Shown: positions 1 to 64,000 of the stretch, one piece after another | Layout of the letters: the number at the start of each line of letters is the position of its first letter | Numbering within the stretch: the first letter of the stretch is position 1 | Source: Cognaticolwellia mytili | Lineage (GTDB): Bacteria > Pseudomonadota > Gammaproteobacteria > Enterobacterales > Alteromonadaceae | Reading direction: 5' to 3' | Length of the DNA stretch: 64,000 bases | Assembly (NCBI RefSeq): GCF_002104475.1 | Contig: NZ_NBOF01000003.1 | Span: forward strand, 124,001-188,000 | Position numbers and translations under genes: made by a program | The notes under the pieces: model-generated | Databases searched by the model: none | The model's input: only the letters and a program-made list of their open reading frames with translations | Told to the model about the DNA's origin: nothing

Positions 1-1
1 T

Positions 2-499
2 AAAAATGGCGTGACTTGTGAAGTGGCTAATACTGACGCAGAGGGGCGTATTGTTCTAGCTGATGGTTTAATGGCGGCAGGTGCTACCGGTGCGCCACTA
101 ATTATTGACGCAGCGACATTAACTGGAGCGGCCGTCATGGCAACTGGTGGCGATTATTCTGCATTATTTTCACTGGATAATAATACTGTAGCTAAAGCAC
201 AAACGGCTGCACAGGTAACGGCAGAGCCTTTATGGCAATTCCCTTTAGAGCCTTGGCATCAAGATAAATGTTCATCAGTATTTGCTGATACTGCCAATAG
301 CCGTACGCAAAAAGGTGGTGGTGCCGGTGGCGCGAGCAATGCAGCTGGATTCTTATCTCGCTTTGTCCCTAATGACGGCGCGGGTTGGTTACATTTTGAT
401 TTAGCCGCAGCTTATAATGCCAGCGAGTCAAGCCTATGGGCTGCGGGCGCAACAGGGCTTGGTATTGCCACTATTGCTGATTTAATTTCAGGTGAATAG
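2..499 (+). CDS. pepB: M17 leucyl aminopeptidase, PepB type (C-terminal part)
   Basis: This is the C-terminal 165 residues of a cytosolic metallo-aminopeptidase of family M17, which removes N-terminal residues from peptides using two metal ions. The 5' part lies outside the window and the reading frame is already open at base 2. The stretch NTDAEGRIVLADGL near the start is the M17 signature, in which the Asp and Glu bind metal. The ending WAAGATGLGIATIADL resembles the end of Escherichia coli PepB more than PepA, so I favour peptidase B. A strong hairpin follows the stop codon. Family assignment is firm; the choice between PepB and another M17 member is less so. Confidence 0.88.
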   Translation, partial: KNGVTCEVANTDAEGRIVLADGLMAAGATGAPLIIDAATLTGAAVMATGGDYSALFSLDNNTVAKAQTAAQVTAEPLWQFPLEPWHQDKCSSVFADTANSRTQKGGGAGGASNAAGFLSRFVPNDGAGWLHFDLAAAYNASESSLWAAGATGLGIATIADLISGE

Positions 500-503
500 T
501 AAC

Positions 504-536
504 TTCATTCTAGTTAACGTAACTAGAATGAAATTT
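504..536 (+). terminator. Hairpin after the pepB-like gene
   Basis: A perfect 13-bp inverted repeat (TTCATTCTAGTTA and its complement) has a 3-base loop and begins five bases after the stop codon. Only a short ATTT run follows, so it may act as a terminator or as a 3'-end stabiliser. A second, T-rich hairpin at about 547-575 follows and is the better termination signal. Confidence 0.5.
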
Positions 537-545
537 ACTCGATAA

Positions 546-640
546 AAAAGCTGAGAGTTTTTCAGTTTTTTTATATTCAGGAAGAGCGTATGCCATGATC
601 ACAGGGATGTGAATGAATGGCGATGATTTTTTAAATTTAA
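546..640 (+). repeat. Dispersed repeat fused to a terminator, copy 1
   Basis: An imperfect A-rich/T-rich hairpin with CTGA/TCAG arms is followed directly by TATTCAGGAAGAGCGTATGC and then TGATCACAGGGATGTGAATG. The same arrangement, a terminator whose T-run leads into a TTCAGGA/GTATGC/GATCACA block, recurs at about 11.35 kb and 62.46 kb. All three copies lie in the 3' untranslated region of a plus-strand gene and in the same orientation as that gene. It looks like a genome-wide small repeat of the REP/3'UTR type; no coding potential was seen. Confidence 0.65.
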
Positions 641-653
641 AGGGTGAGAGTAA

Positions 654-1064
654 TTAGCCTGTGCGAGCTTGAAGTAAGTATTGTTCTAACCAAGATTTTG
701 CACTACCAACATCGCTAAACACGTAAAAAGTAATATTACAGGCTTGGTAAATTCGGCGTAGTTGTAATTGTTGAATATCGGCGGTACTGCTATCAATAAG
801 TACGCTAGCACTGGCAATTAAGCCATGTTCAACGCGGTATCTATTGACCTTAATTAGTGCTGCTTCAGCTTCAGGTGAAAACACGCTATTGCCGTGAAAG
901 GAAATGAGTAAGCCCCATGGCTCACTAGAAAATTGCTCGCAAGCCTGATACATATCGTCAATGTACTGCTCTGTTACACTATTATTAAATGGGCCAAATG
1001 CATCTACCTGCAAAATGTTCGACTGCGATGCAATCGAGTATTCTCCTTTAACTGACGTATCCAT
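654..1064 (-). CDS. STAS/SpoIIAA-like protein of unknown function
   Basis: A soluble 136-residue protein with no signal peptide or membrane segment. Its alternating beta and alpha pattern, with a central LLISFHGNSVFSPEAEAAL segment and an ending AKSWLEQYLL, resembles STAS/SpoIIAA-like proteins, small alpha/beta domains often used in regulation. I chose the ATG at 1064 because AAGGAG lies seven bases upstream; a longer reading to 1094 lacks such a site. It stands alone between the pepB repeat and thpR. The gene at 10.9 kb encodes a protein of similar length and ending, so the two may be distant paralogues. The fold is inferred and the function is unknown. Confidence 0.6.
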   Translation of the reverse strand: MDTSVKGEYSIASQSNILQVDAFGPFNNSVTEQYIDDMYQACEQFSSEPWGLLISFHGNSVFSPEAEAALIKVNRYRVEHGLIASASVLIDSSTADIQQLQLRRIYQACNITFYVFSDVGSAKSWLEQYLLQARTG

Positions 1065-1175
1065 TCTCCAACTCCTTTTCAAACGGGGTGACAATAAATA
1101 GCAGTATTTTAATCACTTGCCAAGTAAGCAGGTTTTTCTATTTTTTCAAGTTTAAATTAATATAAAAATCAACAG

Positions 1176-1775
1176 TTAATAATTTAGCTTCCAAGTGTGA
1201 ATGGGGAGGTAAGTGGCACCTGAAACGCTTGAGCATGAATGATACAAACTAAAACTCTTGATGCTGAGTTGATGGCAAAAGCCATTCGGAAATTTAGTGT
1301 TTAGCAATAATGGCTCAGGCAATGCTAAGGGGGTTTTTGCTTTACGATATAAGCTTAAATGAGGTTTGTAAGCCCTGCTATCGAGTAATATCTCACTTTG
1401 CTGACATACCTCGGTGATGACTTTTTCTAGGTAAGATAACCAGTCAGGAGAAGATGCAGGCATTAAGTGTAATACTTGTGCTTTGTTAAAATGTCCCAGC
1501 TGTGGCAGTGTTAATTTTAAGGCGTCTGTATTCGTGTAGTTACCTTGTAAAAAGTTACTAAGCCGTTGCTTAATATCGACATACTTTTCACTGATAATGT
1601 TTGTTATATCATTTTGCTGCTTTTTACTAATTACGCCCAAAAAAGCTAAGGTTATATGGAAGTTTTGCTGTGGAATTATTTTAAAAGGCAGCGATAAGTG
1701 TTGTTCACGCCAAAGTGCAATTGCTGATTTGTCTGTAGTTGCTATATCCAAGGCGATAAACATTCTTTTATTCAT
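1176..1775 (-). CDS. thpR: RNA 2',3'-cyclic phosphodiesterase ThpR (LigT)
   Basis: A cytosolic member of the 2H phosphoesterase superfamily, which opens 2',3'-cyclic phosphates and can reversibly join 2'-5' RNA ends. Both catalytic HxT/S motifs are visible: HIT at residues 40-42 inside FHITLAFLG and HLS near residue 140 in KPHLSLYR. At 199 residues it is slightly longer than E. coli ThpR (about 176). It is divergent from hrpB, the helicase gene next to it. Family assignment is secure; the physiological substrate is not known for this family. Confidence 0.87.
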   Translation of the reverse strand: MNKRMFIALDIATTDKSAIALWREQHLSLPFKIIPQQNFHITLAFLGVISKKQQNDITNIISEKYVDIKQRLSNFLQGNYTNTDALKLTLPQLGHFNKAQVLHLMPASSPDWLSYLEKVITEVCQQSEILLDSRAYKPHLSLYRKAKTPLALPEPLLLNTKFPNGFCHQLSIKSFSLYHSCSSVSGATYLPIHTWKLNY

Positions 1776-1888
1776 ATTTATTCGACTTCACTTTATGACT
1801 GAGGTTTCGCCCTCAAGTAGTTTGCGTATAGCTATGGTAATATTAGCGCCATTGAAACCATAAAACCTAATGTGATATCCAGTAAATT

Positions 1889-4465
1889 ATGACGCTATCG
1901 GCTAGAAAGTTGCCAATTGATAATATCAAAGACGATGTTATTTCAACGTTAAAACAACACAATACCTTATTATTAACGGCGCCTCCAGGTGCGGGTAAGT
2001 CCACTCAGTTGCCTTTGTGGTTACTAGCATTAGATTGTTTAGCTGGAGAAAAAATATATTTGCTTCAGCCTCGACGCATTGCTGCTAAAAATATTGCCTG
2101 TTATCTTGCGTCACAGTTGGGTGAGAAGGTTGGTGAGACTGTTGGGTATCGCTTACGAAATGAAAGTAAAGTATCGAAAAGCACCCGGCTAGAAGTGATA
2201 ACTGAAGGGATTTTAACGCAGATTATTCAGCATGATGCTGAGTTGTCTAATTGTGGGCTGATAGTGTTTGATGAATTTCATGAGCGCTCACTTAATGCTG
2301 ATCTTGCATTTGCCTTGACCCGAGATGTGCAATTAGGTCTACGAGATGACTTGAAAATTCTGCTGATGTCGGCAACGCTAGCAACAGATACCATAAAACA
2401 AAAGTTGCCAGAAGCGGTTTGCCTTGAAAGTCAGGGGCGAAGCTTTCCTGTTGAAACTAGTTACCAGGCACCTACCAATGCCCGACTATGGCGTGAACAT
2501 GCTTTATCGGCTTTAAAATCAGTGGTTAATTCCCATCAAGGCTCAATATTAGTATTTTTACCGGGCACTGGTGATATCCGTTATTTAGCTGAGCAGTTAT
2601 CAACTTTTATGCCTGAGTCGATGTTGTTATGCCCTCTTTACGGTGACTTATCGCTTAGCGAGCAACAGCAAGCCATTGCCCCTGCACAAAACGGTAAGAA
2701 TAAACTCGTGCTGGCAACCAATATTGCAGAAACCAGCTTAACCATAGAAGGCGTCGATTTAGTCATCGACTCTGGTTTAGAAAATGTCGCCATCTATGAT
2801 AATCAAACATTGACCAATAAGCTCACGCAGCGAGCTATTGCCAAAGCATCAGCCATTCAACGTACTGGCCGAGCAGGGCGATTACAAGCCGGTCATTGTA
2901 TCCGTTTATTTAGCAAAGATGACTTTCAGCGCAGAAATGAACAAAGCGTTAGTGAAATTCAACAGGCTGATTTGTTACCTATGTTGATGGAGTTGGCAAG
3001 ATGGGGAGCAAGTGATTGCTCACAACTACCGATGATAGAAATGCCTGATGGTAAGCATGAACAGCTTGCTTGGCAGGAGTTGATTGATTTAGGTTTGCTT
3101 TCAGAAAACAAAAATTTAACGCATGACGGCAAACAAGTAAGCGTTTTTCCTTGTCACCCAAGATTTGCAAAAATGTTGCTAAGTGCGCAACAGCTAGAGC
3201 GGCAACAAGATATTAGCCACTTATTGTCATTAGCTTGCTTACTTGCTGCGTTATTAGAAGAACGCGATATTTTTAATGCGCAGCAGCGCAGCGATGATTG
3301 TGATATTGCGCATCGCGTTATACAACTTTGTCAGCAGCCCAAAAGAGGCAATCATCAACGTATTATTCAACAAGCTCAGCGCTTTTTTCGTTTAGCACGT
3401 CAGCAAGGCACTCAAAATATTCGGCAAACTCATTCGGCAGACAAGCTGTGTACTCTTGGGGGAGATTTGCCTATTCAATATTGTGGTTTAATACTAGTGC
3501 ACGCCTATCCAGAACGAATAGCAAAACAGAGAAATAACCAAGGGCACTACTTAACTGCCTACGGTAAAGGCGTAGTGATGAATGAAGCCGATGCCTTGGC
3601 GGGAGAAAACTATATTATTGCTGCGCAATTATTTCAACGGCAACATACGCTCAGTATCGCATTAGCAGCAGAGTTTGATTTACTACAAGCAATCGCTTGG
3701 GGAGTGGTTAATACGACCAGTAGAACGCACTTAAAGTTTGATAATCAGCTCAACCGTATTATTTCGGGTCAGCAGTCGGTGATTGGTGCATTGGTGATTA
3801 AAGACGAAAATAGTTCACAAAAAATATCGCCAGAGTTACTTGTTGACTGTTGGTGTCAACAAATACGTAAGAAAGGTCTTAATTGGTTGAAGTTTGATAC
3901 CGACAGTCAGCAACTTTTGTTACGTTGGCGTTGGGTAAATAGCACGCAAAGTCATTTAGATTTTCCTGAGGTGGGCGAGCAGTTTTTATTAAACAATTTA
4001 GAGCAATGGTTAGGACCTTATTTAGCCGATATTACAACTAAAAATCAGCTTGATAAGCTTAATTTTTCAGAAGTGTTGCTTAACCAATTAAGCTACCAAC
4101 AGCAGCAGGTGTTTAAACAAGTCGCCCCGACATTTTTTGTTGGGCCAACTAAGCGTAAGTGCGTTATTCGCTATAGTTTAGAGCAAGCACCGATTGTTTC
4201 CCTACCGATGCAAGAGCTATATGGTGTGACGGAAACACCTTCTGTAGGGGATAGGGCGAATAAAAGTCAAATTCCATTAGTTATTGAAATACTATCGCCT
4301 GCGAAGCGTCCTATTCAAGTAACACAAGATTTAGTGGCATTTTGGCAGGGGAGTTATCGTGCGGTACAAAAAGATATGAAAGCACAATATCCGCGACATT
4401 ATTGGCCGGATGATCCTGCTAATGCAGAAGCAACGAGAAAAACTAAGCGACACCTTAATGTTTAA
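1889..4465 (+). CDS. hrpB: ATP-dependent helicase HrpB
   Basis: A DEAH-box family helicase of 858 residues, close to E. coli HrpB (about 810-820). The Walker A motif APPGAGKST is near residue 35, the DEAH-type box reads DEFH at about residue 128, SAT motif III follows, and the C-terminal helicase domain contains TNIAETSLTIEGV and QRTGRAGR. The C-terminal HrpB-specific region ends in a typical HYWPDDPANAEAT segment. In E. coli hrpB neighbours thpR (ligT) and mrcB; here thpR is adjacent and mrcB lies about 4 kb downstream, so part of the ancestral neighbourhood is kept. Its cellular role is poorly defined in the family. Confidence 0.95.
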   Translation: MTLSARKLPIDNIKDDVISTLKQHNTLLLTAPPGAGKSTQLPLWLLALDCLAGEKIYLLQPRRIAAKNIACYLASQLGEKVGETVGYRLRNESKVSKSTRLEVITEGILTQIIQHDAELSNCGLIVFDEFHERSLNADLAFALTRDVQLGLRDDLKILLMSATLATDTIKQKLPEAVCLESQGRSFPVETSYQAPTNARLWREHALSALKSVVNSHQGSILVFLPGTGDIRYLAEQLSTFMPESMLLCPLYGDLSLSEQQQAIAPAQNGKNKLVLATNIAETSLTIEGVDLVIDSGLENVAIYDNQTLTNKLTQRAIAKASAIQRTGRAGRLQAGHCIRLFSKDDFQRRNEQSVSEIQQADLLPMLMELARWGASDCSQLPMIEMPDGKHEQLAWQELIDLGLLSENKNLTHDGKQVSVFPCHPRFAKMLLSAQQLERQQDISHLLSLACLLAALLEERDIFNAQQRSDDCDIAHRVIQLCQQPKRGNHQRIIQQAQRFFRLARQQGTQNIRQTHSADKLCTLGGDLPIQYCGLILVHAYPERIAKQRNNQGHYLTAYGKGVVMNEADALAGENYIIAAQLFQRQHTLSIALAAEFDLLQAIAWGVVNTTSRTHLKFDNQLNRIISGQQSVIGALVIKDENSSQKISPELLVDCWCQQIRKKGLNWLKFDTDSQQLLLRWRWVNSTQSHLDFPEVGEQFLLNNLEQWLGPYLADITTKNQLDKLNFSEVLLNQLSYQQQQVFKQVAPTFFVGPTKRKCVIRYSLEQAPIVSLPMQELYGVTETPSVGDRANKSQIPLVIEILSPAKRPIQVTQDLVAFWQGSYRAVQKDMKAQYPRHYWPDDPANAEATRKTKRHLNV

Positions 4466-4492
4466 GTATTTGAATATTTATGGAATAAAGGC

Positions 4493-5407
4493 TTAACTAC
4501 TTAAATGCCGATTCTTATAAGCACTGGGACTAAGATTAAAAAATTGTTTAAAGCAGCGGCTAAAGTGACTGGCGTTGTTATAACCCAGTTCAAAGCAAAC
4601 TTGCGTTATTTGATGGCCTTTTTTGATCATGCTTGCCGCTTTTTTTAAGCGAATTTGCTGTTGATATACCGCTGGGCTACAACCCAAATGAATTCGAAAT
4701 TGATGAAAAAACTTTGTCCGGCTCATACAAGCTATTTTACATAACTCTTCAATATTTAAATTCGCCGCTAGATGCTGATTAATAAAATGAATAGCGGCAT
4801 TTAAGCCGTTGCTATCAGGCGTTTTTTCACTATGAGACATAATGAAATCACGGGTTTGATGACGCAATAAACGCACAGTTAATTCTGAAATGGCCAAGTC
4901 AATCATATAATTTCTGTCTTGATGATTTTCAGTGTAAATTTGTACTATTCGATTCAGTAACCCTTGAGTTTGAGCATTGTGATGTGTGTGCACTAAATGT
5001 TGATGATATTGCCATTGGCCGTAAACTTGATTCAATGGCGTTTGTTGCTCAATGCTGTTAACAATTTTGTTGATGCGCTCAAGTGATATTTCAATGGCTA
5101 AGCAGGTCGTGGGGTGTTCTATATTCGCAACTGGAAAATCAATTTCTACTTGGTGATTAGGAGCCATAACAAAAGATTCGTGCGGCAGAAACTCACTTTC
5201 GTAACGAGTGTTGTCATCATGCATAATCTTTTTCCCCGTTACCATGCCACAAAATAAAAGCTGATCGGATCTTAATTGCACTCGGTTGGCTTGCTCAAAA
5301 GTATCGTAAATACTCAACTCGGTTTCTGGTCCTGCAAAGCTAATTTTGTTTTCAACTAAAACTTGCGGGTTTTTCCGCTGCTTTGCTAACACTTCCTTAA
5401 TCATCAT
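4493..5407 (-). CDS. AraC-family transcriptional regulator next to aldB
   Basis: A 304-residue regulator with a C-terminal double helix-turn-helix of the AraC/XylS type. INIEELCKIACMSRTKFFHQF lies in the first helix-turn-helix, and the second ends with YNNASHFSRCFKQFFNLSPSAY. The N-terminal two thirds is a ligand-sensing region without recognised motifs. The ATG at 5407 is preceded by AAAAAGGG; a TTG at 5437 is possible but has poor spacing. It is divergent from the aldehyde dehydrogenase gene across a gap of about 115 bp, the usual layout for an activator controlling its neighbour. The target and inducer (an alcohol or aldehyde) are inferred from that layout only. Confidence 0.85.
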   Translation of the reverse strand: MMIKEVLAKQRKNPQVLVENKISFAGPETELSIYDTFEQANRVQLRSDQLLFCGMVTGKKIMHDDNTRYESEFLPHESFVMAPNHQVEIDFPVANIEHPTTCLAIEISLERINKIVNSIEQQTPLNQVYGQWQYHQHLVHTHHNAQTQGLLNRIVQIYTENHQDRNYMIDLAISELTVRLLRHQTRDFIMSHSEKTPDSNGLNAAIHFINQHLAANLNIEELCKIACMSRTKFFHQFRIHLGCSPAVYQQQIRLKKAASMIKKGHQITQVCFELGYNNASHFSRCFKQFFNLSPSAYKNRHLSS

Positions 5408-5522
5408 CAAGCCCTTTTTATATGTACTGGCAGTCAACTTTTTTGAACTTATTGCATAGTTAAATTTTTTTAATCTACTAAGGTAATAGCAATTGACTAA
5501 AAATACAACTAAAGGAAAGTCT

Positions 5523-7043
5523 ATGATATATGCAGCTCCAGGTACTGATGGTGCCTTAATTAGTTTTAAACCACGCTATCAAAATTTTATCGGTGGTCAA
5601 TGGGTTGAGCCATGTGACGGCCAGTACTTCGACAATATTAGTCCTGTCAACGGGCAAGTGTTTTGCCAAATTCCACGTTCAAATGAAAAGGATATTGAGC
5701 TTGCGCTTGATGCCGCTCATAAAGTAAAAGACGCATGGGGCAGTGCTTCAGTTACTGAACGTTCAAATATTTTATTAAAAATTGCTGACCGTATAGAACA
5801 GAATCTAGAGTATTTGGCGGTAGCAGAAACTTGGGACAACGGTAAAGCTGTGCGAGAAACACTAGCTGCTGACATTCCGCTAGCAGTTGATCATTTCAGA
5901 TATTTTGCCGGTTGTTTACGCTCGCAAGAAGGTTCGATAGGCGATCTTGATGAGAATACAGTTTCTTATCATTTTCACGAGCCTTTAGGTGTCGTTGGGC
6001 AAATTATTCCTTGGAACTTCCCAATACTGATGGCTGCGTGGAAATTAGCGCCGGCATTAGCGGCAGGTAATTGTGTAGTATTAAAACCTGCTGAACAAAC
6101 ACCGGCATCCATTTTAGTTTTGGCTGAACTTATTGGCGACATACTACCCGCTGGCGCGTTAAACATTGTCAATGGTTTTGGTAAAGAAGCTGGGCAGGCA
6201 CTAGCTAGCAGCACTCGCATTGCCAAAATAGCCTTTACTGGCTCAACACCTGTTGGCTCTCACATTTTAAAATGTGCTGCTGAAAACATTATTCCTTCTA
6301 CCGTTGAACTTGGTGGTAAGTCACCGAACATATTTTTTAAAGATGTGATGGACCAAGAAGACGAATACTTGAGTAAATGTATTGAAGGCATGGTTTTAGC
6401 TTATTTTAACCAAGGTGAAGTCTGTACGTGTCCATCGCGAGTCTTTGTACACGAAGATATATACCCACAGTTTATTGAAAAAGTCATTGAACGCTCTAAA
6501 TCCATTGTTCGTGGTAATCCATTAGATACGGAAACTATGGTGGGTGCGCAAGCATCTAAAGAGCAATTTGATAAAATCATGCGCTATATTGCTATTGGCC
6601 GTGATGAAGGTGCGGAAGTGTTGCTAGGTGGAGAAGTTGAAGCGTTAGACGGCGATCATGAAAATGGTTTTTATATTCAGCCGACTTTGTTGAAGGGCAC
6701 TAATGATATGCGAGTCTTCCAAGAGGAGATTTTTGGTCCTGTTATCTCATTGTCGACTTTTAAAGATGAAGCCGAAGTACTTGAGCTCGCCAATAGCTCT
6801 GAGTTTGGTTTAGGTGCTGGCGTATGGACTAGAGATATGAATTTAGCCTATCGTATGGGGCGTAAAATACAAGCAGGTCGAGTTTGGACTAACTGTTATC
6901 ACATGTATCCTGCACATGCTGCCTTTGGTGGTTACAAAAAATCAGGTGTTGGCCGTGAAACCCATAAAATGGCGTTAGAGCATTACCAGCAAACGAAAAA
7001 CTTATTAGTGAGTTATGACGTTAATCCATTAGGTTTTTTCTAA
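5523..7043 (+). CDS. aldB: Aldehyde dehydrogenase AldB/ExaC
   Basis: An NAD(P)-dependent cytosolic aldehyde dehydrogenase of 506 residues that oxidises acetaldehyde and similar aldehydes to acids. The N-terminus [11 protein letters not shown], the segment GQIIPWNFP, the glutamate motif ELGGKSPN and the nucleophile in [11 protein letters not shown] (Cys near residue 301) match E. coli AldB almost position for position. Start: AAAGGAAAG stands just before the ATG at 5523, whereas an upstream TTG has no such site. A clear terminator follows the gene. The divergent AraC regulator suggests induction by alcohol or aldehyde, as for aldB and exaC elsewhere, which is an inference. Confidence 0.95.
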
Positions 7044-7069
7044 CTTAGTTTTTAAATTTAGATTACAGT

Positions 7070-7106
7070 AATAAGAACGATCGCTAATGGTCGTTCTTAT
7101 TTTTTA
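7070..7106 (+). terminator. Rho-independent terminator after aldB
   Basis: An 11-bp perfect stem (AATAAGAACGA and its complement) has a 10-base loop, and the right arm runs into six Ts. It lies about 25 bases past the aldB stop and before the convergent miaA end, so it may serve both directions. Confidence 0.82.
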
Positions 7107-7174
7107 TGATCTAGTTGAATGGTGACACTTTAGAAAGTCACTTTACATCGTGATTTTGGATAGCTAATTTAAAG

Positions 7175-8083
7175 CTATTTGCCTACTTGTGCGATTACCG
7201 CCATCGCTTGTGACAATATATTTTTTTCGCCATCAAGCCAATGAACTTTGCTGCCGTTTCGCTCTAGTCGACGTAGCCACGTATCCTGTTTTTTAGAAAA
7301 CTGATGAATTGCAGAGTTGAGTTTTTGAAAACAATCATTTTTAGTTAACTGCCCTTGTAAATGTTGGGCAATAAATCGATATTCTAGACCATAAAAATAT
7401 AAAGTTTCCCAACTTACTCCTTGGCTATGTAAATGGGCTACTTCTTCTATCAGGCCTTGCTCCATCCTCACTTTCAAACGCTCAGTGATCCGCTGACGAA
7501 TGACTTCTCTTGGCCATTTAATAGCAAAAATAAGCGGTTTAAGTGCTGGAAAATCATTAATTTCATCTTTTGCGTCCAACTCACCTTGAGCAATTTCAAT
7601 TGCTCGCACCAATCTGTCACGTTCAATAACATCAGTAGTGTTATGTAAGTTAGGCTTAAGTGTTAACAACTTACTGACTAAGGTCTCATGAGAAAGTGTT
7701 GATAGCGAAGCTCTCAATGCTACATTTTCAGGTACTTCAACTAAACGATAGCCTTTTAAAATGGAGTCAACATAAAGTGCTGAGCCGCCAGCCATAATAG
7801 CGAGTTTTTTTTTGTTGGTGATTTTTTGGTAAGCGCCAATAACATCTTTTTGGAAGTCGAAAATACTATACTCATAACCAGGGTCGACAATATCGATAAG
7901 ATGATGTTCGATTTCTTGGTACTCATCGAGATCTTTACCACTACCAATATCTAAACCGCGATATACCTGCCTTGAATCAGCAGAGATAATTTCACCGTTG
8001 AGCATTTTGGCTAATTCTACCGCAAGTTTTGTTTTTCCAGATGCCGTTGAACCAAGTACAACTAACATATTATATGCGGACAT
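7175..8083 (-). CDS. miaA: tRNA dimethylallyltransferase, atypical form
   Basis: Transfers a dimethylallyl group to adenosine 37 of tRNAs reading UNN codons. The P-loop GSTASGKT near the N-terminus, ISADSRQVYRGLDIGSGK, the GGSALY segment and ERDRLVRAIEIA fit MiaA at 302 residues. The wording is unlike the usual gammaproteobacterial enzyme: GSGKDLDEYQ, DIVDPGYEYSIFDF, YGLEYRF and the ending QFSKKQDTWLRRLER recall MiaA proteins of Bacteroidota and related groups. It also stands alone rather than beside mutL and hfq, the usual gammaproteobacterial site. It may therefore be a second, transferred copy. It is divergent from mrcB. Family firm, origin inferred. Confidence 0.85.
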   Translation of the reverse strand: MSAYNMLVVLGSTASGKTKLAVELAKMLNGEIISADSRQVYRGLDIGSGKDLDEYQEIEHHLIDIVDPGYEYSIFDFQKDVIGAYQKITNKKKLAIMAGGSALYVDSILKGYRLVEVPENVALRASLSTLSHETLVSKLLTLKPNLHNTTDVIERDRLVRAIEIAQGELDAKDEINDFPALKPLIFAIKWPREVIRQRITERLKVRMEQGLIEEVAHLHSQGVSWETLYFYGLEYRFIAQHLQGQLTKNDCFQKLNSAIHQFSKKQDTWLRRLERNGSKVHWLDGEKNILSQAMAVIAQVGK

Positions 8084-8317
8084 AATTAACCTAAATATTT
8101 ACTTAAAAAAGAAGCTAATATTATATCGCTAAATAATTGTTGATGCTTGTTTGTTGTGAATAATTTAATAAATACATAGCCAAGCCACTTGAAAAACTCT
8201 TAAACTGCATTCTCACGTAGTTTGGGTATATTTCAATAAAATAATCATTAGGGATATGCGGTTTGCTAGATTAGTATAAGCATATATTTACATAAAACAG
8301 GCCTGGCTAAATAGCGT

Positions 8318-10675
8318 ATGTCGGCAAGAAAACCACCTCAAACTAAAACTACTCCTACTAAAAAAAATAGCTCCAAAAAGCCGGAAGTTAAAGCGCGCAG
8401 TCGTATGCGTCGAGCATTACGTTGGTCATTGTTTTTTACGCTGAAAATGACCTTGTTAACGGTTTTTGTTATCGCTTTATATAGCATTTACCTTGATAGC
8501 AAAGTTCGGAATAAGTTTGAAGGCCAACGTTGGCAAGTGCCAGTGCAAGTTTACGGCAAGCTAGAAAGCTATGAGGTCGGTGGTAAGTTGAATCTTACCG
8601 AGCTTAAACAGGCATTGTTGGCGAATCGCTATAAAAAAGTACAGCGAGTTCAAAGACCGGGTGAATTTGCTTTATCTAAAAGTCGCGCGATTATTTTTCG
8701 TAGAGCTTTTGACTTTGGCGCCGGTATTGAAGCCAGTAAAAAAATCACCTTAGATGTTAGTAATAATGTGATTAAGGCGTTATATCTTGATGATATAGCC
8801 GTGAATCAAATCGTATTAGAGCCGCTACTACTGGATAGGATTTTACCTGAAAGTAAAGAAGACAGGGTATTGGTTTCCTTACAAGCGGTACCCGAAGAAT
8901 TATTAGATACGCTTTTATTGGTAGAAGACAGAGATTTTTATTTCCATTATGGAGTGTCCCCGTTAGGTATTTTAAGAGCTTTATATCAAAACCTTAAAGC
9001 AGGAAGAACAGTGCAGGGCGGTAGTACGTTAACCCAGCAATTGGTTAAAAATATGTTTTTAACTCGCGATAAAACCATATGGCGAAAAGTTAACGAAGCG
9101 CTGATGGCGTTAATTTTGGAGTACCGTTATAGCAAAGACCAACTGCTCGAAGCCTACATCAATGAAGTATATTTAGGTCAGCATTATGCCAATGGTATTT
9201 ATGGCTTTGGTTTAGCGGCAGAATTTTATTTTGGTAAATCCATCCAATCACTGAATGTTGAGCAAATGGCGATGCTAATCGCACAAGTAAAAGGGCCTAG
9301 TTATTATGATCCGTGGCGCTTTCCTGCTCGTACATTGAAACGCCGTGATTTAGTTTTGCGATTAATGTACCAACAAGAAATTATTACGCGATATGAGTTT
9401 GAAAGTGCGCTTGAATCGCCGTTATCAATTAGAAAAACTCGTCGTATTGCTCAACAGAAATTTCCTGCCTATTTACAGTTGGTAAAAGCTGAACTTTCAA
9501 GGCACTTATCTGAATATGAGCAGCAATCGGGTGTACGAGTTTTTACCGGTTTTTCAATAACGCAACAAAGTGCGTTACAAGCGAGTATTAATCAGCAGTT
9601 ACCCGCTTTGGAGAAAAAAACAGGCTCAGCGCTGCAAGTAGCTATGGTGGTATCTGATTTTCAAAGTGGTGCTATTCGTGCGTTAGTTGGCGGTAAAAAA
9701 GCTGGCTATGCTGGTTTTAATCGGGCTTTACATGCCAAACGCCCAATAGGGTCGTTAATCAAACCAGCAGTATATCTTGCGGCGCTAGAACGTTATCAGC
9801 GTTTTAACTTAGCGAGTTTAATCGAAGATAAGGCCATTACACTTTCGAGTGAAGACGGCCAAGCATGGAAACCGAAAAATTATAATGGCAAATATCAAGG
9901 CCAAGTACATTTAGTTGATGCCTTAGCCTCTAGCCTTAACATTCCAACGGTTAATTTAGGTATGGAATTAGGGTTAGACAATATAGCACAAGCCATTCAT
10001 TTATTAGGTTACGCTGGCGATATTGTTACACGACCTTCGATGTTACTTGGTTCCTTAAATATGTCACCGATAGAAGTAAATCAACTGTATCTACCGCTAG
10101 CTAATCGTGGTTCTGCAGAGCAGTCACATGCCATTGAAAGAGTAGTCAACGCCGACGGTGAAACCTTATGGCAGTTTGAAGCGCAACAGCAGCAAGTAAT
10201 ATCAGCGCAGGCGGCATACTTACTTGACTTCGCGTTAACTAAAGTGGCTAAGTCAGGTACTGCTCGCTCATTAACTTGGCGTCTTAAGGATAAAAATTTA
10301 GCAGGAAAAACGGGTACAACCAATGATCAACGTGATAGTTGGTTTGTTGGCTATGACAACGAACTATTAGTAACAACTTGGCTTGGACGTGATGATAATA
10401 AGCCAACCAAGCTAACTGGGAGTAGCGGCGCTTTGGTGCTATTTGCAGAATTTATGAAAAAAAATGGTGTGCAAAGTCGGCTAAAAAAAATTCCCACTAA
10501 TGTTGAGCTAGTCCGATTTGATAACAAAAGTGGTCGTGCAGTAAGTGAAGCATGTGATAACTCTCAATTACTGCCAGCGGTGACCAGCGGTTTAGTTTAC
10601 GAAAGTGAATGTGAGTATGATGCTAAGCATGTGAAGAAGAAAAAGTCATGGTTTGATAAAATATTTGGTGAATAG
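8318..10675 (+). CDS. mrcB: Penicillin-binding protein 1B (bifunctional peptidoglycan synthase)
   Basis: An inner-membrane class A PBP of 785 residues that polymerises and cross-links peptidoglycan. A basic cytoplasmic tail is followed by one membrane segment (about residues 38-58) and a UB2H-like domain that begins near QVPVQVYGKLESY. The GT51 glycosyltransferase shows EDRDFYFHYG near residue 205 and GGSTLTQQLVKNM. The transpeptidase has the active-site SLIK near residue 478, SLN in LASSLNIPTVN and the KTGT motif near residue 663. In this window it is accompanied by lpoA, the outer-membrane activator of PBP1A; an LpoB gene, the PBP1B activator, is not seen. Confidence 0.95.
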   Translation: MSARKPPQTKTTPTKKNSSKKPEVKARSRMRRALRWSLFFTLKMTLLTVFVIALYSIYLDSKVRNKFEGQRWQVPVQVYGKLESYEVGGKLNLTELKQALLANRYKKVQRVQRPGEFALSKSRAIIFRRAFDFGAGIEASKKITLDVSNNVIKALYLDDIAVNQIVLEPLLLDRILPESKEDRVLVSLQAVPEELLDTLLLVEDRDFYFHYGVSPLGILRALYQNLKAGRTVQGGSTLTQQLVKNMFLTRDKTIWRKVNEALMALILEYRYSKDQLLEAYINEVYLGQHYANGIYGFGLAAEFYFGKSIQSLNVEQMAMLIAQVKGPSYYDPWRFPARTLKRRDLVLRLMYQQEIITRYEFESALESPLSIRKTRRIAQQKFPAYLQLVKAELSRHLSEYEQQSGVRVFTGFSITQQSALQASINQQLPALEKKTGSALQVAMVVSDFQSGAIRALVGGKKAGYAGFNRALHAKRPIGSLIKPAVYLAALERYQRFNLASLIEDKAITLSSEDGQAWKPKNYNGKYQGQVHLVDALASSLNIPTVNLGMELGLDNIAQAIHLLGYAGDIVTRPSMLLGSLNMSPIEVNQLYLPLANRGSAEQSHAIERVVNADGETLWQFEAQQQQVISAQAAYLLDFALTKVAKSGTARSLTWRLKDKNLAGKTGTTNDQRDSWFVGYDNELLVTTWLGRDDNKPTKLTGSSGALVLFAEFMKKNGVQSRLKKIPTNVELVRFDNKSGRAVSEACDNSQLLPAVTSGLVYESECEYDAKHVKKKKSWFDKIFGE

Positions 10676-10860
10676 ATCTGCTGAAAATTCAATCGTTAAG
10701 CTTTCTAGCGTTTGTATTTATAGTTTTTGCGTTTGAATAACGCTCATTAGAAACTATGGTTAATAGGTAGCTTGTTTACAGGGCTGTAATTTAAAATAGT
10801 AAAGGAAACGCCACTACAGTAATAAAGGTATCCACTCTTTTCTCTAGTCAAGGGAGCAAA

Positions 10861-11295
10861 ATGAAATATAGACTAAGTTTTGGTTACTTTACCTTACTTG
10901 CTGATAACATTGTTGAGGTGATAATTGATGATGACGTAATAATGTCATTAGAAATGGTTGAAGAATGTGATCTATTTTTTAAAACACATATCTTGGGCGA
11001 GTTTGGTATGCTAATAAATCGTATTAATAAATACACTTATAGCTATGAAGCTCAATTGACAATCGGTTCGTATCAAGGCCTGAAAGCGATAGCATTTGTT
11101 TATTACAGTGATAAATGTAAAAACCTTTTTGAAGAGCTTAATGTAGCGCGTGCATATGATCATTGGAACAGCCAATTATTTTCTGGTTTGGATTTAGGTT
11201 GGCAACAAGCATTAAATTGGTTAGAACAAGAGCTTTTACCTGATAAAAAGCAAGTTGAAAGTAACTTTATTAAGGAATGCCTAAAAGGTAGGTAA
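10861..11295 (+). CDS. Small STAS-like protein of unknown function
   Basis: A soluble, acidic 144-residue protein with AAGGGAG just before its ATG. It has no signal peptide or membrane segment. The pattern of strands and amphipathic helices, with FGMLINRINKYTYSYEAQL in the middle and a C-terminal helix WQQALNWLEQELL, suggests the STAS/SpoIIAA-like fold also proposed for the gene at 0.65-1.06 kb. It forms its own transcription unit, closed by a terminator that is part of a dispersed repeat. No function can be given. Confidence 0.6.
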   Translation: MKYRLSFGYFTLLADNIVEVIIDDDVIMSLEMVEECDLFFKTHILGEFGMLINRINKYTYSYEAQLTIGSYQGLKAIAFVYYSDKCKNLFEELNVARAYDHWNSQLFSGLDLGWQQALNWLEQELLPDKKQVESNFIKECLKGR

Positions 11296-11318
11296 CCATA
11301 ATTAACGTTAATAAAATG

Positions 11319-11348
11319 AAAAAAGCAAACCTTAGGGTTTGCTTTTTT
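11319..11348 (+). terminator. Rho-independent terminator leading into a dispersed repeat
   Basis: The stem AAGCAAACC/GGTTTGCTT is extended by six A-T pairs, has a TTAG loop and ends in a T-run. It closes the small gene upstream. The T-run joins directly to the repeat sequence GTTCAGGAGGAACGGTATGC. Confidence 0.85.
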
Positions 11349-11640
11349 ATGTTCAGGAGGAACGGTATGCTCTGATCACAGGGGTGTGAATGAATGGCGA
11401 TGTTCAAGCCTCTCCCGTACATCCTGTCCTACGAGGCATTAGTGCGTCTCGGTAATTGCTCCTGCATTACTCTAATGACCAACATCTCTGTTGGAACATG
11501 CACGTCGATGAACAGTATGCCATGATCACTTGGCGATCTTAGCCCTACGTTAATGCTTCCTCTGACATTCTGCCTTACAAGGTATTAGTGTGCCTTGATA
11601 GTTGCTCTTACATTAATTTAATGAGCAACATACATATCGA
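11349..11640 (+). repeat. Dispersed repeat, copy 2, with internal tandem duplication
   Basis: This gene-free stretch holds two diverged units of about 148 bp head to tail. AACGGTATGC...TGATCAC at 11361 matches AACAGTATGC...TGATCAC at 11511. CCTACGAGGCATTAGTG at 11428 matches CCTTACAAGGTATTAGTG at 11573, and the following GTAATTGCTCCTGCATTA and ATAGTTGCTCTTACATTA blocks also align. It shares its first 50 bases with the repeats at 0.57 kb and 62.46 kb. The unit is rich in short palindromes, and no open frame or tRNA-like fold was seen. The bases from 11641 to the dolP stop show nothing recognisable. Confidence 0.7.
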
Positions 11641-11736
11641 TAAACCGTCAGCTATAGCTATTTGTTCCAGAAAACTAAGTATTTTGCGTATCCGAGTTTA
11701 GGCGATTTACATCCATGTAGGCATGGTGATGCTTCA

Positions 11737-12312
11737 TTATTGATTAATATACTCAAATATTTTAAGTACCCGATTAACGCCACCAACATTACGAGCAATG
11801 TCAACGGCGATATCAGCTTGCGCTTTTGTCACTAAGCCCATTAAAAATACTTCACCATTTTCGGTAACCACTTTAATATTGTTGGCATTCAACTTTTTAT
11901 CACTAAATAATGCCGTTTTCACTTTTGAAGTTAACCATATATCGTTAGTTTTTGTGGTAAACGCCGTGGTGTTACCAATGCGAATTTGATTATGCAGCTG
12001 ATTCACACCATTAATTTCACTAAATAGCTTAATGGCTTGATCACGTAAGTAGCTATTAGGTGCTTGCCCAACGACTAAGACACTGCCATTAACACTAATA
12101 ACTTGCAAATTAGTATTTGCGCTTAAAGCATCATTTTCGGCTAGTCTTTTATGAGCATCAAGTTCAATTTTTTGATCATCAATTTGATTGCCTAATGAAC
12201 GGTTATCGGTAGCAACACTGGCGCCACCAACCACACCAACAACGGCTGCAGCAATACAACCTTGTAAAAGCGCCGCGCTAATAATAATTGCAACAATAGA
12301 TTTTATTGACAT
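11737..12312 (-). CDS. dolP: Outer-membrane lipoprotein DolP (YraP), two BON domains
   Basis: A 191-residue lipoprotein with a signal peptide and lipobox LLQGC, followed by AAAVVGVVGGASVATDNRS as in E. coli DolP. Two BON domains follow; the second contains NDIWLTSKVKTALF and VTENGEVFLMGLVT, nearly identical to the E. coli sequence. In E. coli the protein sits at the outer membrane and division site, supports the BAM complex and is needed for envelope integrity. I start at the ATG at 12312, two bases from the diaA stop; upstream ATGs overlap diaA. It is last in the operon lpoA-yraN-diaA-dolP. Confidence 0.93.
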   Translation of the reverse strand: MSIKSIVAIIISAALLQGCIAAAVVGVVGGASVATDNRSLGNQIDDQKIELDAHKRLAENDALSANTNLQVISVNGSVLVVGQAPNSYLRDQAIKLFSEINGVNQLHNQIRIGNTTAFTTKTNDIWLTSKVKTALFSDKKLNANNIKVVTENGEVFLMGLVTKAQADIAVDIARNVGGVNRVLKIFEYINQ

Positions 12313-12313
12313 A

Positions 12314-12925
<612 letters not shown>

Positions 12926-12932
12926 TTATTCA

Positions 12933-13301
12933 TCAAAAGGCATTTTTCAGCCAAGTAATTTCTGGGTTGGTGATGTCACCTTGCAAGGCGATAACATCGA
13001 ATCGGCAGGAAGTATTATATTCATTTAATCCTGCTTGTTGCAGATAATATGCTGCACATTGTTTAATTTTTTGCTGTTTTTGAGCTGAAATGGCTGAAAT
13101 TGCACCGCCAAAACTATTACTTCGACGAAATTTTACTTCAACAAACACCCAAGTGTCAGCTTCAGTCATCACTAAATCAACTTCGCCACCGCGATTATGA
13201 AAATTGGCAGCTTGTAGTGATAACCCTTGTTTAGCCAGATAGCCTGCCGCTAATTGTTCAGTAACTTTACCTATTGATACCGAGTTATTAGTTAACGGCA
13301 A
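12933..13301 (-). CDS. yraN: YraN/UPF0102 nuclease-fold protein
   Basis: A 122-residue protein of the UPF0102 family, which has an endonuclease-like (Holliday-junction resolvase) fold but no agreed function. The family core is present: NFHNRGGEVDLVM, then WVFVEVKFRR, where Glu/Asp and ExK would be the catalytic positions, and CRFDVIAL. The start is a TTG with AAGG eight bases upstream, inside the last codons of lpoA (14-bp overlap), so translation is probably coupled. A standard member of the lpoA operon. Confidence 0.9.
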   Translation of the reverse strand: MPLTNNSVSIGKVTEQLAAGYLAKQGLSLQAANFHNRGGEVDLVMTEADTWVFVEVKFRRSNSFGGAISAISAQKQQKIKQCAAYYLQQAGLNEYNTSCRFDVIALQGDITNPEITWLKNAF

Positions 13302-15138
13302 TTTCTTGTACCTTATTGCGACTATATTTACCCCAAATTAAGCTGCGCCTTAAAATATTGTCACGGCCCAATTGCAGTATGCCGGTTTGACCATAATGTC
13401 TGACATAAGTTTTATTTTTCATTGCCGAAATTTTATCAACTAAAGCTAAGCTATCAAAGCCCATAGCAAAAATAGTTTGTAAGCTATCGCTGCGATTTGG
13501 CCAAAGTATTTTAGCCTTAGCTGCTAAAGCTTTATTTTGTTGCTTACTTGATAGCTGCCAAGGCATTTCGGTAAAGGTTAGTCCAGATAAGTCGCGATTA
13601 TCGCTTTTATCGCTTTTAGTGCTGTGACTGCGAGAGCTAGCGTAGACCGGAATAATGTCAGCAAATGGGCTGATGTTAACATCAATATAAGGCTTTAATA
13701 GTTTAGTTTCCAATGGCAAACCAACAATATAAATCATGTCGATATCTCGACGATTACGAAGTTCACTTTTAATAGAGTACTTAATTCTACTATTTAAGTC
13801 CTTAGTACGTTGCTGGCTTAAATCAACACCTAGGCTAGCTTTTAGCTGGTTTTGCATTTTTGCGTCACTATTGAAAAATACAATCTCAGGTTGCTGGTCT
13901 GTAATGTGCTGCCATTGTTGGCTAAAGGTTTTTGCAATACGGCGACTGGCTTTATCTTGATGACTTAAAATAATTGGCCGCTTATAATGCTGGCGGCTTA
14001 ATGTGGTTGCTGCTTGTATGGCTTCATCTTCAGGTCGCATCGATAAGGCAACTTGATGCGGTTTTAATACTGTCGCTGTAGGAAGGTTAAGTAATAATGT
14101 TGGTAGTGTTAGTGCTTCTTGTGCCAAATATTTTTTAACATTTTTTTTCAATAATGGGCCAATAACAGCATCAATATTCATCTCTGCTAGCTGCAAAGCT
14201 AGGGTAGACATGTCTAAGGTTGTTGAATCAATAAAATGTAATGTTGCACCACTGTTATTGTCATAAGCCGCTAATATGCCTTGCTGAGCGACTTTTCCTG
14301 CCCTTTCTTGTTTACCTGATAAAGGGATAATTATCGCGATATTTTTATTTTCGTTGGCTACTATTGGCTCAAGTTGCTGTAATTGAGTGATCACATGCTG
14401 AGCTGGGTGGGTTTTATATTCCCGTTGCCATTGACTTAAATAACGCTGAAAGCGCGTATTATCACTTCCAAACTTATTAGCAAAAGACAGTAATTTACTC
14501 CAGCCTTTTATTTTTGGTGGAGCCATTTTCACTAGCTGTTGATGTTGCCACTGTGATAATTGGCAAAGTTGTTGCCATATGGCGTCTATTTCATTAGTGC
14601 TCGCCTGAGGGTTTTTTACAAAGGCTCTTAACTTTGCGTTTAATGCCGCAATTGGTAAGTTTCGCTTTGTTTGCACCAAAGCTAAAGTTTGATAGTAGGA
14701 AAGACCGTGATTAAGGCTTGTCGTTGCTATTATTTTATTAGCATTTTCTAGTGCTTGGTAAGCTTTATTTGTTTGTTCTAACGCTAATAGACTTTTTGCG
14801 CTGATCACAGACAACTGATATTTTTTTAAGGGGAGCTGCGTTAACGGCATGGTTTGGTTAGCCAACCATAGAGCTTTGTGTGGTTTAGTTTCAAGCAAGT
14901 ATAGCTCGCTAGCTTGAATGAACGAATCTACTGCTGCACTACTATCCTGAGAAAGCGCTTGTGCCATCAGTTGCTTAGCGGTCAGTGTAGTTGCTACTTT
15001 TTCAACTAACTCTACTTTTTCAGGTAACGATTTAGTTACTTTCGTTGACTTTGTTGTCGAGCAACTCACCAGTAACATCATACTAATGATCGCGAGTAGA
15101 GTACTTTTTTTAGGTGAAAACCATTTTGTCAGTGTCAA
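13288..15138 (-). CDS. lpoA: PBP1A activator lipoprotein LpoA
   Basis: An outer-membrane lipoprotein of 616 residues that reaches through the periplasm to stimulate PBP1A. A signal peptide ends in the lipobox LLVSC near residue 26. The N-terminal half is helical and TPR-like, and the C-terminal half (from about residue 260, [16 protein letters not shown]) is a type 1 periplasmic-binding-protein fold, as in E. coli LpoA. The start is taken as TTG because later ATGs would remove most of the signal peptide; no strong ribosome site is seen, so the start is uncertain. It is divergent from rsmI across 77 bp, the arrangement found in E. coli. Confidence 0.92.
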
Positions 15139-15215
15139 AGGTAAGAAATCCGTACTTTTTAAGAGTGCTTTATAATAAACTTCATCCTCTTCAGTCTCAA
15201 CACAAGTATTTTAAT

Positions 15216-16073
15216 ATGTCAGAACAAATTATTCAGCCAAGTACCCTTTATATCGTCGCAACTCCTATTGGCAACTTAGCTGACATCAGTAAACGCGCAC
15301 TTCACGTGCTAGAAAATGTTGATGTAATTGCTTGTGAAGATACTCGACATACTCAGCGCTTATTATCGGCATACAGTATTAAAAATAGAACAATGTCGAT
15401 GCATGACCATAATGAGCGACAACGCCAAGAACAAATAGCTAAATTATTGCAAGAAGGGAAAAGTGTTGCTTTAGTGTCTGATGCTGGAACGCCATTAATC
15501 AGTGACCCTGGTTTTCACCTTGTTCGCCATTGTCGTCAACTTGGTTTAGCGGTTTCACCGATTCCAGGTGCTTGTGCTGCTATTTCTGCTTTATCAGCTG
15601 CTGGGTTGCCAACTGATAGATTTACCTTTGAAGGCTTTTTACCCTCTAAATCAGGTGCGAGACAAGCCACATTGAATGATCTTGCGAGTGAAACACGTAC
15701 TATGGTGTTTTATGATGCGCCGCGTCGTGCAATTGATACCGTTGAAGATATTGTTAAAGTACTCGGTGGCGAGCGTTATGTTGTAATGGCACGTGAACTA
15801 ACCAAAACTTTTGAAACTGTTCATTCAGATACTGCTGAAAACTTATTAGCTTGGTTACAGGAAGATCCTAATCAACTTAAAGGTGAAATGGTGCTAATTA
15901 TTGAAGGCCATAAAGTTGACCCAAATAAAATTCCCGCCAATGTTGTTGCAACATTGAAATTATTATTATCTGAAATGAAGCCTAAAAAAGCATGTGCAAT
16001 AGCAGCCGAAATTTATGGCGTAAAGAAGAATGCTCTATATGAATACGCACTTGCTATGAAAACTACGTTATAA
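15216..16073 (+). CDS. rsmI: 16S rRNA C1402 2'-O-methyltransferase RsmI
   Basis: A 285-residue SAM-dependent methyltransferase (tetrapyrrole-methylase fold) that methylates the ribose of C1402 in 16S rRNA. It shows the family opening [18 protein letters not shown], the segment [24 protein letters not shown] and the FEGFLP block. The ATG at 16 codons before that opening is preferred to an earlier in-frame codon, because the product then matches the family length. Its last six bases overlap the convergent GST gene. rnpB lies 0.7 kb downstream. Confidence 0.95.
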
Positions 16074-16718
16074 CTCAATAGACTTTATTGTGTAATTACT
16101 TATTTCTTGACCTATATTTTTTATTGCAATAAAGCTTTCTCTATTTTTTAGTTTTTGTAGGTAAGCATATGTTTGTGGCTGATATGACTTAGCTAAGCCC
16201 AGTAACTCCCCTAGATACAGAGCGTATCCAATGGAAATATCAGCCATCGTGAATTTATTTGCTACTAAGTAAGTGTGATGCTCTAAATGTATATTTAGAC
16301 GTTTTAATCGAGCTAAATACCAAATGGCATAATCTTTGACAACCTGTGGCTGTCGACGCTCTAGTTTTTCAAACTGGCCATATCGTAATATTAATGTTTG
16401 CGGAAATGTTAGAGTTGCATCGCTACTAAATAGCCAATTTAGATACGCACCATAATCTTTGTGTGTTGTTGCTACGGTCAAATTTATTTTTTGATAGCGC
16501 TCAGCAAGATAAAGCAGCATAGCGCTTGACTCGGTTAGCGTTGTCTCATCATCTTTTAAAAAGGGAACGGTGCCTAATGGGTTGGTCTCTAAATATGATC
16601 GTTCTAAAATTCGTGGTGGGAATGGTAATGAGTGAAGGCGATACTTAAGCTTCATTTCTTCTAATGCCCATAATACACGAAGTGAGCGAGTATTGTGGCA
16701 ATGCCATAGTTCGATCAT
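16068..16718 (-). CDS. Glutathione S-transferase family protein
   Basis: A 216-residue cytosolic protein. The N-terminal thioredoxin-like domain has the family features [12 protein letters not shown] and the glutathione-contacting [14 protein letters not shown]. The C-terminal helical domain contains [18 protein letters not shown], the usual GST folding-motif region. The initial strand [21 protein letters not shown] places a serine at the usual catalytic position. Convergent and slightly overlapping with rsmI. The substrate cannot be told from sequence. Confidence 0.88.
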
Positions 16719-16780
16719 AAGTAAGCCAGCTTAGTTTTTGAGATTACTATATCAGCAGAGTGCTATTAGCGATATTTATT

Positions 16781-16810
16781 TTAGACCTAAACAAAAATAT
16801 GGGGTAGAAT
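16781..16810 (+). promoter_or_regulatory. Sigma-70 promoter of rnpB
   Basis: TTAGAC and TAGAAT are separated by 18 bases, and the -10 box ends seven bases before the conserved start of the RNase P RNA. This is predicted from sequence and position alone. Confidence 0.6.
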
Positions 16811-16816
16811 GCGCGC

Positions 16817-17242
16817 CGAGTTGACGAGACAATCGCTGCTTCATCGTTGTGCCTTCGGGTAGACAGATGGGGGGGAGGAAAGTCCGGGCTCCAATGAGCA
16901 GGGTGCCAGGTAACGCCTGGGCGGCGTGAGCCGACGACAAGTGCAGCAGAGAGAAGACCGCCGATGGTTACTTTTTCGAAAGTTTCACAGGTAAGGCTGA
17001 AAGGGTGCGGTAAGAGCGCACCGGATTGCTGGTAACAGTAATTGCAGGGTAAACTCCACCCGGAGCAAGACCAAATAGGGTTTCATGACTATTTAAGCGC
17101 AAGTTTGAATAGTATAAGCGTGGCTCGCGTGGAAACCGGGTAGGTTGCTTGAGCTATAGAGCGATTTATAGCCTAGACGAATGATTGTCACTTTTCTTAG
17201 GAAAAGCTACAAAACCCGGCTTATGCGTCAATCTCACCAATT
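16817..17242 (+). ncRNA. rnpB: RNase P RNA (M1 RNA)
   Basis: The catalytic RNA of RNase P, bacterial type A, which removes 5' leaders from pre-tRNAs. The invariant blocks are all present in order: GAGGAAAGTCCGGGCTCC, AGGGTGCCAGGTAACGCCTG, AGAGAAGACCGCCGATGG, AAGGGTGCGGTAAGAGCGCA, AAACTCCACCCGGAGCAAG, ACCGGGTAGGTTGCTTGAG and the closing ACAAAACCCGGCTTA. At about 425 nt it is longer than the E. coli RNA (377). The extra length seems to lie in peripheral stems such as the one with CTATTTAAGCGCAAG. Ends are placed by comparison with E. coli and may be off by a few bases. Confidence 0.96.
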
Positions 17243-17248
17243 TTAGAC

Positions 17249-17286
17249 ACCGCTTGATTATTGAAAGGTAATCAAGCGGTTTTCTA
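17249..17286 (+). terminator. Rho-independent terminator after rnpB
   Basis: A perfect 12-bp stem, ACCGCTTGATTA and its complement, with an eight-base loop and a T-run, just beyond the 3' end of the RNase P RNA. Confidence 0.88.
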
Positions 17287-17508
17287 AAATTATTTCTAAT
17301 CATATTGTTACAATCAATAAATGGTGTATCTTTGACTACACCATCTTAAATTTTTCATCCAAGTTACTTAACCGGTAAGTGATAAACGTCGAAAAAATAT
17401 TTATAATAAGAAAGTTTATTGCATGTTATCGATGTTAAAAAATAATCTCGACAACATCTATTTGTTCAAAGTTGGTTTAATTACCAAACTGTATTTAAAA
17501 GGTTTTAC

Positions 17509-17787
17509 ATGGCAGCTACCGCACACGCACTTCATATTCTCGTTAAGCATAAAGAAATTGCCGAAGATATTATTAAGCAGTTAGGCAAAGGAGCCAAGTT
17601 TCAAACTTTAGCTAAAAAACACTCAACATGCCCGTCTGGCAAAAAGGGTGGTGATTTAGGTGAATTTAAACGAGGGCAAATGGTTCCTCAATTCGATAAA
17701 GTCGCATTTAGTGGCGCAATATTAGAGCCTCACTTAGTTAAAACTAAATTTGGTTGGCATATCATCAAGGTGCTTTACCGTACCTAA
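17509..17787 (+). CDS. ppiC: Parvulin peptidyl-prolyl isomerase PpiC
   Basis: A 92-residue single-domain parvulin, the same size as E. coli PpiC (93). It catalyses cis-trans isomerisation of peptidyl-proline bonds in the cytoplasm. Family motifs: [16 protein letters not shown], a central [20 protein letters not shown] and the C-terminal [16 protein letters not shown] precedes the ATG. It is a single gene after the rnpB terminator, where many relatives have the mraZ cell-wall cluster. Confidence 0.94.
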
Positions 17788-17815
17788 TTTACAAGCACTA
17801 TGATGGTAAATTAGG
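17783..17815 (+). terminator. Hairpin at the end of ppiC
   Basis: A 10-bp perfect inverted repeat, CCTAATTTAC and its complement, starts in the last codon of ppiC and has a 13-base loop. The T-tract is weak (TGTTTGT), so termination is only possible. Confidence 0.4.
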
Positions 17816-18086
17816 TGTTTGTAAAAATTTCAGGCTTTATTTCTAAGCATGTTTTAAACTGATAATTGTCTCTTTTGTTTACCGTTCACACAATTAAATG
17901 GTGTTACGTTAGAGCTGTTAACCTCGCTGTAATTTTCGCTTACCTAGTTAAGTTGTTGATTCAACTTAATATCAAATACTCATTACCCGTAATCCAGACA
18001 GATGAATAATAAAATAAATTCAGGGTTGCTGTCACAATTCAGAGCTTGTACATTAAGTAAATAAACACTTAACTAAGGACAGTTTC

Positions 18087-18950
18087 TTGAAAATAACATC
18101 GCTTTTTTTACTCTTCTTTATGGCTATAAATAGCTATGCCGCTACCATTGAAAACAACGTGAATCATTCGTTAAAAGGGGTAAATAAAATACTCATTTTT
18201 AATGGTGATGGTAATGTCAATATTACGGCCAAAAAAGGAATTAAGTCGCTTCAGGGGAATTACACTATTGCTATGTCTGGCAGTACATCATTAGTCAATA
18301 AGCATATTGAAAATGAGATGACGATCTATAGCAAAATAGACAAAAATAAACTGACACTGAAATTTGGTTATGACGCACAAACTAAAAAATCACAGAAAAA
18401 GGCAATTACTAATATCAACCTAATTGTTCCTGATGACATCTTTATCGATTTACGTAGTAATAATGGTGATATTTCTCTATCGAACCTAACGAAAGGCGCA
18501 CGCATAATTGATAAGAAAGGGCATATTAGTATTACCAATGTTAGCGGATTCATGAGCATAAATGATGGCAGTGGTGATATCACCATTCAAGATACAAAAA
18601 GTAAATTAAAAGTTAACGACACAAAAGGCTCCATCATTATTAAAAACCATGATGGTGATTTAATTATAAATGATAAAAGTGGTGTTATTACGTTAAGTGA
18701 TACCGACGGTAAAATTAAAATTTCTGATGGCAGCGGAAATATCAAAATAAAGCGTCATATTGGCTTTATTAAAGTGACTGATAAAAAAGGGCATATTGAA
18801 ATTGATGAAAGTCGTGGCAACATAAAAATAAAATCTAAATCAGGGGAAATTGAACTAACTAATATAGAAGGAGATGTAAAAATTCTAACAAAAAATCAGT
18901 CAGATATTATAACGAAGAATGTCTCTGGAGAAATTACTCACAGCAAATAA
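18087..18950 (+). CDS. Secreted DUF4097-like beta-solenoid protein
   Basis: A 287-residue exported protein: signal peptide MKITSLFLLFFMAINSYA, then a repetitive region in which short strands recur about every 18-22 residues. The units resemble one another (NGDISLSNL, KGHISITNV, SGDITIQDT, KGSIIIKNH, DGDLIINDK, SGNIKIKRH, SGEIELTNI), which is typical of DUF4097/bactofilin-like right-handed beta-solenoids. The start is TTG with AAGGA seven bases upstream. It is rich in Lys, Asp and Ile, and more AT-rich than the housekeeping genes. It may form an operon with the next gene, 65 bp away. No enzyme motif is visible; a surface or periplasmic structural role is an inference. Confidence 0.65.
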   Translation: MKITSLFLLFFMAINSYAATIENNVNHSLKGVNKILIFNGDGNVNITAKKGIKSLQGNYTIAMSGSTSLVNKHIENEMTIYSKIDKNKLTLKFGYDAQTKKSQKKAITNINLIVPDDIFIDLRSNNGDISLSNLTKGARIIDKKGHISITNVSGFMSINDGSGDITIQDTKSKLKVNDTKGSIIIKNHDGDLIINDKSGVITLSDTDGKIKISDGSGNIKIKRHIGFIKVTDKKGHIEIDESRGNIKIKSKSGEIELTNIEGDVKILTKNQSDIITKNVSGEITHSK

Positions 18951-19015
18951 CTTGAAAGGTAAGGATGTTTACCTGAGATAATTTTTTACTCACATTAAAA
19001 TTTAAAGGAATAAAA

Positions 19016-19582
19016 ATGAAAAAAATAATAATAACAGTCTCTATATTATTCATGAGCTTTATGGCTAGTGCAGAACAAGCACTATCAAAAGATTTAATTC
19101 TTAAATACTTCAGCGTTACTGACCAACTTGAAATACTCGATCTTGATAATTCCTCCATGTTGGAAGAAATAAGTGATGTCATGCTACTTGATAGAGAAGA
19201 AGCAATACGTATTGTCGAATCACTAGACGAGTATCCACAAATAAAGTCTATTACTGATTCTGCAGGCTTTACAAATTTTGAAAACTTTCTTGATATTGGT
19301 TATAGAGTTATCGGTAGTATGTATGCTGTTCAATTAAAGCAAAACCCAGAATTGATGCAAATTCAAAATTTCACTGCCGCCATTGAAAGTCAGATCGATT
19401 CAATGAAAAAAAGAAATATGCCCAAAGAGGTCATAGATGAAATGGAAAGAGAAGTAGCAAGCCAAAAAAATGCTATAGAATCTATGAGTAAAGCGGCTAA
19501 AGATGCATCAAGTGTCGATATAACATATGTTGAAAATAACTTTGAATGGTTGATGAGTATTCTACCCGGATACGATGAGTAG
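19016..19582 (+). CDS. Exported helical protein of unknown function
   Basis: A 188-residue protein with a clear signal peptide (MKKIIITVSILFMSFMASA) and a ribosome site AAAGGA. The mature part is acidic and strongly helical, with a Met-rich coiled-coil-like stretch (AIESQIDSMKKRNMPKEV) and an ending WLMSILPGYDE. No known domain is recognised. It follows the beta-solenoid gene in the same direction and may share its transcript. Confidence 0.6.
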   Translation: MKKIIITVSILFMSFMASAEQALSKDLILKYFSVTDQLEILDLDNSSMLEEISDVMLLDREEAIRIVESLDEYPQIKSITDSAGFTNFENFLDIGYRVIGSMYAVQLKQNPELMQIQNFTAAIESQIDSMKKRNMPKEVIDEMEREVASQKNAIESMSKAAKDASSVDITYVENNFEWLMSILPGYDE

Positions 19583-19685
19583 TTATTCATATCAACTTTC
19601 TAAGTATTTTAGTTTTAATATACGAGCATTAATTTATATGTCTTTGTTATCGTTCCAGCTACTATTCTTTTAGCTAAATATAGGT

Positions 19686-19719
19686 CTGTAAAAATAGGCC
19701 TATACTCTTATTTTTACAG
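19686..19719. terminator. Possible bidirectional terminator hairpin
   Basis: An 11-bp perfect inverted repeat, CTGTAAAAATA and its complement, lies between two convergent genes. The arms carry A- and T-runs, so it could end transcription from either side. A clean T-tract beyond the stem is missing. Confidence 0.4.
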
Positions 19720-19817
19720 TTATAAGCTTGGTGCTAATGATCAACCATTAAGTAACTAGAGCGCTAAATAAGTAGTATTTACTCAACATTATTTTCTCTA
19801 ATTAGCCAAAATTCAGG

Positions 19818-20525
19818 TTAACTAATGATTGAAAAAACTCTCCTAGCCGCTAGCGGTAAAATTAACCAAGTTAAGCCAACAAGTGCTAAAGAGTTTTGCT
19901 CACTTACTGCATCGTAAGTGTAAGTAATTTCTACTTTCCCCCATGCTCCAGCAGAGTTTTTATTTCTAAAATCATTAGCGCCGGTAATCGAGGCATTATT
20001 GAAAACGTTGAACACATCTGCAGAGAATGCAAAGTCAATACTAGGCTTGTTGGTAAAAGCGGCTAAATCATCACCAGAAAATAACAACGAGTTGATAGCA
20101 ACGTCTTTAGTGGCCGCAGAATAAGAAAATTTTTCGTTTAAAGCTAAAGTGTAAGTACCCATTTTAGAACTTTCTCCACTCCAAATCATGTCGAAAGCAT
20201 TGCCTAATCGATGTTCCGTGCCAAATGATGTGGTGATCTTCCAAGCTTTTGACAGTCTAATGTCTAAAGCGGCGCGAGCATGATTATCGGTCAGATTTTG
20301 AATTGTCCCAAGGCTGCTTATTTGGCTGTATAAGCTGATGCTTACGCCTGTAAGCTTGCCTAATGAAGCATCAAAACTTTTTAACGATAGCGTTTGATTT
20401 AGGTTTTTAATATCGACGCTTTCAGCGCTTCCTTGAATGCCAAACTCCATGTTCTGGGTTTTACTGGCCGCAAATGCTGTCGAACTGGCTAAAATCATTA
20501 TTAAGCCTAATAGCGTCTTTTTCAT
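19818..20525 (-). CDS. Exported choice-of-anchor E-like protein with PEP-CTERM-like tail
   Basis: A 235-residue protein with a signal peptide (MKKTLLGLIMILASSTAFA) and a beta-rich body. The early FGIQGSAESVDIKNLNQTLSL segment and a later VFNVFNNASITGAND recall the choice-of-anchor E family, whose members end in different C-terminal sorting signals. The C-terminus has the tripartite shape of a PEP-CTERM signal: a short polar motif, a hydrophobic helix LALVGLTWLILPLAA and a basic RRVF end. The motif reads SEQNS instead of PEP, and no exosortase gene is in the window. The ATG at 20525 has GAGG nine bases upstream. The sorting route is inferred. Confidence 0.6.
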   Translation of the reverse strand: MKKTLLGLIMILASSTAFAASKTQNMEFGIQGSAESVDIKNLNQTLSLKSFDASLGKLTGVSISLYSQISSLGTIQNLTDNHARAALDIRLSKAWKITTSFGTEHRLGNAFDMIWSGESSKMGTYTLALNEKFSYSAATKDVAINSLLFSGDDLAAFTNKPSIDFAFSADVFNVFNNASITGANDFRNKNSAGAWGKVEITYTYDAVSEQNSLALVGLTWLILPLAARRVFSIIS

Positions 20526-20769
20526 GCCAAGGTCCTCTATCATAAATGCAGGAGATTAAATATTTTTAATGATTAACTCCTAAGATAATATGGAACAGAT
20601 CAGCTGAATAACTATATTTTATGGATGTTTTAATTATTCGGCATCTGTTATTGAACATAATGCAATAACAAAGAGACTTCAGCCATTACAGGTTATTACA
20701 AGTGGCTCTAATTGATTTTATATGTTTTTAGTTAGGGAGGTATTTAAAGAATTAAGCTACTGAGGTTGG

Positions 20770-21642
20770 TTAAGTGGATGGCTGATTAAATATGCCCATC
20801 TTAATAAAGTAGCTGCGCCAATTACTCCAAATAGCAGCAATTTTTTCTTTGTGGTAGCCGTTATGGGTATTTAATTTTTGCTTAGCTATTTCAATATCTC
20901 TGCCATTAACTAAATCTTTCATAAATAAGTACTGGCCGTAGTTTAGATCTATTAACCCTAAACGATAATTACGTCGAATGATCAAACCATAACTCACTTC
21001 GGGTAGAGGAAGTTCTGGTTGTTTCTCGTCATTAAAGGCACGGTAGTAATCGAAAATAGCATGTTTATGGCAAAACAGTTTTAGTATGGGTACTAAGCTT
21101 AACTGGCTGTCTAGGGTATTTATATTAGCTTGCGTTTGTTCATGGTCTAATGGGCTATTAGCGACTTCTAAATCAAATAACAAGTTTAGACTATATTCAA
21201 AGTCGGCAAGTTCAATCATAAAATCAGGCCAATCTTCTTTCACTTCATCTTGAGCATCAGGGCGAGTTTGGCCTAAGAATAAGCTAAAATTATCACCCAA
21301 ATTATTTAAGCTGTAGTGCTTAGACGGATAAGTATGCAAATATTGGCGAACAAATAAATGAAATATATCATCGCCCAAAGCAAACTTTAATGCACTAAAT
21401 TGACTCGCCATACATTGCTGCAGCCTTAGAACATAACTACGTTGGTAAACACTCACGTGTGCCTTGGCTGTCATTTTTATTGATGAATTTATCTCAGTGT
21501 TAATAAACTCTTGATGTTTTTGGTATAGCTGCGGACTTAATATAACTTGTTGCATCTCATGTTGTAACACCGATAGCGCATTGTTCTTGGTGACTAAGGC
21601 CGTATTATTTTTAGCGATTAGGCTATTATTTTTCGGGCTCAT
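20770..21642 (-). CDS. DUF2063/BufC-HvfC-like partner of the MNIO enzyme
   Basis: A 290-residue soluble protein whose N-terminal part (HEMQQVILSPQLYQKHQEF through SVYQRSYVLRLQQCMASQF) matches the DUF2063 family, sometimes called a putative DNA-binding domain. In bufferin and related clusters this family (BufC/HvfC) works with the DUF692 enzyme, probably in substrate recognition. Its start overlaps the stop of the MNIO gene by four bases (ATGA), so the two are translationally coupled. It is last in the four-gene operon. The N-terminal 24 residues (SPKNNSLIAKNN...) are an unusual Asn/Lys-rich lead. Family likely; role inferred from characterised clusters. Confidence 0.78.
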   Translation of the reverse strand: MSPKNNSLIAKNNTALVTKNNALSVLQHEMQQVILSPQLYQKHQEFINTEINSSIKMTAKAHVSVYQRSYVLRLQQCMASQFSALKFALGDDIFHLFVRQYLHTYPSKHYSLNNLGDNFSLFLGQTRPDAQDEVKEDWPDFMIELADFEYSLNLLFDLEVANSPLDHEQTQANINTLDSQLSLVPILKLFCHKHAIFDYYRAFNDEKQPELPLPEVSYGLIIRRNYRLGLIDLNYGQYLFMKDLVNGRDIEIAKQKLNTHNGYHKEKIAAIWSNWRSYFIKMGIFNQPST

Positions 21643-22637
21643 TTTTCCACCTGAGTGTGGTGGAAGCGGTTTTGTTTATGCACGATAAAATCAATCGGAT
21701 TTGATATCGCAGATGATTCAGCTGCCGCTGACTGAGAGCAACGGCTTGTTGAAAAAAACTCATCAGGCAATGTCGTCATAAACTGCTTAGCTTTTAACAG
21801 TTCTTGGTGATAAACCTCAAAAGTAGGAATGTTACCATCCCATTCTAAGCTAGTTGCACAGCCCTTTGTAAGTTGCCACGCTAAATTGAACAATTGCCAA
21901 ACTGCAGGAGTCACCTGACTATCGTGAGTATCAACAATATGATCTCCACAATGTTGATGCCCTGCTAAATGCATTTGCACTATCGCATGATGTGGTAACG
22001 ACTTGATATAAGTAACAGGGTCAAAGTCATTATTAAACGCAGAGACATAAACATTGTTAACATCTAGCAACATACCGCAACCAGTATCACTAATTAAGGC
22101 ACTAAAAAATTCCCATTCAGGAATGGTTGATTGTGTAAAACTTAAATAGCTACTTGGATTTTCTAATACTAAAGGTTGTTGCAGAATATCTTGTACTTGG
22201 TGCACGCGATTAATGACATGGGCCAAAGACTCCTCAGTTAGTGGCAAAGGTAATAAATCATGAGTATTTAGGCTCATAGCGCCTGTCCAGCATAGATGGT
22301 CGCTAACCCATGCAGGTTTAATTTCGTCAATCAGTTGCTTAAGTTTAGTCAAATAATTGAGATCTAGAGCGTCGGTACTACCAATAGATAAAGACACGCC
22401 ATGCATAACAATTGGATAATGCTCAGCTATTTGACGCAGAATATGACGTGGCCTGCCACCCGAGTCGATAAAGTTTTCAGAAATAATTTCAAACCAGTCA
22501 ACTTCAGGTTTATGCTGCAAAATAGTATTAAAGTGCTGACTGCGCAAGCCAAGGCCTAGCCCTAAATTGGCTTTGGCCTTTTTAATTTGCGAGGCTGATT
22601 GAAGGGGCGCATTAGTCATAGCAATAGTATTGCGCAT
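21639..22637 (-). CDS. DUF692 multinuclear non-haem iron oxidase (MNIO)
   Basis: A 332-residue TIM-barrel enzyme of the DUF692/MNIO family, which uses two or three iron ions to oxidise cysteine or other residues in ribosomally made peptides. Hallmarks are GLGLRSQHFNTIL, DWFEIISENFID, PIVMHGVSLSIG, VSDHLCW, LENPSSYL, LLDVNNVYVSAFN and QMHLAGH followed by DTHD, which together supply the metal-binding His, Glu and Asp residues. It starts two bases after the stop of the Cys-rich gene, the likely substrate. Family is secure; the chemistry on this substrate is unknown. Confidence 0.9.
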   Translation of the reverse strand: MRNTIAMTNAPLQSASQIKKAKANLGLGLGLRSQHFNTILQHKPEVDWFEIISENFIDSGGRPRHILRQIAEHYPIVMHGVSLSIGSTDALDLNYLTKLKQLIDEIKPAWVSDHLCWTGAMSLNTHDLLPLPLTEESLAHVINRVHQVQDILQQPLVLENPSSYLSFTQSTIPEWEFFSALISDTGCGMLLDVNNVYVSAFNNDFDPVTYIKSLPHHAIVQMHLAGHQHCGDHIVDTHDSQVTPAVWQLFNLAWQLTKGCATSLEWDGNIPTFEVYHQELLKAKQFMTTLPDEFFSTSRCSQSAAAESSAISNPIDFIVHKQNRFHHTQVEK

Positions 22638-22639
22638 GG

Positions 22640-23263
22640 CTAATCTTTGTCATCACAAGCACAATTTTTCAGGGTCTTGGGCAGTTCATCTCGGCTGCGA
22701 TCGACCAGTTCTTGAGTGTTTTCTGCTGGGCTATTAAAGCCAAATGAACAAGATTTATCACCAGAATTTCCACAAGAATCGTATTCGCCAAAAGACGATA
22801 GCCAAGCTTGCGGCGGTCCTGCTGAAAAAGGGGCCTCGGCAACGTTACGTCGTGCTTTTTTCATCCGTTGTTCAAACAATTCTCTAGCCAATAGCCATAC
22901 GCTTTTATCTTTGTTTGCGCCAAGGGTACTAAAACGCTCAGCCTGAATAGGCGTAGCACAACTACCTTGCCACGAGCAATCATTTGCTCCTGGTTTACAT
23001 TGCTCCGCGCCATCACCAAATAAGCCACAGCCGCCTTGGCCTGCGCAATTATTCAATGTATGACAAACATGGGTTTCAGTTGCGCAATAACCAGCGCCAG
23101 CACAACTATTACTACCAAATCTATCATGACCTTTACAGGCATTTAACCCCATACAAGCATGCAGCTCTAAAGGTGCTTTAATATCCGCAGTATCGCTTGA
23201 TGGTGGCGTAACTGGTTGGCTACCACAACCATTACTTAAAGGTTTATCTTTTAATGTCGACAT
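22640..23263 (-). CDS. 15-cysteine protein, candidate MNIO substrate
   Basis: A 207-residue protein with Cys at positions 13, 37, 43, 54, 60, 67, 73, 79, 89, 96, 102, 164, 172, 201 and 203. Five pairs have CX5C spacing (37-43, 54-60, 67-73, 73-79, 96-102), with recurring N-x-C-x-G and GQGGC units. This resembles the Cys-repeat core of BufA2-type bufferin precursors. It differs by having no signal peptide and by a long C-terminal extension (about 105-207) with a helix SVWLLARELFEQRMKKARR and a second Cys motif, YDSCGNSGDKSCSFGF. AGAGGA precedes the ATG. Its place directly before the MNIO gene suggests it is modified or loaded with metal; this is inference. Confidence 0.75.
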   Translation of the reverse strand: MSTLKDKPLSNGCGSQPVTPPSSDTADIKAPLELHACMGLNACKGHDRFGSNSCAGAGYCATETHVCHTLNNCAGQGGCGLFGDGAEQCKPGANDCSWQGSCATPIQAERFSTLGANKDKSVWLLARELFEQRMKKARRNVAEAPFSAGPPQAWLSSFGEYDSCGNSGDKSCSFGFNSPAENTQELVDRSRDELPKTLKNCACDDKD

Positions 23264-23291
23264 ACACTTGTCCTCTAATAATTAGCTGGTC

Positions 23292-24653
23292 TTACGCCAT
23301 TAATGGTGTGTTGGATTTTTCAAGAAAACCTGCTTGTGAAACATCGGGCAAATCATGAATGCGCTGTTCAATATAAGCTATGCCTTTATAAGCACCTACT
23401 GCTTGGTTGAATAACGCAATAATTTGCGTTTTCGGACTTGATGCCGAACTAAATTGATACTCTTCATAAGTTGCGGTTGCTGCGTACTGTTTTCCGTCAG
23501 CGCCTAAATAGGTAAAGTTAGTCATTTCGCCGCATAACGAGCTCAGGATCCATAGCATCGTCTTATGAATGCCAAACATAAAAATTTCAAACTGTGTATG
23601 TTCATCGGCGTGATAACAGCCTTGAGACATAATAAAAAGGTAGCTGTATACCGCATTCGTTAATGTAGAAACTGATGCTATGGCGGGTGGGTAATCAGTG
23701 GTATTAGCATTATCTTTAATATTGTGAATAAAATATTTATCCACTTGCATCTCGTCACCAAATTGCTTTTTAAACGCTAGAGTGATTGCTTTTAGCTCAT
23801 CTTGTAATTGTTTAAATTTATAATAGTGAGCCAATTCATTATGTGATTTATCATCAAAGTCACAATCGGCTCCTTCGCCTTGTTCAACAATAGTCTCTAA
23901 AGCCTTAAGTGCGCTAGCTTGGTCAACAACATGGATTAAATTTCCGGCATCAGCTGAATTTTCATAAACCGGTTTATGCTCTTTGTTATAATAAATAGTG
24001 TCGATATTATTTTGTGCATAATAGCCGCGATCTGGAATAAGTTGCGCACGATCTGCATGATAGTCCTTGTCATCACGATAATGATCTCGAATACAATCTT
24101 CTATACCTTGGTAAAACTCCCCTATCGTGTAATACGGAATAGCACCAACCTTTACTGTACGTGCTTTAAGACGTTCAGGGCTTTCTATTTTCAAAAATGT
24201 TGCTAATTGCTCATGGCTTAATTTTGCGCGATTAATAGCAAAAGGTGGCTCGTGGCCCGCCAAATAAGCTGGCCATACACTAGGTGATTTACCGATTAAT
24301 TCTGGGTCGCCAAACATCGCTTGTTTCACATTGGCAGCGAGCGACATATGTAGCATTTCTTCTACTAGTACGCTCATCACATTAGCACCGGCTTTATTGG
24401 CAAAAACCATTATTTTGGCTGAGAATTCTTGCGCTTGAGTTGCTGCTTGTTGTTCGGTTAAACCTTGTGCTAAAAGCCGCTCGGTAAATTCTGCGGTAAG
24501 TGCGGGCTGTTTTGGTGTTCGGTTAATCGAGTAATAGGTGGATAAATAGGTCGGTAGCGTGGCAATTTCTATCTCTATTGCCTGTTGTAACGCTTCTTTC
24601 ATATTGTCAGGCGTTATATCAGTGATGCCACTTTTTAAAAAATGAGTTTGCAT
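23292..24653 (-). CDS. VioB-type ferritin-like protein
   Basis: A 453-residue soluble protein whose N-terminal 240 residues fit the ferritin-like domain found in iminophenyl-pyruvate dimer synthases (the VioB/RebD group). Likely iron ligands include Glu27/Glu29 in AIEIEIATLPTYLSTYYS and the ExxH of VEEMLHMSLAANV (Glu99, His102). Other family features are GEFYQGIEDCI and the hydrophobic helix block after residue 340. In violacein and rebeccamycin pathways the domain couples oxidised tryptophan units, but no other pigment gene is here. AAGGAT lies six bases before the ATG at 24653. It heads the operon with the Cys-rich protein and MNIO. Domain likely, activity unknown. Confidence 0.75.
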   Translation of the reverse strand: MQTHFLKSGITDITPDNMKEALQQAIEIEIATLPTYLSTYYSINRTPKQPALTAEFTERLLAQGLTEQQAATQAQEFSAKIMVFANKAGANVMSVLVEEMLHMSLAANVKQAMFGDPELIGKSPSVWPAYLAGHEPPFAINRAKLSHEQLATFLKIESPERLKARTVKVGAIPYYTIGEFYQGIEDCIRDHYRDDKDYHADRAQLIPDRGYYAQNNIDTIYYNKEHKPVYENSADAGNLIHVVDQASALKALETIVEQGEGADCDFDDKSHNELAHYYKFKQLQDELKAITLAFKKQFGDEMQVDKYFIHNIKDNANTTDYPPAIASVSTLTNAVYSYLFIMSQGCYHADEHTQFEIFMFGIHKTMLWILSSLCGEMTNFTYLGADGKQYAATATYEEYQFSSASSPKTQIIALFNQAVGAYKGIAYIEQRIHDLPDVSQAGFLEKSNTPLMA

Positions 24654-25065
24654 TTTCACATCCTTATCGTCAATCATCAGTGTCTGTGGTGATTATTATT
24701 ACAAGGTTATTGCTATCTTAACTTTTCTCTTACCTTGTACCTTATTGCATTATTATCACGGTTAACTGTTAAATTTTTATTGTTAAATACAACAAAACAA
24801 TAGGCATAAACAGCCAGTAAAAATATTACACAGCATTACAACTAAAACGGAATTTCAACGTAAATACTCAGCTGTAGCGCAACTACTCGTTAAAGGTTAA
24901 AAAAAGCCAAGGCAAAAAAGTTGCAAAATAGTGACGTTTTGGATCACACTAGGATAATTAGTCGAGCAGTTATTTGCTCAGTTGAATTCGAGAGCATTTT
25001 TTATCATAAATACTGCGACAATATGCAATGTATTAATGTTCGAAATATCGAGATAAGGAAACGCG
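24654..25065. other. Divergent promoter region, no gene
   Basis: AT-rich spacer between the start of the ferritin-like gene and the start of the FHA gene. It must hold the promoters of both. I see no clear Fur box, riboswitch or open frame with a ribosome site. AGGAAA just before the FHA start codon is the only clear signal. Confidence 0.5.
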
Positions 25066-26106
25066 ATGGCCGTTTTAATGAATAAGAAAACTCAGCAAAA
25101 TTGTTTATTACAATCGCATCATAGTTTTGGGCGACTGAAAAGTTCAGTGAATACATTTATTTCTGATGTTTATATTTCTAAAATCCATGCCTTTATTGAA
25201 TGGAATGACGAACATTGGCTTTTACGTGATGTGAGTAGTAATGGTACTTGGGTCAATGGCAACCGATTATTGGGCGATAAAGTTGTACAGCTTCATACAG
25301 GTGATGTTATCGCTTTTGCTAGTAAGTCGGGTTACACCTTTGAAGTGTTAGATGTCAATCCACCTTGTGATTGTTTAGTGCCAGTTGAGCATAACAGTGA
25401 AGCTATTGAACTTGATTATTTTCATTTAATACCGAGCAAAAAGTCACATAATATGGTGTTAAGCTATAACAATAAAACCTATTCTTGGTGGCAAGAAGTC
25501 CTTGACGATAACCTGAGCAAGTCAGTAAGCGCTAATGAACTTAACGACCAAGAATGCTTAGATATAGACGGTTTAACATGGCAGTTGCAAATAAATCGCA
25601 CCATTGCTGATACCCAATTACTCAGGCCTAATGTCGCATCGCTTGATGAATTAACCTTTCTTTTTCAAACCAGTCAAGATGAAGAAAGCACCCATGTTTT
25701 TATGCAAAATGGTGAAGAAAGCATTGATTTATTAGTCCGTAGTCATCATTACCTTACGCTTTGCTTGGCACGACAACGCGCTAAAGATATGCAAGAAAAC
25801 CTCGATGAAAGCGAGCAAGGCTGGGTATACGCTGAATTATTAGCGAAAGATTTAGGGCTAGAAGCGAACCACTTAAATATTCAAATTTATCGTATTCGTA
25901 AACAATTTGTTGATGCCCTCAATAATGCCTGTGAATCGAGTAATATTATTGAACGTAATGCTGGCAAGTTGCGTTTAGCGAGTAAGTTTTTTCGAGTCAT
26001 TAAAGGTGACAGCCTTGAGTGTGATACTAGCCAATTTACTAAAAATATGCCGGATCAAAGAGCTAGTGATGAAGCTCACCAGCGCCAATATGCTAATCAG
26101 CATTAG
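25066..26106 (+). CDS. FHA-domain protein with C-terminal winged-helix region
   Basis: A 346-residue cytosolic protein. Residues about 15-100 form an FHA domain, a phosphothreonine reader: HSFGRLKSSV, SKIHAFIEW and the highly conserved DVSSNGTWVNG. The C-terminal third (EQGWVYAELLAKDLGLEANHLNIQIYRIRKQF) looks like a winged-helix DNA-binding domain of the response-regulator type. A Ser/Thr kinase gene lies 1.4 kb downstream on the same strand, so the FHA domain may read phosphorylation by that kinase and link it to transcription. That link is inferred from proximity. AGGAAA precedes the ATG. Confidence 0.82.
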   Translation: MAVLMNKKTQQNCLLQSHHSFGRLKSSVNTFISDVYISKIHAFIEWNDEHWLLRDVSSNGTWVNGNRLLGDKVVQLHTGDVIAFASKSGYTFEVLDVNPPCDCLVPVEHNSEAIELDYFHLIPSKKSHNMVLSYNNKTYSWWQEVLDDNLSKSVSANELNDQECLDIDGLTWQLQINRTIADTQLLRPNVASLDELTFLFQTSQDEESTHVFMQNGEESIDLLVRSHHYLTLCLARQRAKDMQENLDESEQGWVYAELLAKDLGLEANHLNIQIYRIRKQFVDALNNACESSNIIERNAGKLRLASKFFRVIKGDSLECDTSQFTKNMPDQRASDEAHQRQYANQH

Positions 26107-26278
26107 TCATTAAGCTATTAAACCATTAAGTAAAAGAGCATAGCAATGCACTACGTATGCTCTGTGGGTTGTTATGTTGAAAGTGCTGTTTAATAAAAAA
26201 CAGCGCTTAAAAGTAAGCTAATTACTTAAAAAGGCAACTATTTAAAATCGGTGAATCACTTCAAATGAATGTACCGTT

Positions 26279-26824
26279 TTAACTTATCACAATAACTTTT
26301 GGATCACACATCAGTACTTCACCGGTTAAGGTATCATAAACCCAAACTTCAAAATAAACATCTTGGTCTTGCTCTGTAGCACCTGCGTCAATCTTAACTT
26401 TCATTTTACGTTTTTTAACTTTATCAAAGCTGACCAATTGCGGTTGGTCCGCGCTTACCCAACGAAACTGATAGCGCTTTTTAAGGTCAGGATGAAATTC
26501 AAAGGCAATAAGTTGTTCGCCGGCATCGGCTTGCACTTCATGGCTTTCAGGGGTATAGCGATATTGGTAGTTTACGCCATATTCTACTGGAATAGCTTCT
26601 GCTGGAGCGACTTGGTCGGGCGCCCATAAGTTAAGGTAAAAGGTTTTTACCGCTTGTTTTGAACTGCTTCCTTGCTGTTGAGTCAGTGCGTTATTGCTGG
26701 TAGTGATATCTACTGGGGTATTGGCATAACTTATTTGGCTTAAACTAAAAATGCTTAATGCTAATAATGATTTTGCTAAGAAGTGCTTTTTTATGGGGCG
26801 TTTTTGCATAGTGCTATTTCTCAT
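26279..26824 (-). CDS. Exported beta-rich protein of unknown function
   Basis: A 181-residue protein. Starting at the ATG at 26824, which has AGGAAG close upstream, the N-terminus is a basic stretch followed by a signal-like hydrophobic segment (SLLALSIFSLSQISYA). The mature part is beta-rich, with YQYRYTPESHEVQADAGEQL and an ending VYDTLTGEVLMCDPKVIVIS. The ending resembles that of the product encoded at 30.26-30.77 kb (KYYVAWDPRIRVVRG), so the two may share an immunoglobulin-like fold. Both point towards the kinase from opposite sides. No family is recognised. Confidence 0.55.
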   Translation of the reverse strand: MRNSTMQKRPIKKHFLAKSLLALSIFSLSQISYANTPVDITTSNNALTQQQGSSSKQAVKTFYLNLWAPDQVAPAEAIPVEYGVNYQYRYTPESHEVQADAGEQLIAFEFHPDLKKRYQFRWVSADQPQLVSFDKVKKRKMKVKIDAGATEQDQDVYFEVWVYDTLTGEVLMCDPKVIVIS

Positions 26825-27103
26825 GGTGCTTCCTTTATAAACATTTGCCTTTAACGGCTTTCCTTTAATTGAATTGCAATACTCGTGTTTGCAATATTGG
26901 CTAACTTTAGTCATTTCACTCCGTTATTCTGCTAAAACACTGCTATCAGTAGTTCCCTTAAGCCGTACCTTCAAGCTATGACGCACAACACTGATGCTGC
27001 CGTGCAAAACAATTGTCATGAAAATGACATGAAATGATGATAAAAAAGCATCAAATTTTTGTCGTTAGCGATAATAGATTACCTGCGATATTCTTATAAT
27101 TCA

Positions 27104-27138
27104 ATTGCTTATTGCTTATTGCTTATTGCTTATTGCTT
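27104..27138. repeat. Five tandem copies of ATTGCTT
   Basis: A perfect 7-base tandem repeat, five units, lies about 365 bp upstream of the kinase gene in a 679-bp gene-free stretch. Copy number could vary by slippage and change promoter spacing. Nothing else clear was seen in this spacer apart from an A-rich purine run near 27.38-27.42 kb. Confidence 0.85.
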
Positions 27139-27503
27139 GTTTTGGGGGATTTAGTGGCTAAAAATTAACTTGCTAGTGGCTTTTTCGGCAGCTCTATTAC
27201 GTCAGTTTTTCTTACTTACTCAATTAGGCTAGGTTAATATCCGTAAACTCATATTTGAAGCCTAACATCAGTAACTTATCGACATATTGTTATAGTCATG
27301 TGATGATTAACCTTATTAGCAAGGTATGCTAAAAACATTATAGGCAATAATCAATTGATGTAATGATTAGGTAAGTAACAGTAATAAGAAAAAGAAAAAG
27401 TAATAATAAGAAAAACTAAAACCCACACGAGTAAAAGCCAAGTATGGCATTAAGCTGATATGGATGTTTTTACCGCAAAAAATTAAGTGAAGTAGACCGC
27501 TAA

Positions 27504-30257
27504 GTGACACAAAACAACGAAGTAAGCCAAGCAGACCATACCAATCACGACAACGATACCATTGCGATGTCGATAGCTGATACTCAGTTTAGCCAGCAGG
27601 TTTTTCTTTCTGAAGATGAACAAGCCGCGCAATTGAAAAAAAGCAGTATGGCGCACTTTAAAATTATCGATATTTTAGGTAAAGGCGGCATGGGCGCGGT
27701 GTATAAGGCGAAAGATTTAGCCTTAGAGCGTTTTGTTGCCATTAAAATGTTACGGGTTAGCCAAGCACAGCAGCCGCTTATATTGGCGGAAGCAAAAACC
27801 ATTTCACAGCTTAATCACCCTAATATCGTTACTGTACATGATATTGCCCGCGATGGTGATGCTAGCTTTATTGTTATGGAATGGATTAACGGCAAACCGT
27901 TGAATGCTGTTATTCCATCGACAGGCTTAGCGCTTAATATTGCTGTTGATTATGCCAAACAAATGGCAATGGCACTGGATTGTGCTCACCAACAGCATAT
28001 TATTCATCGCGATATTAAGCCGCAAAATATTATGGTTGATGTTAACGGGCGAGTAAAAATTCTCGACTTTGGCATTGCCGGACTTATCGGCTCAGCGCCA
28101 TCAGCAGAGCCTTTAGTAGAAAAAGAGCCTTTAACAGAACAAGCGCCATCAGTAGATTTAGCCGAAGCAGAGGCAAGTATTATTGTCGGTTCGCCGCAAT
28201 ATATGTCGCCAGAGCAAATTCAGGGGCATGGTAGCGATGCCCGCTCTGACTTGTTTTCTTTTGGCATTGTTTTATATGAAATGCTAACGGGCGTTAAACC
28301 TTTTTTGGGTTTGAATTTAGCGCAAATTAGGCAGGCGATCAGCACAGGGCAATATACGCCGTTAACCGAATTTGACGCGGAACGAAAAACGAAACAACAA
28401 GCAAAACTGCCAAGCGAATTAATTGCTGTGGTCGACAAATTACTGGCGAGCACGCCATCAGCGCGCTACCAAAGTGCGACTGAACTTGTAAAAGACATTG
28501 CGGTAATCGATGACGCGATAAACCAGAAAAAAAATTGGTGGCAGCAACAGCATTGGCTAACGAAAACTTTACTAGTACTCCCTGTTATCGCGGTGTTAGC
28601 TTGGAATGTTCGTAGCACGTTATTTCCGCCGAGCACCCAAGAGTTGATTGCCCGGCAATTAATTGAGTCGAAAAAAATTGCCTTTTTACCGTTTGATAAC
28701 ATTAGTGGCGATCCAGTGTTACAAATATTCAGTGATGGTGTGGCGACCATGCTCAGTAGTGATTTAGCGGAAGTCGGTTACCAGCAAGGTGACGGTAGCA
28801 CTTGGGTATTGCCAACTAGCGAAATTAGCAAGCTTGAAGACCCGAGCGTGGCAGGAATTTACAACAAATATGGTGTCGATTTTATTATCACTGGCAGCAT
28901 TCAACATATGGGCTCTACCCGTAGCATTCATTTAAGTTTAGTGAATGGCGCTGATGGTCGGCAATTGAAATCACAGCAACTGACTATTGACGCCAATAAC
29001 TTATTTGCTGCACAAACTCAAATTCGAAAACAGGTGATGACTTTACTGGGTTGGCAAATACCTACAGAATTAACAGCAAAGTTCGCCCAACAAAAGCCCG
29101 ACTTTGATGGTGCTTATAAGCATTATTTACAAGGGCAAGGTTATTTATACCGTTTTGATCATAAAGATAATATTAGTAAAGCGCTTGAATCTTTTAGTGC
29201 AGCGATTTCGATAGATTCTAATTATGGTGATGCCTATGTTGGTTTGGCGGAAGCGCAATTACGTAGTTTTATTACCACCAAAGATGTACGCTTATTAGCA
29301 CTTATGGTTAAAACGGTTGAACAATTAATATTGGTCGCAAGTGAGCATCCGCTGCTCAGCTATTTGCAAGGAGAACTTAGGTTTAATCAAGGGGAGTATG
29401 CCGATGCCATTGAATTATTCAGTAAAAGCATTGATTTACAGCCGAGTTTTTTGAAAGCTTATACTGGGCTTTCATATGCATATGTAAAGTTAGGTGACTT
29501 TGCCAAAGCAGAACAAATTTTATTAAAGGCCTATGAAATTATGCCTAATAATAACACTATATTGACCGATTTAGGTGTTTTTCATTTTGAAAATGGCGAC
29601 TATCACAGAGCAATAGTTTTTTTTGAATTATTAGCTCAACAAGCACCTAATAATTACATAGCCTATTTAAATATTAGCGCTTGTCATTATCTTAATGGTG
29701 ATTTTAAAAAAGCAATTTTAGCGGCTAAAAAAGCAGTAAAAGTTAAACCTGATTATATTGCTTATTCAAACCTTGGCACTTCCTATTTCATTTTGAAAAA
29801 TTATGATAAAGCGGTTGAAGCTTTTGAAAGTATGATCGCCTTAAACAATCATGATTATATGAGTTGGGGCAATTTAGCCGATGCTTATCGTTTTGCTAAT
29901 AATGATAAATATGAAGAATCATTTAGACATGCAATAATGCTGGCAGAGCAAGCACTTGGGCTTAATATCAATGATAAAGCAGCGATTGCCTCTTTAGCGT
30001 ATTATCATGCCAATATAGGTAATAGCGATAAAGTACATTTTTATGCTCAACAAATTAATGAAAATGATCTTGGTGAAAATCAGTTTTCTGTTGCTGCTGC
30101 TTATGCTCAATTAAATCTCAATTCAGCAGCAATGAAATACTTAACTTTTGCGATTAAAAATAACTATTCCATTGCCGAAATATCAAACTCACCATTATTT
30201 AATAATTTAGAAAGTGAATCCAAGTATCAACAATTAATGAGTACAACCATAGAATAG
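27504..30257 (+). CDS. Transmembrane Ser/Thr protein kinase with TolB-like and TPR regions
   Basis: A 917-residue Hanks-type kinase. The cytosolic kinase domain (about residues 50-340) has the glycine loop GKGGMGAVYKAKD (59-71), VAIKML with the ATP-binding Lys near 80, HRDIKPQNIM near 168, DFGIAG near 188 and SPQYMSPEQIQG. An insert rich in Glu and Pro lies in the activation-loop region. One membrane helix follows (about 352-372). The outer part starts with a TolB/FlgO-like domain (KIAFLPFDNISGDPVLQIFSDG) and continues in at least six TPR-like repeats to the end. The start is GTG; the ribosome site is weak, so an ATG 22 codons on is possible. The FHA protein upstream is a natural phosphoprotein partner. 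Confidence 0.88.
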   Translation: MTQNNEVSQADHTNHDNDTIAMSIADTQFSQQVFLSEDEQAAQLKKSSMAHFKIIDILGKGGMGAVYKAKDLALERFVAIKMLRVSQAQQPLILAEAKTISQLNHPNIVTVHDIARDGDASFIVMEWINGKPLNAVIPSTGLALNIAVDYAKQMAMALDCAHQQHIIHRDIKPQNIMVDVNGRVKILDFGIAGLIGSAPSAEPLVEKEPLTEQAPSVDLAEAEASIIVGSPQYMSPEQIQGHGSDARSDLFSFGIVLYEMLTGVKPFLGLNLAQIRQAISTGQYTPLTEFDAERKTKQQAKLPSELIAVVDKLLASTPSARYQSATELVKDIAVIDDAINQKKNWWQQQHWLTKTLLVLPVIAVLAWNVRSTLFPPSTQELIARQLIESKKIAFLPFDNISGDPVLQIFSDGVATMLSSDLAEVGYQQGDGSTWVLPTSEISKLEDPSVAGIYNKYGVDFIITGSIQHMGSTRSIHLSLVNGADGRQLKSQQLTIDANNLFAAQTQIRKQVMTLLGWQIPTELTAKFAQQKPDFDGAYKHYLQGQGYLYRFDHKDNISKALESFSAAISIDSNYGDAYVGLAEAQLRSFITTKDVRLLALMVKTVEQLILVASEHPLLSYLQGELRFNQGEYADAIELFSKSIDLQPSFLKAYTGLSYAYVKLGDFAKAEQILLKAYEIMPNNNTILTDLGVFHFENGDYHRAIVFFELLAQQAPNNYIAYLNISACHYLNGDFKKAILAAKKAVKVKPDYIAYSNLGTSYFILKNYDKAVEAFESMIALNNHDYMSWGNLADAYRFANNDKYEESFRHAIMLAEQALGLNINDKAAIASLAYYHANIGNSDKVHFYAQQINENDLGENQFSVAAAYAQLNLNSAAMKYLTFAIKNNYSIAEISNSPLFNNLESESKYQQLMSTTIE

Positions 30258-30262
30258 CTTTA

Positions 30263-30772
30263 TTAACCCCTCACAACACGGATACGAGGATCCCAAGCCA
30301 CATAATATTTCTCACCATCAAGTTTAAAGCTAATCTGAATGATGACATCATCAATGTCATCTGCACCTTCGGTTAGCGAAGCTTTATAGATAACTTGTGT
30401 GCTGCTTTTTGATACTTGCTGTAAATCAAAGTTATTTTGCACAATACCTTTCCACTTACCCTTAGCGCCACTGTTATCGTTGTCTACAAGGATACAAGCA
30501 ACGGTATTACCATTATTGATTTCAAATGGTGGCTTGATTATCTCAAGGCCGGTTTCACTTGAAGTATAATGAAAATATTTATCCTCTAGGTTTTCTGGAA
30601 TATAAGAAACCGTATGGCCCTTGCCGTTAAATTGTACTTTTAGCTCTTCAGGATTTTTCGTTGTTGGCTTTGTTGCGGCCAGCTTAATATCGGCGGCAAG
30701 TTGGGCAAAGTTCATATGGACAGAAAAAGTGCTGTCTGGTGTTATTTCGCTATCTGTTTTTGCGTGACTCAT
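30263..30772 (-). CDS. Small beta-rich protein of unknown function
   Basis: A 169-residue soluble protein without a signal peptide; AGGAA precedes the ATG. It is acidic and beta-rich, with the segments INNGNTVACILVDNDNSGAK and DVIIQISFKLDGEKYYVAWDP. The end, DP-R-I-R-V, is reminiscent of the exported protein encoded at 26.3 kb. It is convergent with the kinase gene, with only five bases between the stops. No family is recognised. Confidence 0.55.
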   Translation of the reverse strand: MSHAKTDSEITPDSTFSVHMNFAQLAADIKLAATKPTTKNPEELKVQFNGKGHTVSYIPENLEDKYFHYTSSETGLEIIKPPFEINNGNTVACILVDNDNSGAKGKWKGIVQNNFDLQQVSKSSTQVIYKASLTEGADDIDDVIIQISFKLDGEKYYVAWDPRIRVVRG

Positions 30773-31178
30773 ATTGTTATTCCTGTGAGGTGCCTGTATG
30801 GCGATTAATAAAAATAAAAAGGGTTGATATCGATACTGAAATTATTCCTACTATCTATTACAACAATGAATTTATCATAACGGTTTATGATAAGTTCGCC
30901 AAATTTTTCTAGCATGATTAATGAGTTAACACACAAGAGACGTTGTATTATTGAGCAATAATATAAGTAAATAATGTTCACCTTGCTATAGTATTTACTT
31001 TGCTGCCAAAGTGCTTGATTCACTTGAATATCAACCACTCATTATCGAGAGTTCAGGTTAAATATTTTCCAGAGTAGTCAGTGAGGAGCTTAATGGGTAA
31101 ATAATGCATTGACGCTAAATTTTTTTAGTGTTGTTTTAGTGCCTCTTAACAATTTTTTGGCAGGGTACTATTTTATTG
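30773..31178. other. Gene-poor spacer
   Basis: A 406-base AT-rich stretch. An open frame of 77 codons on the minus strand (30805-31038) has no ribosome site and an unconvincing composition. I see no hairpin terminator, repeat or RNA signature. Confidence 0.4.
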
Positions 31179-31661
31179 TTACTGCTTATTAGAAAAAATA
31201 CGGCTAATTTTTTCGGCAATGGTTAAGCGTGGTTTTTGCTCTGGATGTTTTTCTGCTTTTCTTTCTGACTTACTATAGCGTTTACTTTTCATGTTATTGG
31301 GTTCAAATAATTCAAGGGTAATAATGTCAGTACGCGCGAACAGCTCAGTTTGTTTTGGCTGATCTGATTGTTCTATGCTTGCTGCGGTATCACTTTCTTC
31401 TATTGCTATTTCAATGGCCGTTGTTGTATTTTTATTTTCATGCTTACTGCTAGTAAAATATTTTTTAGTCATGTTATTTTCTAAGTCTTTCTTCGCTGTA
31501 ATAAGATCATCTTCTTTACTGAAAAAGCAATATAAATCAGTCTTAATTTCTATATCATCAAAGTGAAAACCTACTGGTAATGGATCTGTGCATGGTACGC
31601 CAGATTTATAATAGTCACGCATCGTTTTCATATAACTTATAAATGATTTAGGTACGCTCAT
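31179..31661 (-). CDS. Charged cytosolic protein of unknown function
   Basis: A 160-residue hydrophilic protein. GGAGAA lies just before the ATG at 31661, so this start is preferred over one at 31691. The N-terminal part (SVPKSFISYMKTMRDYYKSG through GFHFDDIEIKTDLYCFF) seems folded. The second half is low-complexity: Ser/Glu/Lys-rich, with a basic KSKRYSKSERKAEKHPEQK tract, probably disordered. It lies at the edge of the kinase/FHA region and may belong to it. No domain is recognised. Confidence 0.5.
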   Translation of the reverse strand: MSVPKSFISYMKTMRDYYKSGVPCTDPLPVGFHFDDIEIKTDLYCFFSKEDDLITAKKDLENNMTKKYFTSSKHENKNTTTAIEIAIEESDTAASIEQSDQPKQTELFARTDIITLELFEPNNMKSKRYSKSERKAEKHPEQKPRLTIAEKISRIFSNKQ

Positions 31662-31812
31662 GATATTCTCCAATTTACAGCCACTTTTCATTTCTTTTCA
31701 ATTTTTCGCTATGCGGCATAATAGCGGCTGAGCGAGCGTAATAACCATTACATGGCATTACATGAAGCATGTATAAGCATTGTTATAGAAGAAACTCCTG
31801 ACTTTAATGCAG

Positions 31813-32083
31813 TTAATACCAAACGGATTAACTTATCGGTTAACTTAGAACTACATTAGCGAGCTTAAAACAAGCAAAATGCGTTAAACATAGTTACTCT
31901 ATATTTCATTCATTTTGTGCTGTTATTAGTTTGCTAATGAGCTCCCGAAGGGCGAGTTTAAAAAGCCTACATGCGGCGTTATTGATTTTGATAAGGGAAT
32001 AGCCATTCTCTTCAATCAATGTCTTGCCTGTAAGCCTTTTAATTCTCGCTAAGTGATCAATAAATTAGTCCGGTTGGTATAAT
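31813..32083. mobile_element. MITE-like element A (271 bp)
   Basis: Imperfect terminal inverted repeats of about 35 bp bound this element: TTAATACCAAACGGATTAAC on the left and, read from the other end, ATTATACCAACCGGACTAAT on the right. The flanks carry the direct repeat TGCAG at 31808-31812 and 32084-32088, possibly extending to TGCAGTTAA, as expected for a target duplication. No transposase is encoded. The interior has palindromic GAGCTCCCGAAGGGCGAG and a block TAAGGGAATA-N20-TCTTGC shared with element B at 48.76-49.02 kb. It sits 68 bp upstream of the Fur box of the next operon. Confidence 0.72.
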
Positions 32084-32151
32084 TGCAGTTAAAATCAATA
32101 GTAAAATACCCTCTCTATTTTTCCTTTAAATAAACCCTTGTAAATATTAAT

Positions 32152-32170
32152 GAGAATGATTATCATTTGA
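32152..32170. promoter_or_regulatory. Fur box upstream of the pseudoazurin/Ni-SOD operon
   Basis: The sequence GAGAATGATTATCATTTGA matches the 19-bp Fur consensus GATAATGATAATCATTATC at 14 positions, including the full central AATGAT-ATCATT core. It ends 27 bases before the pseudoazurin start codon, in the promoter region. It predicts repression by Fur when iron is plentiful. Confidence 0.78.
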
Positions 32171-32197
32171 TTTAAGTTGTTTTTAATAAGGATATCT

Positions 32198-32656
32198 ATG
32201 AAGAAGGTAATGACTATTTGGACTATTGCTTTAGCTGTTGTTTTGGCTATTGCTTTGAATGCTACCGCTTACGCTAAAAATCATCAGGTAAAGTTATTGA
32301 CTAGCGATGATAATGGCCAAAATATGATTATGTCGCCAGGTTATTTAAAAATAGCACTAGGGGATTCGGTTACTTTTATTCCAGCAGATCCATCTCATAA
32401 TGTTGAGTCAATTTCTATTCCTGAAAAAGCAGCAAAGTTTGTCAGCCCAATGGGGCAGAAATATAGCCATACCTTCAATGTAAATGGTGTTTATCTCTAC
32501 AAATGTACACCGCATTTTGTGCTCGGTATGTGGGGTGTTATTCAAGTTGGTGATGCGGAAAATATCGAACAAGTAAACAAAGATTGGTCAACGCTTAGTA
32601 CTGGCGTGGCAATGAACAAAGCGCGTGTAAGTGCCTATTTGTCTCAGGTGAAATAG
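32198..32656 (+). CDS. Pseudoazurin (type 1 blue copper protein)
   Basis: A 152-residue periplasmic electron carrier. A signal peptide (MKKVMTIWTIALAVVLAIAL..AYA) is followed by one cupredoxin domain closely like pseudoazurin: VTFIPADPSHNVESI, YKCTPHFVLGMWGVIQVG. The copper ligands are His67, Cys103, His106 and Met111. AAGGA precedes the ATG at 32198. It is first after the Fur box and is followed within two bases by the next gene. A copper carrier under Fur control would replace a haem cytochrome when iron is short. That role is inferred. Confidence 0.9.
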   Translation: MKKVMTIWTIALAVVLAIALNATAYAKNHQVKLLTSDDNGQNMIMSPGYLKIALGDSVTFIPADPSHNVESISIPEKAAKFVSPMGQKYSHTFNVNGVYLYKCTPHFVLGMWGVIQVGDAENIEQVNKDWSTLSTGVAMNKARVSAYLSQVK

Positions 32657-32658
32657 GG

Positions 32659-33102
32659 ATGAGTATGATGGAACACGCTCAATGGCAGTCATTGCTAACA
32701 CTTGGTAATGAATGTTTTCACGATAAGCAATTAAATCAAGCGGAAGCTTTTTACTGGCAGGCTTATGATTTATTGAGCTTGGCTTGTCATGAAGAGCCAC
32801 AGTCTTCTGATGTACTGATGGCGTGGATCTGCGCTTGCCATAATTTGGCTTTATTGTATGAAACCTTTGGTAATTTAGATTTGTCGCTGAAGTTTTTAAT
32901 GACTCCCCATGAGTATTTGGTCGCGGTATCTGAATCTAAGCATTTTAATGACGATGTTAAGTTCACGGCTTTTAAAGGCATGGGTTTAACGCTACCGCCG
33001 ATTTTATTATTTACTAAGAACCATAAAATTTGTGATGGCTGTCGTGAGCAACTGCCATTGCTAGAAAAAATTATTGCACAAGCGACTAGCTCTATTCATT
33101 AA
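32659..33102 (+). CDS. TPR-like protein in the Ni-SOD operon
   Basis: A 147-residue soluble, helical protein. Paired amphipathic helices (LLTLGNECFHDKQLNQAEAF, ICACHNLALLYETFGNLDLS) have the spacing of tetratricopeptide repeats, and the overall look is like DUF2753-type proteins of vibrios. A CXXC motif (KICDGCREQL) sits near the C-terminus and could bind metal or be redox active. Two bases separate its start from the pseudoazurin stop. It may help assemble a metalloprotein encoded beside it, but nothing in the sequence proves this. Confidence 0.6.
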   Translation: MSMMEHAQWQSLLTLGNECFHDKQLNQAEAFYWQAYDLLSLACHEEPQSSDVLMAWICACHNLALLYETFGNLDLSLKFLMTPHEYLVAVSESKHFNDDVKFTAFKGMGLTLPPILLFTKNHKICDGCREQLPLLEKIIAQATSSIH

Positions 33103-33117
33103 CAAGGAAAAATTATC

Positions 33118-33333
33118 ATGTATCAATTACTCATTTTACTGACTGGCTTGGTTATCTCTATGCAAAGTTTTGCGCATGAAGGGCATGATCATAGCGATCC
33201 TATGTCTTCACTTATTCACTTATTTTGGTTAGCACCATTGATAATAGGCGCAGGATTGCTAGTGACATATGTTAAACGTCGTTATTTTTCGTCAACTAAA
33301 AATAACGCCGGAGTAAGCAATGATGATGTATAA
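33118..33333 (+). CDS. Small His-rich membrane protein
   Basis: A 71-residue protein with AAGGAAA before its ATG. A signal peptide (LLILLTGLVISMQSFA) is followed at once by HEGHDHSDP, so cleavage after SFA would leave a His-rich metal-binding N-terminus outside the inner membrane. One membrane helix (about 33-51) and a basic tail VKRRYFSSTK follow. Its end overlaps the Ni-SOD start by 14 bases, indicating coupled translation. Metal delivery (nickel or copper) is a reasonable guess from the motif and the neighbours. Confidence 0.62.
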   Translation: MYQLLILLTGLVISMQSFAHEGHDHSDPMSSLIHLFWLAPLIIGAGLLVTYVKRRYFSSTKNNAGVSNDDV

Positions 33334-33826
33334 AATATTAGCGCTGCTTGATAGTAAAAATCCCTTTGAGCAAGCTTCTGCCCACTGTGATATTCCCTGT
33401 AAAATTTATGACCCTATTTCAGCGCAGTTAGCGGTTCTCACGATGATCCGTATGGTTGATTTATTAACAGAATTAAAAACTAATGACTCATTAAGCTTTG
33501 AGCAGCAAGCAACGTTTAATCGCTTAGTGGGTGAGAAAGAAGCGCATGGTAAACAAATAAAAGCTGATATTAGCGTTATATGGGGTGATTATATTAAACA
33601 ACCTCAGCTAGACAATCACCCTGAATTACATCAGTTGACTCATGAAATAATGTTGGCAGCTTCATTTGCCAAGCAGCATATTGACCGCGCAGCAACATTA
33701 ACTTTATTAGATAAAGTTAATCAGTTTGCTGAAATATTTTGGCAAACAAAAGGTGTTGCTACTTATCGTGCAGTGAGTCCTTATCCGCCTGCTGAAATTC
33801 TGGTTTACCCTGATCTAAAAGCATAA
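33320..33826 (+). CDS. sodN: Nickel superoxide dismutase precursor
   Basis: A 168-residue protein that converts superoxide to oxygen and hydrogen peroxide. After a 21-residue leader ending in SA comes HCDIPCKIYDP, the nickel hook of Ni-SOD. His22, Cys23, Cys27 and Tyr30 correspond to His1, Cys2, Cys6 and Tyr9 of the mature Streptomyces enzyme, whose leader also ends in SA. The rest is a four-helix body of normal length. GGAG lies six bases before the ATG. The leader must be cut for nickel to bind; the usual SodX protease gene is not found nearby. Position behind a Fur box suggests it replaces iron SOD in iron shortage. Confidence 0.93.
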   Translation: MMMYKILALLDSKNPFEQASAHCDIPCKIYDPISAQLAVLTMIRMVDLLTELKTNDSLSFEQQATFNRLVGEKEAHGKQIKADISVIWGDYIKQPQLDNHPELHQLTHEIMLAASFAKQHIDRAATLTLLDKVNQFAEIFWQTKGVATYRAVSPYPPAEILVYPDLKA

Positions 33827-33963
33827 TGCTACAGCGCTTTACTATTAGCGGTTCAATGCTTGCTAATACTATCAGTTGAAGCTACGAGTAAGACGATTGA
33901 AGCGTTTAATATCTTTGATAAAAAACGCATTACCGTACTATTTATACCAGAGCTAAGCACATT

Positions 33964-35160
33964 ATGAACCTTTCGTTGACACTTGCCCTAGCCAAGCAAC
34001 ATTCGTTAAAATTCAAGGCATTAGTACCGCATTATCGACGATTGCTGTTACCTGTTTTTCTTTGTGTATTATTGCTGCAAACACAAACTCGTGATCTTAC
34101 CTTAAGCGTACTTTCTGATGCTTTTTGGCAGGTGGCGGTATTTGTTGCCATGACCTTAACTATCTACCATTTATTTGCCGATAAAATTAGCCATTTATAT
34201 GTTAATAGTAAAGGTGAAAAAAAGCCGTTTAGGGAAATAGTGACCGCAAGTTTGATGGGAATTTTACCGGGGTGTGGCGGTGCAATTGTTGTTATTACGC
34301 AATATGTTAGTGGCCGAATGAGCTTTGGTGCTGTGGCGGCGGTGTTAACGTCAACCATGGGCGATGCGGCATTTTTGTTGCTAGCCGCTGAGCCTGTAAC
34401 AGGTCTCGGCATTGTGGTGTTATGCTTTTTTGTTGGCATTGTATCGGGCAGTGCTGTTAACCGTATTCATGGGCCTGATTTTTTACGAAATACCATCACG
34501 CAGCCACAAACTAAGGCGGGTGTAGGAGAAGTTAAAGCCACTCGCTCTAAACGCTTAAAATTTCAAGGTTTACTTTGGCAATGGCTGATGATCCCTGGTG
34601 CTGTTATAGGCTTACTTATCGCCGGACAAGTTGATATTGTTGCGTTGTTTAATACCAGTGAAGCTGTTATCCAGGGAATAGGAGCTGCAATCACCTTAGG
34701 GTTTATATTTCTTTGGGCAGCAACGCGTGAAGTGACTAGTTATGAGTCTATAGTCTCAGAAGACAAAAAAAATCGGCAAAGTAAAGTTTTTCAAAAAGTA
34801 GCCGTGGATACTAACTTTGTCACGAGCTGGGTGGTGGTGGCATTTCTGCTTTTTGAGTTAGTGATGCTTTATGGCGATTTTAAAATTGAAAACCTCTTTC
34901 TGCGGTTTGGCAGTATTGCGCCATTAGCGGGTGTGTTGATTGGCATGATCCCAGGATGTGGGCCACAAATTATTACCACATCGCTATATTTGTCGGGAGC
35001 CATTCCGTTGTCTGCACAAATAGGCAATGCAATAAGCAACGATGGTGATGCTTTATTTCCTGCCATTGCGCTATCACCTAAAGTAGCCTTTGTTGCCACG
35101 ATATATTCTTCAATACCCGCAATATTAGCGGCTTATGGTTACTATTGGTTATTTGAGTAA
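33964..35160 (+). CDS. Putative 10-TM heavy-metal exporter
   Basis: A 398-residue inner-membrane protein of the ArsP_2-like putative manganese/heavy-metal transporter family. It is built as two related halves, each carrying a PGCG motif in a membrane-embedded loop: MGILPGCGGAIVVITQYVSG with MGDAAFLLLA, and IGMIPGCGPQIITTSLYLSG with SNDGDALFPAIAL. This points to an inverted-repeat transporter. It follows sodN after 137 bp, so it may have its own promoter. Its cargo (nickel, manganese or other) is unknown; the context suggests metal balance linked to Ni-SOD. Confidence 0.8.
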   Translation: MNLSLTLALAKQHSLKFKALVPHYRRLLLPVFLCVLLLQTQTRDLTLSVLSDAFWQVAVFVAMTLTIYHLFADKISHLYVNSKGEKKPFREIVTASLMGILPGCGGAIVVITQYVSGRMSFGAVAAVLTSTMGDAAFLLLAAEPVTGLGIVVLCFFVGIVSGSAVNRIHGPDFLRNTITQPQTKAGVGEVKATRSKRLKFQGLLWQWLMIPGAVIGLLIAGQVDIVALFNTSEAVIQGIGAAITLGFIFLWAATREVTSYESIVSEDKKNRQSKVFQKVAVDTNFVTSWVVVAFLLFELVMLYGDFKIENLFLRFGSIAPLAGVLIGMIPGCGPQIITTSLYLSGAIPLSAQIGNAISNDGDALFPAIALSPKVAFVATIYSSIPAILAAYGYYWLFE

Positions 35161-35243
35161 GAGAGATCTGGAGATTGCTATATTGAATTGAAAGCGCTAC
35201 TTTGATGTGTTTTCGCAGCAGCCCCTTTTATACTATGAATATT

Positions 35244-35813
35244 CTAATAGGCATAAATAAAAACAAAAGCGGCTGGAATCAAAAAGCCAGCAACAACCAA
35301 TAAACCTCGTGAACTTTTAATACCCTTTTTACCTTTCACCATGAATAATGCCGATAGTGCTAGATAAATAAGTAAAGCAGCATAAAAGTCAGAGTAATAG
35401 GTCCATGCACTTCTTGCGTCATTCAAATGTAAGAAATTAAAATTTTTTAGCAAAAAACGTGGTGATATTTGCTGTAAAACCACGGTGTTTTTAGCAACGT
35501 TTATGATTAGCGTCTGATTGTTTTTAGTGAATAATTTATAGGTTGTCGGTGTTTGCCAAAACCTTGCTTTGACGGTGCCACTAAGGCTAAGTTCTTTTAA
35601 TAACCAAGGTTCAAAGTTGTCCTGATTAATCTTCTTTGCAATATTCGATATTGCATGTTCTGTTTGCGTGACCTGATAGTTTGGGTCCCAATCATTTACA
35701 TGGTTAAGCGCAATGCCCGAAATTGCAAAAATTAAGGTCAAACCAACACAAAAGTAACCGATATCTCGATGCAAATTTCGGTTTAATCTAAACCAATTAA
35801 TATTTTTTGCCAT
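35244..35813 (-). CDS. PepSY-associated transmembrane protein
   Basis: A 189-residue inner-membrane protein of the PepSY_TM-like type. The first helix follows LNRNLHRDIGYFC and includes ALNHVNDWDPNY. A periplasmic domain precedes two more helices (about 137-157 and 167-187), with NFLHLNDARSAWTYYSDFYAA before the second. His residues at the helix ends could bind haem or metal, as proposed for related iron-reductase-like proteins. Its start codon shares one base with the stop of the DUF4920 gene (TAATG), so the two are coupled. Confidence 0.78.
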   Translation of the reverse strand: MAKNINWFRLNRNLHRDIGYFCVGLTLIFAISGIALNHVNDWDPNYQVTQTEHAISNIAKKINQDNFEPWLLKELSLSGTVKARFWQTPTTYKLFTKNNQTLIINVAKNTVVLQQISPRFLLKNFNFLHLNDARSAWTYYSDFYAALLIYLALSALFMVKGKKGIKSSRGLLVVAGFLIPAAFVFIYAY

Positions 35814-36286
35814 TAGTCGTTAATTGTCACACCAGTTGGAGATATTTGATAAACCGTAATTGCTTCTGTGACTGAATTTACATCAAACTCTTCTTGCTGC
35901 TCTTGTGCCGTGTAAGCTAAATATTTTTTTGATTGTGCTAAATCAAGTGGCAAAGCTTGTAACTTCCCTGTGGCGTAAGCCGTTTTTCCTAGTGATGTCA
36001 TGGGGAACACCATATCGCCATCACGTACTTTGATTCGCAATGTTTGAAACTTTTTGTCTGATGCTAATTCCATCCAACATCCTCTTTTTTTGCAAACTTT
36101 TACAATAGCTCCTTTGACCGTTACATCGGTATCCATAAACTTTGTCGGCGACGCTAAAATGGCTGATATTTCGGCTAAATGCTTCATATCAGCACCCTTG
36201 CCATAGTTTTGTTCTGCATGAGCGGTATTTGTTAATGAGAAAATACTGCTCAATATCATAACGATAATAATTTTTAAACCTGACAT
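35813..36286 (-). CDS. Periplasmic DUF4920-like protein
   Basis: A 157-residue exported protein: signal peptide ending ANTAHAEQ, then an OB-like domain with VTVKGAIVKVCKKRGCWMEL, the CxxxGCW motif typical of DUF4920. The two cysteines could bind metal or form a disulfide. It sits 65 bp after the multihaem cytochrome gene and is coupled to the PepSY gene. Function in the family is not established; a role in redox or metal handling is suggested by the neighbours. Confidence 0.72.
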   Translation of the reverse strand: MSGLKIIIVMILSSIFSLTNTAHAEQNYGKGADMKHLAEISAILASPTKFMDTDVTVKGAIVKVCKKRGCWMELASDKKFQTLRIKVRDGDMVFPMTSLGKTAYATGKLQALPLDLAQSKKYLAYTAQEQQEEFDVNSVTEAITVYQISPTGVTIND

Positions 36287-36351
36287 TTTTGTTTCCTTAT
36301 TTATTTAGACGTTTGAGGAAGATTAATTTTATCTTAATTCTAGCGTTTCGT

Positions 36352-39303
36352 TTATTCATTAAAAATTTCTTGAACTTGCAGTAATTCAATGACCTCAGGC
36401 TCAGGAATATTCTCCATGGGAAATGCACTACGTACTTGCTCAGTTAACGCTTTGGCAAATACTTGATATAACACCCGAGTTTTTACGGTAATCGGGTATT
36501 GAATATTACTCGGTAATTGATAGCTTTCTTGTCGGGTTTGGCCTGATTTAATACGGGTATCTTGACTAAGTTTTACATAGCGCCAAAAACGTAAACCTAC
36601 AGGCTTATCATCTTTATCAACGCCAATTTTAATAAAACGTCGGGCGTCTTTGGGAATGTAACCATTGTTCATGACACCAGAGCTAAAAGCTTCCTTGCCG
36701 TTGGCATCAGTTGCAATAACTTCCAGCCACACTTGGCGCCTAGCACCGCCGGGCATGTCGTGGCCAGAATTAGCATTGGTAACATTAGCGGTGAAAGTAT
36801 CACCTTGTTTTTCAACTGATAGCGTTAAAGCGGTTTTTAGTATGTCGATACTAAGCTTCTTATGCTCAGGATTACGCATGCCAGTGAAGTAGTAATTACC
36901 ACCAGCAAAATGATGTGAGCGCATATTACTTTTTATCGGTCCGTCATCAGTTGATTGACCCGCTACTTTGTTGTCAAAATTAGTGACATCTTGAGTCATA
37001 TGACAATCGATACAGGTTTTGTGTTGGCTTGGGTCATCAGGTGAGTTAAAAGGGGATGCTAACCATTCGCCAAAGTTGTCGTTTATTTTCGCACCGGGAC
37101 CTGAGGTGAACTCGTTATGACAAGTAGCACAGTACAGTGAGCTTTGATAAAGCTCAGGCTTTGAATACGATACTTTATGGGCATTAGGTGCAGCATTAAT
37201 TTGCTTCTTAGCTAACCACTGTAAAAACTGGTTATTACTGTCTTCAAAAATATAGCTTTGGCGATCTTTAATATTAACGGTTAAGTCAGTATTACCACCT
37301 GCGTCTTCAGCTTCAGTAACGCGGTGACAAAATACACAGCCAGTACCACGTTCGTTAACCGGTGTACCATGTTGATAAGCCGTGTTTAATGATGCGGCAT
37401 TTTTTTCCCACATATCACCGAACTCAGTTAATGGGGAGTTATCATTGTTGATGACCATTTGTGGTGTATGGCAACCTCGACACAGCACCCTAAACTCTTC
37501 TCCCTCTATTTCAGCAGCCACATTCTCTTGGTAACGATAGTAGGGATGGTCCATGTTCATACCATGATTTGAATCGGCCCATTGGTCGTAAATGGTGCTA
37601 TGGCAGTCTTTACATTGTGCTGAGTTTAGCCATTCTTTCGGGTGAGCATACTTTTTGTCGTCATCTAATTTTAACCAAGTAGACAGGTAAGGTAAGTTTT
37701 CTTGTGTTCGTACATAGCTATTTAACGCCCCCATCATTTTTGCGACAGCAACAGGAGGATTTAACATATCAATAGCCATTATGGTTTCTTCGGTGGCAGG
37801 ATCTGCGCCCATACCGCCTTGAGTTTTTTGAATCATATCAATATAAGCCGCAACAGGGTCGCCAGCGATCATTTTGTAGGTATCAACATGACCTGTGGTG
37901 GCATTGGAAAACTTATCTTTGGTTGCATCTTCCATTAGCTGTTTATTAGTGAAATTAAAACCGTCGAAATGGCAAGAATTACAGCTCATCCAAAAATCAC
38001 CGGCCATTGGATGGTCTTTATTTTTTTTGCTGTTGGCTTGATTGAATAAGGTTTTACCTAAACGAACTTGTGCAGGTAATGGGTCGTGGCTGACGAGATC
38101 GGCAAAGTTTGCTTGTTTAAGTTTTAGCTTGGCAAAAGGGCCAATGGCACCGGTATCAAAAGTGGCAATATTTAATGACATGGCGTTTTGTACAAACAAG
38201 ACTTGGCCGTCGATAAGCAGGCCTTTAGGGTTATCACCCGGGACATTACGATATATTTGCGTGACTTTAGCACCGCCTTGCACTTTCTTGCGACGATGAC
38301 GTCTTTTTTTCTTTTTTGAGTTTTTCTTTTGCAAAGCTTTCTTTTTGGTTAGTTCTCTGGATAAGTCAAAGACCATTAAGTCTTCTGATCCCGCTAATGA
38401 AATAATGACTTTTTTGCCATCATCATTAAAAAGTATGTCATGTGGATTTGAAACAATACGGACTTTATTGCCACTTTCAATAATATTAATCTGTTTAAAT
38501 AATTGTTTACGTTGCTCGGTAATTTCTTGTTCTTTTCCCGGCGTTAAATCGATAAGTGATACGGCTGGAAAAACACTGGACTGAAACTGAAAGTCATGGC
38601 CGAAAGACCACAATACGTGCGGTAACCAAGCGGTAGAACCATCTGGACTAATGGCGATATTATCGAGTAAGCGTGGCTTACCTTGCGGTACTGATTTTGT
38701 CTCGTTACTTGCTGTATCAATCAATTGAATAACACGACTTAATGCTGGCGTAGCGTGATTAACATCATAAATAGATACTTGGCCAGATAAGCTATGGCTA
38801 ACGAGCAATCGACCATCGTCGGTCAAAGCTAAGCCACGTGGCGTTGGTTCAGTTGTTACCGTATTGGTGATATCGCCATCTAACGAAATGGTAAGTAATT
38901 TATTGTCTTTGAAACTGGTGAGATAAAATTGTTGCTTTTTTTTATCAAATATAACGCCAAAAGGGCGGGCAGGGACATCAATAACCTTTCTTACTTTCAG
39001 TGAATTGGCATCAAGCAGTAGCGCTTTATTATTTTGAAAGTCACTGGCGAGGATAAGGTTTTTTTCTTCAGCCAGCGCGAGCCGACGAATATCTCGCCCA
39101 ATGGTATTTTCAATAATTATTTTGCCGCTATCTCGGTTGATAATAGAAACACTACCGGCATCAAAATTAGCGCTGAAGATGTGACTTTTATCTTGATTAA
39201 AACTCATTGAACTACTTTTTTCTGTCGCCAAACTGGCAAGCGGAAATAGCTGAGAAAAAAGAACTATAAGTAGAAAAAATGGCCACTTTTGGCGTGTTAA
39301 CAT
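36352..39303 (-). CDS. Beta-propeller / six-haem cytochrome c
   Basis: A 983-residue exported protein. After the signal peptide, residues about 35-390 form a YncE-like seven-bladed propeller. A very basic insert (KKNSKKKKRRHRRKK) lies near residues 320-342. Six CxxCH haem sites follow: CNSCH (about 440), CKDCH (565), CRGCH (607), CVFCH (656), CATCH (727) and CIDCH (765). The segment around the last five recalls the multihaem family of cytochrome c554-type proteins. A C-terminal beta domain (about 830-983) ends the chain. The next gene encodes a b-type-like membrane protein that could feed it electrons. Substrate unknown. Confidence 0.85.
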   Translation of the reverse strand: MLTRQKWPFFLLIVLFSQLFPLASLATEKSSSMSFNQDKSHIFSANFDAGSVSIINRDSGKIIIENTIGRDIRRLALAEEKNLILASDFQNNKALLLDANSLKVRKVIDVPARPFGVIFDKKKQQFYLTSFKDNKLLTISLDGDITNTVTTEPTPRGLALTDDGRLLVSHSLSGQVSIYDVNHATPALSRVIQLIDTASNETKSVPQGKPRLLDNIAISPDGSTAWLPHVLWSFGHDFQFQSSVFPAVSLIDLTPGKEQEITEQRKQLFKQINIIESGNKVRIVSNPHDILFNDDGKKVIISLAGSEDLMVFDLSRELTKKKALQKKNSKKKKRRHRRKKVQGGAKVTQIYRNVPGDNPKGLLIDGQVLFVQNAMSLNIATFDTGAIGPFAKLKLKQANFADLVSHDPLPAQVRLGKTLFNQANSKKNKDHPMAGDFWMSCNSCHFDGFNFTNKQLMEDATKDKFSNATTGHVDTYKMIAGDPVAAYIDMIQKTQGGMGADPATEETIMAIDMLNPPVAVAKMMGALNSYVRTQENLPYLSTWLKLDDDKKYAHPKEWLNSAQCKDCHSTIYDQWADSNHGMNMDHPYYRYQENVAAEIEGEEFRVLCRGCHTPQMVINNDNSPLTEFGDMWEKNAASLNTAYQHGTPVNERGTGCVFCHRVTEAEDAGGNTDLTVNIKDRQSYIFEDSNNQFLQWLAKKQINAAPNAHKVSYSKPELYQSSLYCATCHNEFTSGPGAKINDNFGEWLASPFNSPDDPSQHKTCIDCHMTQDVTNFDNKVAGQSTDDGPIKSNMRSHHFAGGNYYFTGMRNPEHKKLSIDILKTALTLSVEKQGDTFTANVTNANSGHDMPGGARRQVWLEVIATDANGKEAFSSGVMNNGYIPKDARRFIKIGVDKDDKPVGLRFWRYVKLSQDTRIKSGQTRQESYQLPSNIQYPITVKTRVLYQVFAKALTEQVRSAFPMENIPEPEVIELLQVQEIFNE

Positions 39304-39359
39304 TGCTGTTCCGAATTTGTTAATTGAGACATTTGGTTAGGTAAAAATACAACACATGA

Positions 39360-39851
39360 TTACTTTCTAAAGTTCAAAATGCTCCATCGTAATGCGTGTC
39401 TAAAAACTAATGGTGCTAATAGCCAAGAAGAATAAAAATGTAGCTCCTGGAGTAGCCAACCGATATCGTTTCCTGTATTGCCATAGAAAAACAAGTAGAA
39501 GCCACTCAACGTACAGATCACGAGTAGCCATTCTACAGCAGTGCCTGTTTGGCGAAGGAAGCTTTTTTTACTGCGCACAAGCAGTTTACGATGTGAACTC
39601 CAAAAAGCACCCACAACAATGCTAAATAAGGTTGCGCCAACAAGCATATGAGCGGGCAATAACCAACGTGATATTTGCCAACTCAGTTCAAGTTTATCCC
39701 AGAGTAAGACACCACTAATAAACATCAGATACAGTAAAAATTCGGCCGACTTATGACGGTAGGCAAGTTGTTTCCACCATGTTGATATTGTTATTGCAGG
39801 TGGCTTGGTAACTGTTGAAGTCTCTATGCTAATCATATCTTTAATCTTCAC
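39360..39851 (-). CDS. Cytochrome b561-like membrane protein
   Basis: A 163-residue protein with four predicted membrane helices and His residues placed as in b-type cytochromes: LPAHMLVGATLF, SSHRKLLV, QELHFYSSWLLAPLVFRHALRW. It resembles small cytochrome b561/DUF4405 proteins that bind two haems and pass electrons from quinol to periplasmic partners. It lies 56 bp before the multihaem cytochrome gene in the same direction. Haem binding is likely but not certain. Confidence 0.72.
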   Translation of the reverse strand: MKIKDMISIETSTVTKPPAITISTWWKQLAYRHKSAEFLLYLMFISGVLLWDKLELSWQISRWLLPAHMLVGATLFSIVVGAFWSSHRKLLVRSKKSFLRQTGTAVEWLLVICTLSGFYLFFYGNTGNDIGWLLQELHFYSSWLLAPLVFRHALRWSILNFRK

Positions 39852-39972
39852 TGCTGAGTGCCGTATTTAGTAGTGTATTTAACGGCAAAAGCAGCGAGGT
39901 AATATCCGCTGCTTTATCTACGCACTATATGCGCTTAATCTACATGTTAATGGTCATTTTTGACCTAAACGG

Positions 39973-42021
39973 TTACTGAATACTGACTTTATTTGCCATG
40001 ACCGCTGCTGTGCCGTATTTGCCACCTGCAGCAATGATTTGGTGCACGCCATCTTCATCAGTATCAGTGTTATTACTGCCTTTGATAACCAATTCACCGG
40101 TATCACCAATTGGCTCGGCAAGTTGCATAGCGCCATTAATTACGGTGCTAAACCAATTAACATAACGCGTGGTTAATGTTGTTAGTTCAAAAGCTGGGTT
40201 ATGCTCACCTTCTTCATTTTTAAGGTGCAAAATTGCTTCACGTAATCCACCAGAAATAGCCGCGGCGGTATATGGCGTATGCTCGGTTGCTTGGCCTAGG
40301 TTGGTTGCCCAAGTTTTAAGATTTTTATCAAACATGTGCTTTTCAACGGCAAGATAAATGCTACGCGCTGCGGCTTTATATTTGTTATCTTTGGTGGCCA
40401 AAAATGCTGAAACTAAGCCGCGAATTGTGGCAAATTGAGCATCTAAGGAAACGTTACTGTCTTGAGTGACTTTTTTACCTAAAGTTGCACCGTCAACCAC
40501 TAATCCTTTTGGAGTAATTAATTGCGCTAAGATGAAATCAGCTTGTGCTTTAATCATGCTAAGTGCCTGCTTGCCTGCCGGCGTTTTCAAATTGACTGAA
40601 CCAGAGTCTGCTGATGCATAACCAACAGGCAGAGCGTCTTTTGCACGTTGATAAATAGTTAAAGCCACAATTGAATAAGCAGCATCATAACTGTCAACAT
40701 AATTTCCTTGAACATAGCTTCCTTGTTTGCCTTGGTAGTCTGTCACGAAACTACCGTGGGTTTTATTAAAATGCAATGCTGATAAGTTTTTAAAGACTAA
40801 ATTCGATAGGTTATTCGCTAAAGAAAATGCATCGTCGCTGACAATATCATTAGCTGGGCTGTTATCGGTATTTACTGTTGGTGCTTTTGCAAAAGGTGCG
40901 CCGTCAAATACCGCTAGCATTGCCGAATTTTGCCCGCTATTTGCCACACGTTGGTCAGTGAAGGCGAAAAACTCTGCCAATGGCCATAGCATTTGCCATG
41001 TATCGCGCAAGGTTGAACGACCATCAGTAACTTTCAACTTACCAAGAGCATTAACACCATTTCTTTTTGTTTCGCTAACCGCCACTTTATGTGGAAACCA
41101 AATTGCGCCTTGTTCTGGTGAGTAATCAGGGCCAAAATTTATGCCTAGGGCTTTACCGTTGTAAGCCAGTTGATTTTGCATGATGATAAGTTTGTCGATA
41201 GACATTTCCGTTAACATCATGCCATTAAAACCATCAGCAGCAGAAACACCTAAGCTGTGCACACCGTCTTGATCCATTATTGCCGAGTTAGCTTCAACTT
41301 CGTCATCAGTTTCAGTGATATGCATACCACCTAAGAAATCTTGTGACCACATCACTTCTTTTAAAAATATTGCGCCAATAGCAGCAGGATTAATGCTTTT
41401 ATCGAAACTATCACTGTTCCACGCCAGTGTTTTGTAGTCATGTACGTATGCCGGTGTAACACTGATAATGGTTTTATCTTCACCTTTCGCGGTGGTGATA
41501 TCTAATGTTTCTGCTTCGTCTACGCTAGTATCAGGTTGGGCAACAAACTCAGGATTACCAGACATATAAGGTAGCGATAACGGATAAACATTTTTAGGCA
41601 CGTCTGATTGGCTTAAGCCAACAGCGTTTGCCATGAGGCTAATACGTTTTGCAAGTTGTTCAGTATTACCGCCACGTTTAAGGTTTAGCGGACCGTTAGC
41701 TAAGTGAGGGCCCATGGTCGATTGATAATTTAAGGCGTACATGGCTTCTTCTGAATACTCATAGCTTTCGATGCCAGCAGAAAAATCAAATGGCGTAGGG
41801 CTATTTGCTGTGGTTGGGTCAAGAATGTCTAAATCTAAACCTAGCGCCTCCGCTAGTGGCTCGCCAGATAATTCAAATTCGGTATAGGCTAAAAAGTTAC
41901 TCGCAGGATTATGGCTTTTATCGATGAGCTTAATTTGTGCGGCACTAATTGCGCTTGAAAATAAGGTTGCGCTTGAGCATAAAGTCGCAATGACTGCGAG
42001 ATGTAATACCGATTTTTTCAC
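39973..42021 (-). CDS. Large periplasmic protein of unknown function
   Basis: A 682-residue protein when started at the GTG at 42021, which has AAAGGA upstream and gives a clean signal peptide (KKSVLHLAVIATLCSSATLFSSA); an upstream ATG would add 17 residues. The body is soluble, acidic and helical in its second half, with repeated Tyr/Ala helices (DAAYSIVALTIYQRAKDAL, YKAAARSIYLAVEKHMF) that might form an alpha/alpha toroid. The end, DTDEDGVHQIIAAGGKYGTAAVMANK, resembles a calcium-binding loop. It is 121 bp before the b561-like gene on the same strand and may be part of the cytochrome system. No family recognised. Confidence 0.6.
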   Translation of the reverse strand: MKKSVLHLAVIATLCSSATLFSSAISAAQIKLIDKSHNPASNFLAYTEFELSGEPLAEALGLDLDILDPTTANSPTPFDFSAGIESYEYSEEAMYALNYQSTMGPHLANGPLNLKRGGNTEQLAKRISLMANAVGLSQSDVPKNVYPLSLPYMSGNPEFVAQPDTSVDEAETLDITTAKGEDKTIISVTPAYVHDYKTLAWNSDSFDKSINPAAIGAIFLKEVMWSQDFLGGMHITETDDEVEANSAIMDQDGVHSLGVSAADGFNGMMLTEMSIDKLIIMQNQLAYNGKALGINFGPDYSPEQGAIWFPHKVAVSETKRNGVNALGKLKVTDGRSTLRDTWQMLWPLAEFFAFTDQRVANSGQNSAMLAVFDGAPFAKAPTVNTDNSPANDIVSDDAFSLANNLSNLVFKNLSALHFNKTHGSFVTDYQGKQGSYVQGNYVDSYDAAYSIVALTIYQRAKDALPVGYASADSGSVNLKTPAGKQALSMIKAQADFILAQLITPKGLVVDGATLGKKVTQDSNVSLDAQFATIRGLVSAFLATKDNKYKAAARSIYLAVEKHMFDKNLKTWATNLGQATEHTPYTAAAISGGLREAILHLKNEEGEHNPAFELTTLTTRYVNWFSTVINGAMQLAEPIGDTGELVIKGSNNTDTDEDGVHQIIAAGGKYGTAAVMANKVSIQ

Positions 42022-42258
42022 TTGTAATCCTTTAAATTCGCTTTTTAGACGATGAGTAAATATTGCCGCCATGTTAACGCATTTACTTTTTCATTAAAAG
42101 TAATGCGACTAATTCTTATTTGTGTTAACTATTCTAGATCAAAGAGGATTTAGTTAGTGTAAATAATTGTAATTTTGCCATTGAATAGCAGCTATTTAAT
42201 CTTTACATTTGCGAAACACTTTACCTGCTCATAGATCATTGATGGGGTTATTGATTAA

Positions 42259-42471
42259 AGAGCTATTGCTTTTGGTAACGATTACACCGGGTTTGATAAT
42301 GTTGGTATTGAGGTACTAAATGTTGGCTTCGATGACGGAGAAGATGAAGTAGATGAAGTAGATTTATTAATCAGTTATGACTTTGGTAGCGATATAACGG
42401 TTGAGTTAACTTTTCATCATATGCACGACGATGGCGACATGGCACTTGCTACGTTTAATATTGCGTTTTAA
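42259..42471 (+). pseudogene. Remnant of an outer-membrane porin (C-terminus only)
   Basis: An open frame on the plus strand reads FGNDYTGFDNVGIEVLNVGF and later VDLLISYDFGSDITVELTFH, closing with LATFNIAF before a TAA. Alternating residues and a final Phe are typical of the last strands of a porin. A stop codon lies just upstream, with no start codon or ribosome site and no frame continuing further 5'. It is therefore the tail of a deleted gene. It is not the same sequence as the intact porin at 44.4 kb. The bases from 42022 to 42258 show nothing else recognisable. Confidence 0.6.
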
Positions 42472-42479
42472 TTAGTAAG

Positions 42480-43748
42480 CTAAACGTCTTCATAATTAAG
42501 GTGTACAGCTTGATTTCTACCATTTGACTTCGCTTGATAAAGTGCCTGATCTGCCGCGCTCATCATTTTTTTCATTGTCGTATCATTGTCGTAAGGTGTT
42601 AGTGTAGAACCTATGCTACAAGTGAGCTTAATATCAGCGTTTTCAGATATTTTAATATTACTAACATCGGTTAATATTTGTTCGGTAAATTTTTGTAATT
42701 CTTCATTCGATATATCTTGTAAAATTATCGCAAATTCTTCACCACCGATTCTGGCGTGGAAGTCTTGGTTACTTCTAAGCGCAAGGTTTACCGTATTTAC
42801 TACTGCTTTTAAACATTCATCACCCATATCATGTCCGTAGGTGTCATTAACATTTTTAAAGTAATCTAGATCGTAAATGAGTAAGGCAACTGGCCTATTC
42901 ACTTGGGATTGACTATTAAATAGTGCTTGGGCAAACTCCTCAAAGTGTCGACGATTAGCAATTGAAGTGAGGGAGTCTGTGCGGGCAAGTTGGCTTAAAA
43001 CTGCTGTTCTTTTTTTTACTTTCCGTTCGAGCTCGCTCGATAAATTTAGTGTGCGCTTCAGGGTAACGAACATACATAATAAGCCAATGACAGAAAAAGC
43101 GATGAAAATAACATAGGCATACTGTACTGTTTTTGTTAACTCTTCATCGTCAGTACTTAATGGTATAGTTATATCAATAGCGCCACGCATGTCGCCAACT
43201 TGCCAGTCTTTTTTCGGACTTTCGGGATGTTTATTGTGGCAATCAACACAACTTTGCTCCATAAAAATTGGTTCAGCATGCCTAAGAACATTGGTTTCAC
43301 CGAACATTTCCACACGCTCAAATACATGGTTGTTTTTGCTCAATTTTTGTAGTGCTGTTTTTTGAAAACTATCTTTTGGGCCGCCACTACTTTGTCTACT
43401 TTTAAAAGGGTAATTGCTAAAAGTATGCAGAATGAGTCCTTTTTCCGGTGCTGATATCGCTTCTCCAAGTTCAATAGCAAAAGTTGCAGGGTTTGGAATT
43501 GCGTAAGGCGTATCATGGTATTGCGACTGGACAGAAATATCAGGGTGCGCGCGTAAAGCTGCAACAGCATTTTTACTATAAGAAACTCGAGCTTGGGTTA
43601 TCGTAGAAGCTAAAACTGTTGCAGTACGAGTTGCTAGTGCAGTCGAAGCTGAATACTGTAATTTTTTAATGGCAAATAGGGAAATTACAGCCATTAGCAT
43701 AAAGAGTAAGGTAAATGTGGTGATGGCTTTAATATGAGAAGATTTCAT
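42480..43748 (-). CDS. Diguanylate cyclase with c-haem sensor domain
   Basis: A 422-residue membrane protein that should make cyclic di-GMP. A membrane helix (about 8-28) is followed by a periplasmic domain of the Tll0287/DUF3365 type with a haem site CVDCH near residue 164 and GAIDITIPLS after it. A second helix (about 206-226), a short coiled coil and the GGDEF domain follow; the active loop reads GGEEF near residue 333 and the metal region is LLIYDLDYFKNVND. The ATG at 43748 is preferred over a GTG at 43769. The c-type haem suggests sensing of redox state or a gas. The nearby multihaem cytochrome genes fit such a signal. Confidence 0.88.
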   Translation of the reverse strand: MKSSHIKAITTFTLLFMLMAVISLFAIKKLQYSASTALATRTATVLASTITQARVSYSKNAVAALRAHPDISVQSQYHDTPYAIPNPATFAIELGEAISAPEKGLILHTFSNYPFKSRQSSGGPKDSFQKTALQKLSKNNHVFERVEMFGETNVLRHAEPIFMEQSCVDCHNKHPESPKKDWQVGDMRGAIDITIPLSTDDEELTKTVQYAYVIFIAFSVIGLLCMFVTLKRTLNLSSELERKVKKRTAVLSQLARTDSLTSIANRRHFEEFAQALFNSQSQVNRPVALLIYDLDYFKNVNDTYGHDMGDECLKAVVNTVNLALRSNQDFHARIGGEEFAIILQDISNEELQKFTEQILTDVSNIKISENADIKLTCSIGSTLTPYDNDTTMKKMMSAADQALYQAKSNGRNQAVHLNYEDV

Positions 43749-44378
43749 TATTTGTAGATAATATATCACTTGAGTAAAAGTTAGCTATATCAATAGTAAA
43801 GCACAAAGTAGGAAACTTCCCACCATTTAGCTGCCAATGGTTACATTTATCAATACTTTCGCAAATAAATTGCGCTAGTCAGAGTAAACTTCTAATTCAT
43901 GTTTATCTTTATTGTGCCGTATTTGGCACACTTTTATCAAACTATTGTGTCAACTCTAATGCAAGTAGACCACTCTAATGTCAAAGTTATTTCAATAATA
44001 TTATATTAAACAATAGATTAGTTAATTAATTAATAAATGCTAGTGTTGATTTTGTAATGTAATGTAATGTAATAGCTTAGTATTAAATGAAAAACAGAAA
44101 ATAGAGTTTCCCAATGGATACTCAGCTAATAAAACTAGCCAAGACTTTATGGAAAAAATTGGTATTTACTCTCTATTGCATTGTCGTTAAGAAAGCTGCC
44201 GTAATAAAGCAGTTCAAGCTTGATTGATGGCGAGTAACCTGAGAATTTTCAACATATTTAGCATAGTTATTTGTTTTTTCGCACTTTTTGTTGAGCTAGA
44301 TCTGAAAGAACAGATATAAAATTTTAATTTTTAGTCTACACTCAAGAGCAAGTACATTTGAAAGTGGTCCATATAATG
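43749..44378. other. Long intergenic region before the porin gene
   Basis: About 630 AT-rich bases between divergent genes. They contain four tandem TGTAA units at 44053-44072 and must hold promoters of both flanking genes. No RNA gene, terminator or open frame with a ribosome site was found. Confidence 0.45.
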
Positions 44379-44402
44379 ATGTTTAAAGGGTTTATATTAT
44401 GA
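44379..44402 (+). other. Duplicated start region with short leader frame before the porin
   Basis: The 15 bases GTTTAAAGGGTTTAT occur at 44381-44395 and again at 44404-44418, 23 bases apart. The first copy follows an ATG and gives a seven-codon frame (MFKGFIL), whose TGA overlaps the ATG of the porin gene. The AAAGGG in the first copy serves as the porin ribosome site. It looks like a small tandem duplication of the gene start. Confidence 0.55.
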
Positions 44403-45550
44403 AGTTTAAAGGGTTTATGAATTTTTTTTTATTATGCTTTTTAACTACTAGCTATAGTAGTGTTGCTGAAGAATCTATCACGCTTGAGGAGTTGAAAATA
44501 CAATTTGGTGTTTTACAAAAAAAAATTGCCCAGCTCGAAAAGCAACAATTGGCTAATACTGAATCTCAAGCTAAAGCTAAAAGAGCGCAAGTTGTACGAG
44601 AAAATAAGATCGCTGCTGAAACAGCCAAAAAAACCAATAGTTTGAAAGTTTACGGTACCTTACGTCCTACATTTGGTTATATTGACGAAGGTGGTGAAAC
44701 GCAAGCTGATGTTCGCGATGCACTGTCGCATATAGGTGTAAAAGCAACAAGTGAGATTGATCAAGGCTGGAGCACGACACTACACGGTGAATGGGGTATT
44801 GATCTATCCAATAATGCTGATTTTGGTAAAGCAAGACAAGTATATGTGGCACTAAATAGCCCTATGGGGACTGTTGCTATTGGTAAGCAAAGGCCGGTGC
44901 AGTACTCATTTATTGCTGAATATGTTGATATATTTGATCATGCTAATAGTCCATATGCATATGATGCTGAAAGTGTTTTTTTTGTTGATAACTTACTGAC
45001 CTATAAATATAAATATAATCATTTTACTTGGATGGCTGCGGCACAGTTTAATGGTGATAACGGTGATAACTATAGTGATTTAGTCAATTTAGGTTTTAGT
45101 TATGATGATAAAGGCTTACATGCTGCGGTAACTTATTTAACGCAAGATGCCAATTTTAATGGAAATACTATTGGTGATGATGAAGTGTATGCTGGCGCCT
45201 TGGCGTATGACTTTGATAATGGTCTATATTTAGCGCTCGGCTATCAAGATAAAGAATATCAAAGGGAAAATGGAGAGGCTGACAGAAATGGACACACTGT
45301 TGATTTATCTGCAGCGTACTGGTTAGCAAAAAATTATCGCTTAAAGCTAGGATACTTTGACTTTTCTGATGGTATTGATCATAACTTAAGTCGTGATTTT
45401 GATGGCTTTAATACAACGCTAGAATGGATACCAAAACCCTGGTTAAGATTCCACCTTGAGTACCTAAAACGAGACTTTGAAAATTTGGATGATTTTTCAT
45501 CTCTATCAATAGGTTTTCGTTACGATTTTGCCAAGCAGTGGCAATATTAA
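44399..45550 (+). CDS. Outer-membrane porin with N-terminal coiled coil
   Basis: A 383-residue exported protein. The signal peptide is followed by a short helical segment (LEELKIQFGVLQKKIAQLEK) like the periplasmic coiled coil of DcaP-type and other trimeric porins. The rest is a beta-barrel of the general Gram-negative porin type: LKVYGTLRPTFGYIDEGG, the loop region VAIGKQRPVQYSFIAEYVDI and regular amphipathic strands to the terminal FRYDFAKQWQY. AAAGGG precedes the ATG. The solute-binding protein gene follows after 27 bp, so the two may serve uptake of the same compound, which is unknown. Confidence 0.82.
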   Translation: MKFKGFMNFFLLCFLTTSYSSVAEESITLEELKIQFGVLQKKIAQLEKQQLANTESQAKAKRAQVVRENKIAAETAKKTNSLKVYGTLRPTFGYIDEGGETQADVRDALSHIGVKATSEIDQGWSTTLHGEWGIDLSNNADFGKARQVYVALNSPMGTVAIGKQRPVQYSFIAEYVDIFDHANSPYAYDAESVFFVDNLLTYKYKYNHFTWMAAAQFNGDNGDNYSDLVNLGFSYDDKGLHAAVTYLTQDANFNGNTIGDDEVYAGALAYDFDNGLYLALGYQDKEYQRENGEADRNGHTVDLSAAYWLAKNYRLKLGYFDFSDGIDHNLSRDFDGFNTTLEWIPKPWLRFHLEYLKRDFENLDDFSSLSIGFRYDFAKQWQY

Positions 45551-45577
45551 TTTATGCTGAAAAATTGGTAACGTTTT

Positions 45578-46381
45578 ATGCAATCAAAATATGTCATTTG
45601 CGCTTTATTTATCTATTGTCAAAGCTTTGTATTATGGGCTGATAACGTAAAACAGGTGACTATTTTGGCGGATGATGGGTATCCACCTTATTCATATGTT
45701 GAAAATAATGAGCTAAAGGGAATATACGTTGATGTTGTTAGAGCTGCAGCGAAGTTAATCAGCAAGTCGTATCAAGTTACATTAGAAGGTGTTCCTTGGA
45801 AGCGAGCGTTAATGCAAGCAAAAGAAGGCAAAGTATTAGGTATTTTGCCTCCTTATAAGCACATTGCTGACCGAGATTATATCTGGCCTTACTCTATAGC
45901 AATAATGAGTGAAACGGTTGTTGCTTATTGTCAAAACGAAATTAACATTATTGAATACTTTAACTCATCTTCTGTGCAGAGATCACCGCCATCACCATTG
46001 AACATAGGTATAAATTCAGGGTACATTATTTTTAGCGAAGAAATTAAAAAGGCGATTGCAGATAAACGCATAGTGGTTTGGGAAAATAAAAGTACCGACG
46101 CTAATATCATGAAGTTGCAATCAAAACGCCTTGATTGCTACTTAAACGACAGACTAGCGATTCAATATGAATTAATGAAACTAAATCAAACTCATGATCT
46201 AAACTTTGATAATGTATCAGAGTCATTAATTGTTATGTCACAAACCGGACATATTGGTTATAGCGACAGTGGTAAATTTCCATTTAAAAGTGATTTTGTT
46301 CTTCGGATGGATAAAGCATTATCACAGGTGCTAAATTCTGCACAATATTTAAAAATAGTAGATCAATACATTCAGCACTGA
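45578..46381 (+). CDS. Periplasmic solute-binding protein, family 3
   Basis: A 267-residue exported protein. After a signal peptide ending near LWA it begins VTILADDGYPPYSYVENNELKGIYVDVVRAA, the classic opening of family 3 binding proteins for amino acids and related small molecules. The segment WKRALMQAKEGKVLGILPPY is also typical. No ABC permease or ATPase gene is near, so it may act as an orphan binding protein or feed a sensor. It forms a pair with the porin gene. The ligand cannot be told. Confidence 0.8.
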   Translation: MQSKYVICALFIYCQSFVLWADNVKQVTILADDGYPPYSYVENNELKGIYVDVVRAAAKLISKSYQVTLEGVPWKRALMQAKEGKVLGILPPYKHIADRDYIWPYSIAIMSETVVAYCQNEINIIEYFNSSSVQRSPPSPLNIGINSGYIIFSEEIKKAIADKRIVVWENKSTDANIMKLQSKRLDCYLNDRLAIQYELMKLNQTHDLNFDNVSESLIVMSQTGHIGYSDSGKFPFKSDFVLRMDKALSQVLNSAQYLKIVDQYIQH

Positions 46382-46548
46382 TTTGTATAATAAGTGCCGA
46401 GCATTAACTTGAGCTTTGATTTATTCTTGTGTGATTAAGTGGAAAAATGTACGTGATTTTATTGATGCGATGCCCAGAGAGTGCTTATTGCCCAATAAAG
46501 TGTGATAAAATTGTACTATCCTAATGTCGTTATTTTTACCAATATTTT

Positions 46549-48231
46549 ATGTCCTTGAATAGCCTTTGCTTTACTTCCTTCGAACGAGATACATGCCAAG
46601 TTAATTTACCGGAAAAATTTACTTTTCCATTTTATTACCAGCCACACATCCTAGCGAATATGGCGGCAGAACAATTACAAGGTTATTTAAATAACCAAGC
46701 ACAATGGCAATACGATATTGAATCTACAACCGAAAAAACGGCGTTAGAAGGCAAGATGTTTGGTGTGCTAGTGGTTAAAAACTCAGCCGAAGAACTTGGC
46801 TACTTAGCCGCATATTCAGGGCAAATAATTAGTTTATCTACAGATAACTTATTTGTTCCACCAGTATCTTCTATGCAATTAAACGATGATGCATACCTGA
46901 CAGAGCAGGCACTGATTAATCGCATTAATGATGAAGTAACAGCAAAAGAAACTAGCTCACAGTTACGACAATATGTTGATGAAATAGCCGTTGCTACAAA
47001 CGATTATCAAAGCCGTTTACTTACGCTACAAGCAACGATGGCAGATGGCCGAAAACAGCGTAAACAGCAACGTGAAGCGGCGAAAACATCTGTAAACGAA
47101 GATGAATATCAACAGCTAGAACGTGAACTTGCTGGCAAAAGTATTGAACAGAAAAAGCAATTACAAGCGTTAAAGAAATTTTGGCAAGAGAAAATTTCTG
47201 CATTGCAAAGCCATTTGAATGAACTCAATAGTGAAATTGCTGGCTTGAAAAAACTCAGACGTGCTAAATCTAAAGCCTTACAGAAAAAGCTATTTGCGCA
47301 ATACGAATTTTTAAATGCCGATGGTGAAGTAAAAGATCTGAATCGTATCTTTGCTGACTTACCTGAGAAAACGCCACCATCGGGCGCGGGTGATTGCGCC
47401 GCTCCTAAATTATTGCAGTACGCTTATCAACATAACTTAACGCCAATTGCCATGGCTGAGTTTTGGTGGGGGCCAGCACCAAAATCGGCGATTAGACAAC
47501 ATAAGAATTATTATCCATCTTGTTATAGTAAATGCCAGCCAATATTAGGGCATATGCTGCAGGGGTTAGTGGTTGATGAAAATCCACTGTTAGTTAATCC
47601 CGCCGAAGGGAAAGACTTAACTATTGTTCATCAAGATGACGATATTTTAGTGGTAAATAAACCTGCAGAGTTTTTGTCTGTACCAGGGAAAAATATTGAA
47701 GATTCAGTATATTTGCGTATTAAAACGCAATTTCCACAGGCTTCAGGGCCGCTTATTGTTCATCGCTTAGATATGTCGACATCTGGCTTATTGGTTATCG
47801 CGTTAAATAAACGGGCTCATAAAGCGCTGCAAAAACAGTTTATTGAACGCACGGTAGAGAAGCGTTATGTCGCATTGGTTACTGGTAATGTTGCAGCTGA
47901 AAGTGGCACTATTGAATTACCACTGCGCTTAGATTTAGATGATAAGCCTCGACAATTAGTGTGTTATCAACATGGCAAAGCATCGACTACTTATTGGGAA
48001 GTGTTGGCGAGAGAAGATAATATTACTCGACTACATTTGTATCCGAAAACAGGTCGTACTCACCAACTTCGCGTACATTGTGCACATAAATTAGGTTTAA
48101 ATATGCCGATTGTTGGTGATGATCATTATGGTGATAAGGCTGAACGCTTGCATTTGCATGCTGAATATTTAGCATTGCGGCACCCAATTAGTCGCGAAGA
48201 AATGACATTTGAAGTGCCAGCAGAATTTTAA
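46549..48231 (+). CDS. RluA-family pseudouridine synthase with long N-terminal extension
   Basis: A 560-residue cytosolic enzyme that converts uridine to pseudouridine in RNA. The catalytic domain occupies the C-terminal 210 residues, with DDILVVNKPAEFLSVPG, the catalytic Asp in HRLDMSTSGLLV (about 405-416) and the ending GRTHQLRVHCAH. The N-terminal 340 residues hold a domain starting CFTSFERDTC and a long coiled coil (about 130-250) rich in Lys, Gln and Glu. This is about twice the length of classic RluA and matches a subgroup known in marine gammaproteobacteria. Which RNA base it modifies is not known. Confidence 0.87.
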   Translation: MSLNSLCFTSFERDTCQVNLPEKFTFPFYYQPHILANMAAEQLQGYLNNQAQWQYDIESTTEKTALEGKMFGVLVVKNSAEELGYLAAYSGQIISLSTDNLFVPPVSSMQLNDDAYLTEQALINRINDEVTAKETSSQLRQYVDEIAVATNDYQSRLLTLQATMADGRKQRKQQREAAKTSVNEDEYQQLERELAGKSIEQKKQLQALKKFWQEKISALQSHLNELNSEIAGLKKLRRAKSKALQKKLFAQYEFLNADGEVKDLNRIFADLPEKTPPSGAGDCAAPKLLQYAYQHNLTPIAMAEFWWGPAPKSAIRQHKNYYPSCYSKCQPILGHMLQGLVVDENPLLVNPAEGKDLTIVHQDDDILVVNKPAEFLSVPGKNIEDSVYLRIKTQFPQASGPLIVHRLDMSTSGLLVIALNKRAHKALQKQFIERTVEKRYVALVTGNVAAESGTIELPLRLDLDDKPRQLVCYQHGKASTTYWEVLAREDNITRLHLYPKTGRTHQLRVHCAHKLGLNMPIVGDDHYGDKAERLHLHAEYLALRHPISREEMTFEVPAEF

Positions 48232-48357
48232 CGAAACCCTCTTTGCTCTAGTGTAATATTGCGCAACTTGAAGCCGTTATAAATAGTTAATTAGTTTATG
48301 ACGGTTATGCTCTTAGTGCTGCTATCGCAATGTATTAGCTAGATTCTTTAGTGCAGT

Positions 48358-49089
48358 TTAGAGTTTTTTACCTAATCTTTTTTCTATTTGTTTCTTTTCC
48401 CAATCAGCACCAAAAAAGCTATAAACTTCAAAAACACTAATGCCGTGAGAAATTAGTCCTACACCCCAGCCTAAAGCAGCCCACCAAGCCCAATAATACC
48501 CAGGGCTGGTTAAAAAATTGATGAGGAATAATCCCATTACAACTACCGTATAATTAATAAGGTGACTGTAAAATCCTTTAATGTCTTTAACATGTTCTAT
48601 AACACGGTTTTCTTCTTCACTAAATTTATCTGAATTATTCATGTTTTCCTCCGGCAGCAGTTCATTTAATTCAACTTCAAAGACAGCGGCAAGAGATTTT
48701 AATGATTCCAGGCCCGCTTTTTGACCTCGTTCAATACGTTGAATGGTTCTAATATTTATACCCAAGCGACTTGAAGGTGCAAGATTCAGCAAGTCGAAAA
48801 AGGGTTAGAACCAAGGCATTGATTGAATATAATGGTTCTCCCATTGTAAAAATTAATAACGCCGGAGATGACCCTTTATCGCCTTGCCCTACGGGAGCTA
48901 AGCTAGAAAAACAGTTCAGCGTTGCAGCACTTGGTAAGGGAATAACCATTACCTGCGTGCCGCGTCTTGCTCTGATTTCCTAGCTTAACTCTGAAATTAC
49001 ACCCTCAAGTCGCCTGGGTATTAGCCACTAAATTGGGCTAATTGCTCTTGAGACCAAGCACGTTTAAGTCTTAATTTTCGAACGATCAT
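48358..49089 (-). pseudogene. XRE helix-turn-helix / 2TM regulator gene split by a MITE
   Basis: Read on the minus strand, an ATG at 49089 with AGGAAAA upstream opens MIVRKLRLKRAWSQEQLAQF, the first half of an XRE helix-turn-helix, and stops inside the MITE end. After the insert the frame resumes with INIRTIQRIERGQKAGLESL, the second half of the same domain, then a linker and a two-helix membrane domain (YTVVVMGLFLINFL and AALGWGVGLISHG), of the 2TM type. Without the insert a protein of about 155 residues would result. The C-terminal membrane part (from an internal ATG at about 48642) could still be made. The DNA-binding function is very probably lost. Confidence 0.75.
48759..49020. mobile_element. 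MITE-like element B (about 262 bp)
   Basis: Terminal inverted repeats of about 30 bp: TACCCAAGCGACTTGAAGGT on the left and, read inward from the right, TACCCAGGCGACTTGAGGGT. TTA flanks both ends and may be a 3-bp target duplication. The interior has no transposase, but contains GCCCTACGGGAGCTAAGCT and TAAGGGAATA-N20-TCTTGC at 48935-48970. The same block with identical 20-base spacing occurs in element A. It interrupts an XRE regulator gene within the helix-turn-helix. Confidence 0.8.
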
Positions 49090-49214
49090 TTACTTTTCCT
49101 TGTTGCTGTTCGTTTTGAATTATTCACTGGGAGATAATTTTTTGCTACGACTTTTATCCGACATTCATATGACAGTTCTTTAATTTCAATGAGTTATGGC
49201 TTTTACGTTTCTTG

Positions 49215-52200
49215 TTAAATATTAATGTCTTTAAGTAATTCGGCTGCATCGTCAAACTCATAAACCTCAACTTTAGCCATAATGTCTTTAAGTTGCTGGT
49301 TGTAGGTTTGCTGCATCGTCATTGGCAATAATGCTTGAATGGTATCAACGGCGGCAACATCATAATTTTCTACATCGGTTTTTAATTGTGCAAGGAGTGT
49401 TTTGCACGCTGAAATATTAAAGCCCTCATTTGCTAGTGCTGGCGCTTGTAGTGATTTTAGCGCCACTTGTATGCGTGCCAATTCATCTTTGCTTTGCGAT
49501 AGGGCTACTGAACTTATTTGTTGCTGATTTGCATTGTTCTCTATTGTTTGGCACAGGCTATAAAGCTGTTTTGCACCAATATTGCCTGCTACGCCTCTCA
49601 ATGTATGCGCAAGGCGTTCAACCAATGCAAAGTTATTTTGGCTTTCAGCTTCAATCATTGGTGTAATTGCATCTGTGTAGTTGCGTTTAAATTTAAGCAA
49701 TAAGCGCTGATAAAGCTGATGATTATTTTGTGCAATAGCTAAGCCCGCTTTGGTGTCTATACCATCGAGCGTTGGGAAGGTAGTCGACTCGTCTAATTTG
49801 ATGTGTGACATAGCAACGCCTTTACCAATGCCACTAGGTTTCAGCCAATGTGCTAATTTAGTGAATAATTCATTGGTATTAATTGGTTTTCCTATGTGCT
49901 CATTCATACCCGATTGCAAAGCTTTTTCTCTGTCACCTGTCATAACATTGGCTGTCATAGCGATAATAGGTAATGTGGTAAACTTTGGATTTTGGCGTAT
50001 TTCTCTGGTTGCCGTATAGCCATCTTTTACTGGCATTTGGCAATCCATAAGTACACCATCAAATGCTTGGCTATTTAAGCTGTCAATTGCTTCTTGGCCA
50101 TTGTTCGCCACAATAACCTCAATGCCGTGGTGACTTAATAATTCTGTAGCAAGCTCTTGGTTAATTTCGTTATCTTCAACTAACAATATTTTTGCACCCT
50201 GCAAGGTGTCTATCGCAAGTTGTTCATCTTGCGGCAATAAATTAAATTTCATTCGTCGTAAGCTTTTATGCCCCAATGTGATTAATAAACTATCAAGTAA
50301 ATTGGATGAAGTTATTGGCTTACAAGTAATATAATAGTTTTCATCGCCATCCAAAGCCTGCATCGTTACCTCACGTCTATGAGGTAAAATATGTAGTATT
50401 GGTAGTTTTTTGCAACTATCACGCAAGGTAGAAATATCTTGGTAACTTTGCTCATCGCTAACTTTAGATACGTCAAATATTAAGGCATCGAAAGAGCTTT
50501 CTTGTTGTGATAATTCAGGTAGCGCTTCTTCAACTGAAGAGTAAACTTCCAATACAAAACCAAAAGAATTAATGATTCTTTGCAAGATAGATTTATAAGT
50601 GTCGTTATCTTCTATCAGTGCCAACTTCAGGCCTTGAATGGATGATAAATAAGGCCTGTTTTCTTGAATTTGCTCTTGCGATTGGGTTTGGTAGCTCAAA
50701 GTGAAATGAAATTGGCTACCAACTTGCTCTTGGCTTTCTAACCATATTTCTCCGCTTAGCAACTCTACTAAGCGTTTACATATAGCTAAGCCTAAACCAG
50801 TACCGCCATATTTTCTTGTTGTTGATGCATCGGCTTGGCTAAATGATTGAAATAATTTTTTCTGCTGCTCTTTATTCATACCTATGCCGGTATCACAAAT
50901 AGAAAACTTTAAGGTTATGGTGTCGTCATGCTTATTGACGCAAGATATATGAATTCTTATTTCCCCATGTTCGGTGAATTTAGCGGCATTAGTACCAAGG
51001 TTGGTCAGTATTTGTCCTAGGCGAAGAGGATCGCCAATTAAATCAATTGGAACATTTTGTTCAACATCGAAGATTAATTCAGTGTTTTTCTCACTAAGTT
51101 TATCTATTAGCAAATGACTAAGGTTATCGAGCGTATCGTCAAGGCAAAATGGAATTGACTCAATGTCGAGCTTATTGGCTTCAATTTTAGAAAAATCAAG
51201 AATATCATTTATTATGCCTAGTAGGGATTCAGCTGATTTGTTAACTTTAAAAATATAGTTTTCCTGCTTTACAGATAACTCGGTTTTGAGTGCTAACGCT
51301 GACATGCCAATAATAGCATTCATAGGTGTGCGAATTTCGTGGGACATATTAGCTAAAAAGTGTGACTTAGCTTTGACTGCATCTTCTGCTAAAGATTTGG
51401 CATGCGCGAGAGTTTTCTCTGCCATTTTCTGTTCACTAATGTCGACGAAAGTACCTAGTACACCGCCAACATTGCCGTCAGATTTTTCAAAGCCTTTGAC
51501 CCAGTACATGGTGGAATGCTCTAAGCCGTCGGCATAAGATAAAGAAATTTCCTTTTTGATCATACCCTTTGAAGAAATTACTTCAATATCCTCCTGTTGG
51601 TAGCTTTGGCGATCGACTAGCGGCAGGTAATCTAGTTCAAGTACAGTTTTGCCAATGATGTCTTCTCTTTTTACATCAAAGGTTTGCTCATAAGCCGTAT
51701 TGACATTAATAAACCTAGTATCAGGTCCCTTAACAAAAACAGGGTAGGGAATTGTATCTGCTAAAGCTTGCTGAAAGATAATTTGTTCCGCCAATGCTGC
51801 GTCATTTAACTTTCGGGCGGTTATGTCGCGAATAATGGCGACAATAAAACGGTCATTATGAATATCAACGGCACTTACCGTTACTTCAGCAGAGAACTCG
51901 CTGCCAGATTTTCGTCGACCGACTAACTCTAATAGCTGTTTCTCTTTACTTTTTTGATGAATTAATTTATCAAATAACTTTAGGCTTGATTCTCCCGGTA
52001 GTAACTGTTCTATTTTCTGCCCTATAAGCTCCGGCTTTTCGTAGCCGAACATAGTCAGAACTTGTGAGTTAACGATGCTTTGTTCTCGATACTTATCTAT
52101 CATTAAAATGGCGTCTGGTGCTGACTCCATCAAGGCAAAAAATTGTGCTTTTGCCGCATTTCTTTGCGTAACATCAATTAATGTTAATCGTACTTCTGCC

Positions 52201-54821
52201 AAAGCATTATTTTCGTCGTAAACAGGTAGAGCAGACATCATAGTGTCTATTGTTTGGTTAATATTTATCTCTACTGGAATTTCACATTCTAAAAGCTGTG
52301 ATTTAGATTGAAATATTTGATGGACGTAATGTTCGGTCGCAACAAAATCTTGCCAATTAAGTGAGGTAAATATCTCGCGAGGGCGCTTAAAAAGCTGTGC
52401 AAAGGCGCAGTTGTGTTTAATGAAATCACCTTTAGCGTTTAATGTTGCATAAGCAACGGGGGCATGTTCGTAAAGCTCCCATAGAGCTCGCTCTCGTAAA
52501 TGTAGTTCAGCGGTACGTTGCTCTACGACTTTTTCTAATTCTTCTTTGGAGCGCCGCATATATTTAGTTGAACGTTGGCCAACTCTGACGGTGAATATAT
52601 TAGAGGTTAAAGTTAGCAACAAGGTGACAAAAGATATTAGCATCAACTTATTACGGAGTGAGTTAACGCCAGACATTACTTCTTTTGTGTCTATTTCGGT
52701 GGCGATGCCAATACCGAAATCTTTAACCCATAGCCAAGCCCCAAATACTTTTACACCTCGGTAGTCGTTATAGCCCAAAACATTAGAACTGACCTTTTTA
52801 TTACTGGTAATGGGAGAGTCCAGTGAGTGGGCGGTATTGAGTAACTCGTGCGCCATATGAGTAAAGGTAAGCTGATTAGAATTTATTTCGATATTAGGAT
52901 TTTTACTTATATCAATTACAGGATCTTTAAGTAAGATAAGCTTGTTTTTTTCATTTTTATCACTGAAAAACTTCAGTGTTGATATCCTTTCATCAAAGCG
53001 GCTTTTTGATAACATTTCTCCTTGATTATTGATTAAGTAACTTTCACCGGAGGCGCCGATACGACCCTGTTGCATAATTTCGGAAATTTTCCCGCTTGTT
53101 CTAATTCTTAAGGTTAGTGCAGCGATCACCTGCTGATTTCTATCTCTGATTGGCGTGACGATAAACATACTGTATTGATCAATTGGATTTGAAGTTTTAC
53201 CGAATGATAAATTAATACCCGACTTTATTGGGGAGACAAAGCGAGTTTCACCGTTTAAGACGGCATCTAATACTTCAGGTTGTTGCTGAGCAATTAAGCT
53301 AGTTTGACCTAAGTTTTCATTACGACTTGAGCCAATATTAATGTAATCGTGATTGATGATAAAAAAATCTTGTCCTTCAATGCTGCTTTGACGAAAGTAT
53401 TGGCGAATTTCCTGTAACGGCTGAGAAGTTATCAGCTCATCTGATAGGGTTGATTGTTGTAATAACTTTTCAGTCAAATGGATCATTTTTTCGTCAGTGC
53501 TAATTTGCTTTAACAGGCTTTCTTGGTCTTTTATCCAATCATTGAGTCGAGTTCTTGTTGCTTCAACAACAAACTCAAGATTCTTTTTCATGTCAGCTTG
53601 CGTGCTTTTTTCATTCTCTTGTAAAGTGAGGTAAATAACACTGAAAATAATGGCAACATTTAGCACCGAAATTGAGTGAACAATGAATGGAAATTTCCGT
53701 GATGCCATAAAAATAGCTAAGCGCTTTGAGGTGATTAATTTAGGTAAAAATAGTGTGATGATTATCAATAGTAACGATATTGCGACCATGGTTATTATTA
53801 AGAATGCACTGTTGTTCGCGCTAGCATACTTAGGAGAGAAATTTTCTAATGCTTGAGCTAATAGCATGTTCTCTGGAAGGAAAGGTGAATCTATCATGTT
53901 AAGTTGATGATAGATTTCTGTTATTTTTTCCATTCGTGTTTGTGCAATTGAACCTATGGGAATGAATTTCGATAAAATAATTTTACTAACCTGATCAGCT
54001 TCATAGGCTAAATGTTCGTAGGAACGCCTTTGATTATCATATTTATCTATAATTAATTTTATGATTTCAGCTTGGTTATCTAATGCATATTGCCACCCTT
54101 TTAAGGTTGCTTGTCGGATGGCTTGTACTCGTTCAGGGTGATTTCTGACTTCATTTTCGGTAGTAAACAAATTATCACCATAAAAATCGATACCGTAATC
54201 TCTGGGATCAATACTGAAAATATCGGTGTTTGCTCTGGAGAATTGAAAAGGCTCATCAGTATTATATATTGGCATTGCATCGGTTTCTTTCGAAATTAAA
54301 CTTTCTATTTCATGACCTTCTGCTTGCCAAGTAAAGGCAGATAGGTTCGACTCTGTTTGCAAAAGCATAGCGAGGATGGAGGCATAATTTATATTTGCAG
54401 GATCTAACATGATACGTTTACCGATTAAATCAAACGGTGTTGAAATATTAGATGAGCGAAGTGTGGCAAGTGTTGCCGGCGAATGCTGAAAAATTTGTGC
54501 AACAAGAACAACCGGAGCACCTTTATTTTTGGCAATAATTAATGCTGAATCACTGACGCCGTAATGAGCTTTATCTTTACCTACATGGCCTATCACATTG
54601 GAGTTATCGGTCAGTTCAAGTAACTCAACATCCAAGCCTAGTTCTTGGTAAAAGCCTTTTTCTTTAGCTGCATAGTAACCAGCAAAGGCAAATTGATGAA
54701 ACCAGTTCAGTTGAATGGAAACTTTTTCAGCATTTTGCCCCCAACTTTGATGACTTGTTATCAAGCAAAGTAAAATGGGCAAGTAGACAATACTTTGTTT
54801 TAATTTAAAAAAAGATAACAT
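49215..54821 (-). CDS. Hybrid sensor histidine kinase with NMT1-type sensor, Cache, PAS, two receivers and HPt
   Basis: A membrane sensor kinase of about 1868 residues. Order: signal peptide; NMT1/THI5-like solute-binding domain (about 35-270, VSIQLNWFHQFAFAGYYAA); two membrane helices near 350 and 385; a Cache-like periplasmic domain; another helix near 735; coiled coil; three PAS domains (about 790-1130); HisKA with FLANMSHEIRTPMNA, His near 1162; HATPase with GTGLGLAICKRL; a first receiver that is poorly conserved; a second with VLMDCQMPVKDGY, Asp near 1592; and a C-terminal HPt, AHTLRGVAGN, His near 1737. The ATG at 54821 gives a clean signal peptide; one at 54884 is possible. The ligand could be a pyrimidine-like or other small molecule. 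No separate response regulator lies beside it. Confidence 0.88.
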   Translation of the reverse strand: MLSFFKLKQSIVYLPILLCLITSHQSWGQNAEKVSIQLNWFHQFAFAGYYAAKEKGFYQELGLDVELLELTDNSNVIGHVGKDKAHYGVSDSALIIAKNKGAPVVLVAQIFQHSPATLATLRSSNISTPFDLIGKRIMLDPANINYASILAMLLQTESNLSAFTWQAEGHEIESLISKETDAMPIYNTDEPFQFSRANTDIFSIDPRDYGIDFYGDNLFTTENEVRNHPERVQAIRQATLKGWQYALDNQAEIIKLIIDKYDNQRRSYEHLAYEADQVSKIILSKFIPIGSIAQTRMEKITEIYHQLNMIDSPFLPENMLLAQALENFSPKYASANNSAFLIITMVAISLLLIIITLFLPKLITSKRLAIFMASRKFPFIVHSISVLNVAIIFSVIYLTLQENEKSTQADMKKNLEFVVEATRTRLNDWIKDQESLLKQISTDEKMIHLTEKLLQQSTLSDELITSQPLQEIRQYFRQSSIEGQDFFIINHDYINIGSSRNENLGQTSLIAQQQPEVLDAVLNGETRFVSPIKSGINLSFGKTSNPIDQYSMFIVTPIRDRNQQVIAALTLRIRTSGKISEIMQQGRIGASGESYLINNQGEMLSKSRFDERISTLKFFSDKNEKNKLILLKDPVIDISKNPNIEINSNQLTFTHMAHELLNTAHSLDSPITSNKKVSSNVLGYNDYRGVKVFGAWLWVKDFGIGIATEIDTKEVMSGVNSLRNKLMLISFVTLLLTLTSNIFTVRVGQRSTKYMRRSKEELEKVVEQRTAELHLRERALWELYEHAPVAYATLNAKGDFIKHNCAFAQLFKRPREIFTSLNWQDFVATEHYVHQIFQSKSQLLECEIPVEININQTIDTMMSALPVYDENNALAEVRLTLIDVTQRNAAKAQFFALMESAPDAILMIDKYREQSIVNSQVLTMFGYEKPELIGQKIEQLLPGESSLKLFDKLIHQKSKEKQLLELVGRRKSGSEFSAEVTVSAVDIHNDRFIVAIIRDITARKLNDAALAEQIIFQQALADTIPYPVFVKGPDTRFINVNTAYEQTFDVKREDIIGKTVLELDYLPLVDRQSYQQEDIEVISSKGMIKKEISLSYADGLEHSTMYWVKGFEKSDGNVGGVLGTFVDISEQKMAEKTLAHAKSLAEDAVKAKSHFLANMSHEIRTPMNAIIGMSALALKTELSVKQENYIFKVNKSAESLLGIINDILDFSKIEANKLDIESIPFCLDDTLDNLSHLLIDKLSEKNTELIFDVEQNVPIDLIGDPLRLGQILTNLGTNAAKFTEHGEIRIHISCVNKHDDTITLKFSICDTGIGMNKEQQKKLFQSFSQADASTTRKYGGTGLGLAICKRLVELLSGEIWLESQEQVGSQFHFTLSYQTQSQEQIQENRPYLSSIQGLKLALIEDNDTYKSILQRIINSFGFVLEVYSSVEEALPELSQQESSFDALIFDVSKVSDEQSYQDISTLRDSCKKLPILHILPHRREVTMQALDGDENYYITCKPITSSNLLDSLLITLGHKSLRRMKFNLLPQDEQLAIDTLQGAKILLVEDNEINQELATELLSHHGIEVIVANNGQEAIDSLNSQAFDGVLMDCQMPVKDGYTATREIRQNPKFTTLPIIAMTANVMTGDREKALQSGMNEHIGKPINTNELFTKLAHWLKPSGIGKGVAMSHIKLDESTTFPTLDGIDTKAGLAIAQNNHQLYQRLLLKFKRNYTDAITPMIEAESQNNFALVERLAHTLRGVAGNIGAKQLYSLCQTIENNANQQQISSVALSQSKDELARIQVALKSLQAPALANEGFNISACKTLLAQLKTDVENYDVAAVDTIQALLPMTMQQTYNQQLKDIMAKVEVYEFDDAAELLKDINI

Positions 54822-55103
54822 AGTTTTTAACTGCTTAATGTTGATAGCTATACATCCCCATGCTACTTGAAGAAACATGAACATGCTATTTAAGGCAATG
54901 AGTTTTTCAGCGCTCGTTACTGTTTTTAAAGTGAACCGATCATGGTTGCTGCTGTGAATGTGTTTTTTCTTATTTCTAATAGAAGTACAATACTTAATTT
55001 TCGAGTTGTGATTTTTATATGTTTATCTGAGGTAAAACTACTAACTTTATCAGCTTATTTGATAGACTAAGGTGAAATTGTTTAGCAAAATTAGGTGGTT
55101 AGT

Positions 55104-55745
55104 TTGTCAGAGTTTAATGTTTATTTATTGCGCCACGGTGAGCTTATGCAAAAAGGTATTCTTTGCGGACGTACTGATATCGAGCTTTGCGATGTTGGCA
55201 AGCAGCAACTTACTAATGCTACGAATAAGTTAGCTAATATTTCACAATGCTTTAGTTCACCGCTTATTCGCTGTCGAGAATTTGCTGAGCAGTTCTGCCA
55301 AAAAAATGGACTCACGCTACAAGTATCCGAACAATTAAGAGAAATGAATTTTGGTGACTGGGATGGGAAAAGCTATCAAACATTGTGGAAAACGCAAATA
55401 TCTCCAGATGAAAAAATACCAAGCTTAGGTGCCTTTTGGCAAAACCCTTGGCAATGTTCGCCACCCAATGGAGAGTCAATGGCAAGCTTTATTGGTCGTG
55501 TTGATGGCTTTTGGCTGCGTTTATTATCGCAACTTAGCCAAGCTCATATTGAAAAAAATGACGCACAAAATACTTTAGTGTTTAGTCACGGTGGTGTGAT
55601 TAGATACCTATTGGCTAAAGTCTTAGAACTCCCTATTCCTGGTACTACTCATATGACTCATTTAGATGTTCCTTATGGGGGATTAATTCATATTCAAATT
55701 TTCATTGACGATGACGGTAAAGCTTGGCAAAAGTTAATGCTCTAA
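55104..55745 (+). CDS. cobC: Alpha-ribazole phosphatase (histidine phosphatase family)
   Basis: A 213-residue cytosolic phosphatase that removes the phosphate of alpha-ribazole phosphate in lower-ligand synthesis for cobalamin. The catalytic motif LLRHGE comes at the start, with GILCGRTDIEL, REMNFGDWDG and the second histidine in VFSHGGVIRYLL, as in CobC and phosphoglycerate-mutase-like enzymes. I prefer the TTG at 55104, with AGGTGG five bases upstream, over a GTG nine bases earlier. It lies just before the riboswitch-controlled cobTSU-cobQ genes, which supports the cobalamin role. Confidence 0.85.
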   Translation: MSEFNVYLLRHGELMQKGILCGRTDIELCDVGKQQLTNATNKLANISQCFSSPLIRCREFAEQFCQKNGLTLQVSEQLREMNFGDWDGKSYQTLWKTQISPDEKIPSLGAFWQNPWQCSPPNGESMASFIGRVDGFWLRLLSQLSQAHIEKNDAQNTLVFSHGGVIRYLLAKVLELPIPGTTHMTHLDVPYGGLIHIQIFIDDDGKAWQKLML

Positions 55746-55753
55746 TTTAGCGA

Positions 55754-55772
55754 TAATAAACAGTGTTTATTT
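55754..55772 (+). terminator. Small hairpin after cobC
   Basis: AATAAACA and its complement TGTTTATT form a short stem running into TTTT, nine bases past the cobC stop. It may end the cobC transcript before the riboswitch promoter. Confidence 0.4.
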
Positions 55773-55944
55773 TAGTCCTTTAGTACGATATTTAATTGTT
55801 AGTTTATAGCAATATATTGATTCAAATAGTTTTTATGGTTTTACGTTATATGTGAGATAAAAATAAACCTTGCTATTTTGCCCAAGCTGTCGATAATCGC
55901 GCCAATAATTTAATAATGTACCTATCAATTTACTTATCTATGCT

Positions 55945-56125
55945 CTTCAAAATAGCAATGGATGGGTAAGGCTGGGAATGTGGTTAAAGTCCACAACTGT
56001 ACCCGCAACTGTAAACAGAGCGATATGTTAACCACTAACCACTAATCATTGACAATAAAGTGGCTTGGGAGGGAACATATCTAGATGCTGTAAGTCAGGA
56101 TACCAGGTGATTAGTGTACATTTAT
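55945..56125 (+). promoter_or_regulatory. Cobalamin riboswitch upstream of cobT
   Basis: Adenosylcobalamin-sensing RNA leader. It has the conserved GGGAATGTGG...TCCACAACTG, the B12-box-like ACCCGCAACTGTAA, the GGGAGGGAA segment and the closing AAGTCAGGATACCAGGTG. A GC-rich hairpin (TGCT..CGAG..CTCG..AGCA, about 56127-56152) follows and is a candidate expression platform. It should reduce cobT-cobS-cobU-cobQ expression when cobalamin is abundant. Confidence 0.9.
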
Positions 56126-56293
56126 TGCTACGTCGAGCGGGTTACTCGAGCATTGATTACTGTTTTTAATGAGTGATTAAATCACTAATAAAGACCGTTT
56201 TACTTCCTCAGACCTCTTAATCCTATCGATGTTAATCATAATAGTTTGATCCGCTAATTTATTCATTTAGTGTGGTCTTGTTTAGGTGGTTTT

Positions 56294-57373
56294 ATGTTTG
56301 ATATTCAAGCGATTAGTTGCGAACATTCAGAAAATATTCAAGCCAAAATCGATGGTAAAACTAAACCATTGGGAGCATTGGGTGAGCTTGAATTACTGGC
56401 TAAACAAATTGCACAAATACAGCTAAAAAGCATTAGTGCTGACGCCCAAAATAACACTGAAAAAAACTCCGAATATCAATTAAAACTTACCTCACCTCAT
56501 TTAACGGTATTTGCCGGCGATCACGGTGTTGCCAGTGAAGGTGTTTCTATCGCGCCAAGTGATGTTACTAGTCAAATGGTGGCTAATTTTGCTAATGGCG
56601 GCGCTGCTATTAATGTATTTTGCCGACAGTTCGGTTGGCAGCTCAGTGTTGTTGATACTGGTATATTGCATCCTTCAGCCGCTTCACCGTCTGTCATTAA
56701 TCAGCGCTTAGGGTCAATTACCAATCCGATCAACCAGCAAGCAGCAATGACGCAAGCGCAAGTTGAACAAGGTTTCGAATTTGCTAAACAGCATATTGCT
56801 AACGTTAGCCGTACTGGTTGTAATATTGTTGCCTTTGGTGAAATGGGCATTGGTAATACTACGATTGCATCAGCCATTATGGCAGCAATTATGAAAGTGC
56901 CAGCTAGTGATGCTGTAGGGCGTGGTACTGGCGTTTCTGATGATGTCGTTAAGAAGAAGCAACACGTTATTGAACAAGCTTTAGCGCTGCATAGTGAAAA
57001 TTTAATTGATGCGAAAGACATTTTACGTTGTTTAGGCGGCTTTGAACTGGTGCAGATTACTGCGGCTATGTTAGCGGCAGCAGAAAATAATATGATTATT
57101 ATTGTTGACGGTTTTATTTGTACAGCAGCAGCGATGTTAGCGATAGAACTTAATGCCAATGTTAAAGGGTATATGGTATTTGCTCATTGCTCTGGCGAGC
57201 AAGGTCACCAGAAAATGTTGCAGTGGTTGAATGTTAAACCTTTATTAAACTTAGGTTTACGTTTAGGTGAGGGCACTGGCGCGGCCCTAGCACTGCCAAT
57301 ACTTCAAGCGGCGGTTGCGTTTTACAATGACATGGCAAGTTTTGCCGATGCTGAGGTAACTGATGTTACTTAA
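56294..57373 (+). CDS. cobT: Nicotinate-nucleotide-dimethylbenzimidazole phosphoribosyltransferase
   Basis: A 359-residue cytosolic enzyme that joins a lower-ligand base such as dimethylbenzimidazole to ribose phosphate, giving alpha-ribazole phosphate. Signatures: KIDGKTKPLGALGELE, VFAGDHGVASEGVS, FANGGAAINVFCRQ, FGEMGIGNTTIASA, VGRGTGVSDD and LRLGEGTGAALALP. The Glu in GEGTGA is the catalytic base in the family. The ATG at 56294 follows AGGTGG at good spacing. First gene behind the riboswitch; its 3' end overlaps cobS by 11 bp. Confidence 0.96.
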   Translation: MFDIQAISCEHSENIQAKIDGKTKPLGALGELELLAKQIAQIQLKSISADAQNNTEKNSEYQLKLTSPHLTVFAGDHGVASEGVSIAPSDVTSQMVANFANGGAAINVFCRQFGWQLSVVDTGILHPSAASPSVINQRLGSITNPINQQAAMTQAQVEQGFEFAKQHIANVSRTGCNIVAFGEMGIGNTTIASAIMAAIMKVPASDAVGRGTGVSDDVVKKKQHVIEQALALHSENLIDAKDILRCLGGFELVQITAAMLAAAENNMIIIVDGFICTAAAMLAIELNANVKGYMVFAHCSGEQGHQKMLQWLNVKPLLNLGLRLGEGTGAALALPILQAAVAFYNDMASFADAEVTDVT

Positions 57374-58202
57374 GCAAAGTATGTTGCGAGAGCAATGGCA
57401 CTTAATGCTATTAGCAATAAGCTTTTTCACCCGTATACCGGTGAAACTAGAAGCTGATGTTACGACAAATATGCTCAATCAGGCCAGTCGATATTTCGCA
57501 TTAGTTGGTGTGTTAATTGGCGGTTGCTCTGCTTTAGCTTTTTACCTTGCAGCAATAATATTACCTATTGAAATAGCATTGTTATTTGCCATGTTTTGCA
57601 GTGTTTTGTTAACCGGCGCTTTTCATGAAGATGGTTGGGCTGATGTCTGGGATGGTTTCGGCGGCGGTTGGACTGTCGAAAGTAAGCTTAACATTATGAA
57701 AGATAGTCGTTTGGGCACATACGGCGCTGCGGCATTATTTTTTATTTTGATGCTCAAGTATCAAGCATTGTTAGCGTTAGTAAATACTACAATAGTTGAT
57801 GATGGCGTAATAAATGACACTTTACCACTTGAAGTGATGTCTATGTTGTCGATTCTATTGTTAGGGCATTGTTTAAGCCGTGTACTAGCGACAAGCCTTA
57901 TTGCTGACATGCCTTATGTGAGTGAAGACGCCACATCGAAAGTTAAGCCTCTGGCACAAACGTTATCAAGTAACAGCTATTTAATTTTATTGGCAACAGG
58001 AGCCGTGATTATTGCGTTTACCTTGTCGTTTAGTATTGCTTGGAAACTAGTCGCGATTTTATTTATCACTCGTTGGTGTTTAAAGCGTTGGTTTACTCAA
58101 CAGTTAGGTGGTTATACCGGCGATTGTTTAGGTGCAGCGCAGCAGTTGTCTGAAGTGATAATTTATCTCTCATTATTATCACTGACTGCGGCGGGCTTAT
58201 GA
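57363..58202 (+). CDS. cobS: Adenosylcobinamide-GDP ribazoletransferase (cobalamin synthase)
   Basis: A 279-residue polytopic inner-membrane enzyme that joins adenosylcobinamide-GDP with alpha-ribazole (phosphate) in the last assembly step. Family motifs: FFTRIPV, ARYFALVGVLIGG-like SRYFALVGVLIGG, the acidic active-site stretch GAFHEDGWADVWDGFGGG, and MKDSRLGTYGAAAL. Several hydrophobic helices follow and the end carries GGYTGDCLGAAQQLSE. It overlaps cobT at its start and cobU at its stop (ATGA), so translation of the three is coupled. Confidence 0.95.
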   Translation: MLLKQSMLREQWHLMLLAISFFTRIPVKLEADVTTNMLNQASRYFALVGVLIGGCSALAFYLAAIILPIEIALLFAMFCSVLLTGAFHEDGWADVWDGFGGGWTVESKLNIMKDSRLGTYGAAALFFILMLKYQALLALVNTTIVDDGVINDTLPLEVMSMLSILLLGHCLSRVLATSLIADMPYVSEDATSKVKPLAQTLSSNSYLILLATGAVIIAFTLSFSIAWKLVAILFITRWCLKRWFTQQLGGYTGDCLGAAQQLSEVIIYLSLLSLTAAGL

Positions 58203-58822
58203 GTCAGGAAATGTTAAATAAAGTTCAATTAATCATTGGTGGTGCCCGCTCTGGTAAAAGTGCTTTGGCTGAACGTTATGCGAAGCTATCCAATTTACCT
58301 GTTATTTATATTGCAACGGCACAAGCATTTGATAGTGAAATGCAGCAACGTATTGCTCAACATCAAGCTGATCGACCTGATCATTGGCTTTTAATAGAGT
58401 CGCCATTATTTCTCGCCAAAACGATAGCGTCAGCGATTGAAAATAATCAACAAGATATCTGCATATTGGTAGATTGCTTAACGCTGTGGCTAAGTAATAG
58501 CCTATGTAAGCCCAATGTTGAAGTGGGTCATACTTCGGAGTGTAATCTCGATTACTGGCAACAAGAAAAACAGCAATTTTTGATACAATTAGAGAGCATA
58601 AAACAACAAGCAGGTAACGGACAAAAACGAGTTGAAATTATCTTAGTCAGTAATGAGGTGGGTCATGGCATTGTACCTATGGGTGAACTTTCACGTCAGT
58701 TTGTTGATCAGGCCGGTTGGTTGCACCAAGCTATTGCTAGCATTGCCGACAATGTTGAGTTTGTTATGGCAGGTTTACCGTTAACATTAAAATCGCCTGA
58801 AGCTACTAAGGATAAATTGTGA
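58199..58822 (+). CDS. cobU: Adenosylcobinamide kinase / guanylyltransferase
   Basis: A 207-residue bifunctional cytosolic enzyme that phosphorylates adenosylcobinamide and then transfers GMP to it. The P-loop is [17 protein letters not shown]; the guanylyltransferase His lies in [29 protein letters not shown] and [21 protein letters not shown] are further signatures. Overlaps of four bases with both cobS and cobQ indicate a tightly coupled operon. Confidence 0.96.
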
Positions 58823-60324
58823 AAACATTGATGGTGCAAGGTACCACTTCTGATGCAGGAAAAAGCACCTTAGTTGCTGGATTATGCCGAGTTTTGGTTA
58901 ATGCTGGCGTTAACGTGGCACCATTTAAGCCACAAAATATGGCATTAAATAGCGCGGTAACGAAAGACGGCGGTGAAATTGGTCGTGCACAAGCATTACA
59001 AGCGATTGCCGCGAAAGTTGAAGCACGAGTCGACTTTAACCCAATATTGTTAAAGCCGAATAGCGACACTGGTGCACAAGTGATTGTTCACGGTAAAGCC
59101 TTATCGAATATGGAAGCTGGTAAATATCACGATTACAAGAAAGTAGCGATGCAGGCTGTGGTGGAATCTCACCAGCGCTTGGCTAATGATCATGATGTAC
59201 TGATGGTAGAAGGAGCCGGAAGTCCTGCGGAAATTAATTTACGCGCTCATGATATTGCCAATATGGGTTATGCCGAGAAGGTTGATTGTCCAGTTTTGTT
59301 GGTGGCTGATATAGACCGAGGCGGTGTATTTGCTCACTTAGTAGGTACGTTAGCGTTATTGTCAGAGTCTGAGCAAGCAAGAGTCAAAGGTTTTATCATC
59401 AACCGTTTTCGCGGTGATATTAAGTTACTTGAATCAGGGTTAGATTGGCTTGAAGAGCGCACGGGAAAACCGGTATTAGGGGTGTTACCTTATTTACATG
59501 ATTTAGCGTTAGATGCAGAAGATGCCGTTGCACTTGATAATAAAGTCACGCAAGCCAAAGTGAAAGTTTTTGTCCCTCTGCTACCACATATGAGCAACCA
59601 CACTGATTTTGACCCATTACGCTTACAACCCAATATTGATTTGCAATACATTCGCATCGGGCAGTCGTTACAAGGGGCTGACTTAATTATTATTCCAGGC
59701 AGTAAGAATGTTACCTCTGATTTAACCTTTTTAAAGCAACAAGGTTGGCAGCAAGAAATTGAGCGGCATCTTCGTTATGGAGGTAAAGTCATGGGCATTT
59801 GTGGTGGCTATCAAATGTTAGGTAAGCAAATATTTGACCCTGAGCATATTGAATCTCATGTTGAGCAAGTAACTGGCTTAGGTTTATTGGATTTTACCAC
59901 CACGTTAACGCGAGAAAAAACCTTAACGCAAGTTAACGCGGCCATGGATTTTAACGGTGAAACCTGTCAATTAACAGGTTATGAAATTCATTGTGGTGTT
60001 TCAACAGGTCCAGCATTGGTGCAGCCATTATTGCATATTAAAAGCGATGGTACGGGCACAAAGCAGAACACACCAGATGGTTGTATTTCTGAAGATAATC
60101 AAATTATCGCTACCTACTTACATGGCTTTTTTGATTGCCCAGAGCCAACACAGGCCGTGCTCAACTGGCTAGGCATAAAAGACATGGAACAACCCGTTAT
60201 CGATATTAATCAGCACCGAGAGGTACAGCTAGAGCGCTTGGCAGATATCTGCGAGCAGCATTTAGATATGAAAAAAATTCAAAACATAATTGCTGAAGGT
60301 GTTGATACACCGAGCCGTAATTAG
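58819..60324 (+). CDS. cobQ: Cobyric acid synthase (glutamine-hydrolysing)
   Basis: A 501-residue amidotransferase that amidates four side chains of adenosylcobyrinic acid a,c-diamide to give cobyric acid. The N-terminal dethiobiotin-synthetase-like domain has [19 protein letters not shown] and [13 protein letters not shown]. The C-terminal class I glutaminase-like domain shows [12 protein letters not shown], with the catalytic Cys, and YLHGFFD, with its His. The start is GTG, overlapping the cobU stop. Enzymes upstream of this step are not in the window, so the organism either makes the ring elsewhere or salvages intermediates. Confidence 0.96.
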
Positions 60325-60374
60325 TTGTATAAATTCGTTATCTACACATGAAAGTAATCTAAATAAGCGACAGC

Positions 60375-60520
60375 CATTAACTCTTTTAGTGGTTGTTTTA
60401 CATAGCAAGTTTGAGGGAAGAAGATGAAATTTCTTCACTGCCCCCGCAACGGTAATCATTATTATATTCGCTATAATAATGTTAGTCCGAGCACTTGGAC
60501 TTGCTTAATTAATACTGTGT
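60375..60520 (+). promoter_or_regulatory. Cobalamin riboswitch upstream of btuB
   Basis: A second, shorter B12-sensing leader: GAGGGAAGAAGATGAAA...CTTCACTG, the B12 box CCCCCGCAACGGTAA, a peripheral AT-rich hairpin and the closing AGTCCGAGCACTTGGACT. It differs from the cobT leader in its peripheral stems, so it was not a recent copy. It should repress the receptor gene when cobalamin is abundant. Ends are approximate. Confidence 0.88.
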
Positions 60521-60569
60521 TTTTGTGCAGTAAAACATACGGTGCGGTGGGCATTGTTAATGAGGTCCT

Positions 60570-62402
60570 ATGAATATTAAGCAAAATAACTTTTTCAAAA
60601 AATCATTATTATCACTCGCTGTAGCTGGTGCAATGTCGACATCTTTTATTGCTGCAGCAAGTAGTGAGAGTGGTGCGAAAGATATAGAAGTATTAACAGT
60701 AACGGCGACACGCTCAAGTTTGAATATTGATGATGCCCTGACTAGCCAAGTGGTAATTACTCGTGCAGATATTGACTTAGTCAATCCGATTTCTATTTTA
60801 GATTTATTATCATCAGTGCCAAGTATTGATATCGCATCAAATGGTGGTAGAGGTCAAAATTCTTCTATTTTTATGCGTGGTACAAACTCTGATCATACAT
60901 TAGTACTTGTCGATGGTATTCGTGTTAGCTCTGCGACATCAGGTGGCACAAGCTTCAATACTATTTCACCAGAAATGATTGAACGTATTGAAATAGTTCA
61001 AGGTCCACGTGCGGCATTATGGGGTTCTGACGCAATTGGTGGTGTTATTCAGATATTTACTCGTCAATTATCTGATGGTGAAATATTTGCTGGTGCTAGT
61101 TTCGGTACTGACAATTATAAAAAATATAAAGCTGGCGTAGGCATTAGTCATGGTGACGGTCAAACCAGTATTTCAATTAGCAAAGAAGAAAGTGATGGCT
61201 TTGACGCGCGTGAAGGTAGTGAGACCGACGATGATGGTTATGACTTTACCTCAGTAGCGATACGCGGGCAGCAAAAAATCAGTGAAGAATTTTCAGTTGA
61301 ATGGTTGTTATCAAGCGATAGTGGCGATAATGAATTTGATGGCTTTTATAATGGTTCAGATATTAAAAACCATGCTTGGTTAGTTCGTACTAATTACGAA
61401 ACAGATACCAATGGTGTGAACAACAATACTGTTTTTTCTATCGGTCAAAATCGAGACAGTGCTGATAGCCTAAGAGATGGTGAGTCACAAGGTGTTTTTG
61501 AAACCCGTCGTAACCAATATTCGATTGTAAATAACAGCCAGTTTTCTGATAACCTACAACTCAATGTTGGTGTTGATTATTATCAAGATGATGTTACTAA
61601 AAGTACCAAAGTTTACGATGTAGAAAAAAGAGATACTATCGGTATTTTTGCTCATACACTTTATACTAATAAAGCATGGACATATGAAGCAACATTAAGA
61701 CACGATGATGTTGAAGATGTTAATTCAGAAAACACCTATAATTTAGGTGTTGGCAATAAAATTGATGAAAATACTCGTGTTGTACTAAATTACGGTACAG
61801 GTTTTAAAGTGCCAACGTTTAATGATTTGTTTTATCCAGGTTTTGGTACACCAACATTGAATTCTGAATTATCTAAAACAGTTGAGCTATTTTTTGAAAC
61901 TAAAATTATTGATATCAATACAAGTGTTAGTTTATATCGCTCGAACATTGATGATTTAATTGGACGCAGAAACGGTAAAGCAGATAATTTTGAGAAAGTA
62001 GAAATCAATGGCGCTGAACTATCACTCAATTATCAAGGGTTAGGTGGTACTCATGACTTTAATCTATCTTATACAGATGCTGAAGATAAGTCGACAAACA
62101 AGCAATTGATACGTCGAGCGAAAGAAAAATTTAATTACAAGTACACTACATCATTAAGTGGTGCAGATATCTATGCTGAGTACCAGTTTGTTGGCTCTAG
62201 AACTGATTCAGTTTTTGGTGTCCCAGGACCCGTAAATTTAGGTGCTTTCCAGCTAGTTAACCTTGGTGTGAACTACGACGTGTCTGATAATTTTAGTGTT
62301 TCATCACGTGTGACTAATTTATTGGATAAAGAATACCAAACAGTTAGCACTTACAATACACAGGAACGTGCATTTTATGTTGGCGTTACTTACACAAATT
62401 AA
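60570..62402 (+). CDS. btuB: TonB-dependent vitamin B12 receptor BtuB
   Basis: A 610-residue outer-membrane receptor that imports cobalamin and cobinamides using TonB energy, close to E. coli BtuB (594 mature residues). A signal peptide ends AAAS. The TonB box is DIEVLTVTATRS, and the plug domain shows SIFMRGTNSDHTLVLVDGIR and RIEIVQGPRAALWGSDAIGG. A 22-strand barrel follows, closing RVTNLLDKEYQTVSTYNT...FYVGVTYTN. GAGG precedes the ATG, and the gene sits behind its own riboswitch with a strong terminator after it. Confidence 0.94.
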   Translation: MNIKQNNFFKKSLLSLAVAGAMSTSFIAAASSESGAKDIEVLTVTATRSSLNIDDALTSQVVITRADIDLVNPISILDLLSSVPSIDIASNGGRGQNSSIFMRGTNSDHTLVLVDGIRVSSATSGGTSFNTISPEMIERIEIVQGPRAALWGSDAIGGVIQIFTRQLSDGEIFAGASFGTDNYKKYKAGVGISHGDGQTSISISKEESDGFDAREGSETDDDGYDFTSVAIRGQQKISEEFSVEWLLSSDSGDNEFDGFYNGSDIKNHAWLVRTNYETDTNGVNNNTVFSIGQNRDSADSLRDGESQGVFETRRNQYSIVNNSQFSDNLQLNVGVDYYQDDVTKSTKVYDVEKRDTIGIFAHTLYTNKAWTYEATLRHDDVEDVNSENTYNLGVGNKIDENTRVVLNYGTGFKVPTFNDLFYPGFGTPTLNSELSKTVELFFETKIIDINTSVSLYRSNIDDLIGRRNGKADNFEKVEINGAELSLNYQGLGGTHDFNLSYTDAEDKSTNKQLIRRAKEKFNYKYTTSLSGADIYAEYQFVGSRTDSVFGVPGPVNLGAFQLVNLGVNYDVSDNFSVSSRVTNLLDKEYQTVSTYNTQERAFYVGVTYTN

Positions 62403-62427
62403 GATATAAAGCTTAGTTTGTAACTTT

Positions 62428-62455
62428 AAAAGGCACCTGACGAGGTGCCTTTTTT
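62428..62455 (+). terminator. Rho-independent terminator after btuB
   Basis: The stem AAAAGGCACCT and its complement has a GACG loop and ends in a T-run. The T-run leads straight into a dispersed repeat, as at the other two copies. Confidence 0.92.
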
Positions 62456-62456
62456 A

Positions 62457-62525
62457 TGTACAGGATGTACAGTATGTTGCGATCACATGGATGTGAAAGA
62501 GCGTGTATGTGAAAGAGCGTGTATG
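62457..62525 (+). repeat. Dispersed repeat, copy 3
   Basis: GTACAGGATGTACAGTATGT then GCGATCACATGGATGTGAA matches the repeats at 0.57 and 11.35 kb. Within it the 16 bases ATGTGAAAGAGCGTGT occur twice in direct tandem (62491-62522). As at the other sites it directly follows the T-run of a terminator. Confidence 0.7.
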
Positions 62526-62569
62526 TATTACTCGTCTTAAATCTTAAACAAGGTTTGCGCTAACTTATT

Positions 62570-63604
62570 TTAAGCTACTTCGCCACAAGCCTGAAGACAA
62601 GCATCCTCTAATCGCATAAGATTCTCTTCCACAGCAATGCCAAATCTTAACGTGTCTTGTTCATCTGAAAGTCGACAATAAACGCCTTGCTGGCACAGCA
62701 AATGATAAAGCTTTTTTGCATTACCCGTTTGATAAAAACTTAAGGTAAGAAATAAATCACAGCCTTGAATAGTGCTAACTAATTTATCCGTAAATACCTG
62801 CCACAATAAAGCTTCTTGTTGTACGCGTAGCGTATGTAATTTCTCGCATTGCTCATTGTGCCATGCATTATCGTTTAATGCTTTTTCTGCGATGATTTGC
62901 GCAGGACCATTGACTTGCCATGGGCCTAATAGTGCTTTAAATCTTTCACACCAATAGCCATTAGCCACTAAAAAACCAATACGAATACCTGCTAGGCCAA
63001 AAAATTTACCAAATGAACGTAGTACGATGACGTGATTATCTTCGACCTTGCCGCAATAGGATTGACCATCTGGCATAACATCAATAAAAGCTTCATCAAG
63101 TATGAGTAAGCCGTTTAATTGTTTTAATCTCTCATGGTATTGAACGATTACTTCTCGGTCGAAAAACTTTCCCGTTGGGTTATTCGGATTAATGATCACC
63201 ACAACACAGTTTGTCGGTAGCTGGTTTATGTTAGGTAGCAACTCTTGATAAAAATGCAGTGTGTAGCCTGCTGATCTCCATGCCTTAGCATGTTCTTTAT
63301 AACCGCGTTCAGGTAGATATACATCTTGGCTTGCCATGTTTTTTTGGCTATATAGCTCAGGTAAAGCCTTAATAATTGCCTGACTGCCATTAGTAACGAG
63401 AAGCTCTGAACATTGATAATACTGCTTGGCTACAGCAATAAGCGCTGGGCTTTGCTGTGGAAGTTGTTGCCAAGCCTTTAAGGGGATGTCAGGAATAGGG
63501 TAGCTAAGCGGTGCAATACCCGTGGATACGTCGAGCCAGTCAGATAAGGGTATTTTATATTGCTCAGCAACTTGTTGTAGCTGCCCACCATGAATTAACG
63601 CCAT
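62570..63604 (-). CDS. cobD: Threonine-phosphate decarboxylase CobD
   Basis: A 344-residue PLP enzyme of aminotransferase class I/II that decarboxylates L-threonine phosphate to aminopropanol phosphate, the linker arm of cobalamin. The opening HGGQLQQVAEQY and WLDVSTGIAPL are typical of the family, TNGSQAIIKALPEL lines the cofactor site, and the PLP lysine is in RSFGKFFGLAGIRIGF. It lies upstream of cbiB's 3' side on the same strand, 57 bp after it, as in many cobalamin clusters. In the Pseudomonas naming scheme the same enzyme is CobC. Confidence 0.93.
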   Translation of the reverse strand: MALIHGGQLQQVAEQYKIPLSDWLDVSTGIAPLSYPIPDIPLKAWQQLPQQSPALIAVAKQYYQCSELLVTNGSQAIIKALPELYSQKNMASQDVYLPERGYKEHAKAWRSAGYTLHFYQELLPNINQLPTNCVVVIINPNNPTGKFFDREVIVQYHERLKQLNGLLILDEAFIDVMPDGQSYCGKVEDNHVIVLRSFGKFFGLAGIRIGFLVANGYWCERFKALLGPWQVNGPAQIIAEKALNDNAWHNEQCEKLHTLRVQQEALLWQVFTDKLVSTIQGCDLFLTLSFYQTGNAKKLYHLLCQQGVYCRLSDEQDTLRFGIAVEENLMRLEDACLQACGEVA

Positions 63605-63661
63605 TTTGTTCCTGTTATCGAAATTAAATTATACATATTAACTCTTTAGAATTAATGAAAA

Positions 63662-64000
63662 CTATTGCAAGTAAATGATTAACTGAAAAATAAATACTAT
63701 TGCTAGTAACAACAAGCTGGCACGACTCACTAAAGTTAAACTTGCTGGAATATCTTCATTTGTAACTTCACTGCCAGACCCTAAAACTGGTGAATGAATA
63801 ACTTTGCCATGATATTGAGCACTGCCGCCTAATTTTCTGGACATTACCGTTGCCCCCGCAGCCATTACCCAACCGCCGTTATGGCTCTTATATTGGTTGC
63901 CTTGGCTGTACGCGTTATGAATTGCTTGAGTGAACTTTCTTTGTTGTAAACCTTGTATGGCATAAAGTACTGTACAGCATTTTCCTGAAATGAAACCCAG
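63662..64000 (-). CDS. cbiB: Adenosylcobinamide-phosphate synthase CbiB (C-terminal part)
   Basis: The last 112 residues of an inner-membrane enzyme that attaches aminopropanol phosphate to cobyric acid. The frame is open from the window edge. The conserved block SHNGGWVMAAGATVMSRKLG, then GGSAQYHGKV and a C-terminal hydrophobic helix (ASLLLLAIVFIFQLIIYL), match the CbiB/CobD family end. It precedes cobD in the same direction, so the products that make and attach the linker are co-transcribed. The 5' part is outside the window. Confidence 0.88.
   Translation of the reverse strand: MGFISGKCCTVLYAIQGLQQRKFTQAIHNAYSQGNQYKSHNGGWVMAAGATVMSRKLGGSAQYHGKVIHSPVLGSGSEVTNEDIPASLTLVSRASLLLLAIVFIFQLIIYLQ

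Follow-up and report, generated by a model that had tools for sequence, protein, structure and literature searches.

The operon studied here raises the question of what a ferritin-like iron protein does beside an MNIO (DUF692) enzyme, a DUF2063 partner and a Cys-rich candidate substrate. Captophorin-type (MNIO-PME1) systems number more than 20,000 examples and are read as copper-associated peptide systems, and in those studied the product of the MNIO-PME1 pair is 5-thiooxazoles (PMC13097082). Their PME-type 1 partners are reported to be accompanied by precursors with Sec signal peptides (PMC12452194). The four genes lie in a 64,000-nucleotide stretch of Cognaticolwellia mytili DNA (the window), where ORF calls place them on the minus strand from 24653 to 20770 in the order ferritin-like, Cys-rich, MNIO and DUF2063 (Table 1). 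They are separated by 28 bp and 2 bp and then overlap by 4 bp; ORFs and coordinates thus agree with an earlier note on this DNA, which had described four tightly coupled genes with this spacing, and the Cys-rich protein of 207 residues and 15 Cys that it named is borne out by the ORF at 23263-22640. At the ferritin-like gene, AAGGA is found shortly 5' of the ATG at 24653, and a further in-frame ATG lies upstream at 24677. Compared with shuffled sequence, the count of promoter-like sites was no higher (17 versus 15.8) and that of terminator-like sites only a little higher (6 versus 3.6, sd 1.7); neither was used as evidence.

Table 1 Features of the operon, in window coordinates.
Feature	Position	Strand	Basis
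Ferritin-like protein (PF12902), 453 aa	23292..24653	-	PF12902 132.5 bits
Cys-rich protein, 207 aa, 15 Cys, candidate MNIO substrate	22640..23263	-	ORF and Cys alignment
BufA2-like Cys core of the Cys-rich protein, residues 34-103	22955..23164	-	NF050166 weak match, hhalign
C-terminal extension of the Cys-rich protein, residues 105-175, with C164 and C172	22739..22951	-	Family alignment
MNIO/DUF692 enzyme, 332 aa	21639..22637	-	PF05114 359 bits; NF050167 353.8 bits
DUF2063 partner (PME-type 1), 290 aa	20770..21642	-	PF09836 54.2 bits

Searching from the Cys protein, we found 32 loci on genome contigs (20 Bacteroidota, 10 Pseudomonadota and 2 Acidobacteriota). All 32 keep the ferritin-Cys-MNIO order with the ferritin-like gene first, as the earlier note had it for the window, so the arrangement is not a product of chance. 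The DUF2063 gene is present in 31 of them, and is missing in L023 because that contig ends inside the MNIO gene. From the ferritin side, 5 of 296 Bacteroidota genomes matched, and all five carry the Cys and MNIO genes downstream of a strong match, so that the co-occurrence the earlier note had proposed to check is found from both directions. No relatives were seen in viral contigs (22 pattern matches, none confirmed) or in the plasmid collection, where nothing matched the operon; neither of these collections thus points to a phage- or plasmid-borne system. Against the same-genus homologue, dN/dS is about 0.06-0.09 for three genes, with dS near saturation.

The four-gene operon, with its ferritin-like iron protein paired or fused with an MNIO-linked Cys protein, occurs intact in three phyla, and we did not find it described. 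A literature search of titles, abstracts and word counts, with subscription journals mostly outside its scope, gave, among the papers listed, no account of a ferritin-like protein with an MNIO. Words of the two types co-occur in unrelated places in PMC8224329 (a cited title) and PMC7907618 (Dps), and the word Ferritin is absent from the main text of PMC12452194.

The Pfam scores of the window proteins in Table 1 all exceed the Pfam cut-offs, which confirms the DUF692/MNIO and DUF2063 assignments of the earlier note; for PF12902 the gathering score is 22.3 bits. The label "VioB-type" given there to the ferritin-like protein stands at the level of this shared domain but not beyond it, as the VioB equivalog model TIGR04492 gives only 18.2 bits against a curated cut-off of 1250. 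The candidate di-iron ligands E29, E99, H102, E157, E260, E273 and H276 are each invariant in the 31 sequences used. Domain and fold are shared with the CC_0557 ferritin-like protein (PDB 3hl1). In the comparison of a predicted model of the fusion protein L030, a relative of the window protein, 3hl1 alone stands out (Z 25.4, 2.6 A, 273 residues), the following chains having Z of 12.0 and below, a range described by the tool as usual among helical bundles. In the profile match the residue is identical at E29, E99, H102, E157, E260 and H276 and differs at E273. A viral fold search gave no match under E 0.001. On a profile of their own, the operon ferritins score 412-639 bits (229 for the L038 fragment), whereas other PF12902 proteins reach 45-127 bits or give no match. 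Hydropathy reveals no export signal ahead of the ferritin domain, fusions included.

For the Cys-rich protein, a Pfam scan gave nothing at E up to 1. In the family alignment ten Cys columns are kept in all 34 sequences and an eleventh in 33; the core residues C37, C43, C54, C60, C67, C73, C79, C96 and C102 are arranged as C-x5-C units. The core resembles that of BufA2: 26 of 30 members match NF050166 weakly at E up to 0.01, although the window protein reaches only 23.4 bits against the cut-off of 60. An hhalign comparison with six BufA2-type proteins gave a probability of 88.6, below the usual threshold of 95 (E 2.6e-6, 30 columns). The C-terminal extension is absent from those six proteins, and Cys-Lys motifs, typical of BufA2, are few in the family. 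The 29 other unfused ORFs measure 155-278 aa with 11-22 Cys, their start codons being uncurated. By hydropathy, rather than SignalP, no unfused member shows a signal peptide, in agreement with the earlier note: the N-terminal maximum is 0.25 for the window protein and up to 1.77 for the other 29, compared with 2.44 and 2.47 for the controls. The model of the Cys protein alone is poor (mean pLDDT 57.8) and pLDDT stays under 50 across most of the Cys core in the L030 fusion model; we therefore claim no fold for this protein, and the fusion model predicts no docking.

The MNIO passes the curated MNIO_BufB cut-off of 310 bits (NF050167), as bufferin MNIOs do. At the presumed substrate-selectivity site the window enzyme has W266-D267-G268; operon MNIOs mostly carry Gly there, unlike BufA2-type MNIOs, and they form one clade of the MNIO tree separate from the others. 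PF09836 was matched by all 29 DUF2063 family members scanned (E up to 0.01; 34 operons in total), while the window protein fails the HvfC model (37 versus 142 bits).

Set against known systems, the operon has the PF05114 MNIO, the adjoining DUF2063 gene and the Cys-rich gene directly before the MNIO that characterize captophorins and bufferins (MNIO-PME1), but by hydropathy not the Sec signal peptide of the precursor. BufA2 bufferins (Cys-Lys captophorins, bufA2B2C2) share the placement of the Cys protein directly before MNIO and DUF2063, and their C-x-G-x-N-x-C-K-G core is similar to that of the operon protein. In contrast to them, the operon protein is longer, appears signal-less and carries two additional Cys in a conserved C-terminal extension, upholding the view of the earlier note that it differs from known bufferins; further differences are the dedicated ferritin-like gene or fusion, the separate MNIO clade and DoxX, which was found in none of 34 locus records nor in the window but occurs in 18 of 30 other MNIO loci used for comparison. 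Adjamnio-I putative precursors, as PMC12452194 describes them, precede an MNIO, lack a signal peptide and have 122-293 aa with 8-21 Cys, a description that the window protein fits and that the unfused ORFs largely overlap; the comparison is with the published description, and the two families may be identical. The major partner reported for adjamnio-I is PME-type 2, without the DUF2063 signature found in all operon partners scanned. The same source describes MerC|Buf2 fusions as membrane proteins whose bufferin domain faces the periplasm; these also join a bufferin-like domain to a metal-related protein, but the ferritin-like fusions have no export signal by hydropathy.

In four loci (L029, L030, L033 and L036) the ferritin-like and Cys proteins are a single ORF, and no fusion of the MNIO or DUF2063 protein to either was seen among the loci. 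All fusions fall within one 8-row clade of the MNIO tree, alongside four unfused loci, and may thus stem from one event. The 1081-aa ORF of L029 suggested an extra N-terminal domain, but its first approximately 386 residues match neither Pfam nor other ORFs of the loci, and we treated them as a presumably spurious upstream extension. Fusion restricted to this pair fits a stoichiometric pair served by catalytic maturases. The Cys-rich protein is probably modified by the MNIO inside the cell. Our preferred reading, at just under even confidence, is that the product of the operon is a metalloprotein of the cytosol that undergoes post-translational maturation: MNIO and DUF2063 modify the Cys protein and this pairs with the ferritin-like protein. 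Judging from its family, the MNIO would be docked by the DUF2063 protein and oxidise part of the set of 11 conserved Cys. The most likely products are 5-thiooxazoles, by analogy with MNIO-PME1 pairs elsewhere; given the few Cys-Lys motifs and the different selectivity residue, the chemistry may not be 5-thiooxazole. The modified protein would then bind the ferritin-like di-iron protein about 1:1, or be fused to it, and stay intracellular, as co-conservation and fusion suggest. The pair may have a redox or a thiophilic-metal (copper-type) function, in which the modified Cys domain would provide the ferritin-like protein with a metal site or a cofactor arm. Among six gene pairs, the identities of ferritin-like and Cys proteins correlate best (r 0.86), in favour of this reading; those of Cys protein and MNIO correlate least (r 0.53), which counts against it.

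A serious but less probable alternative, which follows the idea of the earlier note, is a two-oxidase RiPP-like pathway: the Cys-rich protein would be modified by the MNIO and also by a ferritin-like di-iron enzyme, the latter working in cis when fused. Co-conservation and the invariant candidate di-iron ligands suit it, and enzyme-substrate fusion is known in borosins. However, fusion allows one enzyme per substrate. Other enzymes of oxidative or RiPP type, DyP-like and LanC-like, are encoded near some copies, yet each kind is limited to two loci, and two further loci have a weak DyP relative. No neighbouring family beyond the operon occurs in more than 5 of the 32 loci, the most widespread being LuxR-type regulators (5/32), and no peptidase or exporter family recurs widely. 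With fusions only between ferritin and Cys proteins, and with so few shared neighbours, the ferritin-like protein is no less well explained as a stoichiometric partner than as a second oxidase. FHA and kinase genes adjoin the operon in the window and were candidate regulators of it. The same-genus genome retains them, but the 32 loci gave one weak kinase match only, so we left them out of the system.

It is also conceivable, though improbable, that the two proteins serve metal homeostasis side by side and share no chemistry: the ferritin-like protein would oxidise or store iron, or supply it to the MNIO, while the MNIO-modified Cys protein buffers cytosolic copper. The ferritin-type fold and the copper link of bufferins and captophorins (PMC12452194, PMC13097082) would suit this, but none of 30 other MNIO loci has such a ferritin within about 1.5 kb, and fusion of an iron supplier to the Cys protein instead of the MNIO is unexpected. 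That the Cys protein is an unmodified metallothionein-like subunit and no MNIO substrate we regard as very unlikely: its length, its apparent lack of a signal peptide, weak matches to the Cys-rich exosporium model CdeC in 2 of 30 members (best E 0.0019) and the low Cys-MNIO identity correlation speak for it, but the resemblance to BufA2, the bufferin-like position directly before the MNIO and the separate MNIO clade speak against it.

Within the preferred reading of a matured metalloprotein, a more specific and rather doubtful version is that the MNIO makes Cys heterocycles, either 5-thiooxazoles or some new group, which an intracellular di-iron enzyme of the ferritin-like type uses as its own metal site or cofactor. 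If true, the target of a RiPP-type modification would be a subunit of an enzyme instead of a secreted peptide, and nature would offer one-chain versions of it. The operon family departs from the correlation between PME-type 1 partners and Sec signals, in that its long precursor is probably intracellular and tied or fused to a ferritin-like protein. The compact four-gene set and its natural fusions offer a handle on the question of MNIO chemistry as a source of protein cofactors, and bear as well on what PF12902 ferritin-like proteins do.

The four genes in the window are tightly coupled, as the earlier note had claimed, with a 28-bp gap, a 2-bp gap and a 4-bp overlap in order. The MNIO passes the NCBIfam MNIO_BufB cut-off (353.8 bits against 310), the Cys protein matches the BufA2 model weakly (23.4 bits, cut-off 60), and the DUF2063 protein stays under the HvfC cut-off (37 bits against 142). 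The operon is a variant of the MNIO-PME1 kind of system. Its ferritin-like protein is not VioB, scoring 18.2 bits against a cut-off of 1250, and fits the earlier "VioB-type" label at domain level only. Outside the operon, the same genome carries two ordinary bufferin loci, each with MNIO, DUF2063 and DoxX; the precursor is tandem BufA2-type in L001 (motif judged by eye) and DUF2282 in L003, where a thioredoxin gene (PF00085, 96.2 bits) lies directly 5' of it.

Coordinates of the operon genes and of genes at related loci
Feature	Locus	Coordinates	Strand
Ferritin-like gene (PF12902)	window	24653-23292	minus
Cys-rich protein gene (207 aa, 15 Cys)	window	23263-22640	minus
MNIO gene (PF05114)	window	22637-21639	minus
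DUF2063 gene (PF09836)	window	21642-20770	minus
FHA protein gene	window	25066-26106	plus
Ser/Thr kinase-TPR gene	window	27504-30257	plus
DUF2282 bufferin locus	L003, own genome	C1:44550-48401	
Thioredoxin gene	L003	2751-3068	
DyP-type peroxidase-like gene	L022	3938-5491	
DyP-type peroxidase-like gene	L037	3854-5461	
Weaker DyP-type relative	L032, L034	11447-13129	
LanC-like gene	L032	3686-4975	
LanC-like gene	L034	3689-4975	
Laminin-G + FAD-binding/BBE oxidase gene	L007	1564-4119	

Searched with the Cys protein, 60 relatives gave 2 matches. One is the own genome; the other, L005, comes from one of 16 genomes in the same genus and has 83% identity and an identical gene order. In the phylum, 2 of 398 genomes matched (own and G151). 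A genome-contig scan with a three-sequence alignment (A1) confirmed 32 loci from 61 candidate stretches (Bacteroidota 20, Pseudomonadota 10, Acidobacteriota 2), a lower bound because the scan relies on short peptide patterns. With the window and L005 the total is 34 operons, the Ghiorsea operon recorded as both L006 and L030 being counted once. The proposed check of co-occurrence came out positive: in profile searches, the ferritin, Cys and MNIO genes share one order and strand in 32/32 loci, and DUF2063 is present in 31/32. Contigs stop within MNIO in L023 and within DUF2063 in L007, the L019 ferritin is truncated by the contig start, and in L038 both MNIO (with one TAG) and DUF2063 are broken. 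All 29 DUF2063 partners scanned among the 34 operons match PF09836.

From the ferritin side, 5 of 296 Bacteroidota genomes, drawn around the operon carrier G451, matched at E ≤1e-10, G451 among them; in all five the ferritin gene (412-628 bits, family profile) is followed by Cys and MNIO genes, in short loci that end before the DUF2063 position. One further match, a G451 paralogue (125 bits), has no Cys or MNIO gene. A second, diverged MNIO-like match (~99-118 bits) occurs in the Bacteroidota carriers G451, G464, G465, G466 and G475. Among 200 Pseudomonadota genomes, PF12902 is found in 13, two of them with the operon (own and G151) and 11 with no Cys or MNIO gene within ~1.5 kb. MNIOs occur in 58 of the 200, and none of 30 other MNIO loci has an operon-type ferritin within ~1.5 kb. 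DoxX is present in 18 of those 30 loci, two of which supplied the queries, and in none of the 34 locus records (one operon appears there as both L006 and L030) or the window, with 1.5-kb flanks on each side available in 25/32 loci.

The commonest neighbour family is LuxR-type regulators (5/32 loci). Divergent FHA and kinase-TPR genes upstream of the window operon are kept beside it in the same-genus G001 and are absent from the 32 contig loci. In two Hymenobacter loci (L022, L037), DyP-type peroxidase-like genes lie 11-12 bp 5' of the ferritin gene (top PDB match of the L022 protein 8re3, E 1.4e-27), and a weaker relative is nearby in two Rhodobacterales loci (L032, L034). A LanC-like gene (PF05147, 167.7 bits in L032), 122 bp 5' of ferritin, is confined to the latter two, and in L007 the oxidase gene lies 128 bp 5' of ferritin.

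Ten Cys columns are invariant across 34 sequences of the Cys protein (C37, C43, C54, C60, C67, C73, C79, C96, C102 and C164), C172 is kept in 33, and C13, C89, C201 and C203 vary. As in BufA2, the majority of the cysteines lie in C-x5-C units; the BufA2 model matches 26/30 members at E ≤0.01, the exosporium model CdeC 2/30, and, profile against profile, the family and six BufA2-type proteins align over 30 columns with probability 88.6 and E 2.6e-6. Unlike BufA2, the protein adds a conserved C-terminal extension and by hydropathy has no signal peptide. The latter upholds the earlier note: the window protein scores 0.25, where two bufferin controls reach 2.44-2.47; the maximum among 29 other unfused members is 1.77, and the region ahead of the ferritin domain, fusions included, peaks at 1.8 (L030, probable upstream extension) and elsewhere at ≤1.32. 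AlphaFold confidence is low for the Cys core. A chain that needs modification or metal to become ordered would be expected to look this way, though a shallow alignment could have the same effect.

A tree of 62 MNIOs (32 from operons, left after L006, L023 and L038 were dropped, and 30 others), rooted only at the midpoint, gathered the operon MNIOs into a single group (100/99), which sits beside those of bufferins and away from the EGKCG group. The residue after the presumed catalytic Asp, tied to substrate choice (PMC13097082), is Gly in 22/31 operon MNIOs, Asp in 4/6 BufA2-type and Phe in 5/5 EGKCG-type comparison loci; equating this site with that of FonB is a reading of the motif. In the ferritin-like protein, the candidate metal ligands E29, E99, H102, E157, E260, E273 and H276 are invariant in 31 sequences (L006, L019, L023 and L038 omitted). 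The Ghiorsea fusion model superposes on 3hl1 with Z 25.4 (2.6 A, 273 residues); the next matches are ferritin-family chains at Z ≤12.0, weak for helical bundles.

The ferritin-like and Cys proteins form one ORF in 4/34 operons, in two Acidobacteriota MAGs (L029, L033), a Ghiorsea MAG (L030) and Methyloglobulus morosus (L036). Since all four fall within one supported 8-row clade, in which the alphaproteobacterial L031, L032 and L035 have separate genes with an ATG near the Cys gene start, a single fusion event followed by splits is possible. Of the six gene pairs, ferritin-Cys shows the strongest correlation of pairwise identities (r 0.86), which fits a partnership, and Cys-MNIO the weakest (0.53), which does not help the reading of the Cys protein as MNIO substrate; the other four pairs give 0.69-0.80. 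Between the window and G001, dN/dS is ~0.06-0.09 for the Cys, MNIO and ferritin genes, a rough value because dS is 1.4-2.0, and dS is saturated for DUF2063.

A survey of MNIO substrates (PMC12452194) includes long and signal-less precursors, notes MerC or cytochrome fusions and associates signal peptides with PME-type 1 partners; its main text lacks the word "ferritin". By description there, the putative precursor group adjamnio-I resembles our Cys protein in length and Cys number but differs in partner type. Two DUF692 genes of Caulobacter are copper-induced (a table in PMC8224329), and "ferritin-like" in passages of PMC7907618 denotes Dps.

The conservation, gene order, fusions and homologies of the operon are established. 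The earlier idea that MNIO and the ferritin-like enzyme both modify the Cys protein is a plausible, somewhat less likely alternative to the reading that we favour. In that reading, MNIO-DUF2063 would modify the Cys protein, to 5-thiooxazole by analogy with captophorins (PMC13097082), and the modified Cys protein would remain cytosolic and act together with the ferritin-like protein. The fusions observed join ferritin to Cys protein and never include MNIO, which suggests that these two are stoichiometric partners and that their maturation enzymes act catalytically.
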